From NCBI GenBank assembly GCA_947469485.1, contig CANIPU010000007.1:62001-126000 (forward strand): a DNA stretch of 64,000 bases. The letters run 5' to 3'. The notes under the pieces are model-generated. The model did not search any database. It was not told where the DNA came from and saw only the letters and a program-made list of their open reading frames with translations. Below, piece after piece: positions 1 to 64,000 of this stretch. Numbering within the stretch: position 1 is the stretch's first letter; the number at the start of each line of letters is the position of its first letter. Source of the stretch: Chitinophagaceae bacterium. GTDB taxonomy: Bacteria > Bacteroidota > Bacteroidia > Chitinophagales > UBA10324. Position numbers and translations under genes: made by a program.

Positions 1-1
1 G

Positions 2-844
2 TATCGTTTCATTATTGGTTTAGCTAAAAAAGTTTTGATAGCTAATGTGTTAGGTGAAGTGGCTGACGATGTTTTTAAACTACAACCTGCAGAAATAAAT
101 TCAACAACTGCATGGCTTGGAATTACTGCTTATACTTTTCAACTGTATTTCGATTTCTCCGGCTATTCTGATATGGCAATCGGTATTGGTAAGTTTCTCG
201 GATTCAACTTTCCTGAAAATTTTAACAGTCCATACATTTCACAAAGTATTACTGAATTCTGGAAGCGTTGGCACATGACACTCAGCAGCTGGATGAAAAA
301 TTATTTGTACATCCCGCTCGGCGGAAATAAAGTTTCTGTTACAAGAATGTTTTTAAATCTCTGGATTGTTTTTCTCATCTCAGGTTTCTGGCATGGAGCC
401 GAATGGACTTTAATCGTTTGGGGCGCCTATCACGGATTTTTTATTGTGCTAGATAAATTATTTCTGATTAAACTTTTAAAACAAATTGGGAAAATTCCGC
501 GAACCATTTTCACTTTCATTGTTGCCATGGTTGGATGGGTATTTTTTCGTTCTTCAGATTTGTCGTATGCGATCGGTTTTATAAAAAAAATGTTTTTATT
601 TCAGTTCAGTTATCCTGAAATTATTTATTCCAATCGTTTTGAGTTTACGATGGTACTTGCCATTATTTTTTCGTTCGCGGCATTATCTGGTAAAACTGCA
701 CAATGGCAATGGAAAGGGTTAAATATTTCAAGCAGTAATTTCGTTTTAACTGGAAGAGTGATTCTTTCTATTTCGCTTTTCATACTTGCATTGGCAGATA
801 TTACTTCATCGGGTTTTAATCCATTTATCTATTTCAGATTTTAA
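2..844 (+). CDS. MBOAT family O-acyltransferase (AlgI-like), 5' truncated by window edge
   Basis: Membrane-bound O-acyltransferase that would move acyl groups across the inner membrane to an extracytoplasmic polysaccharide acceptor. The reading frame is open from base 2 (YRFIIGLAKKVLIAN...), so the N-terminal half lies outside the window and the first internal ATG at 35 is not the start. Visible family signatures are the FDFSGYSDMAIG segment, the WKRWHMTLSSW block and the GFWHGA motif with the likely catalytic His. Several hydrophobic helices follow. The next gene, an AlgX/AlgJ-like protein, starts 3 bases after the stop, the usual pairing of channel acyltransferase and periplasmic transferase. 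The polymer being acetylated cannot be told from this fragment. Confidence 0.93.
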   Translation, partial: YRFIIGLAKKVLIANVLGEVADDVFKLQPAEINSTTAWLGITAYTFQLYFDFSGYSDMAIGIGKFLGFNFPENFNSPYISQSITEFWKRWHMTLSSWMKNYLYIPLGGNKVSVTRMFLNLWIVFLISGFWHGAEWTLIVWGAYHGFFIVLDKLFLIKLLKQIGKIPRTIFTFIVAMVGWVFFRSSDLSYAIGFIKKMFLFQFSYPEIIYSNRFEFTMVLAIIFSFAALSGKTAQWQWKGLNISSSNFVLTGRVILSISLFILALADITSSGFNPFIYFRF

Positions 845-847
845 CCC

Positions 848-2005
848 ATGAAAAAATTAAACTTCAAAGTCATTCTTCTTTTCCTGCTGATTGCTGTGAT
901 GGTTCTTCCGTTGGCTGAAAAAATATTTCATTTCTCTATATCAAAGTTGGCTGATTTAAAAGGTGCTTATGTTAAACCTGTTTGTCCGCAATTGAATTGG
1001 AAGAGTTTTTTCAATTTTGAAATGCAAGATAGCCTAAGTGCTTATATCGAAAGTGAAGTAAGCAACAGAAATGCACTTGTGCGATTACGAAATCAAATTG
1101 CATTCACAGTATTTGATGAAACAACCAACAGGGAGATTGCAGTCGGAAAGGAAAATTACCTGTTTGAAAAAATTTATTTCGATGCATACAATAAAAAACT
1201 GACTGCTTCTGATTCCTCTGAGATTTATAAAAACACAGAAAAACTTTCTGATGTTATTGATTCTTTGAAGGTAAGAAATATTGATTTGGTGGTTGTGTTT
1301 GCACCTAGCAAGGTTTCAGTCATGAGAGAATATGTTCCTGAAAAGTTTTTTTATAGATATGATGGTCTGGATATTAAATATAAAACATGTGCCGATGCAT
1401 TAAACAGGAGCAAAATTCCGTTTATTGATTTCAATAGTTATTTCATTTCAAAAAAATCAAAATCCAATTACCCAGTCTTTACAAAGGGAAATGCGCATTG
1501 GACTTTTTACAAAGGTTGTGAAGCCATGGATTCAATTGTTTCTTATATCACATTGCACTTTAATATTCCTTTCTGGCAATATTATTTGCTGGATTCTGAT
1601 CCTGTCGATTTGCCTCAATTTCAAGACGATGATTTAAGTTCCACAATGAATTTATTGAATTCAATGAAAGATAAGAGTTATCAATATCCCAATTTCGTTT
1701 TAACTGACACCACTAAATGTACAAAGCCTGATGTTTTGTTAATTGGTGACAGTTTTGGGTGGACACTTATATATTCGAGTCTTCCGCATAAAATATTCAG
1801 TCGAAATTTTAAATTCTGGGATTACAATCAAAGTGTTTGGAGTGAGTATTTTGAAAAAGCAAAGCCTATTGGCGAATTTGATTATAAAGCTGAAATTTTA
1901 AAGAACAGAGTAATAATTATTATTGAAGGAGGATTGCATTACAATAATATCGGACACGGATTTATTGAGCAGGCTTATAAAATATTTCACTCGGAATTAG
2001 AATAA
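848..2005 (+). CDS. AlgX/AlgJ-like SGNH-fold acetyltransferase partner of the MBOAT protein
   Basis: Periplasmic or membrane-anchored partner of the preceding MBOAT protein; it probably passes acetyl groups to a secreted polysaccharide. One N-terminal hydrophobic helix (residues 8-24) serves as anchor or uncleaved signal. The SGNH nucleophile motif GDSF is at residues 300-303 with Ser302. The His of the DxHW-type motif is at residue 217, but the sequence there reads GNAHWT, so Asn stands where AlgX/AlgJ proteins normally have Asp. The length of 385 residues fits the family. Translation is probably coupled to the gene upstream, and a strong hairpin terminator follows the stop directly. Confidence 0.85.
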   Translation: MKKLNFKVILLFLLIAVMVLPLAEKIFHFSISKLADLKGAYVKPVCPQLNWKSFFNFEMQDSLSAYIESEVSNRNALVRLRNQIAFTVFDETTNREIAVGKENYLFEKIYFDAYNKKLTASDSSEIYKNTEKLSDVIDSLKVRNIDLVVVFAPSKVSVMREYVPEKFFYRYDGLDIKYKTCADALNRSKIPFIDFNSYFISKKSKSNYPVFTKGNAHWTFYKGCEAMDSIVSYITLHFNIPFWQYYLLDSDPVDLPQFQDDDLSSTMNLLNSMKDKSYQYPNFVLTDTTKCTKPDVLLIGDSFGWTLIYSSLPHKIFSRNFKFWDYNQSVWSEYFEKAKPIGEFDYKAEILKNRVIIIIEGGLHYNNIGHGFIEQAYKIFHSELE

Positions 2006-2036
2006 AAAAAGCCTGAATTTTTGATTCAGGCTTTTT
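2006..2036 (+). terminator. Rho-independent terminator after the O-acetylation genes
   Basis: Perfect inverted repeat with arms AAAAAGCCTGAAT and ATTCAGGCTTTTT around a 5-base loop, starting one base after the stop codon. Because of the flanking A and T runs it could work in both directions. It is the last chromosomal feature before the left end of the integrated element. Confidence 0.9.
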
Positions 2037-2060
2037 ATGCGGAGAGAAAGGGATTCGAAC
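2037..2060. repeat. attL: displaced tRNA-Ser 3' end (24-bp direct repeat)
   Basis: Identical to 23919-23942. It holds the tRNA-Ser acceptor and T-arm 3' portion without the rest of the gene: after base 2060 the sequence departs completely from the tRNA. This is the expected scar of site-specific insertion into a tRNA 3' end. Confidence 0.88.
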
Positions 2061-2065
2061 ATTTT

Positions 2066-2094
2066 CTGGAATGCTTATCTATCAAGCATTTCAG
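2066..2094. repeat. 11-bp imperfect inverted repeat beside attL
   Basis: The arms CTGGAATGCTT (2066-2076) and AAGCATTTCAG (2084-2094) pair with one G-T mismatch around a 7-base loop. The repeat begins 5 bases inside the left end of the element. It may be a recombination-protein site or a transcript hairpin; the sequence does not decide. Confidence 0.5.
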
Positions 2095-2110
2095 AGAGTA
2101 TCTCCAATGA

Positions 2111-2129
2111 GGTGTCCGAATAGGTATCT
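2111..2129. promoter_or_regulatory. Candidate integrase arm-type site, left end
   Basis: These 19 bases (GGTGTCCGAATAGGTATCT) recur in the same orientation at 23801-23819 with one mismatch, close to the two ends of the element. The AGGTATC core appears several more times near the right end. Paired repeats inset from both att sites are typical of arm-type binding sites for tyrosine recombinases. Confidence 0.5.
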
Positions 2130-2131
2130 GA

Positions 2132-2617
2132 CTAAAAATTCTTCACCACCCTGTAAAGCCCCTTCTTTCCTTGCTTTGCAAAGATATTTATTTTCTGATA
2201 GTTGATTAATTGACCGCAGTAATATTTATTGAATGGTTTTGCAAAACCTTCTGCAATCATCTTTTCATTTATGCAACTTCCGTCAGGAAGGTAAACATAA
2301 GCCAAGGTGCGACCATAAACATCAGTTGAATTTGATTGCTCTATTGCTATTGTGCAAGGCATTTCATGCTTTGTAATTGTCAATAGATAGTTAAGTGATA
2401 ACCTACCCAACTTCATCAGCAATTGACCTGCAAGGTGGGTTTCTCTTTCATCCTGTAAAAGCTTGCTGCACTTCTTCAATTCAGGTGCATCAATTCCATT
2501 CAAGCGGATTTCTTTTTCCTCTTTTGTGAAAATATTTTGAACAATTATTGAGTCACCATCAAGCACTTTTTTGATGATGCAATGAGTTTCAAGTTTTAGG
2601 TTTTCTTTTTCGTTCAT
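2132..2617 (-). CDS. Staphylococcal nuclease-like (thermonuclease) protein
   Basis: Predicted Ca-dependent phosphodiesterase of the SNase/OB-fold family, able in principle to cut DNA or RNA. The family core is visible: DGDSIIV with the first metal ligand, IRLNGIDAPE with the catalytic Arg and Glu, DVYGRTLAYVYL with the second catalytic Arg, then a C-terminal KQGKKGLY segment. The Ca-site Asp and both Arg positions look intact. There is no signal peptide, so it may act in the cytoplasm. I take ATG at 2617 as start; the frame stays open to a TTG at 2644, which would add nine residues. It is the leftmost gene of the element, so it may be cargo, for example a nuclease acting on invading DNA, but that role is inferred. 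Confidence 0.85.
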   Translation of the reverse strand: MNEKENLKLETHCIIKKVLDGDSIIVQNIFTKEEKEIRLNGIDAPELKKCSKLLQDERETHLAGQLLMKLGRLSLNYLLTITKHEMPCTIAIEQSNSTDVYGRTLAYVYLPDGSCINEKMIAEGFAKPFNKYYCGQLINYQKINIFAKQGKKGLYRVVKNF

Positions 2618-2666
2618 AAGCGTTGATTTGAGAGGGGAATTCAAAAATTAAGGGTTATATTCTCCT

Positions 2667-2674
2667 TATCTTTG
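2667..2674 (+). promoter_or_regulatory. Candidate Bacteroidota -7 promoter element
   Basis: TATCTTTG matches the Bacteroidota -7 consensus TAnnTTTG and lies 82 bases before the gene at 2757. No clear TTTG -33 box is present at the expected distance, so this is tentative. Confidence 0.35.
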
Positions 2675-2756
2675 CATTAGTAAAATCAGGTGTTATAAAA
2701 GCAATATTCTGACCTTACAAAGATACCAAATTTTAAAAATTTAAAATCAATATACA

Positions 2757-3560
2757 ATGGCAAAACAAACCGGATTAGTGCGTTACACTGGAACAATGGG
2801 TGGTGTAAGACACTTTAAAATCAAAGGACTGCAAGGAGACTTCGCAGGAATCGCAGGCGGACCCTCCGCAGAACAAATTAAGAATGACCCAGCATTCATA
2901 AGAACTCGTGAAAACATGAAAGAGTTTGGTGGTTGTGCATCGGTTGCAAAAACTGTTAGAATTGGACTTGCATCAATTTTGAAGCAAATGGCTGATTCAA
3001 GAATTGCAGGAAGAATGACTGCAATCATGAAAAAAATTCAGTTGGAAGATACAGCCAACCCAAGAGGTCAAAGGGCTATAACTGTTACGGCAAGTACTTC
3101 AACCCTTGAAGGACTTGACTATAATAAAAACATCAGTCTTGCAGGTGTATTTAATGCTCCTTACACTTTGACAAGTACAGTAGCAAGAGATTCTGCAACA
3201 TTTACAATCCCTGCATTCAATCCAGGCAATTACATTACTGCTCCATCAGGTGCAACTCACTTTCGCTTAGTGAATGCAATCAATGTAGTTTCAGATTGGA
3301 AATACAATCCTTCTACTACTGAATACGAAGCAACTGACCCAACTCTAAGTGAGTTGAATGATGTGCAATATTCAGGTTATCTTGATTTGAGTGCAGTGAC
3401 TGCAAATACTGTAATCACTACAACTTTGCCGGGTTCACCTACAATGACTGCAACAGTCAGCGTAATGAATAATATCGGTATCGAGTTCTATCAGGCGGTA
3501 GGTTCAGATTATTACTTGTTCTCTGCTGGAAATGCTCTTACCTGTCAAGAGTTGTTCTAA
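2757..3560 (+). CDS. Bacteroidota-specific protein of unknown function (MAKQTG.../KNDPAFIRTRENMKEFG family)
   Basis: I recognise the pattern of a widespread but uncharacterised Bacteroidota family. It has a basic N-terminus MAKQTGLVRYTGTMGGVRHF, a central block with IKNDPAFIRTRENMKEFG followed by a helical stretch (residues about 60-95), and a beta-rich C-terminal half with the GATHFRLVNAI segment. There is no signal peptide, membrane helix or catalytic motif. The 267-residue length fits what I remember of the family. It stands alone on the plus strand between two minus-strand genes, has its own terminator and possibly its own promoter, so it is a single-gene unit within the element. It could be a structural or DNA-associated protein, but nothing in the sequence proves either. 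Confidence 0.8.
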   Translation: MAKQTGLVRYTGTMGGVRHFKIKGLQGDFAGIAGGPSAEQIKNDPAFIRTRENMKEFGGCASVAKTVRIGLASILKQMADSRIAGRMTAIMKKIQLEDTANPRGQRAITVTASTSTLEGLDYNKNISLAGVFNAPYTLTSTVARDSATFTIPAFNPGNYITAPSGATHFRLVNAINVVSDWKYNPSTTEYEATDPTLSELNDVQYSGYLDLSAVTANTVITTTLPGSPTMTATVSVMNNIGIEFYQAVGSDYYLFSAGNALTCQELF

Positions 3561-3588
3561 TTCATAGTTGTTATAATTGTTGAAAGAG

Positions 3589-3616
3589 TCCCCTGCCAAA
3601 ACAGGGGATTTTTTTT
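3589..3616 (+). terminator. Rho-independent terminator of the 2757-3560 gene
   Basis: TCCCCTG (3589-3595) and CAGGGGA (3602-3608) form a GC-rich 7-bp stem followed by eight T residues, 28 bases after the stop codon. Confidence 0.88.
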
Positions 3617-3945
3617 GCGCATACTTTTTTCATCTATTCTGTCGAATCATATCTGACTTATGGTGGGCTTATTCCTTCCTTATTATTATTTCACTTCCAA
3701 CCAAACAAATAATTTCAAAAAGAAAAAAAACAAAAAAAGAAAAAAGCAACTGCGTAACTCTCTCTAAAAATTCTGATGCTATTTGTCAAGGTTTTTGGAA
3801 AAAAAATTTCTACAAAAAAAAATCAATCAGCACTTAAATTATTTTTTCAAAATTCACTTAAACCTTTACTAATAAGTGCGGGTGGCTTGCGCTAAGAATT
3901 TTTATTTTTTGGAGCAGTTGTTTTTTTTTATTCCAAAGTCAATTT
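3617..3945. other. AT-rich gap without a convincing gene
   Basis: The stretch is rich in A and T runs, with many AAAAAAA tracts around 3718-3825. An open frame of 86 codons crosses it from 3577, but it runs through the terminator hairpin and its product is low-complexity lysine and phenylalanine, so I do not call it. I see no RNA gene or clear repeat. Confidence 0.6.
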
Positions 3946-4917
3946 TCATTTTGCTAAATCAGCGCTTGAAACATTAGGAAGAACTTTGATGGCGAGACCG
4001 CTTGATGCAACTATTTTTTCTACTGCTGTTCGGTCACAATTAAATCCCGGTTGAATTTCGATTGGACGAAAGATTGCCCATTCGCTTACAAAGTCTAATT
4101 CAATGAATGGAATGGTCCCATTATGCTGTATTGAAAAAGGAAAGTAGTAATCGGCGGAATCTTTCTTAATAAGAAAACGAGATTCAAATTCATCTTGAAA
4201 GCATTTTGAAATATAGAAGGAACCAATCTTAGAAAGTGAATTAAAAACAAATGGTTTACCGAAACGGGATTCAATCCTGTCATTCAATTTATGCAACAGG
4301 GATTTCCCTTCCATTGATTTTGCATTTTGATAAAAGACTTGCCTGAAATCGCGATGTGATGTTTCAATTTCAAAAATCATTTTAACTCCTGTTCCAGCAT
4401 GACCGAAATGATTCCACATACCGCGTTTTAGGTCAATACCCACTTCTTTGTTTTCTGTTACAGACAAATAAAATAATTCGTTCATCAGATAATCATCATA
4501 AGTGCCGCCCCGATAAGGTCTTTCGAATCCTGTTACATTCAAGTCATCATAGAACAGTTTAAATTCCCAATCATCCTTTCTTTTTATTGTAGAGGTCAAT
4601 CTAATTTTCTGCTTTGATAAAATTGATTCCAATGCGATAAGGTCTGTGAAGTGAGCATATTGACCAGAAGGGGCAACTGGAAAATAATTATCGTAGATAA
4701 TATTTGTCAGAGAGGAATCAATGGGTTCACCAATGCCCGTGTTTCCAATGTATTGAGGATAGAATTTTATTTGACTGCCGTTAATCAGCGGACAACCTTC
4801 TTCAATCAATACTGCATTTACTAATTCTACCAATTCATTAAGCAGTGTTTTATTCAGAGCATCTGCTTCTTTTTTTAATTGGGCATATCGTTCTTGTCGT
4901 TCAAAAAAATCATTCAT
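3946..4917 (-). CDS. DUF2971-like protein
   Basis: 323-residue soluble protein with no signal peptide or membrane helix. The N-terminal 30 residues are charged and probably coiled-coil. The central part resembles DUF2971: YAHFTDLIALESILSKQKIRL, then a KDDWEFK segment, then FYLSVTENKEVGIDLKRG (residues about 150-167), MWNHFG and TGVKMIFEI. In that family a conserved pattern reads roughly 'H.T......IL..k.l.......ND..E....CfS...d...MW..Y......g..l.F'. DUF2971 genes often lie in genomic islands, and some have been proposed to act in abortive infection, but no biochemical activity can be read here. It lies apart from the restriction operon, across about 1 kb of unusual DNA, so a link is only positional. 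Confidence 0.6.
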   Translation of the reverse strand: MNDFFERQERYAQLKKEADALNKTLLNELVELVNAVLIEEGCPLINGSQIKFYPQYIGNTGIGEPIDSSLTNIIYDNYFPVAPSGQYAHFTDLIALESILSKQKIRLTSTIKRKDDWEFKLFYDDLNVTGFERPYRGGTYDDYLMNELFYLSVTENKEVGIDLKRGMWNHFGHAGTGVKMIFEIETSHRDFRQVFYQNAKSMEGKSLLHKLNDRIESRFGKPFVFNSLSKIGSFYISKCFQDEFESRFLIKKDSADYYFPFSIQHNGTIPFIELDFVSEWAIFRPIEIQPGFNCDRTAVEKIVASSGLAIKVLPNVSSADLAK

Positions 4918-5966
4918 GTTTAAAAAAAGTAAAGGTAATTATTTGAGCGGTGCAGGAGCAAGTGAAAGGACTGAAAAGAGTGGAACGATTGCAGTGGATG
5001 GAATGAAGCTGTTCTGGTTGTTGCGTGTGTTGCGGATGTTGCAGTTGCATTTTCTGCAACAAAACATCCAACGGTAGGGAGGCAATAACCGAATAACGAA
5101 ATGAAATTGAGGGTTTGCATCGTGGAAGGAATGGAAGGAGTTTCTCTTGCTGTGCTGCTGAAGTGTGTGAAATGAATGAAGTGAAGCAGAGAGGAATGAA
5201 GTGGAATGAAATGGAGCTACGCGGAATGGAATGAAACGGAGTGACGAATGGATGAACGAAAAGAGTGAACACACTGAAGCTTGGTGTATTTGTATTTCCC
5301 TGTATTCTTTTTGTATTCCTTTTTGTATTCAACCTGCGGTGCTAAAAAAGCAACAGCAGGTAAAACAGCCCTGAGCAAGCCAGTGGAAGAGTGGCTGCAA
5401 CGCTTTGCAGACACTGAGCCGCGAGCCGACGCGAGTGCGAACGAGGCGCCGACACAAGAGCACGAAGAATGAGGGCGAGTGGCGGCTGCTTAAGCAAGGT
5501 GGCTGGCGTATGTTTTTGTTTTGAAGCGAGTGGAAAAATTTGCTTTTACCTTTTCAAAAAAAATAATTCAATAGCAAATCGCAGTGATACAAAAACTATG
5601 ACAGCCCCGCAGCCGAGTGAGCGTAGCAGGCGAGCAAAACAATGGTGGCGGTGGACTGTGAGCTGAGTGCATGAAGCGCAGCGGAGGGCACTGAGCTTGC
5701 AGGACACGATAGCCACCTATGAAGACGATGCCTGAGCTGCAAGGAGTGTGACAGCTTTGCGAAGCAACCCGAAGGGCATAAGATGAACAGTAATACAATA
5801 AAAAATAAAAGAAAAAATTACTGTTTAACTTATGAGCTGGCGCATCTACTTGCCGATGGCTGAGGATGAATGCCTATTTACCTGCTGGGGCTTTGAGCCG
5901 TGCCGGATTGCATTTAGAATGAAGTGGAGAATGCTTAGTAAACAGGTGCGAAGCACACCAATTATT
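4918..5966. other. 1 kb non-coding stretch with degenerate GGAATGAA repeats and unusual composition
   Basis: No credible gene covers this region. From about 4960 to 5280 the plus strand is strongly purine-rich and made of degenerate copies of GGAATGAA/GTGAATGAAG; the densest run is 5160-5275. From about 5380 to 5780 it becomes clearly GC-richer than its surroundings, with many short GAGCG/GCGAG motifs. Small open frames on both strands are low-complexity (for example Ser-Phe-His repeats) and lack convincing starts. Possible explanations are a decayed gene, a replication or mobilisation origin, or an RNA. Confidence 0.55.
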
Positions 5967-8900
5967 TTATTTTTTCAAAAGCGCTTCTTCCATAACATCT
6001 CTACCCAAAAAATAATCTTCAACAAAATCCCAACGCTCAACCTGCGAAAGTTTTTGTCTAAAGAAATAACTCATTAACTCCATTGAAACATCATGTCTCC
6101 TTTGAACATCACTTATTACTTCATTTTTATATTTAGAATTACTTAGAAAATTAATTTTTTGAGGGTCATTTATACGAATAAATAATTGAGGAAATTTTCC
6201 GCCACTTATTTTATAAGTAGCCAATTCAAAAACTTCAAGTAAGTATGCAACTTTAACTCGGTCACTAATATCACCTTTAGTGATTCTAAAAAAACCTGAG
6301 TATTGTAACCCTTCTATGCCGTCAAAGAGTGCAAGAAATATTCTCATCATTTTCTGGCTCATTTGATTCAGAGCAGTATTTATAACACGGTATTTCTTAT
6401 TCTCTCCTACACCCTTTGACTGTAAAAATTTTAAAGTTTTTGCCGGTTGATTATTTGTAAATATTGAATTCTGAGTTTCGGAATATAGAACAATTAACAA
6501 ATCACTTAATCTTGAAAATATTTTTTCATTAATCAAATTTGCAAAAGGTGAAACCGCTTTTGACTGCAACTGTTCTTTAAACTTATTCACAATCTGTTCT
6601 TTAGAGAAATATCCCCCTAATGAAACAAGGGTTCTTTCAATAAGCAACAAGTAAATTTCAAATTTGCGGCGTGAGGTATTCAGCGATTCAAAAAAATTAA
6701 CTTCAATATTCAATAGAGGATCAATCTCCGGAAAAAGCTCTCGGTTAAAATATTTGTATTTAAGTGAAGGAAAGCTTTCGTTTAAAAAGTGTTTTTCCCA
6801 AATCAGGTCTAGTTTCAATTTGATAAATCTCGAATCATCAGGTTCTTCCCTTAGAATAACAGCACCATTCGCAAGTTTAGTAGTCTTCTTAAAATATGAT
6901 TGCCTTGGAATTTCTTCAACAAAAGAACCAAACTTTTCAACCATGTTTACCAAATCATTTGAAGAAATAGCACCATATACGGTCGTAAATAAACTTTTTG
7001 GACGAACGATTAAAACATTATAACCATACTTTTCTATTAAATCCTTTTCAAGTACAAGTAAAGCACTTTTAACTTTTTGTTCAACTTGATCATCTTTCTT
7101 ATCAGCGAAAATGAATCTGAAATCTTCAATTGAAACCAGCATATTTCTATTTTGCTTCAATTGATATAATTTATTAAGTTTTTGCAAAACAAGCGTTACC
7201 TGATATTGACGAATTGCAGATAAACCATAAAGGGAATTTGCATATTTTAAATCTTTTTCGTTAAAATCAATTATGGCATTCCCTGTCGAATTTGGTTCTC
7301 TTGCCACTCTACCTATTTCTTGAATATAGTCTGATAAACCGCCAGAAGGAGCATGATGATAAACTGTATTTATTCCTTTCACATCAACACCCATTCCAAA
7401 TGCTTTTGTTGCTAAAACAGCAAGAATTCTATTTTCTTTAAATGCAATTAAAGTTGCCTTTCGATTGTCTTTATCAATTTCAGAATGGTAACTTCTAATT
7501 AACGGTTTTATGTTTTCATCACTGTTATATAATACTTCATTAACTTGACTTTTATATGGGAAGTAAGCAATTGATTTAGTCTTTTTCTCAACAAATTTTG
7601 CTATCTGCTCTTTTGTTTTATTTAGCTTGTCCAGATCATGATCTGTAGTAATTAACTTTCGAATATTAAAAAGGATTTCTTCTCGCTTTACCTTTCCTAT
7701 GAAGACTTCGCAATATTCCATATTTAAGCTCTTAATAGTTTCATTTACCATATCATCATTTCCACCATAAACTGCTGTTGCTGTTACAGCAATAACAGGG
7801 AAACGATAAGTTTTTCTTTTGTTACCAGCTAACCCTTTTATTGAACTACCTCGTCTTAATTTTCTAATATAATTTCCAAGGAACCAATAATCAACCCTAA
7901 AATCCCTGCCCCAAGTTGTAACCAAGTGCGCTTCATCAATTACCAATAACCCAATATTTCTTTCACCAATGAATGTTTTTATATCATAAGAAAGTAATAA
8001 TTCAGGTGACATATAAAGCAAACTGACTTCTCCTGATTTTGTTTTTTCAATTATATCTTCTCTTTCAATCAATGATAAATCAGAGTTAAGAAATTCAACT
8101 TTATTAAATTTTCGATCACTTTTAAGGGCTGAAACCTGATCTTCCATTAATGCCTTTAAGGGAGAAACTATTATTGAAACAGGTGAATCTTTCTCGTTCT
8201 CAGAAAGAAAAATTGCAGGGAGTTGAAACAGAAGCGATTTACCTGCGCCTGTTGGTGCGGTCAAAAAAACATCTTTAAATAATTCGGCTTGTTTATCTTT
8301 TTGTTTTTCATTCTTTTGAGCTTTATAATATTGTTGTAAAATGAAATCGACGATTGTTCCCTGTGATATTGAATAGAGGTCGTTATTCCTACTTGGGTTT
8401 TTATATACCAGAAGATTTTTAAATTCTGAATTTTCTCCCCAATGTTTTTTTAAGAGAATATTTAATTCAGCGGTAAATTCTTCAACTAATACAGTTTCAG
8501 TTTTAATTATAGAAACATTGCATCCATTGGAAGAAAGGAGGAATGAAACAATTTTTAACTCATCAACATCAGTTTCTATTTGATGAATGTTTTCATTTAT
8601 AATTAATTTAACTGAGGCAGGAACAGAATTAAAAAAGGTTGAAAACTTTAATTTCAAATACGAATTATCAGATGCTAAAAATTTAATTCCATCGACTTCT
8701 TTTGAAATATCTTTTATTAGCTGAATATCAGGTAATGCATATTCAGCCGGATCAAATAAATCAATAACTTTAATTCCAATTGAAGTTACATCAACTACAT
8801 AATCCAAATACTGAATGCAATCTATTTCTTCAAAAGACTTGCTATTTGAATAAAATTTTTGAAATGTAATATTATCTGGAAGTGGGATATTATTGTCAAC

Positions 8901-9275
8901 ACTATCTTCAGTATCAGGATAAGAAATATCGCTTTGATTCGGATAGTATTCAAAAAAATTATTTTTTATTAATATGAACTCAATTGGGAATTGTTCAATT
9001 GAATGATGAGGCAACAATAAAAATTCTTCGTAAAAAATAAATGAAGTATTCTTTAACTGATTTAACCTTGAACCCAATTCCCAAAAACTATTTTCAACTT
9101 TTTTAAGATCAATTTTAAATTCCAGGAGGCAAGACAAATTCTGGATATGCGGAATTTGATTATGAAGTTCAATACATTCTTTTACAGGGAATCCTTTAAG
9201 AATAAAAACTTTAACTTTACCTTGATTTAAAGCTTCACTTTTGTTGATTATTTTCTTTAAAAGTTGAAGGAACAT
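5967..9275 (-). CDS. RecQ-like superfamily 2 helicase with long unidentified N-terminal region
   Basis: ATP-dependent 3'-5' DNA helicase by homology. The N-terminal 310 residues match no domain I know. The helicase core follows: Walker A TAPTGAGKS near residue 345, DEAH in VIDEAHLVTTWGRDFR near 444 (compare DEAHCISQWGHDF in RecQ), motif III AVTATA, a YHSEIDKDNR segment, then AFGMGVDVKGI and YIQEIGRVARE near 656. The remaining 400 residues show no recognisable RQC zinc site or HRDC domain. At 1102 residues it is much longer than housekeeping RecQ. It is the last gene of the minus-strand operon, 88 bases below the OB-fold gene. A role in unwinding cut or invading DNA is inferred from the neighbours. 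Confidence 0.85.
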   Translation of the reverse strand: MFLQLLKKIINKSEALNQGKVKVFILKGFPVKECIELHNQIPHIQNLSCLLEFKIDLKKVENSFWELGSRLNQLKNTSFIFYEEFLLLPHHSIEQFPIEFILIKNNFFEYYPNQSDISYPDTEDSVDNNIPLPDNITFQKFYSNSKSFEEIDCIQYLDYVVDVTSIGIKVIDLFDPAEYALPDIQLIKDISKEVDGIKFLASDNSYLKLKFSTFFNSVPASVKLIINENIHQIETDVDELKIVSFLLSSNGCNVSIIKTETVLVEEFTAELNILLKKHWGENSEFKNLLVYKNPSRNNDLYSISQGTIVDFILQQYYKAQKNEKQKDKQAELFKDVFLTAPTGAGKSLLFQLPAIFLSENEKDSPVSIIVSPLKALMEDQVSALKSDRKFNKVEFLNSDLSLIEREDIIEKTKSGEVSLLYMSPELLLSYDIKTFIGERNIGLLVIDEAHLVTTWGRDFRVDYWFLGNYIRKLRRGSSIKGLAGNKRKTYRFPVIAVTATAVYGGNDDMVNETIKSLNMEYCEVFIGKVKREEILFNIRKLITTDHDLDKLNKTKEQIAKFVEKKTKSIAYFPYKSQVNEVLYNSDENIKPLIRSYHSEIDKDNRKATLIAFKENRILAVLATKAFGMGVDVKGINTVYHHAPSGGLSDYIQEIGRVAREPNSTGNAIIDFNEKDLKYANSLYGLSAIRQYQVTLVLQKLNKLYQLKQNRNMLVSIEDFRFIFADKKDDQVEQKVKSALLVLEKDLIEKYGYNVLIVRPKSLFTTVYGAISSNDLVNMVEKFGSFVEEIPRQSYFKKTTKLANGAVILREEPDDSRFIKLKLDLIWEKHFLNESFPSLKYKYFNRELFPEIDPLLNIEVNFFESLNTSRRKFEIYLLLIERTLVSLGGYFSKEQIVNKFKEQLQSKAVSPFANLINEKIFSRLSDLLIVLYSETQNSIFTNNQPAKTLKFLQSKGVGENKKYRVINTALNQMSQKMMRIFLALFDGIEGLQYSGFFRITKGDISDRVKVAYLLEVFELATYKISGGKFPQLFIRINDPQKINFLSNSKYKNEVISDVQRRHDVSMELMSYFFRQKLSQVERWDFVEDYFLGRDVMEEALLKK

Positions 9276-9363
9276 ATTGTGAGATATTTAGTAAAAAAAA
9301 TTGTTTACGAAAATAACTATTAATTATAGTAGCATCTTTTAAGCAATTATTTTTCTCTGTTTT

Positions 9364-9720
9364 CTATTCAACTTTTATTTGTTCTTCTGACAGAATAATT
9401 ATCTGTAGTTTCTCTTTGAAAATTGATACCTTACCTGTGATGCAAATATTTTTATCTTTCAAATACTCCGAAGGAGTGTATTTGAATTTAGAAAGGTTGT
9501 CTTCAAAAATTACACCTGTGAAAATTGCATTGGGATATGCTGCGCCGAAACTTAAATAGGTTGTTTTCTTTTCTCCTTTACTTATATAGGCGCTCTGCAC
9601 TTTGGAACAAACTGTAACAGTTTTTCCAACATAGTTTGTTAAGCTGTCAAGCGAAACAGTTTGTGAAAATGAAAGATGCCAAAGGCAAATTGAAGTGATG
9701 AAAAGAAGTAATTTTTTCAT
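9364..9720 (-). CDS. Secreted OB-fold nucleic-acid-binding-like protein
   Basis: Small 118-residue protein with a clear N-terminal signal peptide (residues 1-19, ending near SFSQ, Gln likely first in the mature form). The mature part looks like a single OB fold of the kind found in Bacteroidota exported proteins: YVGKTVTVCSKV, then AYPNAIFTGVIFE, then KNICITGKVSIFKEKLQIII, ending near position 118. These match the five-strand barrel pattern with the 'G.v' turns. It starts 12 bases after xseB and precedes the RecQ-like gene, so it lies inside a run of cytoplasmic DNA-processing genes, which is odd for an exported protein. Binding of extracellular or periplasmic DNA is possible but unproven. 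Confidence 0.7.
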   Translation of the reverse strand: MKKLLLFITSICLWHLSFSQTVSLDSLTNYVGKTVTVCSKVQSAYISKGEKKTTYLSFGAAYPNAIFTGVIFEDNLSKFKYTPSEYLKDKNICITGKVSIFKEKLQIIILSEEQIKVE

Positions 9721-9732
9721 TTTTTATTTTGA

Positions 9733-9945
9733 TTATTGTTTTGGATTTGAATTTTCCATTTGAGCAATGATTTTGTTTACCTCTGTTTCAGTTGATTTCA
9801 GTTTGGTTTGACAGAAAGTAATAAGTTCCGATGCTCTTTTTACTTTGGCAGCCAAAACATCTACTGAAACAGATTCTGTTTCAATGTCATTTGCTATTTG
9901 AGCCAATTCCTGATAGGCGACTTCATAGGTTAAATTCTGTTCCAT
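9733..9945 (-). CDS. xseB: Exodeoxyribonuclease VII small subunit
   Basis: 70-residue, mostly helical protein that binds the XseA subunits to form exonuclease VII, a metal-independent single-strand-specific exonuclease. The family pattern is clear: LTYEVAYQELAQIANDIE at the start, then a long amphipathic helix containing VKRASELITFCQTKLKSTE. The length is normal. The gene overlaps the 3' end of xseA by 23 bases, so translation is probably coupled. It belongs to the element's minus-strand operon rather than to a housekeeping locus. Confidence 0.93.
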   Translation of the reverse strand: MEQNLTYEVAYQELAQIANDIETESVSVDVLAAKVKRASELITFCQTKLKSTETEVNKIIAQMENSNPKQ

Positions 9946-11362
9946 TGTATTTTGATTTATGATTTACTGTTGCTTTAATTTCTGTTTCTGAAAGGATAAT
10001 ATCAATGTCTTTCCCTACCAAAATATTTTCAGGGTTGCTTGTTATTTTGCCGTTGAATTTCACAATTGCAAAACCTTTTTTTAGGATATTAACTGGAGCC
10101 ATCAATTTTATTACTGAACTGTAATGACCTAAGTAACCTCTTTTATTTTTTAAGTATTGAGCATTAAATGTTTTGAGATTACCAACAGTGTTTTTGATGT
10201 CATTTATTCTGTTGTAAAGAATGATTTTGGGCTTTGATAAAATTTGAGTTGAAATATTTACCAATGAATTTCTATGGTTGAAAAGAATTGATTTTGATGT
10301 ATTGATTGTAACTTGATTTATCTGAACTAAACTATCTTTCATTTGGGTTAAAATATTTCTTGTATTGTTCACTATGATGCTGTTCAATGAAGCAAGGGAC
10401 TGAAAGTGAAATGAAAATAGTTGTTGTGATTTTATCACAATGCTTTTCTGATAAGAAAGCATTGCATCTTCATAGGATTTGTTATGAGCAATAATAAATT
10501 CTGCTGCCTTTGTTGGTGTTTTCGTTTGAGTGTTTGCCATTAAGTCAGCGATGGTTTCATTTTTCTGATGCCCTATTCCGGTAATAATGGGAATTGGAAA
10601 TTTTGCAACTGCTCTACCAATATTGTAATTATCAAAAATTAAAAAATCAGTTTGAGCACCACCACCTCTTGTAATCACAACTGCATCATAGGGCTTTTGA
10701 GAATTAAACACTTCAATAATTTTTGATAAAAATTGGTCTGCATTACTTTCTCCTTGAACTACAGTGTAATAATCATCAATATAGAATATGTAACCATAGG
10801 GATTATTAAGTAACGAATGTTTGAAATCCTCTGCCCCTGCTGATGTTTTAGAAGATATTACTGCTATTTTCTGAATTACAATATTGAGTTTTAACTGACT
10901 GTTTTTTGTAAAATATTTTTCTCCTACTTTTCTAATAAAGGTTGGGTTTTCATCTACCAACCTTTGTAATGTTGCTTGTCTTTGTTGTTCTAAAACACCC
11001 AAAGTGAAATTGGGGTCAATGTCATTTATTTCTAATTGCAAACCATATACAGAATGGAATTGCACTTTTACATTTAATAAAACATTGATATTGTTTGCAA
11101 ATTTTTGTCCTGTAATTCTTTCAAAATTTGCAATTTTAGTTGAACCAGAACCCCACGCTTTGCCTGATAGTTTTGCAATAATGTTATTTGAATTTGTGTC
11201 TTTCTCAACTAGTTCAAAGTAGTGATAGTTTGATTGTGATTTGAAAGTATGGTTCGTAACATCTGCAATTACCCAAAAGGTAGCTGAACTAAATGATCTA
11301 TTTATAGCATCATTTATTTTGCTGTTTAGTTCGGATAATCTTATGTGAGTTATTTCTGGCAT
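9923..11362 (-). CDS. xseA: Exodeoxyribonuclease VII large subunit
   Basis: Catalytic subunit of exonuclease VII, degrading single-stranded DNA from both ends to oligonucleotides. Residues 1-110 form the OB-fold DNA-binding domain. The catalytic domain shows AVISSKTSAGAEDF, then VITRGGG near residue 225, PIITGIGHQKNETIADL and TKTPTKAAEFI. A long coiled-coil region (about 300-400) and a C-terminal beta segment (LKKGFAIVKFNGK) follow. In the GH motif the sequence is GIGHQKNET, whereas many family members have GHExD. 479 residues is normal. It starts 39 bases after the restriction subunit, in the same direction, and is probably co-transcribed. Being on a mobile element next to restriction genes, it is unlikely to be the housekeeping copy. 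Confidence 0.93.
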   Translation of the reverse strand: MPEITHIRLSELNSKINDAINRSFSSATFWVIADVTNHTFKSQSNYHYFELVEKDTNSNNIIAKLSGKAWGSGSTKIANFERITGQKFANNINVLLNVKVQFHSVYGLQLEINDIDPNFTLGVLEQQRQATLQRLVDENPTFIRKVGEKYFTKNSQLKLNIVIQKIAVISSKTSAGAEDFKHSLLNNPYGYIFYIDDYYTVVQGESNADQFLSKIIEVFNSQKPYDAVVITRGGGAQTDFLIFDNYNIGRAVAKFPIPIITGIGHQKNETIADLMANTQTKTPTKAAEFIIAHNKSYEDAMLSYQKSIVIKSQQLFSFHFQSLASLNSIIVNNTRNILTQMKDSLVQINQVTINTSKSILFNHRNSLVNISTQILSKPKIILYNRINDIKNTVGNLKTFNAQYLKNKRGYLGHYSSVIKLMAPVNILKKGFAIVKFNGKITSNPENILVGKDIDIILSETEIKATVNHKSKYNGTEFNL

Positions 11363-11401
11363 TAACTATTTTAATTACTAAACACCAAATATTGACCTTG
11401 C

Positions 11402-14400
11402 CTAATGTTTTAATTGATATTCAATTCCAACAATTTCAATTTTATCTCCTGAAGAAATGTTTTCAATTGTAATTACATCAACACTTGGGTTGATTGCAAC
11501 AAGATTGGCATGTATTTCACCAAACAGTTTTGACTTGTTTTTTTTCTCTACTACTTCAACCTTTCTTATTGTGCAATTGCCTTCATACTCGTCTGTAATA
11601 TCTTCACTGTAAACAAGTGCAACTTTTCCGTTTGCTTCTTCAATGTCTTGTGTGTGGTTTAATATTACCCAAGAGTCATGCTGATACGAAGGTGAAAGGG
11701 CTTGCCCTTTTGCCTGAGTAGTAAAAATTGACGAAGGCAATTTTTGTGTGTTGCTTTCTAAAAACAACCAACCGTCAGGTTTGGGTGTTTTCTGTTGTTT
11801 AATGAATTTGCGATATGCTTTTTCAGGTGAGTATGCAGGAATGTATTTGATAAATTTTTCTTCCTCTTTCGGGTCTGAAATTAGTTGGTCTCTTGATTGC
11901 TGCCTTGTCAATGTTTCTTCTGATTCCTTTATGAAATTATCCCATGCCAAATAATCAGTTCCCATTTTTTCCATTTGAGAAGAAAACACAAGCAAACCTT
12001 TGAACCCTTTTATTGTTCCTTCTCCTGGGACTTCATCTAATCTTTTCAGCAAGGCATTTTTCTTTGTGTCTGAAAAAACTTCTCCTTTTGTTTCAATTAC
12101 ATATATCCAATCATCCTTGAAAAGAATAAAGTCCGGGTAATATTTTTTTGAACCGTAATTGAAATAAATATTGCGTTGGTTACGAATCCAAAATGGTTTT
12201 TTCTCTTTGGCAACTTTCTTCAAAACATCATCAGCATATTCAGCCAATTGCATTTCGGTGAAGGAATCAAATTTTTCATAATCGTAAATTGATTTTTCAT
12301 AGCCGTAAAAATTGTATTGGCTTTCAATCAACTCAATAAATTTTTGTTTGTCCTTTACCTTAAACCGCATTTTGTTTTCTATCTGGTCTTCGGGTAATTT
12401 CAATTCATAATCGTGGAACTCTTTCTTCAAACTCCAACTATCTTCATCATTCAATTTGTGAAAGTCAAGAATGAAATAATCCTTTTCAATTTTATTTCTG
12501 TAGTAGAAGCTGAAAGCATCTACAAATAATTTCAAAGCAAGTTTTTCATCTGCATCATCTAATTTGTAAAACTGTAAGCCAATAGAATTGAAAGTATCTA
12601 TGTAGTCCCGGAATGCCTTCTTTGTTGTTTCTGTATCAGGTAAGCAAGGCAGGTTCTTTTGAACTATGCCGTAAACTTGCTTCAATTCCTTTTCGGAAAT
12701 GTGCAAGGTTGTTGGCTTACCGCCTTTCTCTTTTATCTGTTTGTGATATACATTCTTGTCAGAAAAAATATCTACCTCTAAAAAGAATTGTTCCGGTCTG
12801 TATTTAAGAAATCTTTTTGCTGTGTCATTTTCCCCTTCAAAACAATTGTCCTCTGTGAATTTTGTTGTTATGCCCTGAACATTTGTAATCAATGACATCA
12901 AATTGACATCTTGTTTTGCTTTGAGGTCTGCCCTTATGTGTGGAATGTATTTGCCTGTGAGTAGGTCTGATTTTGCTTTATTCATTAAGGGTTTGCGAAC
13001 CTTATCAAAGCTGAGATATTTGTTATTCAAACCAAACTCTTGTTGTATTGCTTCAATAACTTCTTGAAAGTTTTTCCCTTGGTCACAAACAATGTGTAGT
13101 TTTTCTGCGTTGGCTTTTAAAGCATCTTTTTCATCATCAAACTCCCTCTTGTCTTTATTCAACCTTACTCCTCTACCAATGATTTGTTTTACAGAAGTTT
13201 TAAAATCTGTTTCGGTATCATTGATAACTGCCATTGAAAAAATATTAGGCAAATCAATTCCTTCATCAAGGCGTTGCATGTAAACAACAATTTCAACATT
13301 ATTCTTTCTGATGTTGTTGAATTTCTTTTCGGTTTCTTTATCAGAATTTCCGTAATAGAAAATTGATGTGTCTGCAACCCTCTGTATTTCTTCTCTTAGT
13401 AATTTGATTTTGCCCTGATATTTTTTCTTGTATAGGTCAATCAGCAGCGTTGTTATTTCAAGTTCCTGTGCTTTTACTTTTTCTAAAATGATGTTGATGT
13501 TATCTACATCATTTGCCAATTCGGTTTTGATGTAATCAAAAACTTTTTGAGTGTAGATTGTATCGTTCTTAACCTTTACAAATGCAACTGGTTTTAAGTT
13601 CTTACTCTTTGGGTCTAAAAGCACTGCTTCTTTTTTCAGCAGGTGAATTAGAAACAAAGTGATAAGTTTTAATTTTTCATTATTGCTTACTTCTGTTTGT
13701 CTGCCCTTGTTTCCAGTAGCCAATGCAACTGCCCTTACTAATTTACCATGACCATCTTCTAAAAATCTTCTTATGTCATACTTGTAAATGATGGTTTGAT
13801 TTTTCTTTTCAAGTCCTTTTTCATTTTCAATTGCCGTTGCCGTAAATTCTAATACGGCAGAAGGATGAAAGTTGCGAATGATTTTTGAAGCAACTCTTGT
13901 TTGTGCATGGTGGGCTTCATCAGTAATGATGATTAACTTTTTTTCTTTGAGAAACTGTTTTATGCTGATGTTGTTTCCCTTATCATCTTGCCATATTGCT
14001 GACTCCCATGTAAGTTCTGTATTGGTTGCAGTTCCACCAAACTTACTAATGTTGAAAATGAAAATGTTTGCATCCTTACTGGAATCAAAAAACAAATTCT
14101 GTGAGTAGTTGTCGCCTGTAATCAGATTGAAAGTAAAAGGTGTATCGTCTGCCCAAACTGATTCAAAGTTGCCTACCTGAAAGTTGCGAATTGTTTTTTG
14201 ATAAATGTCTGTTGATGCCGGGGTAATGATTAGGAAATTGTTGATGTCGTATTTCTGACTGAGAAAATAAATGCTTGCACCCATCAGCATAGTTTTACCT
14301 GAGCCGGTTGCCATTTCGTAACTTAAAAAAGGTGCTGTGGTTTTATTTTCTTCATCAACAATTTCAAGCAAATCTTTTTTCTCTTTTTTGTTTTCGTTGC

Positions 14401-14614
14401 ACTTTAAAAGATAGTCCAACATATACAAAGCATCCATTTGATAATACCGTAGCGGATGTTTTGTAATTCCGTTTTCAATGGTATTGAAAATGGCAAAATC
14501 ACTTGTTGCAAACAAGTTTTGAGAAGATGCACTTTCTCTATATGTCTGAACAACATTGTTAAGCAACTTACTGTGCTTTTCAAAATATGTAGTTGGTTCT
14601 TTCTTTTTTGCCAT
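11402..14614 (-). CDS. Type III restriction subunit (Res) with extra C-terminal S24-like domain
   Basis: Helicase/translocase and nuclease subunit that, with Mod, cuts DNA carrying unmodified sites. The superfamily 2 motor shows Walker A ATGSGKT near residue 105, TDEAHHAQT near 231, EFTATA, and QIIGRGVRLNKD. The PD-(D/E)XK nuclease is visible as YYPDFILFKDDWIYVIETKG near residues 825-842. After it, residues about 925-1070 look like an added domain: TTQAKGQALSPSYQHDSWVI and GKVALVYSEDI follow the spacing of the LexA/S24 peptidase fold, but the usual catalytic Ser of GxSMxP is not present. At 1070 residues it is longer than usual Res proteins, consistent with a fusion. It starts 3 bases after the mod stop codon. 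Confidence 0.9.
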   Translation of the reverse strand: MAKKKEPTTYFEKHSKLLNNVVQTYRESASSQNLFATSDFAIFNTIENGITKHPLRYYQMDALYMLDYLLKCNENKKEKKDLLEIVDEENKTTAPFLSYEMATGSGKTMLMGASIYFLSQKYDINNFLIITPASTDIYQKTIRNFQVGNFESVWADDTPFTFNLITGDNYSQNLFFDSSKDANIFIFNISKFGGTATNTELTWESAIWQDDKGNNISIKQFLKEKKLIIITDEAHHAQTRVASKIIRNFHPSAVLEFTATAIENEKGLEKKNQTIIYKYDIRRFLEDGHGKLVRAVALATGNKGRQTEVSNNEKLKLITLFLIHLLKKEAVLLDPKSKNLKPVAFVKVKNDTIYTQKVFDYIKTELANDVDNINIILEKVKAQELEITTLLIDLYKKKYQGKIKLLREEIQRVADTSIFYYGNSDKETEKKFNNIRKNNVEIVVYMQRLDEGIDLPNIFSMAVINDTETDFKTSVKQIIGRGVRLNKDKREFDDEKDALKANAEKLHIVCDQGKNFQEVIEAIQQEFGLNNKYLSFDKVRKPLMNKAKSDLLTGKYIPHIRADLKAKQDVNLMSLITNVQGITTKFTEDNCFEGENDTAKRFLKYRPEQFFLEVDIFSDKNVYHKQIKEKGGKPTTLHISEKELKQVYGIVQKNLPCLPDTETTKKAFRDYIDTFNSIGLQFYKLDDADEKLALKLFVDAFSFYYRNKIEKDYFILDFHKLNDEDSWSLKKEFHDYELKLPEDQIENKMRFKVKDKQKFIELIESQYNFYGYEKSIYDYEKFDSFTEMQLAEYADDVLKKVAKEKKPFWIRNQRNIYFNYGSKKYYPDFILFKDDWIYVIETKGEVFSDTKKNALLKRLDEVPGEGTIKGFKGLLVFSSQMEKMGTDYLAWDNFIKESEETLTRQQSRDQLISDPKEEEKFIKYIPAYSPEKAYRKFIKQQKTPKPDGWLFLESNTQKLPSSIFTTQAKGQALSPSYQHDSWVILNHTQDIEEANGKVALVYSEDITDEYEGNCTIRKVEVVEKKNKSKLFGEIHANLVAINPSVDVITIENISSGDKIEIVGIEYQLKH

Positions 14615-14617
14615 TGT

Positions 14618-16585
14618 TTATTTTTCTAATTCAGCGAATATTGCATAAGGAACTTTTATTACTTCAAGGTCATCGGGTTTTGAATCATAAGCAATTTCAA
14701 TCCCTCTGTTGGTGAAAATATTTATGTATTCAGGTGCGTATTTTTTCCTCACTGTTTTACAAAGCAATTGCAATTCATCATAAGTGATGTTGACTAATTT
14801 CCCTGATGGTTCATTGAGGGTTACAATTGCAACACGATTTTTTGAACCTAATTTTTGAACACCAACCAAAGGTTGGTTTTCTTTATCTGAAAAAAGTTTG
14901 TCTGCTGAAAAATCAATAGAGTTGTCAATTGTATAGTCATAAGAAAGGAGAAAAGATTCTTCAAGAAATTTTTTCCCTAATGACCAATTAAAATCACCTG
15001 TTCCTTCCTTATTAATTTTAATTATTGAAGGTCCTATATGATAGTATTTGAATGAGCCACCACCACGCCAATTAACCGCTTTGCTGATTCCCGTTTGGTC
15101 TGACCCATCAATTACACCTTTCATTCTTTCTAAAATGTGTGTGTCTGAATGCTTGCCAACTTCAGCACCAACCCATTTTCTTTTTAACTTATGTGCAACT
15201 GCAAATGAAGTTCCTGAACCACCGAAGATGTCAAGAATATAATCACCTTCATCAGTAGCAAATTCAAATAATCTTTTCATTAACTGTTCCGGCTTCTTAC
15301 TTCGTTTAAGTTCAACACCACCTTCGTTTGCAAGGTCTGCTTTTGGAATATCACCATGCAGCCAGATTGTGCTCATTTTATTTGACTTCACAATTGAATT
15401 TCCATCAATGAATGCAGAATCTTTTAGCCATGCAAAAATCTCCTTATTGTTGTAGTAAATGGTTGTCAGTTTGTCTTTGTATTTACCTCTGCTTGGAGTG
15501 TATTCTACTGAAAACAAACCTCCATCCATTCTTGAGATTAAGTCATTTTGAAATTCATTTTCAGCTTGTGGGTTTGTAGTTCTAAAAATTGAACTGAAAT
15601 TTTTATAAAAGTCCGCATAGATTTCTTTTTTACGATTTTCAAAATCACGCAACGAAATAGATGCGATGTTATATTCAGAATGCTTATAAATTTTGACTGG
15701 AAGATTATTTGACTTTGAATTGAACTCTTCTACCAATTCTTTGGAACCGTAGTTCGTAAGAACTTTATTGTAGCGTTTCATTGTTTCATATTCCAATGGT
15801 TCGTTTTGCAGCAGTTCATTGTAAGTGAATTGCTGTGCATCCTTACAATAAATTAAAATGTATTCTGCTGTATTTAAAAATACACCACCTTGTCCAATAC
15901 CTGCTGCACCTGACCTTTCATAACAAATTTGATTAACAAAGTTTTTCCTTCCGAATATTTCATCAAGTAATACTTTTAAATAATGGTGTTCAATATCATC
16001 AACTTGAACAATTATACAACCATCTTCACGAATCATTTCATAAGTAATTGCTAACCTATCCCTCATCATTGTAAGCCACTCAGAATGCTCCAAACTGTCA
16101 TCATAATGTTTAAATGCTTGGTCTGTGTTGTATGGAACATCATAATAAACACACTTGAATTTTGGGAAATCAGAAAGTGTATCTATAATTTTTTTAATTG
16201 CATTTAATGCAAGTAAATTATCCCCTTTAATAAAAAAATTATCTACTGGTTCTTTTTCTTTTTTGCTCTGCTCTAATTCAAAAAATGTTTGAGTGCCAGG
16301 TATTGTTCCTTCTTTATTTTTTTCAATTGCCCTGAATACATTTTGCAGTAATAGAGGTCTTGCTTCTTTTACACGAATATCATTTCTGTTTACCCAATAT
16401 GGAGAAAGGCCACGACCTTCATCATCAATAATTTCATAAAATAATGCTTCGTCTTTGTTTACCCAATTCATCTTTGGTGCAGGAGTTGATTCCGCAGAAA
16501 GTATTTCTGATTCTTTTGCAATTAAAATTGCTCTTTGTTTGTTATACCACTCTAATTGAAGTGAACCTGTATATGTTTTTGCCAT
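14618..16585 (-). CDS. Type III DNA methyltransferase (Mod), beta-class adenine methylase
   Basis: Recognition and modification subunit of the type III system, transferring a methyl group from S-adenosylmethionine to adenine N6 by family. Motif order is that of beta-class enzymes: catalytic motif IV first, then the target-recognition region (about 200-420), then the SAM-binding motif DIFGGSGTSFAVAHKL. Motif IV at residues 149-152 reads DVPY in YYDVPYNTDQAFKHY, not the standard DPPY. Other family blocks are clear: LQLEWYNKQ near the N-terminus, FIKGDNLLALNAI, EHSEWLTMMRDRL and GRKNFVNQI. The 655 residues are normal. It starts 9 bases after the helicase-nuclease gene and is followed 3 bases later by Res. 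No repeat tract occurs inside the gene. Confidence 0.93.
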   Translation of the reverse strand: MAKTYTGSLQLEWYNKQRAILIAKESEILSAESTPAPKMNWVNKDEALFYEIIDDEGRGLSPYWVNRNDIRVKEARPLLLQNVFRAIEKNKEGTIPGTQTFFELEQSKKEKEPVDNFFIKGDNLLALNAIKKIIDTLSDFPKFKCVYYDVPYNTDQAFKHYDDSLEHSEWLTMMRDRLAITYEMIREDGCIIVQVDDIEHHYLKVLLDEIFGRKNFVNQICYERSGAAGIGQGGVFLNTAEYILIYCKDAQQFTYNELLQNEPLEYETMKRYNKVLTNYGSKELVEEFNSKSNNLPVKIYKHSEYNIASISLRDFENRKKEIYADFYKNFSSIFRTTNPQAENEFQNDLISRMDGGLFSVEYTPSRGKYKDKLTTIYYNNKEIFAWLKDSAFIDGNSIVKSNKMSTIWLHGDIPKADLANEGGVELKRSKKPEQLMKRLFEFATDEGDYILDIFGGSGTSFAVAHKLKRKWVGAEVGKHSDTHILERMKGVIDGSDQTGISKAVNWRGGGSFKYYHIGPSIIKINKEGTGDFNWSLGKKFLEESFLLSYDYTIDNSIDFSADKLFSDKENQPLVGVQKLGSKNRVAIVTLNEPSGKLVNITYDELQLLCKTVRKKYAPEYINIFTNRGIEIAYDSKPDDLEVIKVPYAIFAELEK

Positions 16586-16594
16586 AATTTATTT

Positions 16595-19306
16595 TCAGTT
16601 AGTTTTTTTGAATCTGCAAACACAATCTTCTTTGTTGCAGGTGTGTTCAAGGTTGTTGTTTCTAATGTCGTTTGCTGCTGCAATGATTTTGTTTTTTATT
16701 CCTTCAAGGTCATTTGCTGTTAGTTCGTTTTTGTAACCTTCATTTGTGTCAAGGTTGTATATCTGTAAGAAGTCAGCATTTTCTCCTGTCAAGGCACGAT
16801 AACCCAATGCGTAAAGCTGCAACTGGTCAATGGTTGCACTGTATGCCTGTGAATCTTCTGTTGATTTGAAATCAACTATTGTTTTTTCAAAAGTGCCATC
16901 AAAATTTTTCTTTTTGATTAAGTCCATTTTGCCACTTACTAAAATACCTTCTCCTAAGTCAAGTTGTATTTGCTTTTCAGCAAATTCAATTTGATTGAAC
17001 TCGGGTGAATTTTTATCATAATAAATATTCACTGCGGTGTCTGCCTTTGTTGTCATGGCGGCAGTTATCTTTTCCGTTGCATAAGGAAAATTAGTGTGCC
17101 TGTTTAAAAGCGTTTCTAATTCTGTTTTTGCAATTTCATTTCCGTCAAGATATTCTCTATGCAATTCCATCAGTGTATTGTGTATTGCAGAACCATAACC
17201 CATTCTTGCACCCAATGGAGATTGAAAACCATAGAATGTATAAAACTTGAAACTGTAAGGACAATCAAAAAATGATTTCAGCAATGAGAAAGTGAGTGAA
17301 ATATTTGATAAGTCCAAAAATGGTTTTGGTGTGCCGTGTTCTCTTTCTGCATAATTGCGGTTTGGTGAAATAATTACATAGTCAGATGCTCTTACTTCAT
17401 TTCCAAAAATTGATTCATTGCCTTGCTGCCTTCCATCGGGGGCACGGCTCATTAGAAGGAATTTTTTTGCCCTTGTGATTGCTACATACATTAACCTTCT
17501 TTCATCTTCCGGTCTTGGAAAATATCTTTCAACTCCTCTGATTAAAGTTCTTTCAATGAAATGCCAAACTTGTTTTCCTGATGGTTGTTTTGAAGGCAAA
17601 TAATTTTTATTCAGTCCCGGAATAAACACTACTGGAAACTCCAACCCTTTTGCTTGGTAGATAGTCATTATCTGCACTGCGTTTGGAGTTTTGTAAGTGT
17701 TGTTTTGCCAACCTTCGGGATAGTAGTCGGCTGCTGAATAAAGTAAGAAACTTAGAAAGGTTGAAAGTTTTCTGTCGGGTGGATATGTGAAGTAAATTGT
17801 TTCAAAATCATTTATGATTTGACTGAACATACCAAGGTTGTAAAAAATTATTTCTTCGTTGCTGAACCCTGTTACTTCTGCTGCTTCATCAGAAAAAAGG
17901 TCTTCACGGATTCCTGCTTTGTCAAGGAATGTTTGAAAGATTACTTGAATGTTGAATCTTTCGTAGTAGGTGTTTTTGTTGGGTTTGTTCTTATCAAGAA
18001 AAGCAATTGCATCATTTAGTTTTTCCTCTGTTACATTGTCGCTAAGTGATAGCCAATGATGTTTCAATGTTTCTTTGTCAAGCTGTGCATTGAGATACAT
18101 AAAGATTGCCTTTGATGCACCTACTTCATGCCGTTGGAATAAATTATTTACACCTGAAACAATGAAAGGAATTTGTGCTGCTTGCAGTGCTTCAATTATT
18201 GCATCTGCTTTTTTCCATTTACGGACAAGTATGACAAAGTCAGAATAGTCAAGCCCCCTGTGTTCTAATTCGGGTTTGTCTTGAAATAATGTACCTCTTA
18301 AATTGCGAATAGAATTTACAATGTTTTCATTTTCTTCTTCAACTGTGTTGAACTGGTTGTAAAGAATATCGCCTTTCTCATAGGTCTGAAAACCCTTTGC
18401 AACCATTTGTTTTGGTAGTCGTGCTGAATTGTTGGTGATGACTTTCAAGGCAACATCTACAATTGCTTTTGAACTTCGGAAGTTATCGTTCAAGATAACT
18501 TCTTTTACATTGTTGTATCGTTCTTTGAAGTGTTGTATGTAATCAATATCACTACCACGCCACTGAAAAATTGTTTGGTCATCATCTCCTACAACACAAG
18601 TGTTTGCACCTAATTCGTAAAGCTCCCTAACCAATGCTTCTTGAATTGGGTTGACATCCTGATACTCGTCAACTATTAAATAGCCAATGTTGTTTTTGAT
18701 TTTATTGCGAAAGGCATCATCATTTTTTATGTGATGAAATGCCTTTGTCATAATCATTGTAAAGTCAAGGTAGCAGCTTTGTTGAAGTGTTTTTTCATAT
18801 TGTTCTAATGCTGTGAAAAGGTCTGCCGGAACATCTTCACGATTATGAAAATCTGCTTCACGAAGTATTCCCATTAACTGAATGAAATGCCCTGTGTCCT
18901 TAAACCTATCCATATCAAGGGCTTTCATTCCAATGGTTGAAAACTTTCTTTCAACAAAAAGTTTTAGCTTGATTTCATCAAGCACTGAAAACTTTTGAAA
19001 TTCATATTTGTAATCCTGTAAAACATTTAAGCACCAAGCATGTATTGTTCCGATATACATTTCTGAAAGCCCTTTCAAATCGGGTAATTGCTCACGGCAA
19101 AGTTTTAAGATTCTTGCCTGTAATTCTCCTGCTGCTTTTTCGGTGTAGGTGAACGCAATTACTTTTGAAGGTGGTGTGCCTTGTTTCAGTATGTTGATGA
19201 TGCGTTCTGAAATAACTTGGGTCTTGCCTGAACCAGCACAAGCGATGATAAGAAGGTTCTTATCAAGCGTATTCATTGCATTAATCTGTTCAGGTGTGTA
19301 TTTCAT
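16595..19306 (-). CDS. UvrD-like superfamily 1 helicase fused to RecB/AddB-type nuclease
   Basis: 903-residue DNA helicase-nuclease. Motor motifs: Walker A ACAGSGKT near residue 25, VDEYQDVNPIQ, VVGDDDQTIFQWRGSD, YQAKGLEFPVVFIPG, and RRLMYVAITRAKK. The C-terminal part (from about 670) is a PD-(D/E)XK domain of the RecB/AddB kind: YGSAIHNTL supplies the His, GKMDLI the Asp near 792, VDFKS the Asp-x-Lys near 812. A Cys in FFDCPYSFKF (about 681) and three at the extreme C-terminus (CNKEDCVC) match the arrangement that holds a 4Fe-4S cluster in AddB-like nucleases. Its start overlaps the regulator's stop by 4 bases. It probably degrades DNA ends made by the restriction enzyme, an inference from context. 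Confidence 0.92.
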   Translation of the reverse strand: MKYTPEQINAMNTLDKNLLIIACAGSGKTQVISERIINILKQGTPPSKVIAFTYTEKAAGELQARILKLCREQLPDLKGLSEMYIGTIHAWCLNVLQDYKYEFQKFSVLDEIKLKLFVERKFSTIGMKALDMDRFKDTGHFIQLMGILREADFHNREDVPADLFTALEQYEKTLQQSCYLDFTMIMTKAFHHIKNDDAFRNKIKNNIGYLIVDEYQDVNPIQEALVRELYELGANTCVVGDDDQTIFQWRGSDIDYIQHFKERYNNVKEVILNDNFRSSKAIVDVALKVITNNSARLPKQMVAKGFQTYEKGDILYNQFNTVEEENENIVNSIRNLRGTLFQDKPELEHRGLDYSDFVILVRKWKKADAIIEALQAAQIPFIVSGVNNLFQRHEVGASKAIFMYLNAQLDKETLKHHWLSLSDNVTEEKLNDAIAFLDKNKPNKNTYYERFNIQVIFQTFLDKAGIREDLFSDEAAEVTGFSNEEIIFYNLGMFSQIINDFETIYFTYPPDRKLSTFLSFLLYSAADYYPEGWQNNTYKTPNAVQIMTIYQAKGLEFPVVFIPGLNKNYLPSKQPSGKQVWHFIERTLIRGVERYFPRPEDERRLMYVAITRAKKFLLMSRAPDGRQQGNESIFGNEVRASDYVIISPNRNYAEREHGTPKPFLDLSNISLTFSLLKSFFDCPYSFKFYTFYGFQSPLGARMGYGSAIHNTLMELHREYLDGNEIAKTELETLLNRHTNFPYATEKITAAMTTKADTAVNIYYDKNSPEFNQIEFAEKQIQLDLGEGILVSGKMDLIKKKNFDGTFEKTIVDFKSTEDSQAYSATIDQLQLYALGYRALTGENADFLQIYNLDTNEGYKNELTANDLEGIKNKIIAAANDIRNNNLEHTCNKEDCVCRFKKTN

Positions 19307-19629
19307 TTCTTGTTCAAATTGTTTTTATAATACTTAATTTCTTTTAGTGCTTGCTTCAAAACAACAGAGCCAAAAATTTCATGAGCTAATTCTAATAAAA
19401 TTTTTTCACTAAGAAACTTTATAACTAATTTTCTTTCACTGGTTTTATATAGCAATGCAAATTTGGGGAGTAGCTTTCTGCTGATATTTCTTTCACCTCT
19501 TTCCATCTTGCTGAGAATGGCAATGTCAATGCGCAAATGAGCGGCAGCGAGTGTTAGCGAGATTTTTTTTCTCATGCGAAGATTGCGAAGCAATGCGCCA
19601 AGAGAAATGTTTTCAGATTGGTTTGACAC
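19303..19629 (-). CDS. Xre-family HTH regulator of the restriction operon
   Basis: 108-residue DNA-binding protein. The N-terminal 65 residues are a Cro/C1-type HTH: LGALLRNLRMRKKISLTLAA, AHLRIDIAILSKMERGERNIS, RKLLPKFALLY. The rest is helical and may be a dimerisation tail. The start is GTG at 19629; an in-frame stop lies just upstream and no ATG is available. The GTG lies within a perfect 17-bp palindrome, which suggests that the protein represses its own operon. It is first in the run that leads, through a 4-base overlap, into the helicase-nuclease gene, so it fits the role of a controller protein of restriction systems. Confidence 0.85.
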   Translation of the reverse strand: MSNQSENISLGALLRNLRMRKKISLTLAAAHLRIDIAILSKMERGERNISRKLLPKFALLYKTSERKLVIKFLSEKILLELAHEIFGSVVLKQALKEIKYYKNNLNKK

Positions 19630-19639
19630 GAAGTGTCAA
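19623..19639. promoter_or_regulatory. 17-bp palindrome over the regulator start codon (candidate operator)
   Basis: TTGACAC-GAA-GTGTCAA is a perfect inverted repeat and its left arm contains the GTG start codon of the Xre gene (19627-19629 on the minus strand). On the minus strand a TTTG at 19661-19664, 18 bases and TATTGACA (19635-19642) form a weak promoter whose -7 part also overlaps the palindrome. Binding by the regulator would block transcription start. Confidence 0.55.
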
Positions 19640-19664
19640 TACTAATAAAATGATTTGAAACAAA

Positions 19665-19679
19665 AGCTGCGAAGCAGCT
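19665..19679. repeat. 15-bp perfect inverted repeat with the same GAA centre
   Basis: AGCTGC-GAA-GCAGCT lies 26 bases from the operator-like palindrome and shares its GAA centre but not its arm sequence. It may form a transcript hairpin or be part of an origin region downstream of the VapE gene. Confidence 0.5.
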
Positions 19680-19698
19680 AATGTTGAAAAATATGTGT

Positions 19699-19708
19699 GG
19701 GGGGGGGG
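19699..19708. repeat. G10 homopolymer tract upstream of the restriction operon
   Basis: Ten consecutive G residues on the plus strand (C10 on the coding strand of the operon), 70-79 bases upstream of the GTG start of the regulator. It is very unusual in such AT-rich DNA. Slippage here could change promoter spacing. It could also be an assembly error. Confidence 0.6.
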
Positions 19709-19734
19709 TAAGGAGGGTAAGTGATTTTGGCTAA

Positions 19735-19765
19735 AAGCAAAAACGCCCACCTTGATGAGGTGAGC
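19735..19765 (-). terminator. Rho-independent terminator of the replication/regulation genes
   Basis: On the minus strand GCTCACCT-CATCA-AGGTGGGC folds into an 8-bp stem with one G-U pair and is followed by GTTTTTGCTTTT. It lies about 50 bases after the VapE stop and separates that transcript from the restriction operon. Confidence 0.75.
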
Positions 19766-19816
19766 GCTTTGCATTTAACACTAAAAGTTTGACGGAATTA
19801 TCTTACCTATCTTACC

Positions 19817-21139
19817 TTATTCGGGCAAATCTGTTTCCATTCGAAACCTTGACTGATAACCAGCTAACTCTACATCTTTCAACTTCATAGCATAGATCCA
19901 TCTGTTTTTGCGTTTCAGGCGATGAAACTTATTCTTCTTCAAAGCCCTACCCAATTTGTTTACCATTGAATCAGTGATATTCAAATTTGCTTTCTCTGCA
20001 AGAGCAGTTGCAATTGCGGTGGCGGAAAGAAAAAGGGTGCATCCTTCTACTTCTGCCGGTTCGTAATTAGAAAGTAATAATTCTTCTTCAACTGATACCA
20101 CACTATACTGTTCGTTGTTTGCAGAAATCTTTTCAATCTCTTCCTGGTCGAACCAAAACTTAAACTCTTTCGATTTGAAAAGGTGATATGCCTGAGCATA
20201 AACCTTACTCAAATCAATTTCGTGATTGAAATTTATTTCAAGCGATTCAAAGCAAAGGAATCTTCTGGAACCCGTGGTGTCATTGAGGAATTGTTTACTG
20301 TTAACCGAGCCAGCGAATGAAGCGCGGCGAGGCAGGTTCTCATTGTTAATCCCATATGGACGGCGAATGCGAATTCCGTTTTTGGTAATCAATTCTTTCA
20401 AGCTCCCGATTTCGGATTTGTTCAGGTTTTCCAATTCGTCAAGGTTAATCAACATGCACTCGGAGAGCTGAATGATTGTATCCTTATTGTTCGGATTAAT
20501 AGTACCTGAGAACTTGTAAGTTTTCAGTTGATCAGGAATAAGGTTGAGCATCCAAGTTGTTTTACCTACACCCTGCTTACCTGAAAAAACAATCACAGTG
20601 TGATTGATTGTTTCATCGTCGAGAGCGCAAGCGACCATTGCTACTAACCATTTTTTGAAGCAAGCTTGCCAAAGCTCATCGTCGTTGGTTTTTACAGTAG
20701 CAGCGAGAGCTGCGATATGGTCTGTTTGGCCATCCCATTCCGGTAATGAGTTGAAGTATTCAACGAATGGGTCGTAAACTTCGGAGAAGTTGGAGTTCAG
20801 CAACGAACGAAGTGAAGTGCTGTAAGCTCCAATTTTGTTTTTCTGCAGTTCACGAAGAATAGAATTAGCAATGTAATCCGATAGGATTATATACTTACTC
20901 TCTTCTTTGAATTTGTATTCTATCTGCCCTATTACTTTGTTGTAACGGAAATCGAATCGCTTGTTGAGGTGCGCCTCCATGATGTCAATGTTGGAATGGC
21001 TCATTTCTGATTCTGTTTCAGGCAGCCGCTCTACCGGGGCTGCTTCTGAAATTACCTCCGCTACAGCGGGAATTATCTTTGTATCTAATAGTAAAATCTC
21101 TAATGGAGATTCCGGTTTTAATAAATTAGCTTGTTGCAT
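19817..21139 (-). CDS. VapE-type (virulence-associated E) replication ATPase
   Basis: 440-residue P-loop protein of the VapE family, found in satellites, prophages and islands and related to the primase/helicase replication initiators of staphylococcal pathogenicity islands. Residues 50-160 contain the family lead-in with DPFVEYFNSLPEWDGQ. The ATPase has Walker A FSGKQGVGKTTW near residue 188, Walker B-like MLINLDEL, the RIRRPYG segment, and RASFAGSVNSKQFLNDTTGSRRFL. A C-terminal winged-helix-like segment follows. I see no zinc-binding primase domain, so priming may depend on the host. The start overlaps the 3' end of the KilAC gene by 14 bases. It probably replicates the excised element. Confidence 0.85.
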   Translation of the reverse strand: MQQANLLKPESPLEILLLDTKIIPAVAEVISEAAPVERLPETESEMSHSNIDIMEAHLNKRFDFRYNKVIGQIEYKFKEESKYIILSDYIANSILRELQKNKIGAYSTSLRSLLNSNFSEVYDPFVEYFNSLPEWDGQTDHIAALAATVKTNDDELWQACFKKWLVAMVACALDDETINHTVIVFSGKQGVGKTTWMLNLIPDQLKTYKFSGTINPNNKDTIIQLSECMLINLDELENLNKSEIGSLKELITKNGIRIRRPYGINNENLPRRASFAGSVNSKQFLNDTTGSRRFLCFESLEINFNHEIDLSKVYAQAYHLFKSKEFKFWFDQEEIEKISANNEQYSVVSVEEELLLSNYEPAEVEGCTLFLSATAIATALAEKANLNITDSMVNKLGRALKKNKFHRLKRKNRWIYAMKLKDVELAGYQSRFRMETDLPE

Positions 21140-21455
21140 AATTGCCTTGGTTGTTAGTTAATAATTGTTTGATGTATTCCATTCCTTTTAATGAAACCAG
21201 TGTAACAGTTTGGACAAACAAGATTTGACCATAGCTGTTAGTAATATCCTTAATCACATACTTAAAATATCCTCTGTCAATAAATTGTTGATATGGTTCA
21301 TTAGAACCATTAATCACTTGGTTATCTCTCAGGAATTTGAATAGCTTCGTGCGCCCAATTCCATTGACACTAATAATCTTGGCTGTTTCCTTCATGTCAT
21401 ACCAATTCTCTCCTTGCGGGTGTCCCGCTGTCGTTATTTTGTTTACTTGAATCAT
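21126..21455 (-). CDS. KilAC-domain phage antirepressor-like protein
   Basis: 109 residues matching the C-terminal KilAC/ANT domain of phage antirepressors: WYDMKETAKIISVNGIGRTK, then LFKFLRDNQVINGSNEPYQQ, then FIDRGYFKYVIKD, and TLVSLKGMEYIKQLL. The N-terminal module often fused to this domain (BRO, Rha or pRha) is missing, so this is a stand-alone C-terminal type. Its start overlaps the upstream HTH gene by 4 bases and its end overlaps the VapE gene by 14 bases, giving a tight regulator-replicase unit. In phages such proteins influence the lysis/lysogeny decision; here it may respond to a helper phage or to stress, which is inferred. Confidence 0.82.
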   Translation of the reverse strand: MIQVNKITTAGHPQGENWYDMKETAKIISVNGIGRTKLFKFLRDNQVINGSNEPYQQFIDRGYFKYVIKDITNSYGQILFVQTVTLVSLKGMEYIKQLLTNNQGNYATS

Positions 21456-21733
21456 AGATTCACTTTTTTGTTAAAATGCTTCATCATCATTTGTTCGATG
21501 TCGCTGAGTTTATAAAATAATTTAGAACCAATCTTGGAGTGCGGAAGTATGCCGCGGTCTCTCCACTCTTGCCCGGTTCGGGGGCTGATTTTCAGTAATC
21601 TGATTAAATCTGAGTTGTCAATATACTGAAAATTCTTCTCGTACTGTTCGCCGTCCTTCGGCATCAAACTAATTATGTGTTCCAGCTTAATTAATACCTG
21701 CTGGAGAAGGTTTTCTATTTCCAAATTGACCAT
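21452..21733 (-). CDS. Small HTH protein (MerR/HTH_17-type, excisionase-like)
   Basis: 93 residues. The C-terminal 55 residues form a winged helix-turn-helix of the kind in excisionases: DLIRLLKISPRTGQEWRDRG, ILPHSKIGSKLFYKLSDIEQ. The N-terminal 35 residues are a helical leader (LLQQVLIKLEHIISLMPKDG). Related in layout to the next upstream gene, with which it may share ancestry. It overlaps the KilAC gene by 4 bases. It could be an excisionase or a regulator of the replication genes; the sequence does not separate the two. Confidence 0.78.
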   Translation of the reverse strand: MVNLEIENLLQQVLIKLEHIISLMPKDGEQYEKNFQYIDNSDLIRLLKISPRTGQEWRDRGILPHSKIGSKLFYKLSDIEQMMMKHFNKKVNL

Positions 21734-21799
21734 TGATATGGTTTTTAATTATAAAAAAATTCCTGTTACTCACCTGTGAAGCGGGTGTCGCTTTTGAGC

Positions 21800-21820
21800 T
21801 TACTGTTTTTGTTCTGTCAT
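21800..21820 (-). other. Possible six-codon leader peptide with strong Shine-Dalgarno
   Basis: On the minus strand AGGAGG (21828-21833) stands 7 bases before ATG of the frame MTEQKQ followed by TAA. A perfect Shine-Dalgarno site is rare in Bacteroidota. The tiny frame lies between the two HTH genes and could be a translational leader for the second one, or chance. Confidence 0.25.
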
Positions 21821-21854
21821 AGGGCTACCTCCTTTTTTTTAGTGATAAAATTTG

Positions 21855-22127
21855 TCATGCAATGTTCTTTTTGTTCTTCTCAATTACTGATTGGATTTCT
21901 TCGTAGTCGTAGAATAGAGTTCCTCCAAGTTTACTGAACGGGATAACTCCCGCTATTCTAAGATTTTGTAAACTGGATGCTGAGATGCCAAGCATCTCCG
22001 CTACCTCACTACTTTTCATATATCTTTTGCCAGGGTTACTGGCTTTGCTAAGAGCATCTGTAAGATGCGAAATAATTTCATTCTTCATCTGAAGAATGTC
22101 TGACTGAGTAACAATGTTTATGTCCAT
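21855..22127 (-). CDS. Small HTH protein (excisionase-like)
   Basis: 90 residues with a C-terminal HTH_17-type domain: SSEVAEMLGISASSLQNLRI, AGVIPFSKLGGTLFYDYEEI. The N-terminal half is helical. Being closest to the integrase, it is the better of the two candidates for the recombination directionality factor of the element. It is separated from the next HTH gene by 121 bases that hold a small leader-like frame. Bacteroidota integrative elements typically place one or two such genes next to the integrase. Confidence 0.8.
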   Translation of the reverse strand: MDINIVTQSDILQMKNEIISHLTDALSKASNPGKRYMKSSEVAEMLGISASSLQNLRIAGVIPFSKLGGTLFYDYEEIQSVIEKNKKNIA

Positions 22128-22204
22128 ATAGTTAAATTTTGTTTAGTTAGTGATGGGAGAAACAAGGGTTAACTACTCCCTAATTCTCCTTCTTTCAAAT
22201 TCAT

Positions 22205-22224
22205 CTTTTGGAGTCATCCAAAAG
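22205..22224. promoter_or_regulatory. 20-bp perfect inverted repeat upstream of the excisionase-like gene
   Basis: CTTTTGGA-GTCA-TCCAAAAG, 78 bases upstream of the start at 22127, in the gap between the integrase and the HTH genes. Its position and symmetry suit an operator or a directionality-factor site. Confidence 0.45.
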
Positions 22225-22399
22225 TCCGTAAAGCAAAGGAACTGTATCAAAAATCGTGCTACAATATTGAAACTGTCTCTTTGGCATTTCAGAGGTAAAA
22301 CCTACCTAATCATGCTTCACAAAAGTACGAATAAATATTGGATTTTCCTAATTTTTTTCAATATTTATTTTTATAATATTTTCAAATATTCTTACTTGT

Positions 22400-22415
22400 T
22401 TAAAGTGCACTTTAA
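22400..22415. repeat. 16-bp perfect palindrome directly after the integrase stop
   Basis: TTAAAGTGCACTTTAA abuts the integrase stop codon (22416-22418 on the minus strand). It has no T tract typical of a terminator, so a protein-binding site is an alternative. Confidence 0.5.
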
Positions 22416-23648
22416 TTAAGCAATTTTCAAGATTTTGTTTTTCATTCTTGACTTTAACCCTTGCATTTCATCAGACACGCGACTGTCCATCATGCGCGCA
22501 TAAATTTTTGTGGTGTTCATGTTTGAGTGAGCGAGCATTTTGCTTACTGCTTCCAAACTGATGCCATTTGCAAGTGTAACGGTTGTGGCGAAAGTATGCC
22601 GGGCAAGGTGTGAAGAAATATTTTTATTGATTTCACATAAGTCACCAATCTCTTTTAAGTAAGCGTTCATCTTTTGATTACTGAGAACAGGAAGCAAGAC
22701 ACCTTTATTGATGCACATCGGATTTTCTTTGTACCTGTTCAAAATTTTCAGTGCTTCGGGAAGCAATGGAACATTCACATTTGAATTTGTTTTCGTGCGG
22801 TGTGTGCTTATCCAAAGCTCACCATCCGCACCTTTAACAATGTGTTCCGGTTTTAATTTATTGACATCAGCATAAGCCAAACCAGTGTAACACTGAAAAA
22901 GAAAAGCATCTTTAACCTGCTGCATTCTAGGAATGGAAAAAGTTTTCGCTGCGAGTTTGTCTAATTCTTCTTGTGTTAAATATCCGCGGTCAACTTTTTT
23001 CAACTTGGGTTTGTAATTCAAGAATGGGTCCCGAAGCAACCAACCATTCGCAATAGCAATGCGAATAATTTTCTTGAAGTTCTTTATGTATTTGATGGTG
23101 GTGTTGTTCGCACACTTGCGAACTGAGCGCAGATAGTAATCAAGCTCAGTGATGAACTCATTATCTATATCACACAAAAAGAAATCTGATTTATTGTAAC
23201 GCGACAAAACGAATGCACGCAAGTGATGTAAGCATGTTGTATATCTATCTAAAGTTCCGGCTGCGAAATCCTGACCGACTAATGATTTTACTTTCGCGTT
23301 GTGGTCTTCGAATATTGCAAACAAACTTTTTGACTTGGTAGAAATACCGAGGTAAGAATTTTTTATCGCCTCTGCTGTAACAGTTTTGTTTGCATCTTCC
23401 AACATGCGATGATGGTCATAAATTTTTGTGCGCACTGTATCAATATAAGTATTGATGCTTTTGAATTCCTCGCTTGAACCTTTGATGATTTCATTTCCGG
23501 GAACCCATCTTTCAATTGGTGCTTCTCGCTTGATTGCAAGTTCACTTCTCTTTCCGTCAACTGTGATTCTACAATAAATGGGAGCATTGCCCAGGCTGTC
23601 TGCCTTGTCTTTTCTGATGTAGAACAGAATGTTTAAATTTTTTACCAT
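22416..23648 (-). CDS. Tyrosine-type integrase of the element
   Basis: 410-residue site-specific recombinase that would insert and excise the element at tRNA-Ser. The arm-binding domain is at the N-terminus (LFYIRKDKADSLGNAPIYCR), followed by a SAM-like core-binding domain (about 110-210) and the catalytic domain. Catalytic residues visible are His-x-x-Arg in SHLARHTFATT, His in MLAHSNMNTTK and the Tyr nucleophile in KIYARM. The first catalytic Arg is absent: the site reads CYTGLAYADV, as in many Bacteroidota integrases of the IntDOT type. The start lies about 270 bases from the tRNA, and that gap holds several AGGTATC motifs likely to be bound by its N-terminal domain. Confidence 0.95.
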   Translation of the reverse strand: MVKNLNILFYIRKDKADSLGNAPIYCRITVDGKRSELAIKREAPIERWVPGNEIIKGSSEEFKSINTYIDTVRTKIYDHHRMLEDANKTVTAEAIKNSYLGISTKSKSLFAIFEDHNAKVKSLVGQDFAAGTLDRYTTCLHHLRAFVLSRYNKSDFFLCDIDNEFITELDYYLRSVRKCANNTTIKYIKNFKKIIRIAIANGWLLRDPFLNYKPKLKKVDRGYLTQEELDKLAAKTFSIPRMQQVKDAFLFQCYTGLAYADVNKLKPEHIVKGADGELWISTHRTKTNSNVNVPLLPEALKILNRYKENPMCINKGVLLPVLSNQKMNAYLKEIGDLCEINKNISSHLARHTFATTVTLANGISLEAVSKMLAHSNMNTTKIYARMMDSRVSDEMQGLKSRMKNKILKIA

Positions 23649-23918
23649 TGTTAGATACCTGTTTTAATTTCAGTAAAGATACGAAATAAAATTGACATTA
23701 TTTTTAAAATAGACATTTTTTGTCAAAATAAATAAACTGATTATCAATATATTATACCACTTTTTAAAGAAGCTGGATACCTAAATGAAAATTAAAATCA
23801 GGTATCCGAATAGGTATCTTGAGGATACTGATTTCATGAAATATGTGGTTGTTTGGTGAAATAAAAAACCACCATAAACATTTAGTTTACAGTGGTTTAG
23901 TGGTATTTGGTATCTAAG
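23649..23918. promoter_or_regulatory. attP-side region with multiple AGGTATC-type motifs
   Basis: Motifs related to AGGTATC or its complement occur at 23654-23660, 23775-23782, 23801-23807, 23812-23819 and 23909-23915. The block 23801-23819 is nearly identical to 2111-2129 at the other end. This is a good candidate for the arm-type binding region of the integrase and also contains the integrase promoter. Confidence 0.5.
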
Positions 23919-23942
23919 ATGCGGAGAGAAAGGGATTCGAAC
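23919..23942. repeat. attR: 24-bp direct repeat within the tRNA-Ser 3' end
   Basis: Identical to 2037-2060. It covers the acceptor stem and T-arm 3' part of the intact tRNA-Ser. Insertion therefore kept the tRNA functional, with its 3' end supplied by the element. Confidence 0.88.
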
Positions 23943-24006
23943 CCCTGGAACATTGCTGTTCAACGGTTTTCAAGACCGCCGCTATCGACCGCTCAGCCAT
24001 CTCTCC
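23922..24006 (-). tRNA. tRNA-Ser (anticodon TGA)
   Basis: 85-nt tRNA on the minus strand. The 7-bp acceptor stem pairs GGAGAGA with TCTCTCC; discriminator base G follows and the CCA end is not encoded. The anticodon loop is CTTGAAA with anticodon TGA, closed by a stem of GCGGT with ACCGT-type pairing. An extended variable arm, typical of serine tRNAs, follows, then the T arm with GGTTCGAATCC. The 3' end is the integration site of the element. Confidence 0.95.
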
Positions 24007-24172
24007 GCCGCAAAAATAACCGCAGATTTCATTTGGCAAATTTTAACTGCACTTTATTGACAAATTAATTTTTAAATGATGTTGAATTGCGAAATAAAAA
24101 GAGGATATTTGGAAAACTATATGATTATTTGAGCGTAGAGTCAGCAAATTTTCAATAACCATAATTGTCATA

Positions 24173-27100
24173 ATGAAGAACTTCTTTTACCACTCATTTT
24201 TTATCATTTTGATTTTTACTTTTTCCAGGTCATTTGGAATGACTGGAGAAAACAAAATTGCTCCAGTATATTCCTTTACTGAAAATAAGGGGCAACTAAT
24301 AAATTCAGAAAACCTACCTGCATCTGATGTGTTATTTTATTGTTCTGTTGGGGGAATGAATATTTATATCTGTAAAAACAAACTTTATTATGTTTTAAGT
24401 AAAAAATCTGAAGGAGAAGTTTCATTATTTAGCGATAACGAAGGGGCTGATAGAAATTTTAAGAAAGAGTTTAATCGAGTTGAAGTGAGTTTGGCAAATT
24501 GCAATTCAAATATTTCTGCTAATGCTGAAGAAGAAAGTTCATTGATATCTAATTATTATTTACAAAATTGCCCCAATGGAATTACCGCAAAAAATTATAA
24601 GAAAATAAGATTAGAAAATGTTTATCCGGGTATTAATTGGGTATTATATTTTAAAGAAGAGAATGGAAATACTGTTTTTAAATATGACTTTGAAGTAAAC
24701 GCCGGAGCAGATGTTAATCGTATCAGATTAAAATACAGTGGCGCAACAAAAATAACAAAATCAATTGATGGGGGTATTGATATTGAAACCCTGTTTGGTA
24801 AAATTACTGATGGAAAGCCGTTTTCATACCTAAAAGATTCAAAACAGGAAATCAAATCTTCATTTAAATTTTTTAACGACCAAATTGGCTTTGACTTAAA
24901 TAATTACGATAAAAAAGAAAAGATAATTATTGACCCGACTGTGTTATGGTCAACTTATTATGGGTACAATGGTGATGAACATGGAAGAGCTGTTGCAGTA
25001 GATGCAAATGGTTTTATTTATGCAGGTGGTTTTACAAACAGTACAAACTTTCCTGTTCTTAATGGTTATAGTTCTCCGGTTCATCAGGGGTTTGATGGTT
25101 GGATAATGAAACTAACACCTTCATTTCAACCGATATGGGTTACATACTATGGTGGAAGTCTGGCTGATGTTTGCAGAACATTGGAAGTTGATTCAGCCGG
25201 GAATGTTTTCGCCGGTTTGGAAACCCGAAGTGCAGATATGCCAACCTTTAATGCTTATCAACAAGTTAAGGGTGATACGGATGATTTGTTTATTATGAAA
25301 TTAAATCCTTCTGGTATTCCAATCTGGGCAAGTTTTTATGGAGGAAATAATCTGGATGCTATGAGAAGGATTAAGCTTAGTAATTTCGGGTACCTTTTAG
25401 CTTCAGGGTATTCAAAAAGTACTAATTTCCCAATGATAAACCCAATTCAAGGGACTAATGCCGGTGATGCTGATGCTGTAATAATGAAAATTAGTATGGC
25501 AACAGGTTTTCCAATTTGGTCAACCTACTATGGGGGTTCAGGATATGATGAACCAGTCGGAATAACATTGGATAGCAACAATAATATTTTCGTAGTTGGA
25601 ACTACATTAAGTTCAAATTTTCCTGTATTAAACGCTTTTCAGGGAGCAAAACGAGGCCCCAGTGACATATTTGTTTTGAAGTTGAACGCAAATCTTTCAG
25701 TTGCCTGGTCTACCTATATTGGAAGTACAATGGATGATGATGGTAATGGTGTAGGAGTTGACAATAATGGTAACTGTTTTATACTTGGAACAACCAAGAA
25801 AGGAAATTATCCGATTCTTAATGCATGGGATAACGATTATAATGGTCCTTCTGACGCTGTTGTTACTAAATTTAGTCCAACAGGAAGTATGATGTGGTCA
25901 ACCTATGCAGGAGGTCAGGGAACAGAAGATGGGAATTCTATTACTATAGATAATTCAGGAAATGTTTTAGCTACCGGATATACATTAAGTACATCTTTTC
26001 CAATGGTAAATGCAATACAACCGGTTTTTGGTGGAATACATGATGCATTTGTCTTAAGGTTTTCCAATACAGGAACTTGCCTAATGTCAACTTATTATGG
26101 CGGAAATGGAATGGAGCATGCAAGAAGTATTGCAGTTGATAATTCTGGAAATGCTTATATCGTAGGTTCTACTGAAAGCACAAACTTGCTATTGGTTAAT
26201 CCAATACAAAGTGCAAATGGGTCATTAGGAAACGCTTCAGCAGATTGTTTTATGTTGAAATTAAACTATTCATTACATGTAAAACCTTTCATCTTTTTAA
26301 ATGGCAATAATCCAAAATGTAATTTTTCAGATACAGTTTTATTGACCAGCAACAATTCTTTAGGCAATATTTGGTCAAATGGTGCAACAACTCAAAGTAT
26401 AAATGTTAATCAGCCAGGTGGATATTTTGTTACTTCTTACGATTCAACAGGAATAGGAGTTAAGTCAGATAATTTAATTATTCAAAACAGTTTACTAGCC
26501 GATTATATTTCTGATTCGACCGGATTCAACAACCTATGCAGATATTCTTCTTTTAATTTAAATACACCAATTATTAATAGCGCAAGTTTTATCTGGATAA
26601 ATCCAAATGGTAATGCTTTACCATTATTAAGTACTTCTATTGATAACTTACAAGATTCTTCCTTAGGCATTTATAGTTGCATAGCCATTATTGGAAATTG
26701 TTCAAAAGTTGTAAGGAAAATAAACCTGATTAATTTCTTTGATCAAGTTATTCCTACAGGAATTAGTTTTTCTGGCCCGGTTTGTCCAGGTGGTTCTTTT
26801 ACCATAAGTATTGATAGTATTGCAGGTGTTCAGATATTATGGATTGGCCCAAATGGGTTCACCGCAAATTCAAAAACAATTTCAGTATTAAATGCACAGC
26901 CCCAAAATTCAGGTATATATGCCGTTAAATGGATTATGAATGGTTGTGAAAGTTCTGTTTCCAATATTTCAGCTATCGTTCATTCAAATCCGGTTGCTAA
27001 TGCTGGAGGAGATGTGAATTTATGTAGCGGACAAAATGTACAATTGCTAGGTACAGGTGGAGTTAGTTATACATGGTTTCCTAGTGCAGGATTAAGTGCA

Positions 27101-28021
27101 ACAAATATTTCAAACCCAATTGCTTCACCAACAATTTCAACAACCTACATTCTTTCTGTTATTGATTTAAATAATTGTCAGAATACAGATGATGTTGTAT
27201 TTACTATTTCATCTTTACCAGTACCGGATGCCGGGCAAGATTTGATTGCATGCAATGGAAATAATAGTATAAACCTTGAAGGAATTGCACCGTCGAGCGG
27301 TATAGGTACTTGGACATGCACAACTCCCCCAAAAGCAACAATTCAAAATACAAATAACCCAAGCACTCTGGTTACCAATTTAAAAGTTGGTTCCAATCAA
27401 TTTAAATGGACAGTTTCTAATGGAGCTTGTACACCTGCTTATGATTTAACAATTGTTAAATACACCACAGCTGCAAATTTTGGGTGTATAAAACCATCTA
27501 ACCTTAAGCAGACTATTAACGGAAACGCTGCCACTTTAAATTGGTCAAATTGTACAATTGCAGATCAGTTTCAGTTTAGATATACTATTAATAATGTTTC
27601 ATATAATGTCTTAACTACTAATTTCACAACTGTACTTAATAATCTTGCACCTGGAATTTATACTTGGAAAGTAAGACCTAAATGCAACGGAGTTTGGTCT
27701 GCTTTTTCTATTTCTAAAACATTTGTTATATATCCTCTTCATGAAGAAGAAAATATCACTCAAGAAAGCGATGGTCTTTTTTTATTTCCAAATCCTGTTT
27801 CTGGCCAGCTGAATATTTCTTTTAATGTTCATTCAGCCGGAAATTATAAAATTGAAATGATTGATGTATTAGGCAAAGTTTTGAATTCACAAACAGCCGA
27901 ATTTGAAGAAGGTAAATGGTCTTTAAATTTTTATACTGGAGAATTAGGTGGTGGTATATATTTTATTCGTTTGACTGGAATTGATAATACATATCTGATA
28001 AATAAATTTATTAAGCAATAG
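24173..28021 (+). CDS. Secreted SBBP-repeat/Ig-like protein with T9SS type A sorting domain
   Basis: 1282 residues with an N-terminal signal peptide (about 1-22). An N-terminal domain (about 30-260) precedes a series of SBBP-type beta-propeller repeats (about 265-700), recognisable by recurring WSTYYGG, DAxGxxYxxGxT and TNFPxxN elements. Then come PKD/Ig-like modules with CSGQNVQLLGTGG and a fibronectin-like part. The last 75 residues are a T9SS type A C-terminal signal: FLFPNPVSGQLNISF at its start, and GIYFIRLTG near the end. It is therefore exported to the cell surface or medium; the ligand is unknown. The stop abuts the convergent folC stop with no spacer. Confidence 0.9.
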   Translation: MKNFFYHSFFIILIFTFSRSFGMTGENKIAPVYSFTENKGQLINSENLPASDVLFYCSVGGMNIYICKNKLYYVLSKKSEGEVSLFSDNEGADRNFKKEFNRVEVSLANCNSNISANAEEESSLISNYYLQNCPNGITAKNYKKIRLENVYPGINWVLYFKEENGNTVFKYDFEVNAGADVNRIRLKYSGATKITKSIDGGIDIETLFGKITDGKPFSYLKDSKQEIKSSFKFFNDQIGFDLNNYDKKEKIIIDPTVLWSTYYGYNGDEHGRAVAVDANGFIYAGGFTNSTNFPVLNGYSSPVHQGFDGWIMKLTPSFQPIWVTYYGGSLADVCRTLEVDSAGNVFAGLETRSADMPTFNAYQQVKGDTDDLFIMKLNPSGIPIWASFYGGNNLDAMRRIKLSNFGYLLASGYSKSTNFPMINPIQGTNAGDADAVIMKISMATGFPIWSTYYGGSGYDEPVGITLDSNNNIFVVGTTLSSNFPVLNAFQGAKRGPSDIFVLKLNANLSVAWSTYIGSTMDDDGNGVGVDNNGNCFILGTTKKGNYPILNAWDNDYNGPSDAVVTKFSPTGSMMWSTYAGGQGTEDGNSITIDNSGNVLATGYTLSTSFPMVNAIQPVFGGIHDAFVLRFSNTGTCLMSTYYGGNGMEHARSIAVDNSGNAYIVGSTESTNLLLVNPIQSANGSLGNASADCFMLKLNYSLHVKPFIFLNGNNPKCNFSDTVLLTSNNSLGNIWSNGATTQSINVNQPGGYFVTSYDSTGIGVKSDNLIIQNSLLADYISDSTGFNNLCRYSSFNLNTPIINSASFIWINPNGNALPLLSTSIDNLQDSSLGIYSCIAIIGNCSKVVRKINLINFFDQVIPTGISFSGPVCPGGSFTISIDSIAGVQILWIGPNGFTANSKTISVLNAQPQNSGIYAVKWIMNGCESSVSNISAIVHSNPVANAGGDVNLCSGQNVQLLGTGGVSYTWFPSAGLSATNISNPIASPTISTTYILSVIDLNNCQNTDDVVFTISSLPVPDAGQDLIACNGNNSINLEGIAPSSGIGTWTCTTPPKATIQNTNNPSTLVTNLKVGSNQFKWTVSNGACTPAYDLTIVKYTTAANFGCIKPSNLKQTINGNAATLNWSNCTIADQFQFRYTINNVSYNVLTTNFTTVLNNLAPGIYTWKVRPKCNGVWSAFSISKTFVIYPLHEEENITQESDGLFLFPNPVSGQLNISFNVHSAGNYKIEMIDVLGKVLNSQTAEFEEGKWSLNFYTGELGGGIYFIRLTGIDNTYLINKFIKQ

Positions 28022-29302
28022 TCAGATAATTTCCGCTACAATAAAAGTGCTTCCGCCAATGAAAATCAAATCGTTTTCGGAAGCATTTTTTTTTGCTTCA
28101 TTGAAAGCTGCCTGAACAGAACGAAAATATTTTCCTTTCAATCCGATTGTAGTGGCTTCTTCAAATAATACTTTTTCATCCAATCCTCTTGGGATATTCG
28201 GCTTGCAAAAATAGTAAATGAAATTTTTGGGTAGCAGTTGAAGAATATTCTTTCGGTCTTTATCTCCAACCATTCCCAACACAAAATGAACTTCTTCTTT
28301 TTGTAATGAATGAATTTGCTCCATCACATCTTTAATTCCAGCTTCGTTATGACCGACATCAGCTATAGTTAATGGTTGATTGTTCAAAACTTCCCAGCGA
28401 CCTCGCAATCCGGTTATTTGTTTTGTATTCGCCAGCGCTTGACGAATATGCTCATCGGTAATTATGAAATTCAGTTTTCGCAATTCTGCTACAGCTGCAA
28501 GGAAAGTGCAAATATTTTTTTGCTGATAATTTCCTGATAGGTCAAGTGTGTAATTCTCTGATTTGTTTTTTGATGTAACAATGAGTGTTTGCTTGAATCC
28601 GGAATAATTTTTTCCGCTTACTTTAAATTGTTCATCAGCAAAAACTATTGGAGTAGTTAGTTCTTTAGCTTTATGAAGAAAAATATTTTTTGTTTCTGAT
28701 TGAAATTCCCCAATCACAACAGGAATATTTGGCTTAATAATTCCTGCTTTTTCAATCGCAATTTTTTCCAGAGTATCACCCAACAAATCTTTGTGGTCAA
28801 AACTGATATTGGTAATTATGGATAGGAGCGGAGTGATAATGTTTGTTGAATCCAATCTTCCACCCAATCCGGTTTCAATAACTGCGATATCAATTTTCTC
28901 TTCCGCAAAAAATTCAAATGCTAAACCAACAGTCCATTCGAAGAACGAAGGTTTTATTTTTTCAAACTGCTTAGAATATTTTTCAACGAAGTCAATCACT
29001 TTCTTTTCAGCAATCATTTCACCATTGATTCTGATTCGTTCGCGAAAATCTTTCAGATGCGGTGAAGTATAAAGTCCGGTTTTATAACCTGCTGTTTGTA
29101 GAACAGAAGCAAGCATGTGTGAAGTAGAACCTTTTCCGTTTGTTCCTGCAATGTGAATGCTCTTGAAATTGTTATGCGGATTATTTAAACTGTTACATAT
29201 GGCAATTGTGTTATTCAAATCAGCTTTGTAAGCAGCTGCGCCAATGCGATGAAACATTGGTAATTGAGAAAATAAATAATCAAGTGTTTCAGAATAATTC
29301 AC
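28022..29302 (-). CDS. folC: Folylpolyglutamate synthase/dihydrofolate synthase
   Basis: Mur-ligase-like enzyme adding glutamate to (dihydro)folate or dihydropteroate, in the cytoplasm. Visible: the P-loop HIAGTNGKGSTSHMLASVL near residue 55, YTSPHLKDFRERI, VIETGLGGRLDSTN, NISFDHKDLLGDT with the catalytic His, and DVGHNEAGI in the C-terminal domain. 426 residues is normal. The start is GTG at 29302. It lies 87 bases downstream of the TonB-like gene in the same direction, so it may be read through from the ExbB-ExbD-TonB operon. Confidence 0.95.
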   Translation of the reverse strand: MNYSETLDYLFSQLPMFHRIGAAAYKADLNNTIAICNSLNNPHNNFKSIHIAGTNGKGSTSHMLASVLQTAGYKTGLYTSPHLKDFRERIRINGEMIAEKKVIDFVEKYSKQFEKIKPSFFEWTVGLAFEFFAEEKIDIAVIETGLGGRLDSTNIITPLLSIITNISFDHKDLLGDTLEKIAIEKAGIIKPNIPVVIGEFQSETKNIFLHKAKELTTPIVFADEQFKVSGKNYSGFKQTLIVTSKNKSENYTLDLSGNYQQKNICTFLAAVAELRKLNFIITDEHIRQALANTKQITGLRGRWEVLNNQPLTIADVGHNEAGIKDVMEQIHSLQKEEVHFVLGMVGDKDRKNILQLLPKNFIYYFCKPNIPRGLDEKVLFEEATTIGLKGKYFRSVQAAFNEAKKNASENDLIFIGGSTFIVAEII

Positions 29303-29389
29303 ACCGCAAATATTCTGAGGAAATATTCATTCAAAGAAATATTTCAGAATAAATTATTTCTCAACTGAAAAAGCTAGTTCAGTGAAATT

Positions 29390-30229
29390 TTATTTCGCTT
29401 TAAAATTATATGTTATGGTTCCGAACTGTTCATCCATAGCAGCAGAGTTCACATCGAACTGCGCAGCCAATGATGCCTGCTTGGCAAGATTTAATAAATA
29501 AGTTGAGGTAGTGGTGGAACCTTGTGCAGGACCATCCGCAGAAATAACTTTCCCTTGTTTGTTAACTTTTATTTTCACCACTACAATTCCGGTTTCCTGC
29601 GAATTATTTTTCAGCGATGGTTCTTTCATCATTTTTCTTCCGGTCAGATTGTAGTTGATTCCTTTTCCGTATCCGCCTGGTCCGCCATTGATACCAGGTG
29701 TTCCTGAATAATTGGTTCCGGTTGGTGTTCCATTAGTTTGTCCTTTGTCGCCGGGATGAGTGCCATCACCTTCACTGGAGCTGTTTGTATTTGTCCATCC
29801 TTTAAAAACGGCTTTGGGTTGTTCTTGTTTTTTTTCTTCAGTTTTTTTATCAGTTGGAGTGACTGGTACAACGGTTGTTTTTTTCTTTTTGTTGTCATCC
29901 TTCTTTTTAGAATTGACTATCACATCAGAATTTTCCTGCGAAATAATTTTATCGCCTGTGCTTTTTTCAGGAGTAGTTGGTTTCACTGCTTGCGGTAGTA
30001 CTGGTGCAACATCAGTAGCGATAGGTTGCACATCACCCATGCCATCATCCATGTAACCAAAATTAATTTCCACGCCACCGCTGTCCCACGCAGGAATCGG
30101 AGGTGTTACACCTGTGAGAAAAAAGAAAAGGATAATTAATATTCCATGTATCGCAATGGAGGTTATCATTCCTTTAACCTGATTTTGTTTTTCAACCCGG
30201 TCGTTTTCCATTTCAAACAAACGCGCCAT
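29390..30229 (-). CDS. TonB-family energy transducer
   Basis: Transfers proton-motive force from the ExbB/ExbD motor to outer-membrane receptors. One membrane helix (about 23-42) is followed by a long low-complexity periplasmic region (Lys/Gln/Pro rich, about 90-140, then Gly/Thr/Asn rich) and a C-terminal TonB-like domain of about 80 residues, with GIVVVKIKVNKQGKVISADG. The tail is shorter and more divergent than classical TonB. It starts 5 bases after the exbD stop codon, so it belongs to the same operon. Confidence 0.85.
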   Translation of the reverse strand: MARLFEMENDRVEKQNQVKGMITSIAIHGILIILFFFLTGVTPPIPAWDSGGVEINFGYMDDGMGDVQPIATDVAPVLPQAVKPTTPEKSTGDKIISQENSDVIVNSKKKDDNKKKKTTVVPVTPTDKKTEEKKQEQPKAVFKGWTNTNSSSEGDGTHPGDKGQTNGTPTGTNYSGTPGINGGPGGYGKGINYNLTGRKMMKEPSLKNNSQETGIVVVKIKVNKQGKVISADGPAQGSTTTSTYLLNLAKQASLAAQFDVNSAAMDEQFGTITYNFKAK

Positions 30230-30234
30230 AAAAT

Positions 30235-30639
30235 TTAATTTTTATTTTGAACAGCCAATACCATCCGCACTTTCAGTTTAGCTCCGATGTCGAGTATGTC
30301 AACAAAATCCTGAACGCTGAGCGATTGGTCAACTTTTAAAACCACAGATGGGTCTACAACAGTTTTTATTTTTTCCTGTAAAGAAATTTCGAGTGTTTCG
30401 ATGGAAACCGGAACATCATCAATGGTTACATTTCTGTTGGCATCAACAGAAACATTAATCATTTTTTTTGCCACAGTTTGTTCGCCTGTTGCCCGTGGTA
30501 AAATCAGTTTTATCACTGACGGATTTACCATTGTTGAAATAATTAAAAAGAACAACAGCAACATGAACATAATGTCGTTGAGCGAGCTGGTGCTCACTTC
30601 TGAACTAAGGCGACTTCTTCTTCCTCCTCTGAGATTCAT
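30235..30639 (-). CDS. exbD: ExbD/TolR-family biopolymer transport protein
   Basis: 134 residues. One N-terminal membrane helix contains the family's key Asp: SLNDIMFMLLLFFLIIST, where DIMFMLLLFF is the proton-channel helix. The periplasmic domain (about 45-134) carries the ILPRATG and ILDIGAKLKVRMVLAV segments. Its start codon overlaps the last base of the upstream ExbB gene, indicating tight translational coupling. With ExbB it powers the TonB protein encoded next. Confidence 0.92.
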   Translation of the reverse strand: MNLRGGRRSRLSSEVSTSSLNDIMFMLLLFFLIISTMVNPSVIKLILPRATGEQTVAKKMINVSVDANRNVTIDDVPVSIETLEISLQEKIKTVVDPSVVLKVDQSLSVQDFVDILDIGAKLKVRMVLAVQNKN

Positions 30640-31355
30640 TATGATGTAGGTTCCTGAATGAGGTCAACAAATTCTATTGCATTGCTTTCGAGCTGGTAGC
30701 TAACGCGGTCAATCATGCTGTTCAGATAATGGAAAGCAATGTGTGCGAAAATTCCAACAATCAAGCCCGCAGCGGAGGTAATCATCTTCTCGTACAAACC
30801 ACCGGCAATAATGTCAATAGAAATATTTTTTTCAATCGAAATTGTATAGAAAATTTTTATTACTCCACTTATGGTTCCAACGAACCCCATCATTGGAGCA
30901 ATACCGGCAATGATTCCGAGCCAGCTTACATTTTTTTCCAAACGATAAATTTCCAGTTTGCCTTCATTCTCTACTGCTGATTCAACTTCCTTAATGGGTT
31001 TGCCGATTCTTTTTATTCCTTTCAGGAGCAATCGTGCAATCGGAGTATTTTGATTTTTACAATGTGCAATAGCTGCTTCCATTTTTCCGTTCACGAGATA
31101 ATCGCGAATGCTTTTTATAAAATTATCGTCAATGCGCGAAGCTTTTCTGATGGTTAAAAATCTTTCAATGGTAAAATAAAGTGCAAGCACTGATAGAATT
31201 CCGATTGGAATCATTACCCAACCACCCTTCATCAGCATTTGCAAAAAACTTAGTGACTCAGCCGGTTTACCTGTGGTAACAAGGTTAGAGGAAATTGCAG
31301 CAACAGTATCTCTAATTGAATCTGCCGCCATGTTTATTTGAAGTAGTAAGCTCAT
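30639..31355 (-). CDS. exbB: ExbB/TolQ/MotA-family proton channel protein
   Basis: 238-residue inner-membrane protein with three membrane helices (about 44-66, 143-168, 185-210) and the family signatures LEKNVSWLGIIAGIAPMMGF, VGTISGVIKIF, and IAGGLYEKMITSAAGLIVGI. The N-terminal 40 residues are periplasmic and lack a clear signal peptide. First gene of the exbB-exbD-tonB unit. It may serve TonB-dependent uptake or outer-membrane maintenance; the substrate is not encoded nearby. Confidence 0.92.
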   Translation of the reverse strand: MSLLLQINMAADSIRDTVAAISSNLVTTGKPAESLSFLQMLMKGGWVMIPIGILSVLALYFTIERFLTIRKASRIDDNFIKSIRDYLVNGKMEAAIAHCKNQNTPIARLLLKGIKRIGKPIKEVESAVENEGKLEIYRLEKNVSWLGIIAGIAPMMGFVGTISGVIKIFYTISIEKNISIDIIAGGLYEKMITSAAGLIVGIFAHIAFHYLNSMIDRVSYQLESNAIEFVDLIQEPTS

Positions 31356-31554
31356 GTTTTGTAGTATGCCTGTTTAAACGAGGTAAGATTCTCTTTTATT
31401 ATTTCAACAAATTTATTTCCTGTGTAAGGAGCAATAGCATGGTAGATTCAACAGATTCAAATTGCTTGTAGTTAATTGTAGGCAATTTTTCAGAATACGA
31501 CAGAAATTTGACTCGTGGCAATTAACTATTTTTCTTCTGAATTTATTTAGAAAA

Positions 31555-32268
31555 CTATAGATGTAGATAATAGGGCGAGAGTAATTCCATAAAACGATTG
31601 GAATATTTTCCGCCTTTTTCATGAATGAATATTTTTTCTTCTGAAAATTTATCAGGATGGAAGGAAAATGAAATGATATGAAGATGCGGAGTTTTTTCTT
31701 CGGAAGAAAAAATTATGAATTTATTTTCCGGAAATAAATGCTGGATGAAACAATGTTTTTCAAAGGAATTCATCTCATTCGGCGGAAGCATGATAAATGC
31801 TTTTCCGTTTTCACTGAGATGTTTTGAAAGAATGATAGATAAGTTTTCGTGCGAAAGTGAATCATTGTGTCTAGCCAATGATTTCCGTACATCAGCATTT
31901 TTTTTATGTGAGGTGAAAAATGGGGGATTGCAAACAATTAAATCAAATTTTGAATCATCATATTCACTCCATAATAAAATATCTGAATGAATTATTTTCA
32001 TTTTCTCTTTCCATAATGATTTTGAAAAGTTTCTTTCTGCTAAATCTGAGGAAAGTTTATCTACTTCAATTCCAAGAATACATGATGCTTGTGATTTTTG
32101 TGCAATCATTAATGCTAACAAACCTGTTCCTGTTCCGATGTCGAGAATTGATTTTGCATTTACGGTTTCAATCAATGCACCAAACAAGCAAGCATCGGTC
32201 GTCACTTTCAGTGGTGCACCTTCCTGATGAATAATAAATTTTTTGAACTGGAAGTACGGGTTGCTCAT
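31555..32268 (-). CDS. tRNA1(Val) A37 N6-methyltransferase (TrmN6/YfiC family)
   Basis: 237-residue Rossmann-fold methyltransferase. The N-terminus carries the family block FQFKKFIIHQEGAPLKVTTD and the SAM motif is SILDIGTGTGLLALMIAQ near residue 40. Catalytic motif IV is DLIVCNPPFF (NPPF), as in adenine-N6 methylases such as YfiC, which methylates A37 of tRNA-Val. Length agrees with that family. It lies 32 bases downstream of the formyltransferase gene on the same strand, so it may be the distal gene of that cluster. Confidence 0.88.
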   Translation of the reverse strand: MSNPYFQFKKFIIHQEGAPLKVTTDACLFGALIETVNAKSILDIGTGTGLLALMIAQKSQASCILGIEVDKLSSDLAERNFSKSLWKEKMKIIHSDILLWSEYDDSKFDLIVCNPPFFTSHKKNADVRKSLARHNDSLSHENLSIILSKHLSENGKAFIMLPPNEMNSFEKHCFIQHLFPENKFIIFSSEEKTPHLHIISFSFHPDKFSEEKIFIHEKGGKYSNRFMELLSPYYLHL

Positions 32269-32300
32269 GAATAGTTAATTCTGAATATACGAAAATTTTA

Positions 32301-33125
32301 TCAAGGCAACGAAACAGTTTTTACTTCTTTTTTTAATCGGATAAATTCTGCTGAGTTGTAATTTTTTCTGAAATCATCAGATGAAATTGATTGGAATAAT
32401 TTCCATCTCGCTTTTAAATTCCAGTCTTTAGTAAAATAAGTTGTTCCGGTTGTAATGGATGATTGCAGTGCTGACGGAACATTTGATTTATCTTTTTCTA
32501 TTTGCCGAAGGCTTCTTAAATAAAGTTCGTGAGCATGATCCATTACCTTGATATGAATTTCTTCAAAAGATTCATTTCCATTTAGGGGTGTTTGCTCCGT
32601 TGTAATCAAAGCGCCTGAATCTATTCCAGCGTCAATCCACATTATTGTATTGCCGATGTATTGATATTGTCTGGTTGCCAGGCACCAGTTAGTACAATTT
32701 GGGCCGCCTTTTATATAAGGTGATAAACCAGTATGGAGATTAATAATTCCGTTTTTTATGGGGAGCGATAAAATTTTATTTTTTATTAAGTCGGTTCCTG
32801 ATACCATAATTAAATCCGGCTGCAGTTTATTTATGAAGGAAATTGTTCCTTCTGAATTTATATTGCTTACAGTTATCGTTTCTGTTTTTGGAAATGCTGA
32901 AAAATTATTAAAATAATAATTCAAAAGGTTTTTCCATGTCTGGTGAATTTTTTTGAAAACAATTCTATCCAATACTTTAATAAATAATTGTTTGACTTTG
33001 ATTTCCGAAATTTTTTTACTTGGTCTTTTCTCAATTACTATTCCTACCAAATTAAATTCATGCGACACTTTATTTGCCAGTGCTATCTGATTTGGCTGAT
33101 CACCACAGAGTAAAATAATTTTCAT
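32301..33125 (-). CDS. Formyltransferase-family protein (sugar- or Fmt-like)
   Basis: 274 residues with a formyl_trans_N Rossmann-type domain. The catalytic triad of N10-formyltetrahydrofolate-dependent enzymes is visible: Asn and His in IINLHTGLSPYIKGGPN near residue 132, and Asp in MWIDAGIDSGALI near residue 165. It lacks the usual Fmt C-terminal tRNA-binding domain, so it probably formylates an amino sugar or another small substrate rather than Met-tRNA. Its start overlaps the polysaccharide deacetylase stop by 4 bases, which supports a role in carbohydrate modification: deacetylation would free an amine that this enzyme could formylate. That order is an inference. Confidence 0.82.
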   Translation of the reverse strand: MKIILLCGDQPNQIALANKVSHEFNLVGIVIEKRPSKKISEIKVKQLFIKVLDRIVFKKIHQTWKNLLNYYFNNFSAFPKTETITVSNINSEGTISFINKLQPDLIMVSGTDLIKNKILSLPIKNGIINLHTGLSPYIKGGPNCTNWCLATRQYQYIGNTIMWIDAGIDSGALITTEQTPLNGNESFEEIHIKVMDHAHELYLRSLRQIEKDKSNVPSALQSSITTGTTYFTKDWNLKARWKLFQSISSDDFRKNYNSAEFIRLKKEVKTVSLP

Positions 33126-34057
33126 CTCCCAAAAATATTTTTTACAGAAGAATAAAATCCGGTTGTACGCAATTTTGTTTTCAAAAAACCTTCGTTATAT
33201 AATTCCAGTCGTGGTATTTCAAAAAGATTATCTCTTTCTGGTTTGTAAATTTTATGATTCACTGCTAATCCAAATCGGTAACCTGTTTCCTTCGCTATTC
33301 GCATCACACGGTGGTCATAACTTCCAACAGGATAAGAAATAACATCAGGAAACTTTCCAGTCATAAGTTTTATCCGTTCACCTGATTCATATAGTTCGCT
33401 TTTTATTTCATTTTCATTTTCAAGAGTTGCGAGTGGGGGATGATTCACTGTATGAGATCCGACTTCAACACTTTCTGATAAAATATTTTTTATTTCATTC
33501 CAATTCATCATCATTCCCTCAGGAGAATTCACATCGTTGAAATTTTCAATAATATGTTTCAGCATCAATTTCCTTTTATCGTTTGAAATGGTTTTCATAA
33601 ATTGTTTAAGGGATCTACCAAAATCCAATCGCTTAATTTTTGAATTCCACTTAGTGATTAAATATTTCTCAGGCAAACCTTCGAACGGAAAATCTTCTAT
33701 TTCTAATTTTCTGGTATGAAAGAAATAATGATCTACTACATAAGTCCATGTCGGAATGTTTTCATCAATACAGTTTGTAACAACATACATGGATGACGGA
33801 AATTTATATTTAGTAAGTATAGGTAAACTGTATTCAATAAAATCTCTGTAGCCATCGTCAAAGGTTATGGCCGCAATTGGCTTTTTAGATCTTATTTCGC
33901 TGCCAGCGGTTATTTCTGACAATGATAGAACAGTATATTTCTTCGAAACATAATTTAAAACCTTATCAAATAATTTTGGATCCATTGGATCCCAAAGAGG
34001 ATCGCGCTTTGGATACACACGATGAAAAAGAAGAATATTTGCTATGCTTAATTTCAT
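33122..34057 (-). CDS. Polysaccharide deacetylase (NodB homology domain)
   Basis: 311-residue carbohydrate esterase family 4-like protein, removing N- or O-acetyl groups from sugars. Metal and catalytic motifs: TFDDG in AAITFDDGYRDF near residue 68 and SHTVNH in EVGSHTVNHPPLATL near residue 197, followed by DVISYPVGSYDHRV. No signal peptide is visible, so it probably works on a cytoplasmic or membrane-linked precursor. Four-base overlaps with both neighbours (start with the YdjM-like stop, stop with the formyltransferase start) show a coupled operon. Confidence 0.9.
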   Translation of the reverse strand: MKLSIANILLFHRVYPKRDPLWDPMDPKLFDKVLNYVSKKYTVLSLSEITAGSEIRSKKPIAAITFDDGYRDFIEYSLPILTKYKFPSSMYVVTNCIDENIPTWTYVVDHYFFHTRKLEIEDFPFEGLPEKYLITKWNSKIKRLDFGRSLKQFMKTISNDKRKLMLKHIIENFNDVNSPEGMMMNWNEIKNILSESVEVGSHTVNHPPLATLENENEIKSELYESGERIKLMTGKFPDVISYPVGSYDHRVMRIAKETGYRFGLAVNHKIYKPERDNLFEIPRLELYNEGFLKTKLRTTGFYSSVKNIFGR

Positions 34058-35055
34058 ATTCCTTTTATTCTTTCAATCAACTTAGCAAATGCATCTGAAT
34101 TGATTGCTTTCATCCGTCCGCGTTGAATCATCATGCCATCAGCATTTGATTTTAAATCATAGGTGAAAACAAAATCTTTTTTGTCAGTAAATAAATCGGT
34201 GAGACCAAACCGTAAATCATGAAGACGGACTTCACCAGAACTATCAGTAGTTAAACAATAATAGCCTTGTGAAAACCGGATTAGTCGCTGAACCCTTGCA
34301 TCATTTATATATTGATTGGCTAATTCATGCTGCGATGGTGTAAATGAAAAATGAATACTGTCGGATTTATCAAATACTGAATAGTAACCTGTATAAAATC
34401 CTTTGTCGTCTTGTGCCAGTATGTACCATAAAAAATTATTCAGTGGTGATGGCGTGGTCATGTAACGGTTTTCATTGATTCCATTCGATTTGAAATTCGC
34501 TTGTGTAACAGCATCAATTTTTGCTTTGTTGAAAAAAGTATAACACAAATAAATCAATGCCGGAATCAAACCAATGAGTGCCCATGTAGTTCTTCCGCTG
34601 CTGAATTTTTTTTTGATTAACAATGCAATAGCTCCAAATAAAAGCGATAGCGTAAAAAACGGGTCGGCTACAAAAATGGTGTTGAACGAAACCCGGTAAT
34701 GACTGAATGGTTCAAACCAACCAGTTCCATAAGTAGTGAATGAATCAATTAAAATATGTGAAAACATTCCACAGCCCCATAACAATAACCAACCTGAAAA
34801 TTCGAGTGACTGATTTCTTCTTCGGAAATAAATGGCGGCAAGAATGGAAATGAGAATTGCAAACAAAATAGAATGCGTGAATCCTCTGTGCGTAAGCAAA
34901 CTTTGATCAACTGAAACAAAAGGTGAAATCGCAACATCAATATCCGGAAGGCTATTCGCAATCGCTCCCCAAAGCATTGCTTTCTTTCCTAGTTTTTTTC
35001 CGGCGATTAATTCACCTTCAATCATTCCAAGAACAATGTGTGTGATTGAATCCAT
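34054..35055 (-). CDS. YdjM-like membrane-bound metal-dependent hydrolase
   Basis: 333 residues with several membrane helices (roughly 45-75, 85-105, 125-145, 160-178). The N-terminus MDSITHIVLGMIEGELI and SLPDIDV, HRGFTHSI and HILIDSFTTYGTGWFEPFSH carry the conserved His/Asp set of the YdjM (DUF457) family, related to zinc-dependent phospholipase C-like hydrolases. The C-terminal 130 residues are soluble. It starts 28 bases after the acyltransferase gene and overlaps the deacetylase gene by 4 bases. The substrate is unknown; lipids fit the context. Confidence 0.88.
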   Translation of the reverse strand: MDSITHIVLGMIEGELIAGKKLGKKAMLWGAIANSLPDIDVAISPFVSVDQSLLTHRGFTHSILFAILISILAAIYFRRRNQSLEFSGWLLLWGCGMFSHILIDSFTTYGTGWFEPFSHYRVSFNTIFVADPFFTLSLLFGAIALLIKKKFSSGRTTWALIGLIPALIYLCYTFFNKAKIDAVTQANFKSNGINENRYMTTPSPLNNFLWYILAQDDKGFYTGYYSVFDKSDSIHFSFTPSQHELANQYINDARVQRLIRFSQGYYCLTTDSSGEVRLHDLRFGLTDLFTDKKDFVFTYDLKSNADGMMIQRGRMKAINSDAFAKLIERIKGI

Positions 35056-35082
35056 TTTAAATTGGTTGGTCTTTTTAAAAAA

Positions 35083-35829
35083 TTATTGTTTTTGGTTTTT
35101 ATGTTTTTCCAATTCATTCGCAATCATTCTTTTTACTTTTTCATTTAACTGCGAAATATCGTCTATTGTCATTCCTTTAACTGAAATTTTTTCCAGAAAA
35201 ATTGTTTTTGTTTTTCCGGGCATAAGCTTAAAAAACGAATCGCGAGGTAAAACACTTGTGGCATGCAGATAGACCAATGGCACAACAGGTGTTTGTGTTT
35301 CAATTGCAATACGAAATGCGCCATCGTAAAAACGGCTTAATAGTTCTTTGGTATAATTAAAACCTCCTTCAGGAAAAACTATGATACTGATGTTTTTCGA
35401 TAAAACATGTTTTAAAATCCGAACACTTTTAGCGCGATTTTCTTTATCTGCACGGTCAACTAAAATAACTCCGTAGCGATATATCCAACCAAAAAACGGA
35501 ATGCGACGGATTTCAGTTTTTCCCAATGCACGAAATTGTCCGTGCAACGAAAGCATAGTAATTGGCGCATCCAAATAACTATCATGATTCGCTACATAGA
35601 TAAAAGGTCCGTCCTTTTTGTTAGGCTGTTTTCCTTCATTTTCGTGTCTCAGTCCGCAGAAAAAATACCAAACTATTGCCCATAATTTTATTAGTAAGAA
35701 AATAATGTTTCCGCCAATGTAAATTCCGAAAAGGGCTGCAATAACCATAAAAGGTATAAATATGAACATCAGCAATATGAACATTGTACAAGCATAAATT
35801 CGATAGAAAAATAGGAATAATTCGTTCAT
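35083..35829 (-). CDS. 1-acyl-sn-glycerol-3-phosphate acyltransferase (PlsC-like)
   Basis: Membrane acyltransferase that would make phosphatidic acid from lysophosphatidic acid. Two hydrophobic helices open the protein, then the catalytic motif HDSYLDAP (NHxxxxD type, in VANHDSYLDAPITM) and the acceptor-binding motif FPEGGFN, with PVVPLVYLHATSVLP after it. I take ATG at 35829 as start; the frame extends 13 codons further to TTG at 35868. First gene of a five-gene minus-strand cluster. A second PlsC homologue lies at 41723, so one of the two may act on a special lipid. Confidence 0.92.
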   Translation of the reverse strand: MNELFLFFYRIYACTMFILLMFIFIPFMVIAALFGIYIGGNIIFLLIKLWAIVWYFFCGLRHENEGKQPNKKDGPFIYVANHDSYLDAPITMLSLHGQFRALGKTEIRRIPFFGWIYRYGVILVDRADKENRAKSVRILKHVLSKNISIIVFPEGGFNYTKELLSRFYDGAFRIAIETQTPVVPLVYLHATSVLPRDSFFKLMPGKTKTIFLEKISVKGMTIDDISQLNEKVKRMIANELEKHKNQKQ

Positions 35830-35956
35830 GCAATTTGAGTATTCATTGCGAAATGTATTTATTTTCAACTGATTCAGTTTTTTAATTTTTATTCATCAAT
35901 AAATATATCTGCCCAATTATTTTGATTTAATATTTTTGAAGTAAGATTTATCTGAA

Positions 35957-36430
35957 TTGGAAAAATTAGCAGAAGCAGAAAACAGTTTATTGTATTCTTT
36001 TTACAAGGATGAAATAATTATTGCCAAAGAAAATTCTTATAAGCCGCCGCATTTAAGAGGAGGATTTGAACGCAAAATTTTATTTCTTACAAATGGAGAG
36101 GGAGTTCCTTTTTTTATTCCTGAAATTGAAACTATGTTTCAGCGAATGATTAGCAACCTTCAATCAAATGAAAATGAAATCGGAATACTTAATTTGAAAA
36201 GTAATGCTGTTTCTTTTTCTCAATTGAAAAAAATGTTTCAACCACAAACAATTATTTTTTGTGGAGTGAAAACTGCTGATGTAGGATTGCAGATTGAAGC
36301 AAAAAAAAATCATATTATACAAATGAATGACTGTAAAATATTGTTGGCTGATTCTTTCGCTGAATTGTATAAATCTGACTCGAAGAAGAAAGAAATTTTT
36401 CCTTACTTGAAAAAAATATTTTCACTTTAA
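35957..36430 (+). CDS. Conserved-looking protein of unknown function, paired with rdgB
   Basis: 157 residues, no signal peptide or membrane helix. The order of predicted elements is an N-terminal helix, a strand-rich part (RKILFLTNGEGVPFF), then alternating helices and strands (TIIFCGVKTADVGLQIEAKK, KILLADSFAELYKSD). This alternation suggests an alpha/beta fold, but I do not recognise the family. The start appears to be TTG at 35957, since an in-frame stop lies five codons upstream and no ATG is near. It is followed 11 bases later by rdgB in the same direction, probably as one transcript. Confidence 0.75.
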   Translation: MEKLAEAENSLLYSFYKDEIIIAKENSYKPPHLRGGFERKILFLTNGEGVPFFIPEIETMFQRMISNLQSNENEIGILNLKSNAVSFSQLKKMFQPQTIIFCGVKTADVGLQIEAKKNHIIQMNDCKILLADSFAELYKSDSKKKEIFPYLKKIFSL

Positions 36431-36441
36431 ACTCAATTGAA

Positions 36442-37026
36442 TTGAAATTATTATTTGCCACACAGAATAATAACAAGGTTAACGAAATAAAGCAATTGAT
36501 TGGCACGCAACACGAATTGCTCACACTAGCCGATTTGAATTACGATGAGGAATTGCAGGAGTCATCGCTGTTGTTGGAAGAAAACGCGTTGGAAAAAGCG
36601 AATCACATTTATCATGAATTCAAAATGAATTGCTTTTCCGAAGACACCGGACTGGAAATTGATTTCCTGAATGGTGCACCCGGCGCTTTGAGTGCGCGAT
36701 ATGCCGGAGAAGAAAAGGATGCAAACCAAAATATGAACAGAGTTTTGAAGGAACTGAATGGAATTGCAAATAGAAATGCACGCTTCAGGACTGTAATTGC
36801 ATTGGTGATTGATGGAAAAGAATTTTTGTACGAAGGTTTTATCAATGGAACAATCACCACCGAAAAAAAAGGAACCAACGGATTTGGTTACGACCCTATT
36901 TTTCAACCTGAAGGATTTAATAAAACTTTTGCTGAAATGAATGCAGAAGAAAAGAGTGCAATAAGTCACAGAGCACTTGCGTTTACCAAAATGAAGGAGT
37001 TTTTGGAGTCGGAATTTGCTGAATAG
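36442..37026 (+). CDS. rdgB: Non-canonical purine NTP pyrophosphatase (RdgB/HAM1)
   Basis: 194-residue cytoplasmic enzyme that hydrolyses dITP/ITP/XTP to the monophosphate and so keeps deaminated purines out of DNA and RNA. Family signatures: LLFATQNNNKVNEIKQL at the N-terminus, SEDTGLEIDFLNGAPGALSA with the metal-binding Glu/Asp, ARYAGE, TNGFGYDPIFQP, and the C-terminal KSAISHRALAF. The start is TTG at 36442. Residues and length are all normal. Confidence 0.95.
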   Translation: MKLLFATQNNNKVNEIKQLIGTQHELLTLADLNYDEELQESSLLLEENALEKANHIYHEFKMNCFSEDTGLEIDFLNGAPGALSARYAGEEKDANQNMNRVLKELNGIANRNARFRTVIALVIDGKEFLYEGFINGTITTEKKGTNGFGYDPIFQPEGFNKTFAEMNAEEKSAISHRALAFTKMKEFLESEFAE

Positions 37027-37071
37027 CATTTATTTTTTCAGACAACATTAACCAGGCAGAAAATAACTTTT

Positions 37072-37101
37072 TTTGTCATGCAACTCTTTCATCTATCTTT
37101 A
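37072..37101 (+). promoter_or_regulatory. Bacteroidota-type promoter of the first ECF locus
   Basis: TTTG (37072-37075), 18 bases, then TATCTTTA (37094-37101) closely match the TTTG-N19-TAnnTTTG consensus. It lies 22 bases before the sigma factor start. Confidence 0.5.
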
Positions 37102-37122
37102 ACTCTCTAAATTATCGTTCTA

Positions 37123-37698
37123 ATGAAATTCAGAATCAAGCAGCATTTTTCTGATCAGGAATTAATTACCGGTTGTTTGCGTGGTGAGCGCAGATTTGAG
37201 GAAGGGCTCTATAATCAGCATGGTTCAACTATGTTCTCTATTTGTTTGCGTTACGCAAATGATTATTACCAGGCAGAAGATATGTTGCAGGAAGGTTTTA
37301 TTAAGGTGTTTAACAACCTTAAAAATTTCAGAAGCGAAGGATCATTTGAAGGATGGATGAAACGGATTTTTGTGAATACAGCGATTGAATGGCTACGGAG
37401 AAATAAAGTGATGAACGAGATGCAGGAAATTGAAAATGTACCGCTTCACATAGTTCAGGAAGATTGTTTCAGTCAATTAGCCGCAGACGATTTAATGAAA
37501 CTGATTCAGAGTTTATCACCTGGTTACCGAACAGTGTTTAACCTTTATGCCATTGAAGGTTATTCGCACAAAGAGATTGGCGAAATGATGAACATAAACG
37601 AAGGAACTTCAAAATCACAATTAGCAAGAGCACGCTACATTCTTCAAAAGATGGTGGTGCAATCGAATAAAGTACAATATGCAGCAGCAGTTCTCTGA
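37123..37698 (+). CDS. ECF-type RNA polymerase sigma factor
   Basis: 191-residue sigma-70 family protein with region 2 (YANDYYQAEDMLQEGFIKVF, GSFEGWMKRIFVNTAIEWLR) and region 4 (LSPGYRTVFNLYAIEGYSHK, EIGEMMNINEGTSKSQLARA). Regions 1.1 and 3 are absent, as expected for the ECF class. The next gene, a membrane/barrel protein, starts 20 bases before this stop, so the two are coupled and that protein may control it. The signal sensed is not evident. Confidence 0.93.
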   Translation: MKFRIKQHFSDQELITGCLRGERRFEEGLYNQHGSTMFSICLRYANDYYQAEDMLQEGFIKVFNNLKNFRSEGSFEGWMKRIFVNTAIEWLRRNKVMNEMQEIENVPLHIVQEDCFSQLAADDLMKLIQSLSPGYRTVFNLYAIEGYSHKEIGEMMNINEGTSKSQLARARYILQKMVVQSNKVQYAAAVL

Positions 37699-38896
37699 TA
37701 ATAACATTGACAAAGCTTTCCGCGAAAAATTAGGCGAGTTGCGCGTTGAACCACGCTCACGGGTGTGGTATCGCGTGTCGGCTGGTCTTGACCGCGAAGC
37801 TGCACTTGTTGCGCACAAAAAGCGCAGAGTGATTGGTGTGTTAATCGGGGTTGTTCTTTTAACTGGAATTGTTTTAACAGCTGTTTTAGACCCTGTTGCT
37901 ACCAGAAAGAAAATTTCAAATACAAGCGGAAATATTCCTCAGATAATTGGAGCTATTAGCAAAAAGCATTTGCATTCATCCGAATTAATTAATGCTGAAA
38001 TTTTTAATTCAGTTATTAAAACGAATTCTAAAGAATCAGTTTTATATTCAAATGTTTCTTACTCGCAATTATTAGAAACAAATATTGCAGGTTCAGACAT
38101 TGTTGTAAAGCCAATTAGTGAAATTAAAGAGATTAATAGCATAAAAGGCTTTCTTTTTCAATTAGAGGAATATAAGAAGAATAATAAGACCTTAATAAAT
38201 GAAGATCGAATTTTCGCAATTGATAAATTTGTTTCTGATGTCGCTGTTAATAAAATTGAGAATTGTAATTGCCAAGGCAAATTTTATGTAGGTGCCAACT
38301 TTAAGTTAAATAGAACTTCATTTTCTGATACTTCGCTTAGACAAAACTTGAATTTCGTAGATAAATTTCATATACAAAAAGCGATAAGTGTTTTTGCTGG
38401 TTATAATATCACAAAAAATATAAGTGCTGAGTTGGGCTGGAATATTTTTTCGAATGAAGGCCAGTCATATGGATATACTTCATTATCAAGAAAACCCGGC
38501 ACAAAGGCTACAAGAAAGGATTATGAAATTGCTCTTCGATATACTCAAATACCAATTAAAATAAGGTACGGTGTTGAGTGTTGGTCTGAAATTTTAAAAA
38601 CGCATGTTACTTATAGTCTGGCAATCGGAGCCATGTATGGTAAATTACTAAGGAGCGGATTTACAACGAGCGATATGGATATTTCATCTCGACTTAAGAA
38701 GTCCGAAATTGCTGGTATTGGAAATGCATCAATTGATATCAAATTATTTAAGAAGTTCTCTTTCAGTACAGGAATTGAAGCTTCTTATAGCAATAATATT
38801 TTTCTTAAGGATAATAGAATAAGTCCTTTTACCGCTCCTCATAACTTTGTAGTAGGTGCAACAGCCGGTGTAAAATATAATTTCTGCGGCAAATAG
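37679..38896 (+). CDS. Membrane-anchored protein with C-terminal beta-barrel-like domain
   Basis: 405 residues. The N-terminal 50 residues are soluble and charged, followed by one membrane helix (about 51-72), a linker and, from about residue 200, a beta-rich domain that looks like a PorT-type outer-membrane barrel (FYVGANFKLNRTSF, ISVFAGYNITKNISAELGWN, FVVGATAGVKYNF, ending in a C-terminal Phe region). The gene overlaps the ECF sigma gene by 20 bases. The N-terminal arrangement resembles an anti-sigma factor; the C-terminal part would then reach into the envelope. The barrel assignment is from pattern only. Confidence 0.75.
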   Translation: MQQQFSDNNIDKAFREKLGELRVEPRSRVWYRVSAGLDREAALVAHKKRRVIGVLIGVVLLTGIVLTAVLDPVATRKKISNTSGNIPQIIGAISKKHLHSSELINAEIFNSVIKTNSKESVLYSNVSYSQLLETNIAGSDIVVKPISEIKEINSIKGFLFQLEEYKKNNKTLINEDRIFAIDKFVSDVAVNKIENCNCQGKFYVGANFKLNRTSFSDTSLRQNLNFVDKFHIQKAISVFAGYNITKNISAELGWNIFSNEGQSYGYTSLSRKPGTKATRKDYEIALRYTQIPIKIRYGVECWSEILKTHVTYSLAIGAMYGKLLRSGFTTSDMDISSRLKKSEIAGIGNASIDIKLFKKFSFSTGIEASYSNNIFLKDNRISPFTAPHNFVVGATAGVKYNFCGK

Positions 38897-39053
38897 ATTT
38901 TTAAATTTTTATTGAGAATTTTAATGAGGATAATCAATCTTTGTATCTCTCATTTATATGGTAATTAGCTTGTTTTTGATAATTAATAATATATGTTTAT
39001 CAAATTTATGTTTGCCTGTAACTTTTCTTTCCATTTTAACGCTTCACTCTTAA

Positions 39054-39542
39054 ATGACGGTTAAGGAATACAACCAAAGTGTTGAACTCTTCTCCGATCG
39101 GGTTTTTCGGTTCATTTATAAGAATACAAGAGATAGAGATGATGCAAATGATGTTGTTCAAAATGCTTTTGAGATTCTTTGGAAAAATCACGAAAAGGTG
39201 GAGTTTGAAAAATGCAGGAGTTACCTTTTCACGGTCGCCTATCACAACTTCATTGATAATGTTCGAAAAATGAAACGGATTACCAGAATGGAAGAACATC
39301 ATGAGGACCTGATGGAAGCTCCTGACAGAAGTTACAAAGGAGTTAAAGAAATTGTTAACCAGGCGCTGAGCAAACTTCCGGAGATTCAAAAAAATGTAGT
39401 GATGCTCAGAGATTACGAAGGATACGATTACGCAGAAATCGGAAACATAACCGGACTAACAGAATCGCAGGTAAAAGTTTACATTTTCAGAGCAAGGCAA
39501 ACATTAAAAGATTATCTGGTGGGAGTTGAAAGAGTAATTTGA
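39054..39542 (+). CDS. ECF-type RNA polymerase sigma factor
   Basis: 162 residues with sigma region 2 (FRFIYKNTRDRDDANDVVQN, AFEILWKNHEKVEF, SYLFTVAYHNFIDNVRKMK) and region 4 (LSKLPEIQKNVVMLRDYEGY, DYAEIGNITGLTESQVKVYI). It begins the second of two consecutive sigma loci and is followed by a membrane protein and a barrel protein. The sequence is clearly different from the first sigma, so this is not a recent tandem copy. Confidence 0.93.
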   Translation: MTVKEYNQSVELFSDRVFRFIYKNTRDRDDANDVVQNAFEILWKNHEKVEFEKCRSYLFTVAYHNFIDNVRKMKRITRMEEHHEDLMEAPDRSYKGVKEIVNQALSKLPEIQKNVVMLRDYEGYDYAEIGNITGLTESQVKVYIFRARQTLKDYLVGVERVI

Positions 39543-39576
39543 AAATTAGATACAAAAATTAGTAATAAACAATAAA

Positions 39577-40434
39577 GTGAAAATCGACAGAAACAATTAC
39601 GAAGACTTCCTCATTCAAAAGTTAGAAGGACAACTCAGCAACGAGCAAAATGCAGAGATGGACTTATTTCTTCATAACAATTCTGATATTCAATCAGAAT
39701 GGGAAGCTTTCGAATTAACTCGTTTGATTCCTGATGAAAGTTTAGTTTATGAACATAAGGAATTGCTGAAGAAAAAGGAAAGTGCAGGAATTATTCCTTT
39801 TTATAGAACTTTAATGTATGCCACTTCAATAGCGGCTTCGTTGTTATTGGTATTTTTTATTTCACAGAAATATTTTTTTAAGCAAACACAAAAAAATCCA
39901 TCATTAGTTGCGGTAAATAATTCCATTAAGAATAATAAAACTGAAAATGACACTTCTGAAGTTAAGTCATTAAATAATAATTTGATTGTTGCTGAAAATT
40001 ATTCATCAAATAACCAATCGTCAAATGGTTCTGAGAATAAAACAATAAATAATTTACAAAAAACTAATTCTAGTCTAATAACAAATCAAATTAATCAGGT
40101 TCGAATCTCAGATGACATTCAACCAATGAAACCGATAGTTGCTGGGGTTGTGAGAACTTTCCCAAGAGTTTCTTATGCAAGTTTCATTTGGACAAAAGGA
40201 TTAACTGTACCTCATTCGCCAAGTCGATCTGTAAATGAAGCCGGCGCCTGGCTTCAAGTAGCAAGTATTCTTGGTTCAGAAATTATTCGATTAAGTGGCA
40301 GAGGTGAACGCCTGAATAAGGCACCGCTGGAATTGCAATTCAAAAACAAACCGGTTCAGTTAAATATCAATAATCCTTACTTAAGACTTAATAAATTTTT
40401 ATCATTCAAAAAGAAAAATTCAAACAACAAATAA
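39577..40434 (+). CDS. Putative anti-sigma-type membrane protein
   Basis: 285 residues. The N-terminal 65 residues (YEDFLIQKLEGQLSNEQNAE, MDLFLHNNSDIQSEWEAF) resemble the cytoplasmic part of anti-sigma factors, with one membrane helix at about 69-92. The periplasmic part is Asn/Ser rich at first and then has a less repetitive end with no domain I know. The start is GTG at 39577. It lies between an ECF sigma factor and a barrel-like protein, 34 and 2 bases away, and probably inhibits that sigma factor. That role rests on context. Confidence 0.75.
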   Translation: MKIDRNNYEDFLIQKLEGQLSNEQNAEMDLFLHNNSDIQSEWEAFELTRLIPDESLVYEHKELLKKKESAGIIPFYRTLMYATSIAASLLLVFFISQKYFFKQTQKNPSLVAVNNSIKNNKTENDTSEVKSLNNNLIVAENYSSNNQSSNGSENKTINNLQKTNSSLITNQINQVRISDDIQPMKPIVAGVVRTFPRVSYASFIWTKGLTVPHSPSRSVNEAGAWLQVASILGSEIIRLSGRGERLNKAPLELQFKNKPVQLNINNPYLRLNKFLSFKKKNSNNK

Positions 40435-40436
40435 TC

Positions 40437-41537
40437 ATGCGTAAACTTTTTGCTTTACTCCTCCTCGTTTCATTTTCTATTAATTTGTCAAATGCGCAGA
40501 TTGCAGATGTTCCGGCGCCGCCTCTTTCTCCTGATAAGGAAATGTCAGCTGAACAGCAAAAGGCTTATGATGACGCAATGCTTCAATTGAACCAAGCGAT
40601 TCAAAATCTGAATCAATCATTAAAAAAGATTGACAGTGTTAGTGCCGGTGGATACAAAATAGATATACCACCAATTCCGCCGATACCTCCAATGCCGGAA
40701 TTTGGGTTTTCTCCGGATGCTGATGTAGTAATAAAAATTATTGGAGATAGTCTGGAGGAATTTGAAAATGCAATGGAAATATTTGGAGATAGCCTGGAAG
40801 TTGCTTTAGGAAAAAAAATGAAAATTGAAATAAATGAAGATGGAGACAAAAGAGTAATGATTATTGAAAATGAAGAAATTGATACTGCTTTTGACGATGA
40901 AGGTTGCGGAAGAAAAAAAGTTGAAACTAAAATGTTTGGGTTGGATTTAGGAGTTAGTGCATTTCTGCAGGATGGAGGCTCAACTATTAAAGCTCCTTAT
41001 ACACCACTTGAACTAAATCTTGGAAAAAGTATAAATGTTAATCTTCACATTATTCATCAGAACATAAGTCTGATTAAGCATTATGCAAGTATTGACTGGG
41101 GTTTATATGCCGAGCTTAATAACTATCGTTTTGCCAATGATGCTATAATTATCCCTAAAACTGATACTGTAGGGTTTAGTTTAGAAAGCGGTGTAAGTTA
41201 TAAGAAGAACAAATTGTTTTCTTCCTATCTAAATTTACCTGTTACATTAAGATTTGAAACTAATCCTAAGGAGCCAAAGCGATCATTTAATTTAGCGATA
41301 GGAGGTTATGCAGGATTTTTACTTGGTGCTCACACTAAAACAGTTAAGCAAAGCAAGGAGTCAAATAAAGTTCACGACGATTTCAATTTAAATAAAATGC
41401 ATTATGGATTAACCGCTCGTATTGGTTATAGTTGGTTCGACATATATGTTACTTATAGTTTAACGCCTCTGTTTAATGATGGAATCGCGCCGGGTTTAAC
41501 TCCTGTATCAGCAGGAATTGCATTGGTTGGATTCTGA
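40437..41537 (+). CDS. Exported beta-barrel-like protein, third gene of the second ECF locus
   Basis: 366 residues with a cleavable signal peptide (about 1-20, ending near SNAQ). A Pro/Ile repeat (IPPIPPIPPMPEF, about 76-88) follows a Gln-rich stretch of residues 34-60, then acidic repeats with IIGDSLEEFENAM and IFGDSLEVALGKK. From about 160 the protein is beta-rich and resembles an outer-membrane barrel (LGVSAFLQDGG, LAIGGYAGFLLGAHT, YGLTARIGYSWFDIYVTYSL). It starts 2 bases after the preceding membrane protein gene. Function unknown. Confidence 0.75.
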   Translation: MRKLFALLLLVSFSINLSNAQIADVPAPPLSPDKEMSAEQQKAYDDAMLQLNQAIQNLNQSLKKIDSVSAGGYKIDIPPIPPIPPMPEFGFSPDADVVIKIIGDSLEEFENAMEIFGDSLEVALGKKMKIEINEDGDKRVMIIENEEIDTAFDDEGCGRKKVETKMFGLDLGVSAFLQDGGSTIKAPYTPLELNLGKSINVNLHIIHQNISLIKHYASIDWGLYAELNNYRFANDAIIIPKTDTVGFSLESGVSYKKNKLFSSYLNLPVTLRFETNPKEPKRSFNLAIGGYAGFLLGAHTKTVKQSKESNKVHDDFNLNKMHYGLTARIGYSWFDIYVTYSLTPLFNDGIAPGLTPVSAGIALVGF

Positions 41538-41614
41538 TTAATTTAAATTTTTAAATCAAGATAATGGACTGATTTTTTTTCTGAAAGGTGTTTTGGTAAA
41601 GATGATGTCTCATT

Positions 41615-41652
41615 AAAACCCGGTTAATCTTAAAAGATTGCCGGGTTTTTTA
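41615..41652 (+). terminator. Rho-independent terminator of the second ECF locus
   Basis: AAAACCCGG and CCGGGTTTTTT form the outer stem, with an inner AATCTT/AAGATT pairing, followed by a T run, about 80 bases after the stop codon. Confidence 0.85.
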
Positions 41653-41722
41653 GTATTTATAAAATTCAAACTTTCTTGTTTCTTAATTAAACAGTATTCC
41701 TTCTTAAAACTATTTTCACCGC

Positions 41723-42466
41723 GTGAAAAAAACAGGGTACTTTCTTAAGGTTATATGGGCTTATTGGTACTTTTTTGTTTTTGTATTGTTGTTTCTGTTA
41801 TTATTTCCATTCTTCTATATTCTTTTAAGCAACAAAAAATGGTATCCGGCTGCAAATAATCTTCGTAGAGTTTGGGCATGGTTGATTTTTCTTTTTACAG
41901 GAATTATTTACTCAATTAAGCGGGAATCTAAGTTGAATAAAAATCAAGCGTATATCTTTTGCCCGAATCATACTTCATACCTCGATATTCCATTGTTTGC
42001 TATGTGTTATCAAGGTCATTTTCGTTTCATGGCAAAATTGGAATTAAGCAATATTCCTTTATTCAATATTTTTTTTCGAACCATAGATATATCTGTAAAC
42101 AGAGGCAGCATTACAGAAAGTTATAAAGCTTTGCGAATTGCAGCTGAAAGCATTGAAGAAGGTGACAGCCTCGTTATTTTTCCGGAAGGGAAAGTTGCGC
42201 ATCATCCACCTAAACTGGAGAAATTTAAAGCTGGTCCGTTCCGGTTGGCAATAGAAAAACAAGTTTCGGTTGTTCCTGTAACTTTTCTTGACAATTGGCA
42301 AATGCTTTATGTCGATAAAAAAATATGGGGTCGTCCAGGAATTGCAAGAATAGTAGTTCATAAACCAATTTCAACAATAGGATTAACTTTGGACGATATA
42401 GAATCGCTGCAAATAAAAGTTCAGGATATAATAGAAAATACGATAAAGGAATATGGAAGTAAATAA
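41723..42466 (+). CDS. 1-acyl-sn-glycerol-3-phosphate acyltransferase (PlsC)
   Basis: 247 residues, start GTG. Two N-terminal membrane helices, then NHTSYLDIP (NHxxxxD) near residue 82 and FPEGKVAHHPP near residue 154, then VSVVPVTFLDN. These are the catalytic and acceptor-binding motifs of PlsC. It starts a plus-strand run: the stop overlaps gatC by 14 bases, and gatC overlaps the ABC ATPase gene by 4 bases. Compared with the homologue at 35083 the sequences differ widely, so the two enzymes are probably not redundant. Confidence 0.92.
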   Translation: MKKTGYFLKVIWAYWYFFVFVLLFLLLFPFFYILLSNKKWYPAANNLRRVWAWLIFLFTGIIYSIKRESKLNKNQAYIFCPNHTSYLDIPLFAMCYQGHFRFMAKLELSNIPLFNIFFRTIDISVNRGSITESYKALRIAAESIEEGDSLVIFPEGKVAHHPPKLEKFKAGPFRLAIEKQVSVVPVTFLDNWQMLYVDKKIWGRPGIARIVVHKPISTIGLTLDDIESLQIKVQDIIENTIKEYGSK

Positions 42467-42746
42467 CGAATTAATTGACAAACTTGCTGTTCTTGCAAGA
42501 TTGGAATTTGATGATAATTCACGAGAGGCTATCAAAAAGGATTTGCAAAATATTTTGGGTTTCGTTGAAAAAATTAATGAATTAAAACTTGACAATGTTG
42601 AGCCACTTATTTACATAACAGATGAGGTTAATGTGCTTCGGGAAGATGAAGTGAAACAAACTATAAGTCATGAAGAGGCGATGAAGAATGTACCGGTGAA
42701 GGATAGCGATTATATTAAAGTTCCAAAAGTGTTAAAGGGGAAATGA
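42453..42746 (+). CDS. gatC: Aspartyl/glutamyl-tRNA amidotransferase subunit C
   Basis: 97-residue small subunit of the GatCAB complex, which converts Glu-tRNA-Gln (or Asp-tRNA-Asn) to the amide form. Family blocks: [39 protein letters not shown], then [20 protein letters not shown] and FIKVPKVL-like end (here [11 protein letters not shown]). The gene overlaps both neighbours, so it is translated as part of this run. gatA and gatB are not in the window. Confidence 0.95.
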
Positions 42747-43462
42747 TGGCCAAAGAAGTAATAAGGTTAGAAAATGTTGCTAAAAGTTATGTGTTGGAGA
42801 GAGTTGTTATTCCTGCATTAAAAAATGTAACTCTTTCAATAAATAAAAATGAATATGTGGCTTTAATGGGACCATCGGGTTCTGGTAAGTCAACACTAAT
42901 GAATATTTTAGGATGCCTTGATACTCTTACAGCCGGAAGGTATTTTCTTAATGGTACAGATGTTAGTCATATGATTGATGATGAACTGGCAGTAATTCGT
43001 AATCGCGAAATCGGTTTTGTTTTTCAAACATTTAACCTCTTGCCACGAATGACCGCTTTAGAGAATGTAGCATTGCCACTTGTGTACAATGGAACAAGCC
43101 GAACCAATAGAACCAATAAGGCTTCTCAAATGCTTGATGCAGTTGGATTGGCAGATAGAAAAGAACATAAACCAAATGAAATGAGCGGCGGCCAAAAGCA
43201 ACGAGTTGCCATTGCGCGTGCCTTAATTAATTCTCCATCTATTATTCTGGCAGATGAACCCACTGGAAATTTAGATAGCAAAACATCTTATGAGATAATG
43301 GCAATACTCGATAAAATTCATAAACAAGGTAATACTGTGATATTGGTTACCCATGAAGAGGATATTTCCAGATATGCACAGCGTATTATAAAACTAAAGG
43401 ATGGTGAAGTAGCTTCTGATGAAATTAATCTAAATCCGACTCAGGTTGCAGCGAATATTTAA
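42743..43462 (+). CDS. ABC transporter ATP-binding protein (MacB/LolD type)
   Basis: 239 residues. Walker [10 protein letters not shown] near residue 44, Q-loop [20 protein letters not shown], signature [15 protein letters not shown], Walker [14 protein letters not shown] and switch His VTHEE. The [15 protein letters not shown] form is characteristic of the LolD/MacB branch, which serves FtsX-like permeases in lipoprotein release or efflux. No permease follows directly. The one at 46323 is of the same class and could be the partner, though it lies 3 kb away. Confidence 0.93.
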
Positions 43463-43476
43463 TTTCAAATTAATTT

Positions 43477-44025
43477 ATGAAAATTTATACCAGGAAAGGC
43501 GATTCAGGAACAACACAGTTAATAGGAGGAACCCGTGTTTCTAAAAATCATATCCGAATTGAAGCTTATGGAACAATTGATGAACTGAATTCTTACATTG
43601 GCTTAACAAGTGATAGTCTGACTGATAATATTGTTAAGGATCTGTTAAAAGAAATTCAGGATCGTTTATTCACCATTGGTTCTACTCTAGCCAGTGACCC
43701 TGAAAAATCAAGAATGAAAATCCCCGATTTAAAAGAGGAGGATGTAGAACTTCTTGAACAGGAAATGGATAAAATGAATGAACGGCTTCCAGAAATGAAA
43801 TCTTTTATTCTTCCCGGAGGTATTGCTGCTAATTCTATATGCCACATTGCAAGATGTGTGTGCCGTAGGGCCGAGCGGTTAACAGTTGCTCTTTCAGAAA
43901 ATGAAACAGTTGAACCGCTTGTAATTAAGTACCTGAACCGACTTTCCGACTACCTTTTTGTGCTCTCCCGTAAAATATCAATAGATGCTGGTGTTGACGA
44001 AATACCCTGGAAGCCACGCCTGTAA
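43477..44025 (+). CDS. Cob(I)yrinic acid a,c-diamide adenosyltransferase (PduO type)
   Basis: 182 residues; transfers the adenosyl group from ATP to cobalamin. Family signatures: KIYTRKGDSGTTQLIGGTRV at the N-terminus (ATP-binding), RIEAYGTIDELNSYIG, FILPGG and ICHIARCVCRRAERLTVALS, LNRLSDYLFVLSRKI. Helical bundle of normal length. It follows the ABC ATPase gene by 14 bases on the same strand. No other cobalamin gene is in the window, so it is likely part of a salvage step. Confidence 0.93.
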   Translation: MKIYTRKGDSGTTQLIGGTRVSKNHIRIEAYGTIDELNSYIGLTSDSLTDNIVKDLLKEIQDRLFTIGSTLASDPEKSRMKIPDLKEEDVELLEQEMDKMNERLPEMKSFILPGGIAANSICHIARCVCRRAERLTVALSENETVEPLVIKYLNRLSDYLFVLSRKISIDAGVDEIPWKPRL

Positions 44026-44074
44026 GCTGTTTGAGCCTTATCCACAGGCGCTTTTAATCTTTTAAAAAAAACAT

Positions 44075-44104
44075 TTTGAGGTGTAAAGAATAAAGATACT
44101 TTTG
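44075..44104 (+). promoter_or_regulatory. Bacteroidota-type promoter upstream of the DUF2795 gene
   Basis: TTTG (44075-44078), 18 bases, then TACTTTTG (44097-44104), a close match to TTTG-N19-TAnnTTTG, 27 bases before the start codon. Confidence 0.55.
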
Positions 44105-44131
44105 CGCAAAGTTTAAACCACCTGAAAAATT

Positions 44132-44353
44132 ATGTTTTGGAGTCTTGAATTGGCATCTTATCTTGAAGAAGCACCATGGCCTGCCAGCAAAGATGAGCTG
44201 ATTGATTATGCTATTAGAAGTGGTTCACCACAGGAAGTAATAGAGAATTTACAGGAGTTGGAAGACGAAGGTGAAATGTATGAAGGCATTGAAGATATAT
44301 GGCCTGATTACCCTACGCACGACGATTTCTTCTTCAACGAAGATGAGTACTGA
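44132..44353 (+). CDS. DUF2795 small acidic protein
   Basis: 73 residues, strongly acidic, no membrane segment. It has the DUF2795 pattern: helical repeat ELASYLEEAPWPASKDELID, YAIRSGSPQEVIENLQELED, then an acidic tail ending in DDFFFNEDEY. Function unknown. It is a single gene with its own promoter and a terminator 24 bases after the stop. Strong promoter and single-gene layout suggest high expression, which is an inference. Confidence 0.88.
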   Translation: MFWSLELASYLEEAPWPASKDELIDYAIRSGSPQEVIENLQELEDEGEMYEGIEDIWPDYPTHDDFFFNEDEY

Positions 44354-44377
44354 TTGAATAAAAATTTCAATTTAATT

Positions 44378-44407
44378 AAAGCGAAACCCAACAGTTTCGC
44401 TTTTTTA
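44378..44407 (+). terminator. Rho-independent terminator after the DUF2795 gene
   Basis: AAAGCGAAAC (44378-44387) and GTTTCGCTTT (44394-44403) form a perfect 10-bp stem with a CCAACA loop and T run. It overlaps the end of the convergent ispD gene. Confidence 0.9.
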
Positions 44408-45088
44408 TTTTCTCTGCTTCAGGACAGTTTCTGCAAACAATAAATCTTCAGGATTGGTGATTTTGAAATTGGTTGATTCACCTTCCACTAAATTCAATTT
44501 ATTTCCAGCTGCTTCAAATACCGAAGCATCATCAGTAAAACTCTCGTGATATTCCTTTTGATACGCTTTTTTAATTCCTGATAATTTAAAGCATTGCGGA
44601 GTTTGGGCTAATCTGAAATTATTTCTGTTCGCACTTTTAAATCCGCTGGCTGTCAATTCAAAAACTGAATCTTTTACCCCGACTGCTGCAATGGCATTTC
44701 CATTCAAAATTGTTTCAGTAAAACATTTTTCAATTAAACCTGGAGTAGCCAATGGTCTTGCGGCATCATGAATTGAAACCAATCCTTCATCAGGTAAAAC
44801 AGCCAGAGCATTTTTTACAGATTGATACCTTGTTTCTCCACCTTCGATACATTCAATTAAAGATGGTAATGAATATTGGTCCTTCAACTCATTGAAATAT
44901 AATTTCCATTCTGCTGCAACCGGAACAATAATTTTTTCAATTCCATTTACGGTTAAAAACAAACGAAGAGTATGTACAATAACCGGAATATTGTTTAGTA
45001 ATAGAAATTGCTTGGGTAAAGCGGCCTGCATTCGCAAACCTATTCCTCCTGCCGGTATAATTACATAGCGCTTGTTTGCGGCGCTCAT
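44405..45088 (-). CDS. ispD: 2-C-methyl-D-erythritol 4-phosphate cytidylyltransferase
   Basis: Third enzyme of the MEP pathway, making CDP-methylerythritol from CTP and MEP for isoprenoid synthesis. Nucleotide-binding motif IIPAGGIGLRMQAALPKQF at residues 10-28, then VSIHDAARPLATPGLI, LAQTPQCFKLSGI, and DDASVFEAAGNKLNLVEGES. I take ATG at 45088; a TTG two codons upstream is also possible. It lies 12 bases downstream of queA on the same strand. Confidence 0.95.
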   Translation of the reverse strand: MSAANKRYVIIPAGGIGLRMQAALPKQFLLLNNIPVIVHTLRLFLTVNGIEKIIVPVAAEWKLYFNELKDQYSLPSLIECIEGGETRYQSVKNALAVLPDEGLVSIHDAARPLATPGLIEKCFTETILNGNAIAAVGVKDSVFELTASGFKSANRNNFRLAQTPQCFKLSGIKKAYQKEYHESFTDDASVFEAAGNKLNLVEGESTNFKITNPEDLLFAETVLKQRK

Positions 45089-45100
45089 AAGCAAATATGA

Positions 45101-46150
45101 TTACATGATGAGCATTGCATCTCCATAAGTGGCGAAACGATATTTTTCTTTCACCGCTAACTTGTATGCATCCATAATCAAATCATACCCGCCAAAAGCA
45201 CACGCCATAATTAACAGGCTTGTTTTTTCTAAATGGAAATTGGTAAGCAGGCTATCTGCAACAGAAAAATCATAAGGCGGATGAACAAAAATATTAGTCC
45301 AGCCTTCCTGTGGTTTAACATGTTTACCGGCGCTTACGCAACTTTCAAGTACACGCATAGTTGTAGTTCCGATTGAACAGATACGCTTCTTTTGGTCAAT
45401 AGCGGTATTTACAATATTTGTTGCTTCTTCATTCATCATAAAGAATTCAGCATCCATTTTATGCTTCGATAAATCTTCTACTTCTATCTGGCGGAATGTT
45501 CCAAGACCTGTATGCAAAGTAACTTCGGCTAAATTCACGCCTACAATTTCAAGTCTCTTTAACATTTCACGGCTGAAGTGTAAACCTGACGATGGAGCTG
45601 CTACAGCTCCTTCAATTTTGGCAAATGTTGTTTGGTAGCGTTCTTTATCCATTTCATCGGGCTTACGCTTAATGTATTTTGGAATAGGAGTTTCACCCAA
45701 TGAGTATAAAGTTTCACGCAATTCATCATCAGTGCCGTCAAATAAAAAACGAATAGTTCTTCCACGGCTTGTGGTATTATCAACCACTTCAGCTACCAGA
45801 GAGCTATCAGCTCCGAAGTATAATTTATTACCAACACGAATTTTTCGGGCAGGGTCAACCAATACATCCCATAAGCGCATTTGCTTATTGAGTTCGCGCA
45901 TCAGAAACACTTCAATTTTTGCACCTGTTTTTTCTTTGCGGCCATACATGCGCGCCGGAAACACCTTGGTGTTGTTCATTACAAACACATCGCCCTCACC
46001 AAAAATGGTAAGCAGGTCTTTTATTTTTTTGTGTTTGATTTTTCCGGTTTTTCTTTCAATCACCATCAGCTTGGCATCTTCGCGATTTTTAGCCGGGGTC
46101 TGTGCAATAAGATTTGCAGGGATATCGAATTGGAATTGTGATAATTTCAT
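45101..46150 (-). CDS. queA: S-adenosylmethionine:tRNA ribosyltransferase-isomerase
   Basis: 349 residues; adds the cyclopentene part of queuosine from SAM to 7-aminomethyl-7-deazaguanine in tRNA. Family signatures: [98 protein letters not shown], and [19 protein letters not shown]. Normal length. Followed by ispD, with which it may share a transcript. Confidence 0.96.
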
Positions 46151-46322
46151 AATTTAAAAAGTTACGGCTTTTTATTTTTTGAGCGCGCAAATATAACGGC
46201 TTCTTTGGGTTATGAATTAATTATTTTAATTTACTTGAAATCCTAATTATTTTGAAAAAAAATGAATGTTTGCAGAATTGATATTTTGATTCAAATTGAT
46301 ATCGCTTAGGTTTGAACCCTTG

Positions 46323-47573
46323 ATGTTGATTCTCAGAATTTTTTCGGAAAGTTTTGCTTCGGCCATTCACGAGTTACTGGTGAACCGGCTGCGCACTTTT
46401 TTAACATTGATGGGAATTTCTATTGGTATTTTTTGTGTCATCACCATTTTTTCGGCGGTTGATTCGCTTGAGAATAATTTAAAATCAAGTATTGGAAAAT
46501 TTGGTAATGACATAGTTTACATAAGCAAGTGGCCATGGAGTTTCGGAAGCGATTATCCGTGGTGGGAATACTGGAAGCGACCACATGGCACTTATAACGA
46601 GATGCGACAAATGGAAGATAAACTTCCATCGGCAAAGGCGGTTGGCATAGTGCTTTATATGGGAGGTAAGGTAATTAAACAGGGAACTTACAGTGTAGAG
46701 AATGCATTTATAAGCGGTGTTTCATATAACTACGATTTGATTCAGAACCTGGAATTTAGTGAAGGACGGTTTTTTACACAGGAAGAATCGTTTTCGGGGC
46801 AGCCAGTTTGTATAATAGGAGCAAGTGTGAGTGAGCAATTATTTCCGGGAAATATTGACCCTGTAGGCAGAGATATTTCTCTGCTAGACCGAAAGCTTAA
46901 AATTGTAGGGTTGTTTGCAAAGGAAGGGGAGAGCATTATGCAGAACAGCAATGACAATGCTGTGATGATTCCATACAACTTCTTAAAAACAAGGGTATAT
47001 GTTGACGGTGATGATATTGAGCCGAGCATTTTGGTAAAGGCTAATGCGGGAGTAAGTTTAAATGAACTGAAGGATGAAATAAGAGGTGTTTTGCGGGGAA
47101 TAAGAAGACAAAGGCCAACCGAGAAAGATAATTTTGCCATGAACCAGATAAGTTTTTTAAGCAACGGAATAAGTTCGTTGTTTTCTGTTGTGGATTGGGT
47201 GGGATTAATTATCGGAGGATTTGCAATTCTTGTAGGTGGTTTTGGAATCGCGAACATCATGTTTGTGTCGGTGCGCGAACGCACCAATATTATTGGGATT
47301 AAAAAAGCATTAGGGGCAAAAAGTTATTTTATACTTCTTGAGTTTTTAGTTGAGTCAGTTATTTTATCAATAATCGGAGGGCTATTGGGGTTGTTTTTTG
47401 TTTACCTGATATTAATTGCAGCTAATAATCTAATAGATTTTCAGTTTGTGATGAGTATGAAAAATATATTAACCGGCATAAGTATATCAGCTGTTATAGG
47501 ATTAATTGCTGGATTAATTCCTGCAATATCAGCTTCGCGTTTGCATCCGGTGGATGCAATAAGATTCAAGTAG
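46323..47573 (+). CDS. MacB/FtsX-family ABC transporter permease
   Basis: 416 residues with four membrane helices: one near the N-terminus (TFLTLMGISIGIFCVITIFS, about 22-42) and three at the C-terminus (about 290-315, 335-365, 378-405). The large periplasmic MacB core domain between them contains VYISKWPWSFGSD and ISGVSYNYDLIQNLEFSEGR. C-terminal FtsX signatures are FGIANIMFVSVRERTNIIG and IKKALGAKSYFIL, ending in SASRLHPVDAIRFK. I use ATG at 46323 rather than the upstream TTG at 46296. A partner ATPase could be the one at 42743. Confidence 0.93.
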   Translation: MLILRIFSESFASAIHELLVNRLRTFLTLMGISIGIFCVITIFSAVDSLENNLKSSIGKFGNDIVYISKWPWSFGSDYPWWEYWKRPHGTYNEMRQMEDKLPSAKAVGIVLYMGGKVIKQGTYSVENAFISGVSYNYDLIQNLEFSEGRFFTQEESFSGQPVCIIGASVSEQLFPGNIDPVGRDISLLDRKLKIVGLFAKEGESIMQNSNDNAVMIPYNFLKTRVYVDGDDIEPSILVKANAGVSLNELKDEIRGVLRGIRRQRPTEKDNFAMNQISFLSNGISSLFSVVDWVGLIIGGFAILVGGFGIANIMFVSVRERTNIIGIKKALGAKSYFILLEFLVESVILSIIGGLLGLFFVYLILIAANNLIDFQFVMSMKNILTGISISAVIGLIAGLIPAISASRLHPVDAIRFK

Positions 47574-47719
47574 TTTATTTCTTTCGGTAAGCCTCGTCGA
47601 ACAGCGTGTTCTTTGACTCTTCGTTGTTTTTTTATACAAATTGAAATTTATTGTCAATTTGTTTCTGTATGAATTTTAAAAGACCCCTTTACATTTATGT
47701 TGAACAGAAAAATTCAATC

Positions 47720-48988
47720 ATGAATCAAAAATCAAAAAACTCCATTGTTCCGATACTTATTCTTGGCGCCTTTTTTTTCATTTTCGGTTTTGTTACCTGG
47801 TTGAACGGCACACTTATTCAATACTTAAAAATTGCATGTGAGTTAAATACTTTTCAATCATTGCTGGTAGCATTTGCTTTTTACATTTCTTACTTTGTAA
47901 TGGCTTTGCCATCGTCGTGGGTGCTAAGACTTACAGGTTTTAAAAACGGAATGAGTCTTGGTTTATTTATTATGGCTTTAGGTGCGATATTGTTTATACC
48001 TGCAGCCGAGTCACGGAATTATAATTTATTTCTTACCGGCTTATTTATTATTGGAACGGGTTTATCCATTCTGCAAACCGCTTCAAATCCGTATGTAACC
48101 ATTGTAGGCCCAATTGAAAGTGCCGCAAAGCGTATTAGCATTATGGGAATTTGCAATAAAGTGGCAGGTGTAATGGCACCAATAATATTAGGCGCTATTG
48201 TTTTATCAGATGCTGATTCGTTAGTGAATGAATTAAAAACAATGGATGTTGCGCAAAAGAATTTTCGGTTGGATGAATTATCGTCAAGGGTAATTATGCC
48301 TTATTCCATAATGGCTGCGGTTCTCGCCTTGTTGGGAGTACTGGTTCGTTTTTCACCATTACCGGAAATTGAAGAAGAGAATGAAAGCGTTGTAGCGAAA
48401 GATAGCTTGAACCTTAACACAAATGTGTTTCAGTTTCCGCATCTTGTTTTAGGAGTGATTGCTTTATTTCTATATGTTGGAGTTGAGGTGCTTGCAGGAG
48501 ATACGATTGGAAGCTACGGTCAATCGCAAGGTATTCCTTTATCAGAATCAAAAAATTTTACGGCATTTACATTATCAGCTATGGTTATAGGATACATTAT
48601 AGGAATTTTTTCTATTCCCAAATTTATTAGTCAATCAAAAGCACTGGCTTATTCAGCAATAGTTGGTGTTGTTTTCAGTGTTATTGCAATTAATACTCAA
48701 GGTTATGTATCAGTCTTATTCATTGCGTTACTTGGTTTGGCAAATGCACTCGTATGGCCTGCCATCTGGCCCTTGGCAATAAGCGGCTTGGGAAGATTTA
48801 CAAAAACCGGTTCTGCATTATTAATAATGGCAATTGCCGGCGGAGCACTTTTACCATTACTATATGGTAAGTTGGCAGATATTGAAAATATTGGCCATCA
48901 GAGTGCATATTGGATATTGGTTCCTTGTTATCTCTTTATTCTGTTTTATAGTTTGAAGGGATATAAGTATTCTAAATGGAATAGCTGA
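47720..48988 (+). CDS. Sugar MFS transporter (FucP/GluP family)
   Basis: 422-residue, 12-helix permease. The N-terminal block FFFIFGFVTWLNGTLIQYLK is diagnostic of the FucP-like group that takes up fucose, glucose or galactose with protons. Other typical pieces are GLFIMALGAILFIPAAESRN, TGLSILQTASNPYVTIVGPI and NALVWPAIWPLAISGLGRFT. ATG at 47720 fits; the frame continues 23 codons upstream but without a better start. It is a single gene; the substrate cannot be fixed. Confidence 0.93.
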   Translation: MNQKSKNSIVPILILGAFFFIFGFVTWLNGTLIQYLKIACELNTFQSLLVAFAFYISYFVMALPSSWVLRLTGFKNGMSLGLFIMALGAILFIPAAESRNYNLFLTGLFIIGTGLSILQTASNPYVTIVGPIESAAKRISIMGICNKVAGVMAPIILGAIVLSDADSLVNELKTMDVAQKNFRLDELSSRVIMPYSIMAAVLALLGVLVRFSPLPEIEEENESVVAKDSLNLNTNVFQFPHLVLGVIALFLYVGVEVLAGDTIGSYGQSQGIPLSESKNFTAFTLSAMVIGYIIGIFSIPKFISQSKALAYSAIVGVVFSVIAINTQGYVSVLFIALLGLANALVWPAIWPLAISGLGRFTKTGSALLIMAIAGGALLPLLYGKLADIENIGHQSAYWILVPCYLFILFYSLKGYKYSKWNS

Positions 48989-49057
48989 TTTCAATCACTT
49001 ATTATTAATTATTTTTCTCCATTAGATTTCTTTAGTTTGCACAATTAAAGATTTCTT

Positions 49058-49849
49058 ATGAAAAAAATTTTTGTTCTTACAGTTTGTTTGGTAGTGTTTG
49101 GATTAACATATTCAAAAGCTCAAACTGCAGCAACTGATTTTACAGAAAATGATTGCGCAGGAACTTCTCATCACTTATTCAGTGAACTGGAATCAGGAAA
49201 AGTAATTGTTTTGGTTTTTGTTATGCCTTGCTCATCTTGCTTGGGACCTGCACTTACTGCCTATAATATTGTGGAGAGTTTTCAGGGATCAAATCCAGGA
49301 CAGGTTTTATATTATTTAAGCGATGATATTGGAACAACCCTTTGTTCGCAAATTGATGGATGGGCAACCAGCAATGGTATTGGCAGCAACAGAAGTTCGT
49401 TCTCTTCTCCAAACATTACTATGAATGATTATGGAATTGCAGGCATGCCAAAAGTGGTTGTACTCGGCGGAGGAATTCAGCATAAGATTTATTACAATGA
49501 GAATGATGCAGCAGCAGGAAATTCAATAAATATTCATAACGCAATCAGTACAGCTTTAGCTGAAACAGGAATTAGTGACCTCAGTTTTTCCGTTAAGGAT
49601 TTTTCATTGTTAATTGATTACAGTAATTCAACAGTAAAAACTTCTTATTCATTAAATAAATCTTCACAAGTAAATATTTCAATGATTAATTCAATAGGAC
49701 AGGAAATAAAAAGTGTTTCGTTTGCGAATCAATTACCCGGAACGCAATCCCATGATTTTAATTTTGAAAACCTGACGGCCGGATTGTATTTTATTAATAT
49801 TAAAACAAGCAACGGATCATATAGCCGGAAATTCTTTATAGGAAAATAA
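49058..49849 (+). CDS. Secreted thioredoxin-like protein with CSSC motif and T9SS sorting domain
   Basis: 263 residues. Signal peptide about 1-21. The next 160 residues look like a thioredoxin-fold domain: GKVIVLVFVMPCSSCLGPAL supplies a CxxC redox site (CSSC, about residue 59-62), and later GIAGMPKVVVLGG contains the cis-Pro-type position. The last 80 residues are a T9SS type A sorting domain (VNISMINSIGQEIKSVSF, GLYFINIKTSNGSYSRKF). It is exported to the surface. It precedes a barrel protein with a heavy-metal-binding tail by 9 bases, which suggests a joint role in metal handling. Confidence 0.85.
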   Translation: MKKIFVLTVCLVVFGLTYSKAQTAATDFTENDCAGTSHHLFSELESGKVIVLVFVMPCSSCLGPALTAYNIVESFQGSNPGQVLYYLSDDIGTTLCSQIDGWATSNGIGSNRSSFSSPNITMNDYGIAGMPKVVVLGGGIQHKIYYNENDAAAGNSINIHNAISTALAETGISDLSFSVKDFSLLIDYSNSTVKTSYSLNKSSQVNISMINSIGQEIKSVSFANQLPGTQSHDFNFENLTAGLYFINIKTSNGSYSRKFFIGK

Positions 49850-49858
49850 ATAGATGAA

Positions 49859-50953
49859 ATGAAATTTTTAATTTCTGTTTTAATTTCTCTCGTCGGCTTA
49901 TTTAATAATTATTCTTTTTCACAATCCTGCTGTTCCGGCTCAAGCAGTTGTCCCATTGCCGGCGGCGCATCACAGGGAGTTTTAGCAGAAAAGCAAGTTG
50001 AGGTAAATACCAACTACCAATATATTTTCTCTGATAATTTTTTAAATGGCGATACTGCTGACGCAAATTTCTTAGACTTATATAAAAGTCAATATAACTA
50101 TTTGAGACTTGCATATGGTGTTACTGAGAAACTTACATTATCACTTGAATCAGGTTATTATTTTAATAAAACTCAGGTTGGTTTAAATAAACGCGATACT
50201 ATTTCCTCAAGTGGAATTGGTGATTTGATATTATTTCCAAGATATAATGTTTACCATCATCAGGGAAGTAATGGAAATTTTGATGCAACCATTGGGTTGG
50301 GTTTAAAAATTCCAATTGGCGATTACAATGATTCATTAAAACAGGTTGAACCATTCAGTGGCACAACATATTATTTGCGTAAGCCTCCGGCAATACAACC
50401 TTCTTCTGGTTCTCAGGATTTTATTTTTTATGCAATGATCTTTAAGGGGTTTACAAAAGCGAAATTCAGAATCTTTTCAAATTTTATATTTATAAAAAAA
50501 GGCTGGAACCCATTGGGCGAAAAAGCGGGCAATTATTCAAGTGCAGGTTTGTTTTTCAGCAAATCTGTTCTTAAAAACCTTGGCGTTATTATGGAAGTTA
50601 AAGGTGAGCATACAAACAAACTAAAGCTCAACAACGATTTGTTTTTGATGGGATTCTACAATTATGATGTTAATGCAACGGGGGGAAATAAATTATTCAT
50701 TGTTCCTCAAATTAATTACAGCTATAAATCGCTCAGTCTGTTTGCCAATGGTGAATTTCCATTGTATCAAAATTTGAATGGAACTCAAATTGCTTCTAAG
50801 TATTTATTTACAGTGGGTTTATCGTATAAATTTTTTCCGTTCAAAAAGAAAATTGCAATCGGAACATATTACTGTCCAATGCATCCACATGAAACCAGTT
50901 TAACAACCGGAAAATGTTCAATATGCGGAATGGACTATATTTTGATGAAATAA
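49859..50953 (+). CDS. Outer-membrane-barrel-like protein with C-terminal heavy-metal-binding domain
   Basis: 364 residues with a signal peptide (about 1-21) and a Cys-rich start of the mature chain (CCSGSSSCP). The middle is beta-rich with barrel-like strands (NYQYIFSDNF, LTLSLESGYYF, IGLGLKIPIGDYND, YLFTVGLSYKFFPF). The last 28 residues form the metal-binding motif YYCPMHPHETSLTTGKCSIC followed by GMDY, as found in copper and zinc efflux proteins (HMBD). A barrel carrying this domain is unusual. With the redox protein upstream it may bind or pass copper-like ions; this is inferred. Confidence 0.8.
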   Translation: MKFLISVLISLVGLFNNYSFSQSCCSGSSSCPIAGGASQGVLAEKQVEVNTNYQYIFSDNFLNGDTADANFLDLYKSQYNYLRLAYGVTEKLTLSLESGYYFNKTQVGLNKRDTISSSGIGDLILFPRYNVYHHQGSNGNFDATIGLGLKIPIGDYNDSLKQVEPFSGTTYYLRKPPAIQPSSGSQDFIFYAMIFKGFTKAKFRIFSNFIFIKKGWNPLGEKAGNYSSAGLFFSKSVLKNLGVIMEVKGEHTNKLKLNNDLFLMGFYNYDVNATGGNKLFIVPQINYSYKSLSLFANGEFPLYQNLNGTQIASKYLFTVGLSYKFFPFKKKIAIGTYYCPMHPHETSLTTGKCSICGMDYILMK

Positions 50954-50963
50954 GTAGGGCTTA

Positions 50964-52196
50964 TTATCCGAACAATAGTTTGAAATAAAAGGAAGGTTTC
51001 CGCAGTTGACTTCGAATATCTAAATCATTAAACATACAGGAAAGGGTTTCCTGTACAGTTTTATTTCGCGAGGCTTTGTTTACTACAAAATTAAAAAGCC
51101 ATCCGTGCTTTGATAAATTTTGTAGCCGCTTACTCAAACTCAATTCGTTCCAGAGTTTTCGATAAACTATTTCATCGTATTCTTTTAAAAGTGTTTTCGA
51201 AAAATCATTTTGGTTTTTCGCTTTCAGGGCAATTTCGGCTGCTACCATTCCGCTTAACATTGCATTTCCTATTCCTTCGCCTGTAAAGGGATCTATAAGT
51301 GAGCCTGCATCACCAACCAACAGATATCCATCACCTGAAATAGGTCGCTTCTTGGATCCAAGCGGCAATCCATACCCTTTTACATCATCAACTAACTCTG
51401 CGTTTTTAAACCGTTCCTTCAACGATGGATATTTCTCAATAATCTCAGGCAATAATTTTTTCAGATTTGCTTTTCGTTTACTTACAATATCACTCCGCAT
51501 TCCTATTCCAACATTAGCTTGTCCGTTGGGTAAAGGAAAAATCCAGAAATAACCAGGTAGCAGTTCATCTAAAAAATGAAGTTCAATAAAATTGTCTTCA
51601 TCCATTGCACTAACATTTTTATAATATGCTCGAATGCCTGCACAATAATGTTCATGCTCTACTTCTATTTTTCCGAATTCTCTTGCAAAAGCGCTGTGTG
51701 CGCCATCAGCAGCCACTAAAAGTTTTGAGCTGAAAAGAATTTCATTTTCATTGAGGCCAACTAACCATTCATTGTTGGTTCGTTTGAAATATTTCAATTG
51801 AGTGTTTTCAATCAGTTGAATAAGCGGTTGAAGTTTTACCTGTTCAATTAAAAAATTATCGAAGTCAATTCTTTTTGAAATAAAGCCTGGTGCATTACCA
51901 ACTGCCGGATAATCTTTTTTAAATGGTATCCGGATGTTCTTAAGATTTGGTGCAAAAAACTTCACACCAAATGAACCAACCTGAATAGATGATGATGAAA
52001 GCTTATTTACTAATTCGGGATTTAGTTTGTTAAGTATGCTCACAACTTTTCCGCTAAGTGCATCACCACAAATTTTATCGCGTGGAAATTTTGCTTTGTC
52101 AATCAAAACAGAAGAAATTCCTTTTGAAGCCAGAAACAAAGCAGCAGTTGCTCCTCCGGGACCACCTCCTAAAATACAAACATCTGTTTTCTGCAT
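50964..52196 (-). CDS. Geranylgeranyl-reductase-family FAD-dependent oxidoreductase
   Basis: 410 residues. The Rossmann FAD-binding motif CILGGGPGGATAALFLASKG is at the very N-terminus, then ERDKICGDALSG-type motif (here FPRDKICGDALSGK), VAADGAHSAFAREFG and the second FAD motif GYLLVGDAGSLIDPFTGEGI. This pattern fits the geranylgeranyl reductase/lipid-ring reductase group acting on isoprenoid or lipid double bonds, but not a defined substrate. I use ATG at 52196; a TTG 18 codons upstream is less likely because the Rossmann motif normally starts within about 10 residues. Confidence 0.9.
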   Translation of the reverse strand: MQKTDVCILGGGPGGATAALFLASKGISSVLIDKAKFPRDKICGDALSGKVVSILNKLNPELVNKLSSSSIQVGSFGVKFFAPNLKNIRIPFKKDYPAVGNAPGFISKRIDFDNFLIEQVKLQPLIQLIENTQLKYFKRTNNEWLVGLNENEILFSSKLLVAADGAHSAFAREFGKIEVEHEHYCAGIRAYYKNVSAMDEDNFIELHFLDELLPGYFWIFPLPNGQANVGIGMRSDIVSKRKANLKKLLPEIIEKYPSLKERFKNAELVDDVKGYGLPLGSKKRPISGDGYLLVGDAGSLIDPFTGEGIGNAMLSGMVAAEIALKAKNQNDFSKTLLKEYDEIVYRKLWNELSLSKRLQNLSKHGWLFNFVVNKASRNKTVQETLSCMFNDLDIRSQLRKPSFYFKLLFG

Positions 52197-52340
52197 CCGC
52201 CAAAGAAAAGAAACCAATTTAATTTTATAAGTAAGTTTTTCAAGGTGCAATAATCTAAATACTATTTTAGCTACTGACTTGAAACAATTTTATTTGACTT
52301 CTAACTTCATGACTAACTTTCTTTTTCTTTGCAATCGCCC

Positions 52341-53042
52341 ATGAAAAACCTTTTAGTTATTTGTTTTATGAACCTGATTTCATTTTACTGTTTCAGTCAG
52401 ATAGAAATAAACAAACAGGATTCCGGTAAATGTTTTTCTATGTGCGGAGCTCCAATGATTTATCGAATTGAAAATATTACTGCAGTAAATATTCCTAAAC
52501 ATAAAAAAACACTCAGTATTCCATCATCTTATTTAGTAAGCTTCGATACAGTTCAGTTTGCTTCAGGTGATTCAGTTTGGAAAACATTACCGGGCATTTA
52601 TGATGCTGTGGAAGAGAAAATTTCATTGAGCAATGGAAAAACAAAAACAATTACCAAATACAAGGTGATTCAGGAACCAAAACATGAATTCACCAGAGAT
52701 GAAAAAAAGATAAAAGAGATAACAATTTATGAAGCAGCTGATTTGCCCGGTAGAAAAAAAATTGAATTTCCTGCCACATATACAAAAGTGAGTCTTAGAA
52801 AATTAGTAAATCCTGAAGTTAAAGAAATTGAAATTCAGGTACTATGCTCAGATAAATTAACCGAAAAAATTATTGATCAGATACAAATGAAATTAAAGGG
52901 GCTGGGGTATGAGACAAATAATTTCTCCAATGAATTAGGAGAAACAACACTCGACTCATTAAAGAAATTTCAGCAAGCCAATGAACTTCCAATCGGAGGA
53001 TTAAATTTTCCTACTCTTGATTTATTGGGAATTGCCTATTAA
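52341..53042 (+). CDS. Exported protein with C-terminal peptidoglycan-binding-like domain
   Basis: 233 residues with a signal peptide (about 1-20). The central part has no known domain; it contains paired Val/Lys-rich strands. The last 65 residues match PG_binding_1 (KIIDQIQMKLKGLGYETN, LGETTLDSLKKFQQANELPI, LNFPTLDLLGI). It therefore probably lies in the periplasm and attaches to the cell wall. ATG at 52341 is chosen over the TTG four codons upstream. Its partners are not evident. Confidence 0.82.
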   Translation: MKNLLVICFMNLISFYCFSQIEINKQDSGKCFSMCGAPMIYRIENITAVNIPKHKKTLSIPSSYLVSFDTVQFASGDSVWKTLPGIYDAVEEKISLSNGKTKTITKYKVIQEPKHEFTRDEKKIKEITIYEAADLPGRKKIEFPATYTKVSLRKLVNPEVKEIEIQVLCSDKLTEKIIDQIQMKLKGLGYETNNFSNELGETTLDSLKKFQQANELPIGGLNFPTLDLLGIAY

Positions 53043-53122
53043 TTAATTGAAGTGCCATATAATAAAATTTATTCTGCCACCTATTTTGTTCTAAATTCAC
53101 CACCTAATACTATTTGAACTGA

Positions 53123-55225
53123 ATGATCAGGCAATCAAGAATCTTTTTTTTAATATTATCAATAGGCTTGGTTGTATTCTTTATTTCATGCAAAAAAAAT
53201 GTTGAAGTAAAACCTTCGTGGGAAACCAGCATGTTAGTTCCTATTCTGAAAACTAATTTAAATATCGCAAATATTGTTGGCGATACATTAATTCAAACCA
53301 ATGCCGATAGTAGTTTGCAATTGGTGTATGAAAGCACATTATATAGTTTAATTCCTGGCGATGGTGCATTCGAAATCCCTGATACAATTATTAAAGGAAC
53401 TTACAATTTAACAAATCTTGCTTTAACAAATCAGGCTATTGTTTACAATCTTTCATTGGGGCAGGCTGCACAACAAATGGGAATTGCAGGAGGAGCTATA
53501 ATATCGAGTAATGGTACAATGGCATCAATACCTGCAATCACAAATCAATCCTCCGGTGATAATGATGTTAATGCAACACAATTTTTTCAGACTGCAACTT
53601 TAGAGAAAGGATTTCTTGATATTACAATTCAGAATGGGTTTCCAATTGATATCAGTAACATTCAATTTCAAATCAAAAATAAAGTAAGCGGGACCATTGT
53701 AGCCGATACTTTCTTTACCAATATAGCATCGGGAAGTACAACTACAAAAACTGTTAACTTAGGTGGTAAAACAGTTGAGGGTACTTTGGTTTTTAAAATC
53801 GTAGATCTGGATAGCCCCGGAAGCGTGAACCCGGTTTTAATAGATACAACTGATGCATTAAATATAACTATGCAGGCAAGAGACATGGTTGTTAGTTCAG
53901 CAACAGCGGTATTCCCCTCGCAGGATATTATTGATGAAAATCAGGAAACTGTATATAAACTGAGTGGTGGAGCTAAATTGAAATTTGTGACAGTTCATAG
54001 TGGTAAATTAAGAATGACTGTACGCAGTGCTATTAAACAACTTGTGCATTTTACCTATGGCTTTCCTGGGGCAACAGATGAATTTGGTCAGGCAATAAAT
54101 TTGGTTACAGATTTACCACCAGCACCTTCAGGTGGATTAAGTACCCTAATACAGGAATATGACCTTACAGGATATAGACTTGATTTAACGGGCATTGATC
54201 ATAATTCATTCAATTCATTTGTTAACCATATTAAAGCCAGAATTGATTCAACCGGCCAAGTGCAAACACTTTCGTTTGCTGATAGTATTTATATTGATTA
54301 TGGTTTAGTTGATCTTGTACCAGAATATATTGAGGGATTTTTAGGTCAACAGATTTTAACACTTGGACCAGAAGAAGTAAATTTTGATTTGTTCAAAAAT
54401 ATTCAAGGCGGAAGCATATCACTATCTGATGTGAATTTGGGAATTGAAATTGAAAATGGAGTGGGAGTGAATGCAAGAATGAATTTGTACGAGCTCACCG
54501 CTGTTAACTCAAAAAAGAATCAATCTGTTTCATTAAGCAATTCTTTAATTAATTCTCCTCAAAATTTAAATAGAGCTACTGATCCGCCTTTAATACCATC
54601 AATACTTTCATTCTTTTTAAATACGGGTAATAGCAACATAAAAAATCTGGTAGAAGTATTACCGGACAAAATGAAGTATCAACTTGATTTGTTCGTGAAT
54701 CCGGATGGCAACATCAGCAACTATACTGACTTTGCGTATTACAACAGCCCTTTAAATGTAAATCTGAATGTTAGCATGCCGCTTTCTTTGCAAGCATCCG
54801 GACTTGTTTTTCAGGATACTGTGGACTTTGATTTATCAAATGCGAGCAGTAAAGGTTTAGATGCAATTAAAGATGGTGTGTTTACTGTTTTTGCTGATAA
54901 TGGATATCCTTTGCAAGCTAATTTGCAATTGTATTTATATGATGAATGGGGCAGTTTTCTTGATAGCTTAATAGTTGCCCCTCATACAATTTCAGCTGCT
55001 CCGCTAAATAGTAACTGTAAAGTTTCTGAGCCTTTGCGTTCCACATTACAAGTTTCGGCTGATGAAAATAAAATGGATAGAATCAGAAATGCTAAAAAGG
55101 CAGTTGTCAAAGCAGTGTTCGATACCAAGTCAACAATACCATGCGGAATTTATACAAGCATTTACAATACCTATAATCTTTCAATAAAACTAACAGGAAG
55201 ATTTACATACTTAGTTGGCCAATGA
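53123..55225 (+). CDS. Large lipoprotein of unknown function, paired with DUF5723-type protein
   Basis: 700 residues. A lipoprotein signal with lipobox ISCKK (Cys about residue 23) makes it a surface or periplasmic lipoprotein. The mature chain is beta-rich with many Ile/Thr/Asn repeats and no domain I can name. It overlaps the next gene by 4 bases, so they are translated as a pair. The pairing of a large lipoprotein with a following barrel-like protein is common in Bacteroidota envelopes. Confidence 0.82.
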   Translation: MIRQSRIFFLILSIGLVVFFISCKKNVEVKPSWETSMLVPILKTNLNIANIVGDTLIQTNADSSLQLVYESTLYSLIPGDGAFEIPDTIIKGTYNLTNLALTNQAIVYNLSLGQAAQQMGIAGGAIISSNGTMASIPAITNQSSGDNDVNATQFFQTATLEKGFLDITIQNGFPIDISNIQFQIKNKVSGTIVADTFFTNIASGSTTTKTVNLGGKTVEGTLVFKIVDLDSPGSVNPVLIDTTDALNITMQARDMVVSSATAVFPSQDIIDENQETVYKLSGGAKLKFVTVHSGKLRMTVRSAIKQLVHFTYGFPGATDEFGQAINLVTDLPPAPSGGLSTLIQEYDLTGYRLDLTGIDHNSFNSFVNHIKARIDSTGQVQTLSFADSIYIDYGLVDLVPEYIEGFLGQQILTLGPEEVNFDLFKNIQGGSISLSDVNLGIEIENGVGVNARMNLYELTAVNSKKNQSVSLSNSLINSPQNLNRATDPPLIPSILSFFLNTGNSNIKNLVEVLPDKMKYQLDLFVNPDGNISNYTDFAYYNSPLNVNLNVSMPLSLQASGLVFQDTVDFDLSNASSKGLDAIKDGVFTVFADNGYPLQANLQLYLYDEWGSFLDSLIVAPHTISAAPLNSNCKVSEPLRSTLQVSADENKMDRIRNAKKAVVKAVFDTKSTIPCGIYTSIYNTYNLSIKLTGRFTYLVGQ

Positions 55226-56550
55226 TGATAAACTTTTCGCACTCAGGTTTTTTCTCAATACTAATTTTATTTCAGTTTTCATTTTCCACTACTTCAGCAC
55301 AATCTGATTCAACAAAAATTTCAGATAAAAGAACGCATTTAAAAAACTCTTTTGATGGTTTGTTTTGGAATGGACCAGTAAACCACTTTTCTTCGGATGC
55401 TGATACATTTAAAACTAAAATTTATGTGTCAGGTGGTATTTATCTGAATAGTAATTCGCTTCCATTTTCATTTTCAAAAAAAATATTACAAAGTGGTTTT
55501 ATTAATACTGAATTGAAAAAAAATGCGTCTGATCATTCACAGAATTTAAATGGAATACAGGCTGGATATAAGTATGGTGGAGGATTTACAACAAAGCTGA
55601 AAAAAAATATTATTGGCTTTGGGGTAAGCGAAGAATCTATTTCAATAATTAATTATCGTCGAGACCTGTTCAATTTGATTTTTTTTGGCAATGCTGAATA
55701 TGAAAACGATACAGCTTATTTGCGTGGAAGCGGATTAGCGAATCAGGATTTTCATCGCCTTCGTTTAATATTTTCCACTTCTTCAGGAGTTGGAGATTCA
55801 AGTTGGCAGTTAAATGGTTCATTAAGTTATTTACAGGGCTATCATGTGAACTTGTTTAATGTAGGTCAAACTAAATTGTTTACAGCCCCATTTGGTGAAT
55901 ATTTATGGCTTCAATCGCAGTTTTCATATCAAACCAATGACACGGCAAATAGTGGTTCATTTGCTTTCAATGGAAATGGGATATCATTGGATGTTTGCGT
56001 CGCTTTTCCTGCAGGAAAATCACAGTTCATGGTTGCTATAAATGATGCAGGGTTTATTAGCTGGAATAGGAAATCTCTTTTTTACGGCATGGACACAACA
56101 ATTCAATTTGAAGGAATTGAATTAGAAAATATTTTAAGTTCTGAAGGGACTTCAATTAATGATATTAATAGTGATACTATTTTAAACTACTTAGGAGTTA
56201 TACAAACGATAGATGGTTTTTCTTTAAATCTACCATTGCGTTTTTCATTTGTATGGAATCGACTAATTTTTAAAAACAACATTGGACTGAACGCAGGATT
56301 TAGTTTTCTTCCGCAATATGAAAATCTTCCAATGTTTTTTGCCTCATCTACTTTTAACCTGAAAAATTTGAAACCAACACTTTCAGTTTCGTATAATGGT
56401 TTTCAATCAATTAATGTTGGGGTTGATTTGACAGGTAAAATTTCAAATCATTTTAACTGGCAAATAGGCTCAGGACAATTAGCTTCTTTTTTATTTCCTG
56501 ATAAATTAAATGGAATGAATTTCTATTCAACTGTATCATATTCATTCTGA
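55222..56550 (+). CDS. DUF5723-like outer-membrane protein
   Basis: 442 residues with a signal peptide (about 1-26). The mature chain is beta-rich and shows the pattern of long outer-membrane barrels: GIYLNSNSLPFSFSKKIL, AGYKYGGGFTTKLKKNIIGF, RLRLIFSTSSGVG, LPLRFSFVWNRLIFKNNIG, and an end in YSTVSYSF with C-terminal Phe. The DUF5723 assignment is by resemblance, not alignment. Start overlaps the lipoprotein stop by 4 bases; a strong terminator follows. Confidence 0.72.
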   Translation: MMINFSHSGFFSILILFQFSFSTTSAQSDSTKISDKRTHLKNSFDGLFWNGPVNHFSSDADTFKTKIYVSGGIYLNSNSLPFSFSKKILQSGFINTELKKNASDHSQNLNGIQAGYKYGGGFTTKLKKNIIGFGVSEESISIINYRRDLFNLIFFGNAEYENDTAYLRGSGLANQDFHRLRLIFSTSSGVGDSSWQLNGSLSYLQGYHVNLFNVGQTKLFTAPFGEYLWLQSQFSYQTNDTANSGSFAFNGNGISLDVCVAFPAGKSQFMVAINDAGFISWNRKSLFYGMDTTIQFEGIELENILSSEGTSINDINSDTILNYLGVIQTIDGFSLNLPLRFSFVWNRLIFKNNIGLNAGFSFLPQYENLPMFFASSTFNLKNLKPTLSVSYNGFQSINVGVDLTGKISNHFNWQIGSGQLASFLFPDKLNGMNFYSTVSYSF

Positions 56551-56582
56551 ATTTTAAAATTGTAATTTATATTATCTTAAAT

Positions 56583-56622
56583 AAAAAAAGGGCTGTTTGT
56601 TTTAACAAACAGCCCTTTTTTT
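56583..56622. terminator. Bidirectional terminator between convergent genes
   Basis: AAAAAAAGGGCTGTTTGTT and AACAAACAGCCCTTTTTTT are perfect complements around a two-base loop, between the plus-strand DUF5723-like gene and the minus-strand T9SS gene. Confidence 0.93.
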
Positions 56623-56636
56623 ATTATCGGGAAAAA

Positions 56637-58595
56637 TTATTCTACAATCATCTTGTGTGCAGATTTTTCATTTCCAACTGTAACAGTATAGAAATAAACA
56701 CCTGAAGAAAGATTTTTTATGTTTAGATTGATATTATTAATTCCTGATTTCAAATTCTGAACAGGTAATGAAATTAAAGTCTGTCCCAACAAATTAGTTA
56801 CTTCAACTTTAACATCTGATGCCTTTGTTAAATTTATTGTGAATGATGTAACATCATTTGCAGGATTTGGAATGTTTTGAGAAACATTAAATGTTGATGC
56901 TTCTTTGATAGAAGGAGCAGATAAAGGATAAAAATCAGCATCGCTAAAACCAATTCCCTGAACAAAATAATGCTCAGCTAATCCGGTTCCATCATCACTG
57001 GCATTTTTAGATTTTGAGGTAGTAACTGGAATCTGGTAGTTGCTTCCGTTAGTAATTACCTTTTCACTTGCATATAGCCAGTAATTGTCACCATTATACT
57101 GATTTCCACCAGTGAAATTCCAAGGACCAGCTTGTTTTTGATTTGCTATATCATATCCGCATGAAAAAATATTCGGGAAGGTATTATTTTGATCGATATT
57201 AAAATCTGTATCTAACCAGGTATAAAAAAACTTAGTACGGCTTTCATTCATTGAAGCCTGCATTCTTCCATCCCAGGTTATTCCTCCGCCATATGACCAA
57301 GGGGAAATACCACCATATACCGGTTCTGTTTGAATAGTATCAATTAAAAATGCTGCCCATCCTGTTGATGTTTGATAAACATCAAACATTTGATTGAAAA
57401 GTGAGTCATTCCAAATGTACCCTAGCGAATCTGGGTCAGAAGAATAAGCGCTGTTTACCTGACAAATAACATGAAGGTAATCATCACTGTCAACTAATAA
57501 ATCAAATCCGTTTTTTGAAGTGAAGAATGGTCCGGTTACAGAACCATCAGTTGTAGGTTTCAAATATTGTGTTAAAGAAGTTACTGTTGAAAAATCATAC
57601 GGAGTCTGATATACCCAATTCGCTCCCGCATCAATTGTTTTAAAAATCAATGGCTGATTATAATTATAATCAACTACAGAATCTCTACCTAAAATTACCA
57701 TATAACCGATATCTCCGGCAGCATTGAAAGCAATACTTCCGAAATTACCCCAGTTTTGAGTATTATCTGCAGGATCGTGAGAAAATGCGATATAAAATTT
57801 CTGACGATTCCAATCAAATTTATTTGTGCCGGAATTAAATGAACCGGTATTTAATACAAGACCATTAAATGGTGTTGTAGTTAAAGCTTCATTAAAATCC
57901 CAATCACTTCCTAAAACATAAGCTTTAGCTTGTGCAGTAGTTGTAAAGCCATAACGAGCCATGTGCTGAAAAAATGTTCCGCCATTTGCATTTAATTCAA
58001 ATTGTTGGTCATTGTTTGTACCATCTAATTGTGAACTGCAGAAAAAATTTCCAGTCCAACCACCTGATGCTGTAGATCCACTTGTAATCGGACCTGAAAT
58101 TACAGCGAATGCGTTGTTAGGATCAGTATTTCCAGCTGGATTATAAATTCCACCTGAAGGATAACGACCATATTGAGTAGTATCAGTTTGTATGATTAAT
58201 GAAGTATCCCAAGTGTTGCCACCGTCAACAGAAAAAGATGTTTGAACCAATCCACTGTTTCCTGGATAAGAACCACATTGTCTGTGAGTGAAACTGATTA
58301 AATTCAAATCAAAATCACCTGTCAGGCATTGTTGAGTTGAAGTAATCAAAGTAAATAAATTGTAAGAGCTCGAAAATTTCATTTTTGAAACAGTAGAGCG
58401 ATCATTGCTGCCGGTTGGGAGGTCATTGATTCCTGAATTCGCAAAATTGTAAATTGATGAAACATCATCAATTTTATTTTGAACATTCATTTTTGGGCTA
58501 AGCTTTGGCGTTAATCGGTACGCTGGAACAATTGATTGAGCAAAACTGCCAATTGTAAACAGAACTGCACCTGCTAGTAGTATTAATTTTTTCAT
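56637..58595 (-). CDS. Secreted protein with T9SS type A sorting domain
   Basis: 652 residues. Signal peptide about 1-19. The central 530 residues are aromatic-rich with many Trp/Asn/Gly turns and no catalytic motif I can identify; short segments such as FNAAGDIGYMVILG and KTIDAGANWVYQTPYDF resemble propeller or sialidase-like blades. The last 75 residues are a T9SS type A domain (FNVSQNIPNPANDVTSFTIN, VKVEVTNLLGQTLISL, GVYFYTVTVGNEKSAHKMIV). It is therefore exported. It stands alone on the minus strand. Confidence 0.85.
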   Translation of the reverse strand: MKKLILLAGAVLFTIGSFAQSIVPAYRLTPKLSPKMNVQNKIDDVSSIYNFANSGINDLPTGSNDRSTVSKMKFSSSYNLFTLITSTQQCLTGDFDLNLISFTHRQCGSYPGNSGLVQTSFSVDGGNTWDTSLIIQTDTTQYGRYPSGGIYNPAGNTDPNNAFAVISGPITSGSTASGGWTGNFFCSSQLDGTNNDQQFELNANGGTFFQHMARYGFTTTAQAKAYVLGSDWDFNEALTTTPFNGLVLNTGSFNSGTNKFDWNRQKFYIAFSHDPADNTQNWGNFGSIAFNAAGDIGYMVILGRDSVVDYNYNQPLIFKTIDAGANWVYQTPYDFSTVTSLTQYLKPTTDGSVTGPFFTSKNGFDLLVDSDDYLHVICQVNSAYSSDPDSLGYIWNDSLFNQMFDVYQTSTGWAAFLIDTIQTEPVYGGISPWSYGGGITWDGRMQASMNESRTKFFYTWLDTDFNIDQNNTFPNIFSCGYDIANQKQAGPWNFTGGNQYNGDNYWLYASEKVITNGSNYQIPVTTSKSKNASDDGTGLAEHYFVQGIGFSDADFYPLSAPSIKEASTFNVSQNIPNPANDVTSFTINLTKASDVKVEVTNLLGQTLISLPVQNLKSGINNINLNIKNLSSGVYFYTVTVGNEKSAHKMIVE

Positions 58596-58744
58596 TTGGG
58601 TTTTGATTTATTTTCAGTTTGGAGGCCTAAATGTAGCATTTTTTGCTTTTCATAAAATATATTGTAAGTCATTTTAATATCAAACTAAATAAATGGAATT
58701 AATTCTGTTATTTAATAGTTTAATTATGCTCACTAAAGGAAGTT

Positions 58745-58752
58745 TACTTTTG
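58745..58752 (+). promoter_or_regulatory. Candidate -7 element with very short mRNA leader for mnmA
   Basis: TACTTTTG matches TAnnTTTG but lies only 9 bases before the mnmA start codon, implying a leader of a few bases. No good TTTG -33 box is present. Confidence 0.35.
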
Positions 58753-58761
58753 CCGAAATAA

Positions 58762-59862
58762 ATGAGCAAACACGGAAAAATATTAGTTGCAATGAGTGGG
58801 GGTATTGACAGCACTGTGGCAGCAATTATGTTGCACAATGAGGGATACGAAGTCATTGGAATGACCATGAAAACATGGGATTATGCATCAAGTGGTGGGA
58901 GTAAAAAGGAAACAGGTTGTTGTAATTTAGATAGTATTAATGACGCACGCTCGGTTGCAGTAGATTTGGGGTTTCCTCATTACATTATTGATATCAGGGA
59001 AGAATTTGGTGATGCGGTAATTGAAAATTTTGTTGATGAATATCTTGCCGGAAGAACTCCAAATCCTTGTGTTCTTTGCAATACTCATATAAAATGGAAT
59101 GCATTATTGAAAAGGGCCAACATGCTTGGTTGCGAATTCATTGCAACAGGCCATTATGCTCAGCTCAGAAATGAAAATGAAAGATGGATTGTCTCAAAAG
59201 GGCACGATGACTGGAAAGACCAATCATATGTACTTTGGGGATTGACTCAACCTGTTTTGAATATTACACGATTTCCTTTAGGCGGATTCAAGAAAACTGA
59301 AATCAGAAAAATGTGTGAGGAATGGGGATATAAAGAATTAGCAAAAAAGAGTGAGAGTTATGAAATTTGTTTTATACCGGATAACGATTACCGGGGCTTT
59401 TTAAAACGAAGAGTCGTGGGGCTTGAAGAAAAGGTGAAAGGAGGAAATTTTGTTTTAACTGACGGAACAGTAGTAGGGCAGCACGAAGGATATCCTTTTT
59501 ATACAATTGGTCAACGAAAAGGGTTAAATATCGCCTTAGGAAAACCAATGTTCGTTACGGATATTAATCCGGATACTAATACTGTTGTTTTAGGAGAAGA
59601 AGAAGAACTTAACCGTACCGGAATGATTGTAGGCGGAATTAATTTAGTGAAATATGCTTCAATTGAAGATGGAATGGAAGTTACAGCAAAAATCAGATAC
59701 AAAGATTCAGGTTCGCCAGCTTTAATTTATAACGATGGAAAAAATATACGAACCGAATTTATGAGAGAAGTGAAGGGAGTAGCTCCTGGGCAATCCGCTG
59801 TATTTTATGATGGAAATGATTTGGTAGGAGGTGGAATAATTCAAAAAAGTTTTACACTTTAA
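58762..59862 (+). CDS. mnmA: tRNA-specific 2-thiouridylase
   Basis: 366 residues; inserts sulfur at position 2 of the wobble uridine of Lys, Glu and Gln tRNAs. ATP-pyrophosphatase loop SGGIDSTVAAIML near residue 13, first catalytic Cys in NPCVLCNTHIKW, GHYAQ, KDQSYVLWGLTQPVL, second catalytic Cys in SYEICFIPDNDY, and the C-terminal domain with YTIGQRKGL. Both catalytic cysteines are present and length is normal. Confidence 0.97.
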   Translation: MSKHGKILVAMSGGIDSTVAAIMLHNEGYEVIGMTMKTWDYASSGGSKKETGCCNLDSINDARSVAVDLGFPHYIIDIREEFGDAVIENFVDEYLAGRTPNPCVLCNTHIKWNALLKRANMLGCEFIATGHYAQLRNENERWIVSKGHDDWKDQSYVLWGLTQPVLNITRFPLGGFKKTEIRKMCEEWGYKELAKKSESYEICFIPDNDYRGFLKRRVVGLEEKVKGGNFVLTDGTVVGQHEGYPFYTIGQRKGLNIALGKPMFVTDINPDTNTVVLGEEEELNRTGMIVGGINLVKYASIEDGMEVTAKIRYKDSGSPALIYNDGKNIRTEFMREVKGVAPGQSAVFYDGNDLVGGGIIQKSFTL

Positions 59863-59906
59863 TAATTGATGAACAATTATTTTTTCACTTCGTTAAAACG
59901 AAGGCT

Positions 59907-60614
59907 ATGAATTTTAAACACATTCTGCTGACTTTCAGCGCATTTATTTTATTGTTCACTTCGTGTAAAAAGGATCCTATATCTTCATCAATTGACGAAA
60001 GCACTAAGTACTTTCCACTACAGGTTGGTAGATATACCATTTTTGATGTTGATAGCATTCATTACAACGATGTTACTATGACAAGTGATACCACTCGGTT
60101 TCAAATAAAAGAAGAAATAGGTTCATCATTCTCAGACAGTACTGGTGGAGTTACATATATAATTAAGCGTTACAGGCGAATGAATGATACCCTGAATTGG
60201 TTGGAAGTAAACGAATGGAACGCAACAGTAAATAAAAGCAGAGCAGAAAAAACTGAAGAGAATCTCCGTTTCGTAAAAATGATTTTCCCTATAAGTGAAG
60301 GAATTAAATGGCGTGGTAATCAATACATTGATACTTCAAATGGTTTGGATGAATATTATGGTTGGGAATACGAATATTCAGAAGTTAATATCGGCAAAAT
60401 TCAAAATGGTTTGTCATTAGATTCAACAGTGACGGTCACAGAACAAAATAATGAAAACTTAATTGAAAAGGATTTTGAGCAAGAGGTTTATGCCAAAAAT
60501 TTCGGGTTGATATATCGTATACAAGAGCATGTTTCTAAACAGGATGTATCTATACCTTGGACTAATCCTGAAAAAGGAACCAAAGTAATTATGATGGCAA
60601 AGGAAATTCACTAA
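59907..60614 (+). CDS. Lipoprotein of unknown function
   Basis: 235 residues with a lipoprotein signal: hydrophobic stretch ILLTFSAFILLFTSC with Cys at about residue 20, then KKDPISSS. The mature part contains FPLQVGRYTIFDVDSIHYND, the pattern of a small beta-sandwich surface protein, and no catalytic motif. The gene follows mnmA by 44 bases; a functional link is unlikely. Confidence 0.82.
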   Translation: MNFKHILLTFSAFILLFTSCKKDPISSSIDESTKYFPLQVGRYTIFDVDSIHYNDVTMTSDTTRFQIKEEIGSSFSDSTGGVTYIIKRYRRMNDTLNWLEVNEWNATVNKSRAEKTEENLRFVKMIFPISEGIKWRGNQYIDTSNGLDEYYGWEYEYSEVNIGKIQNGLSLDSTVTVTEQNNENLIEKDFEQEVYAKNFGLIYRIQEHVSKQDVSIPWTNPEKGTKVIMMAKEIH

Positions 60615-60731
60615 TGTTCCTGAGATTGGGCGCATAAACAGGAAGGAAATCAATTCAGAATTTCCGGTCTTTCAACAATTCAGTCAGTTTATCGTTTATT
60701 TGGAAACCAATTAATTCATTCGGTTTCCAGC

Positions 60732-62390
60732 ATGAAGAAAATTATATCGCTTCTCGTTTTTCATTTTTTGATTTTCATGTATTGCTTTTCATATTCACAA
60801 ACTTCAAATTTTCACAAATACCAGATTGAACTTACTGATAAGCATAACAATCTTTTTTCTCTTTCACAGCCGGAGGAATATTTGTCAACCAAAGCAATTG
60901 AGCGTCGACAAAAACAAAATATATTAATAGATTCTTTAGACTTACCGGTTTCGCAATTATATATTGATAGTATAAAAAGTACCGGAGTTTCAGTTTTATA
61001 TTCTTCAAAGTGGCTAAACTCAATCACTATTTTCACAACCGATTCACTTGCTTTAATCAACATCAATTCATTTCCGTTTGTTAAATCAATTAAGCCAGTC
61101 GGAAAAAATCTTTCAAATCATAATCAAGGTTCATCGGTTTTTAATTCTTATCAAAAAGCAGAATGCAGTACTGATAATTATTATGGCTTTGCGTTCAACC
61201 AGATAAATCAGGTTAATGGTCAATCCTTGCACAAAAAAGGATTTAAAGGAACCGGAATGTTAATTGCTTATCTTGATGCAGGTTTTCGGAATGTTGATTT
61301 GTTACCGGCATTCGACTCACTAATAAATCGTAACGGAATTATTGCAACACATGATTTTATAACAGGAAACGACTCTGTGTATGAAGATGATAATCATGGT
61401 GCGTATTGCCTTTCTATTGTTGCCGGCAATATGCCAGGGTACTATGTAGGTACTGCACCCGATGCTGATTTTATTTTGCTTCGGACTGAATATGGAGCAA
61501 CTGAGTACCCTGTTGAAGAAATTAACTGGGCAGCAGGAGCTGAGTTTGCTGATAGCATTGGTGCCGATATTATTTCCAGTTCACTTGGCTATAGTGTATT
61601 CGACGACACAACATTCAATCATTCATTTTATGATATGGATGGTAGTACAAATCCTTCGTCTATAGCGGCGCACATTGCTTCATCAAGAGGAATAATTGTT
61701 TGTAACAGCGCAGGCAACAGTGGTGCTGATACAACTTGGCGATTTATAACTGCGCCTTCTGATGCCGATAATATTCTCACAATTGGTGCTGTTGACAGCG
61801 CAAATAATTATGCATTGTTTAGCGGGCATGGTCCAACTTTCGATGGACGCATAAAACCTGATGTGGTTGCCCGTGGAGCTTCTACATGGTTCATTGACAC
61901 CAATTTCGGGACAGTAAGAGAAGGAAATGGCACTTCGTTTTCGTGTCCCTTAATTGCTGGTTTAGTTGCTTGCTTATGGCAGTCACACCCTGATAAAACA
62001 AACGGGCAAATAATGGATGCTATTCGTAGAAGTGGATCAAAATATTTTACACCTGATAATAACATTGGTTATGGTATACCGAATTTTGCTTTTGCCGATT
62101 TGATATTAAGTGGTTTTAATGAGCAAAGCCTTTTATCAACTGATTCAATAATTGTTTACCCAACAATTTTTTCAAACGAATTAAAACTTAATCTGAAATC
62201 AAAAACCAATCATGAGATTCTTACTCAGTTTATTGATATGTCAGGAAAACTAACCGATGAAACTTGTTCAAATACCAATATTGGATTTAACGAAATAACC
62301 ATAAATACAACAAACCTTACAGCAGGTGTATATATGCTGAAAATCAGCTGTGGAACTAAATTTTATTACGAAAAAGTGATAAAAATTTAA
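60732..62390 (+). CDS. S8-family (subtilisin-like) serine peptidase with T9SS sorting domain
   Basis: 552 residues. Signal peptide about 1-22, then a pro-region of roughly 120 residues. Catalytic triad of family S8: Asp in LIAYLDAGFRN near residue 182, His in DDNHGAYCLSIVAG near 221, Ser in GNGTSFSCPLIAGLVA near 404, with the oxyanion Asn in VCNSAGNSG near 328. The His motif reads HGAYC where HGTHV is more usual. The last 75 residues are a T9SS type A domain (GVYMLKISCGTKFYYEKVIK). It would be a surface or extracellular protease. Confidence 0.92.
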   Translation: MKKIISLLVFHFLIFMYCFSYSQTSNFHKYQIELTDKHNNLFSLSQPEEYLSTKAIERRQKQNILIDSLDLPVSQLYIDSIKSTGVSVLYSSKWLNSITIFTTDSLALININSFPFVKSIKPVGKNLSNHNQGSSVFNSYQKAECSTDNYYGFAFNQINQVNGQSLHKKGFKGTGMLIAYLDAGFRNVDLLPAFDSLINRNGIIATHDFITGNDSVYEDDNHGAYCLSIVAGNMPGYYVGTAPDADFILLRTEYGATEYPVEEINWAAGAEFADSIGADIISSSLGYSVFDDTTFNHSFYDMDGSTNPSSIAAHIASSRGIIVCNSAGNSGADTTWRFITAPSDADNILTIGAVDSANNYALFSGHGPTFDGRIKPDVVARGASTWFIDTNFGTVREGNGTSFSCPLIAGLVACLWQSHPDKTNGQIMDAIRRSGSKYFTPDNNIGYGIPNFAFADLILSGFNEQSLLSTDSIIVYPTIFSNELKLNLKSKTNHEILTQFIDMSGKLTDETCSNTNIGFNEITINTTNLTAGVYMLKISCGTKFYYEKVIKI

Positions 62391-62442
62391 ACTAGAAAAT
62401 GCAAATCTTGATACTTGTGTCTTGATACTTGCTTCTCCTAAT

Positions 62443-62450
62443 TATATTTG
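62443..62450 (+). promoter_or_regulatory. Candidate -7 promoter element overlapping the pyrR start region
   Basis: TATATTTG matches TAnnTTTG and overlaps the TTG at 62448 by three bases. If used, transcription begins near 62455 and translation must start further in, for example at TTG 62469. Confidence 0.35.
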
Positions 62451-63017
62451 CCCAAATCTGTTCAACTTTTGCAGCCGCGCATTATACTCACGCCAGAAAA
62501 ATTTTCTTTCACTATTGAAAGATTATGCAGGCAGTTGATTGAAGTTCACGGAGATTTTTCAAATTCCATTATTATAGGAGTTCAGCCTAGAGGAATTGTT
62601 TTAGCGAAACGAATTCAAACCCGTTTATCTGTGCTTTTGAAGAAAGAAATTGTATTTGGAATTATTGATCCTACTTTTTACCGAGATGATTTTCGTTCTT
62701 CAGAAAAGCAACTAACACCTTCACAAACCGAAATTGATTTCATGGTGGAAGGAAAAAAAGTGGTGCTTATAGACGATGTGTTGTATTCCGGTCGAACCAT
62801 TCGGGCAGCTATGGATGCACTGCTCGATTTTGGTCGGGCAGAAAAAGTAGAATTGCTAGTGCTTGTAGATAGAAGATTCACTCGTCACCTGCCAATTCAA
62901 CCTGATTATGTTGGGAAAAGTATTGACAGCATAAGCAGCGAAAAAGTAAAAGTGGAGTGGAAAGAAAAGGAAGGACAAGATAAAATCTGGATCATACCTA
63001 AAACCGATAAAGAATGA
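62448..63017 (+). CDS. pyrR: Bifunctional pyrimidine operon regulator/uracil phosphoribosyltransferase (PyrR family)
   Basis: 189 residues with a phosphoribosyltransferase fold: PRPP loop VVLIDDVLYSGRTIRAAMDA near residue 104, preceded by the family motifs ILTPEKFSFTIERLCRQLIE and SIIIGVQPRGIVLAKRI, and LLVLVDRRFTRHLPIQPDYV near the end. PyrR either makes UMP from uracil or controls pyrimidine genes at RNA level in Gram-positives; in Bacteroidota the enzyme role is more likely. There is no ATG; TTG at 62448 or 62469 must serve. The end overlaps pyrB by 4 bases. Confidence 0.9.
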   Translation: MPKSVQLLQPRIILTPEKFSFTIERLCRQLIEVHGDFSNSIIIGVQPRGIVLAKRIQTRLSVLLKKEIVFGIIDPTFYRDDFRSSEKQLTPSQTEIDFMVEGKKVVLIDDVLYSGRTIRAAMDALLDFGRAEKVELLVLVDRRFTRHLPIQPDYVGKSIDSISSEKVKVEWKEKEGQDKIWIIPKTDKE

Positions 63018-63937
63018 GTTCACTCAGCGTTAAACATTTACTTGGAATAAAGTATTTAACTGTTGACGACATAGAACTCATTTTTAAAACCGCTGATAGT
63101 TTCAAAGAAGTTATTAATCGGCCAATCAAAAAAGTTCCTACACTTCGCGACACAACTGTAGTGAATTTATTTTTCGAAAACAGCACCCGAACCCGCATTT
63201 CATTTGAGCTTGCTGAGCGTCGACTAAGTGCTGATATTGTGAACTTCAGTGCAAGTTCATCATCTGTGAGCAAAGGAGAAACACTTATTGATACTGTCAA
63301 TAATATTCTAGCAATGAAGGTCGATATGGTGGTGATGCGCCATCCCTCACCCGGTGCGCCAGTGTTTTTATCACGACACATTAATGCCAGTATCATAAAT
63401 GCAGGCGATGGTACACACGAACATCCCACACAAGCATTGTTGGATGCTTATTCTATCCGTGAAAAACTTGGCAAAATCAAAGGCAAAAAAGTTTGCATCG
63501 TTGGCGATATTCGGCACAGCCGCGTTGCGCTTTCCAATATTTACTGCTTAAAAAAATTAGGCGCTGAGGTTATGCTTGTTGGTCCGCCAACGCTAATGCC
63601 AACTTACATTGAATCACTCGGAGTGAAAGTTGAATACAATTTAAAGAAAGCACTTGAGTGGTGTGATGTGGCAAATGTGCTTCGTATACAATTGGAGAGA
63701 CAGGATATAAAATATTTTCCTTCATTGCGCGAATACGCTTTGTACTTCGGCATCAACAAACCATTGCTCGAATCACTAAAAAAAGAAATTGTGATAATGC
63801 ATCCTGGTCCCATTAACCGAGGTGTTGAAATCACCAGCGATGTAGCCGACAGCACTCATTCTATAATTCTCGATCAGGTTGAAAATGGAGTTGCTATTCG
63901 TATGGCTGCGCTTTATTTATTAAGTGGAAGGAAATAA
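63014..63937 (+). CDS. pyrB: Aspartate carbamoyltransferase catalytic subunit
   Basis: 307 residues; makes N-carbamoyl-aspartate, the first committed step of pyrimidine synthesis. Carbamoyl-phosphate-binding motif STRTRISFELAERRL near residue 57, then MRHPSPGAPVFLSRH, HPTQALLDAYSIRE near residue 137, DIRHSRVALSN, and the aspartate-binding MHPGPINRGVEI near residue 262. No regulatory subunit (pyrI) is seen. Start codon overlaps pyrR by 4 bases, so the two form an operon. Confidence 0.96.
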   Translation: MSSLSVKHLLGIKYLTVDDIELIFKTADSFKEVINRPIKKVPTLRDTTVVNLFFENSTRTRISFELAERRLSADIVNFSASSSSVSKGETLIDTVNNILAMKVDMVVMRHPSPGAPVFLSRHINASIINAGDGTHEHPTQALLDAYSIREKLGKIKGKKVCIVGDIRHSRVALSNIYCLKKLGAEVMLVGPPTLMPTYIESLGVKVEYNLKKALEWCDVANVLRIQLERQDIKYFPSLREYALYFGINKPLLESLKKEIVIMHPGPINRGVEITSDVADSTHSIILDQVENGVAIRMAALYLLSGRK

Positions 63938-64000
63938 AAGAGCTATTTCTTAATACCATTTAATAACCAGTTAACTTCTGGAAGCCAATTAAGATTAAAG

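Follow-up and report, generated by a model that had tools for sequence, protein, structure and literature searches.

Why should the two subunits of exonuclease VII, an enzyme that degrades single-stranded DNA and is often counted as housekeeping, lie inside a restriction operon on a mobile element? The question is raised by a window of 64,000 nucleotides (the whole stretch of DNA that was analyzed) from a Chitinophagaceae bacterium (assembly GCA_947469485.1, contig CANIPU010000007.1, positions 62,001–126,000), and a literature search of open-licence papers returned no report of exonuclease VII inside a restriction operon. Once DNA has been cleaved by restriction, its further fate usually depends on nucleases of the host, such as RecBCD. 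If the reading that we favor below is correct, some elements carry their own disposal step, in the form of a single-stranded DNA exonuclease that travels with restriction, Argonaute, and Gabija genes.

The genes lie on a tRNA-Ser island and are the only copy in the genome

The two genes are carried by a 21.9-kb island bounded by 24-bp direct repeats that match the 3′ end of tRNA-Ser. The left att repeat, ATGCGGAGAGAAAGGGATTCGAAC, occupies 2037–2060 (plus strand), and the right repeat (23919–23942, plus strand) falls within the 3′ part of the tRNA-Ser (TGA) gene, the integration target, which ARAGORN places at 23921–24006 on the minus strand. The island encodes a 410-aa tyrosine integrase (22416–23648; PF00589, PF13102, PF17293) and, as further backbone, an HTH_17 protein (21452–21733), a KilAC-domain protein (21126–21455), and a VapE-like primase/helicase (19817–21139; PF05272), all on the minus strand. 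At four congeners (G002–G005) the site is empty and both flanks adjoin, as seen in alignments for G004 and G003; the stretch examined in G004 has a single att/tRNA copy. An integrase, an att repeat derived from a tRNA 3′ end, and an empty site in relatives mark this region as a tRNA-integrated genomic island, and with them the original prediction that xseA and xseB are element-borne and sit within a restriction operon is supported.

The fifth congener, G001, has an island with the same backbone (98% protein identity for the integrase, 97% for the KilAC protein, 94% for VapE, and 89% for HTH_17) and a left end with 94% DNA identity, but its cargo is different. Its UvrD-nuclease is only 31% identical to that of the island studied here, and a search of the G001 genome with the window XseA gave no match. 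Since the backbone is shared while xseA has no match and the UvrD-nuclease has diverged, the xseAB cargo is exchangeable. On G001 contigs C1 and C3 (loci L200, L201, and L204) the same tRNA-Ser repeat is present, and the middle of the cargo lies beyond the contig ends.

Are these genes a backup for a housekeeping pair, as had been suggested? They are not, since PF02601 and PF02609 each match a single place in the host genome (3.08 Mb, completeness 100%). It had also been proposed that a special role would be unlikely if this were the only xseAB in the genome. The pair is indeed the only one, but this does not refute a special role, because all five congeners searched lack close homologues, and four of them have an empty site. 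With the window XseA as query, a match was found in 16 of 61 genomes, including the window's own, and in none of the five congeners. Although often regarded as housekeeping, exonuclease VII has a patchy distribution across the order, with PF02601 matching about half of 199 genomes (101 with any match, 93 above the cut-off) and only borderline in G001 (E = 8e-4), G002, and G005; in this host it arrives only on the island. The sole island copy therefore represents a gain by the element and not a displaced housekeeping gene. The host also encodes proteins that are RecJ-like and AddB-like by family and length, so trimming of single-stranded DNA may already be covered.

An eight-gene run with a type III-like core

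Eight minus-strand genes follow one another in the island, with little space between them. The run opens with a 108-aa helix-turn-helix regulator (19303–19629; PF13560/PF01381), followed by a 903-aa UvrD-type helicase fused to a PD-(D/E)XK nuclease (16595–19306; PF00580, PF13361, PF12705), a 655-aa type III-like Mod DNA methyltransferase (14618–16585; PF01555, 122 bits; PADLOC MTase_III, 313 bits, 9e-94), and a 1070-aa Res-like restriction subunit (11402–14614; PF04851, 81 bits). Next come XseA and XseB, a 118-aa protein with no family match (9364–9720), and, as the final long gene, a 1102-aa RecQ/DpdF-like DEAH helicase (5967–9275; PF00270, PF00271; PADLOC C3a193, 602.6 bits, and DpdF, 199 bits). 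The 118-aa protein has a signal-peptide-like start, which is unexpected within a cytoplasmic DNA system.

The motifs of Mod (DVPYNTD and FGGSGT) and of Res (Walker A GSGKT104–108, DEAH232, and nuclease PD828...E841-T-K843) are intact. The pair has the sequence features expected of a type III system, namely a Mod with a methyltransferase domain and a Res with an SF2 helicase and a PD-(D/E)XK nuclease, and in the same order as in type III restriction-modification. It differs from such systems in that Res matches PADLOC REase_III weakly (36 bits) and in that the run adds the UvrD-nuclease, XseAB, and the RecQ-like helicase. We infer co-transcription from spacing only, because matches to a promoter consensus are not evidence: a scan of 9200–11700 gave eight promoter-like sites against a shuffled mean of 11.6, and this caution extends to one 10-of-12 match at 11466–11439, close to the end of Res.

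How often does this arrangement recur? The nearest homologue of Res, in G254, is the one true homologue among 299 genomes of the order; there was none among 395 genomes of the phylum at E ≤ 1e-40 and none in the plasmids or viral contigs searched. As Res has a homologue in only one of these collections, recurrence of the exact operon could not be demonstrated. The G254 locus (contig C50) also carries a UvrD-nuclease, Mod, and Res (66%, 46%, and 55–56% identity, respectively) with a RecQ/DpdF-like helicase downstream, but a 337-aa gene there separates UvrD from Mod, and the Res-to-helicase interval lacks xseAB. XseAB is thus not required by that system, and the G254 locus suggests that it would be at most an optional enhancement.

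XseA and XseB belong to the exonuclease VII family

The gene for the large subunit, xseA (479 aa; 9923–11362, minus strand), starts 39 bp after Res and shares 23 bp (9923–9945) with xseB, which encodes the 70-aa small subunit (9733–9945, minus strand), exactly as originally described. The overlap is not a special feature of the island, being ordinary in the clade: it is exactly 23 bp in 33 of the roughly 67 members with a measurable overlap, including chromosomal copies. Judged against the curated cut-offs of Pfam and NCBIfam, XseA scores 234.5 bits with TIGR00237 (cut-off 180) and 199.7 bits with PF02601 (cut-off 35.9), and XseB, the paired small subunit, scores 47.6 bits with TIGR01280 (cut-off 35) and 47.1 bits with PF02609 (cut-off 24). 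By family membership, then, XseA and XseB are a genuine exonuclease VII from a mobile Bacteroidota lineage, with predicted single-stranded DNA exonuclease activity.

The AlphaFold model of XseA (mean pLDDT 85) has the domain order of exonuclease VII, with an OB domain, a catalytic domain, a long coiled coil, and a C-terminal β part, and its pTM of 0.47 leaves the global arrangement uncertain. The best PDB match in Foldseek is E. coli ExoVII (8txr, the structure of the H238A protein; E = 1e-23), at TM-scores of 0.30–0.46; we ascribe these low values to the long coiled coil, and the global arrangement is not to be trusted. The two enzymes share both subunits, the domain layout, and the equivalents of E. 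coli D155, R205, and H238, which align with D179, R232, and H265 of the island protein; D155A is a published catalytic-domain mutant of the E. coli enzyme (PMC11077951). They differ in that the island XseA is 18% identical to its counterpart (Foldseek), about 25 residues longer, and island-borne, and has asparagine (N268) where E. coli has D241.

This asparagine lies within the motif GIGHQKNET (residues 262–270), which had been noted as unusual and as a possible sign of a distinct branch. D241 is important in E. coli ExoVII and is not a curated requirement of the family. Asparagine occupies the position in 94 of 124 sampled XseA sequences, mostly from Bacteroidota, in three types of motif that include GHDRN and GHATN. 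For this reason N268 was not counted as excluding XseA identity; the catalytic rate is uncertain given N268, common as the residue is in Bacteroidota. A distinct branch does exist: sequences with GIGH(Q)KN form a clade of Bacteroidota (support 99, a starred branch), but it is not specific to elements, as chromosomal singletons make up most of it. GIGHQKNET is ruled out as a marker of element-borne copies, since the 94 sequences with asparagine include other groups.

What might exonuclease VII do behind Res? We tentatively favor, at a little short of an even chance, the reading that XseAB was recruited to clean up single-stranded DNA made by the helicases and nucleases of the operon. Mod would mark host DNA and Res would cut unmarked incoming DNA, from whose cut ends the UvrD-nuclease and the RecQ-like helicase would unwind. 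XseAB could then attack the resulting single strands at either end and reduce them to oligonucleotides, which would keep restricted DNA from being re-annealed, recombined, or repaired. The joint action and the defense role of the run are what we infer here, and that XseAB would digest what Res, the UvrD-nuclease, and the RecQ-like helicase leave single-stranded is suggested by analogy with E. coli, in which RecJ and ExoVII trim the unwound 5′ strand in recD and recB1080 mutants, whose RecBCD variants are nuclease-deficient (PMC5592934).

Could xseAB instead be a neutral or weakly useful passenger that reached its site behind Res by recombination among islands? Such a history would fit the different cargo on the G001 backbone, the absence of xseAB next to Res in G254, and the rarity of the GIGHQKN lineage, which strict cut-offs recover in 11 and 13 of 395 genomes. 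We regard it as improbable, as both frames are intact and the invariant D179, R232, and H265 are retained.

Relatives of the island XseA adjoin restriction and defense genes in several lineages

If XseAB disposes of attacked DNA, with what other systems does it travel? A contig scan yielded the best 80 relatives of the island XseA. The majority are chromosomal and present once, in Flavobacterium, Pedobacter, and Chitinophaga, and their local surroundings are often conserved; about 11 of the 87 loci of the clade are defense-linked by labels assigned by hand from family hits, after the neighbors were seen. Samples of the phylum and class added members, again mostly chromosomal singletons, one of them (G850, 74% identity) near a C5 DNA methylase; as some genomes are shared (e.g., L220 and L165), these samples and the contig scan are not independent. 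The viral contigs searched contained no XseA; phages and plasmids do have homologues that are more distant. UvrD matches in Flavobacterium loci were judged from convergent position and length to be ordinary chromosomal UvrD.

At the nearest named relative (L108, 79% identity), xseA shares 13 bp with a Piwi/Argonaute gene. On a plasmid of Chryseobacterium sp. SNU WT5 (L084; NZ_CP041688), an XseAB that belongs to this clade and is 52% identical lies 32 bp behind HsdR; this locus differs from ours in being type I rather than type III and on a plasmid rather than a tRNA island. Elsewhere, xseA follows the final gene of a Pycsar locus by 175 bp (L083), comes shortly after a type ISP enzyme, from which a 102-aa frame separates it (L116), trails a YhcG-type nuclease by about 90 bp (L151), or follows an HsdR/PIF1-like/AAA_15 run that also has a c120 gene (L173), and at L165 xseAB directly precedes GajA-GajB at 2–3 bp. 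The neighbors at L115 are AAA_15, c120, and PIF1-like genes, and those at L112 and L113, which have the weakest defense labels, are helicases or nucleases.

Several of these loci have further features of their own. At L108 (285–11621) a ResIII/RE_endonuc protein, a 1606-aa AAA_12 protein with a sacsin-like domain, a Piwi-domain protein, and XseA-XseB are encoded in one direction, and the set may represent an Argonaute operon equipped with an exonuclease. Another recurring neighbor of xseAB, at L115, L173, L112, and L140, is a PIF1/RecD-like helicase of about 450 aa (PADLOC PDC-M16A in L173), which is accompanied at L115 and L173 by AAA_15 and an unannotated protein of 329–343 aa. The xseA of the same clade at L229 (G492:C1:4464328–4465739) is split into two frames, perhaps through decay or a frameshift.

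The distribution of these copies was followed on a careful tree of 48 rows, with 11 defense-labeled copies, and on a quick tree of 124 rows. The defense label requires six changes on the 48-row tree, five of them forced by starred branches, and the same six on the 124-row tree. Shuffled labels require a mean of 10–10.7 changes and were as low as six in 0–1 of 500 shuffles; for the 48-row tree the mean is 10.0, with 1 of 500 as low. This result is to be weighed against the fact that the labels were set by hand after the neighbors were seen. A single clade of defense-linked copies appeared in 0% of bootstrap trees. It had been envisioned that element- and defense-borne copies would either form a clade of their own or mix at random with housekeeping copies, and the tree agrees with neither outcome: at least five changes are forced, and random labels almost never cluster as tightly. 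One subclade of six (L116, L083, L084, L112, L113, and L115; support 100/99) is wholly defense-linked by the hand labels, and the window XseA groups with L108 and three others at 82/86, below the star threshold. The lineage was thus placed beside restriction or defense genes at least five times, in the company of type III, type I, and type ISP systems, Argonaute, Gabija, and a YhcG-type nuclease. The clustering of the label also argues against a mere passenger.

Since relatives were placed beside other anti-phage systems several separate times, XseAB may be a tool that elements carry with them to clean up attacked DNA. In a broader version of this idea, a single mobile lineage of ExoVII could serve Bacteroidota defense loci as an interchangeable add-on, directly adjoining systems of different mechanism (type I, III, and ISP restriction, Argonaute, and Gabija) and reducing unwound invader DNA to oligonucleotides; this is conceivable, though we think it rather unlikely.

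Other relatives lie near DNA repair, SOS, and toxin genes

A different set of neighbors points to repair. A DnaE2-like polymerase lies within 10 kb of 15 of the 87 clade loci, usually together with a Y-family polymerase and AlkB, relaxase or coupling-protein genes are present at 6–7 of the 87, and on two Chryseobacterium plasmids an SRAP (SOS-associated) gene is nearby. Some distantly related plasmid xseAB genes of Acinetobacter and Pseudomonas adjoin or lie near UmuDC or Y-family polymerase genes, and others are without them. Because relatives lie near SOS polymerase, AlkB, relaxase, and SRAP genes, the clean-up reading has a serious competitor in a mobile repair module. XseAB would then be a portable means of tolerating DNA damage, removing trapped gyrase and trimming single-stranded DNA in mismatch repair or recombination, and its place behind Res would be positional only. 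Consistent with this, loss of ExoVII renders E. coli and V. cholerae sensitive to quinolones (PMC4437897; PMC12004951), and ExoVII removes trapped gyrase complexes (PMC12004951). Yet the SOS-linked Flavobacterium copies are largely one lineage, no SOS gene was seen in the island run, and xseAB has come to lie immediately beside Res, HsdR, type ISP, pAgo, or GajA repeatedly, in separate lineages. We consider damage tolerance a real possibility, although the less probable of the two, and retain the clean-up of restricted DNA as our preferred reading.

Within Flavobacterium, L151, L109, L146, and other loci have xseAB of the same clade near a DnaE2-like polymerase, a Y-family polymerase, AlkB, and a LexA-like HTH-S24 protein, and some of these also carry MobC, a relaxase, and a type IV coupling protein.

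Finally, could the two subunits form an abortive-infection pair, in which XseA is a toxin that is restrained by XseB and freed on infection? XseA-mediated cell death in E. coli was reportedly described by Jung and colleagues in 2015 (Jung et al. 2015, cited in PMC8989520), and HipA toxin-like genes lie 143–160 bp upstream of xseA at two loci (L111:1920–3224 and L140:8856–9836). This reading seems to us highly improbable, as chromosomal copies have the same xseA/xseB overlap and no sensor or trigger was identified. On an Acinetobacter plasmid (L086), xseA and a HipA gene are divergently oriented.
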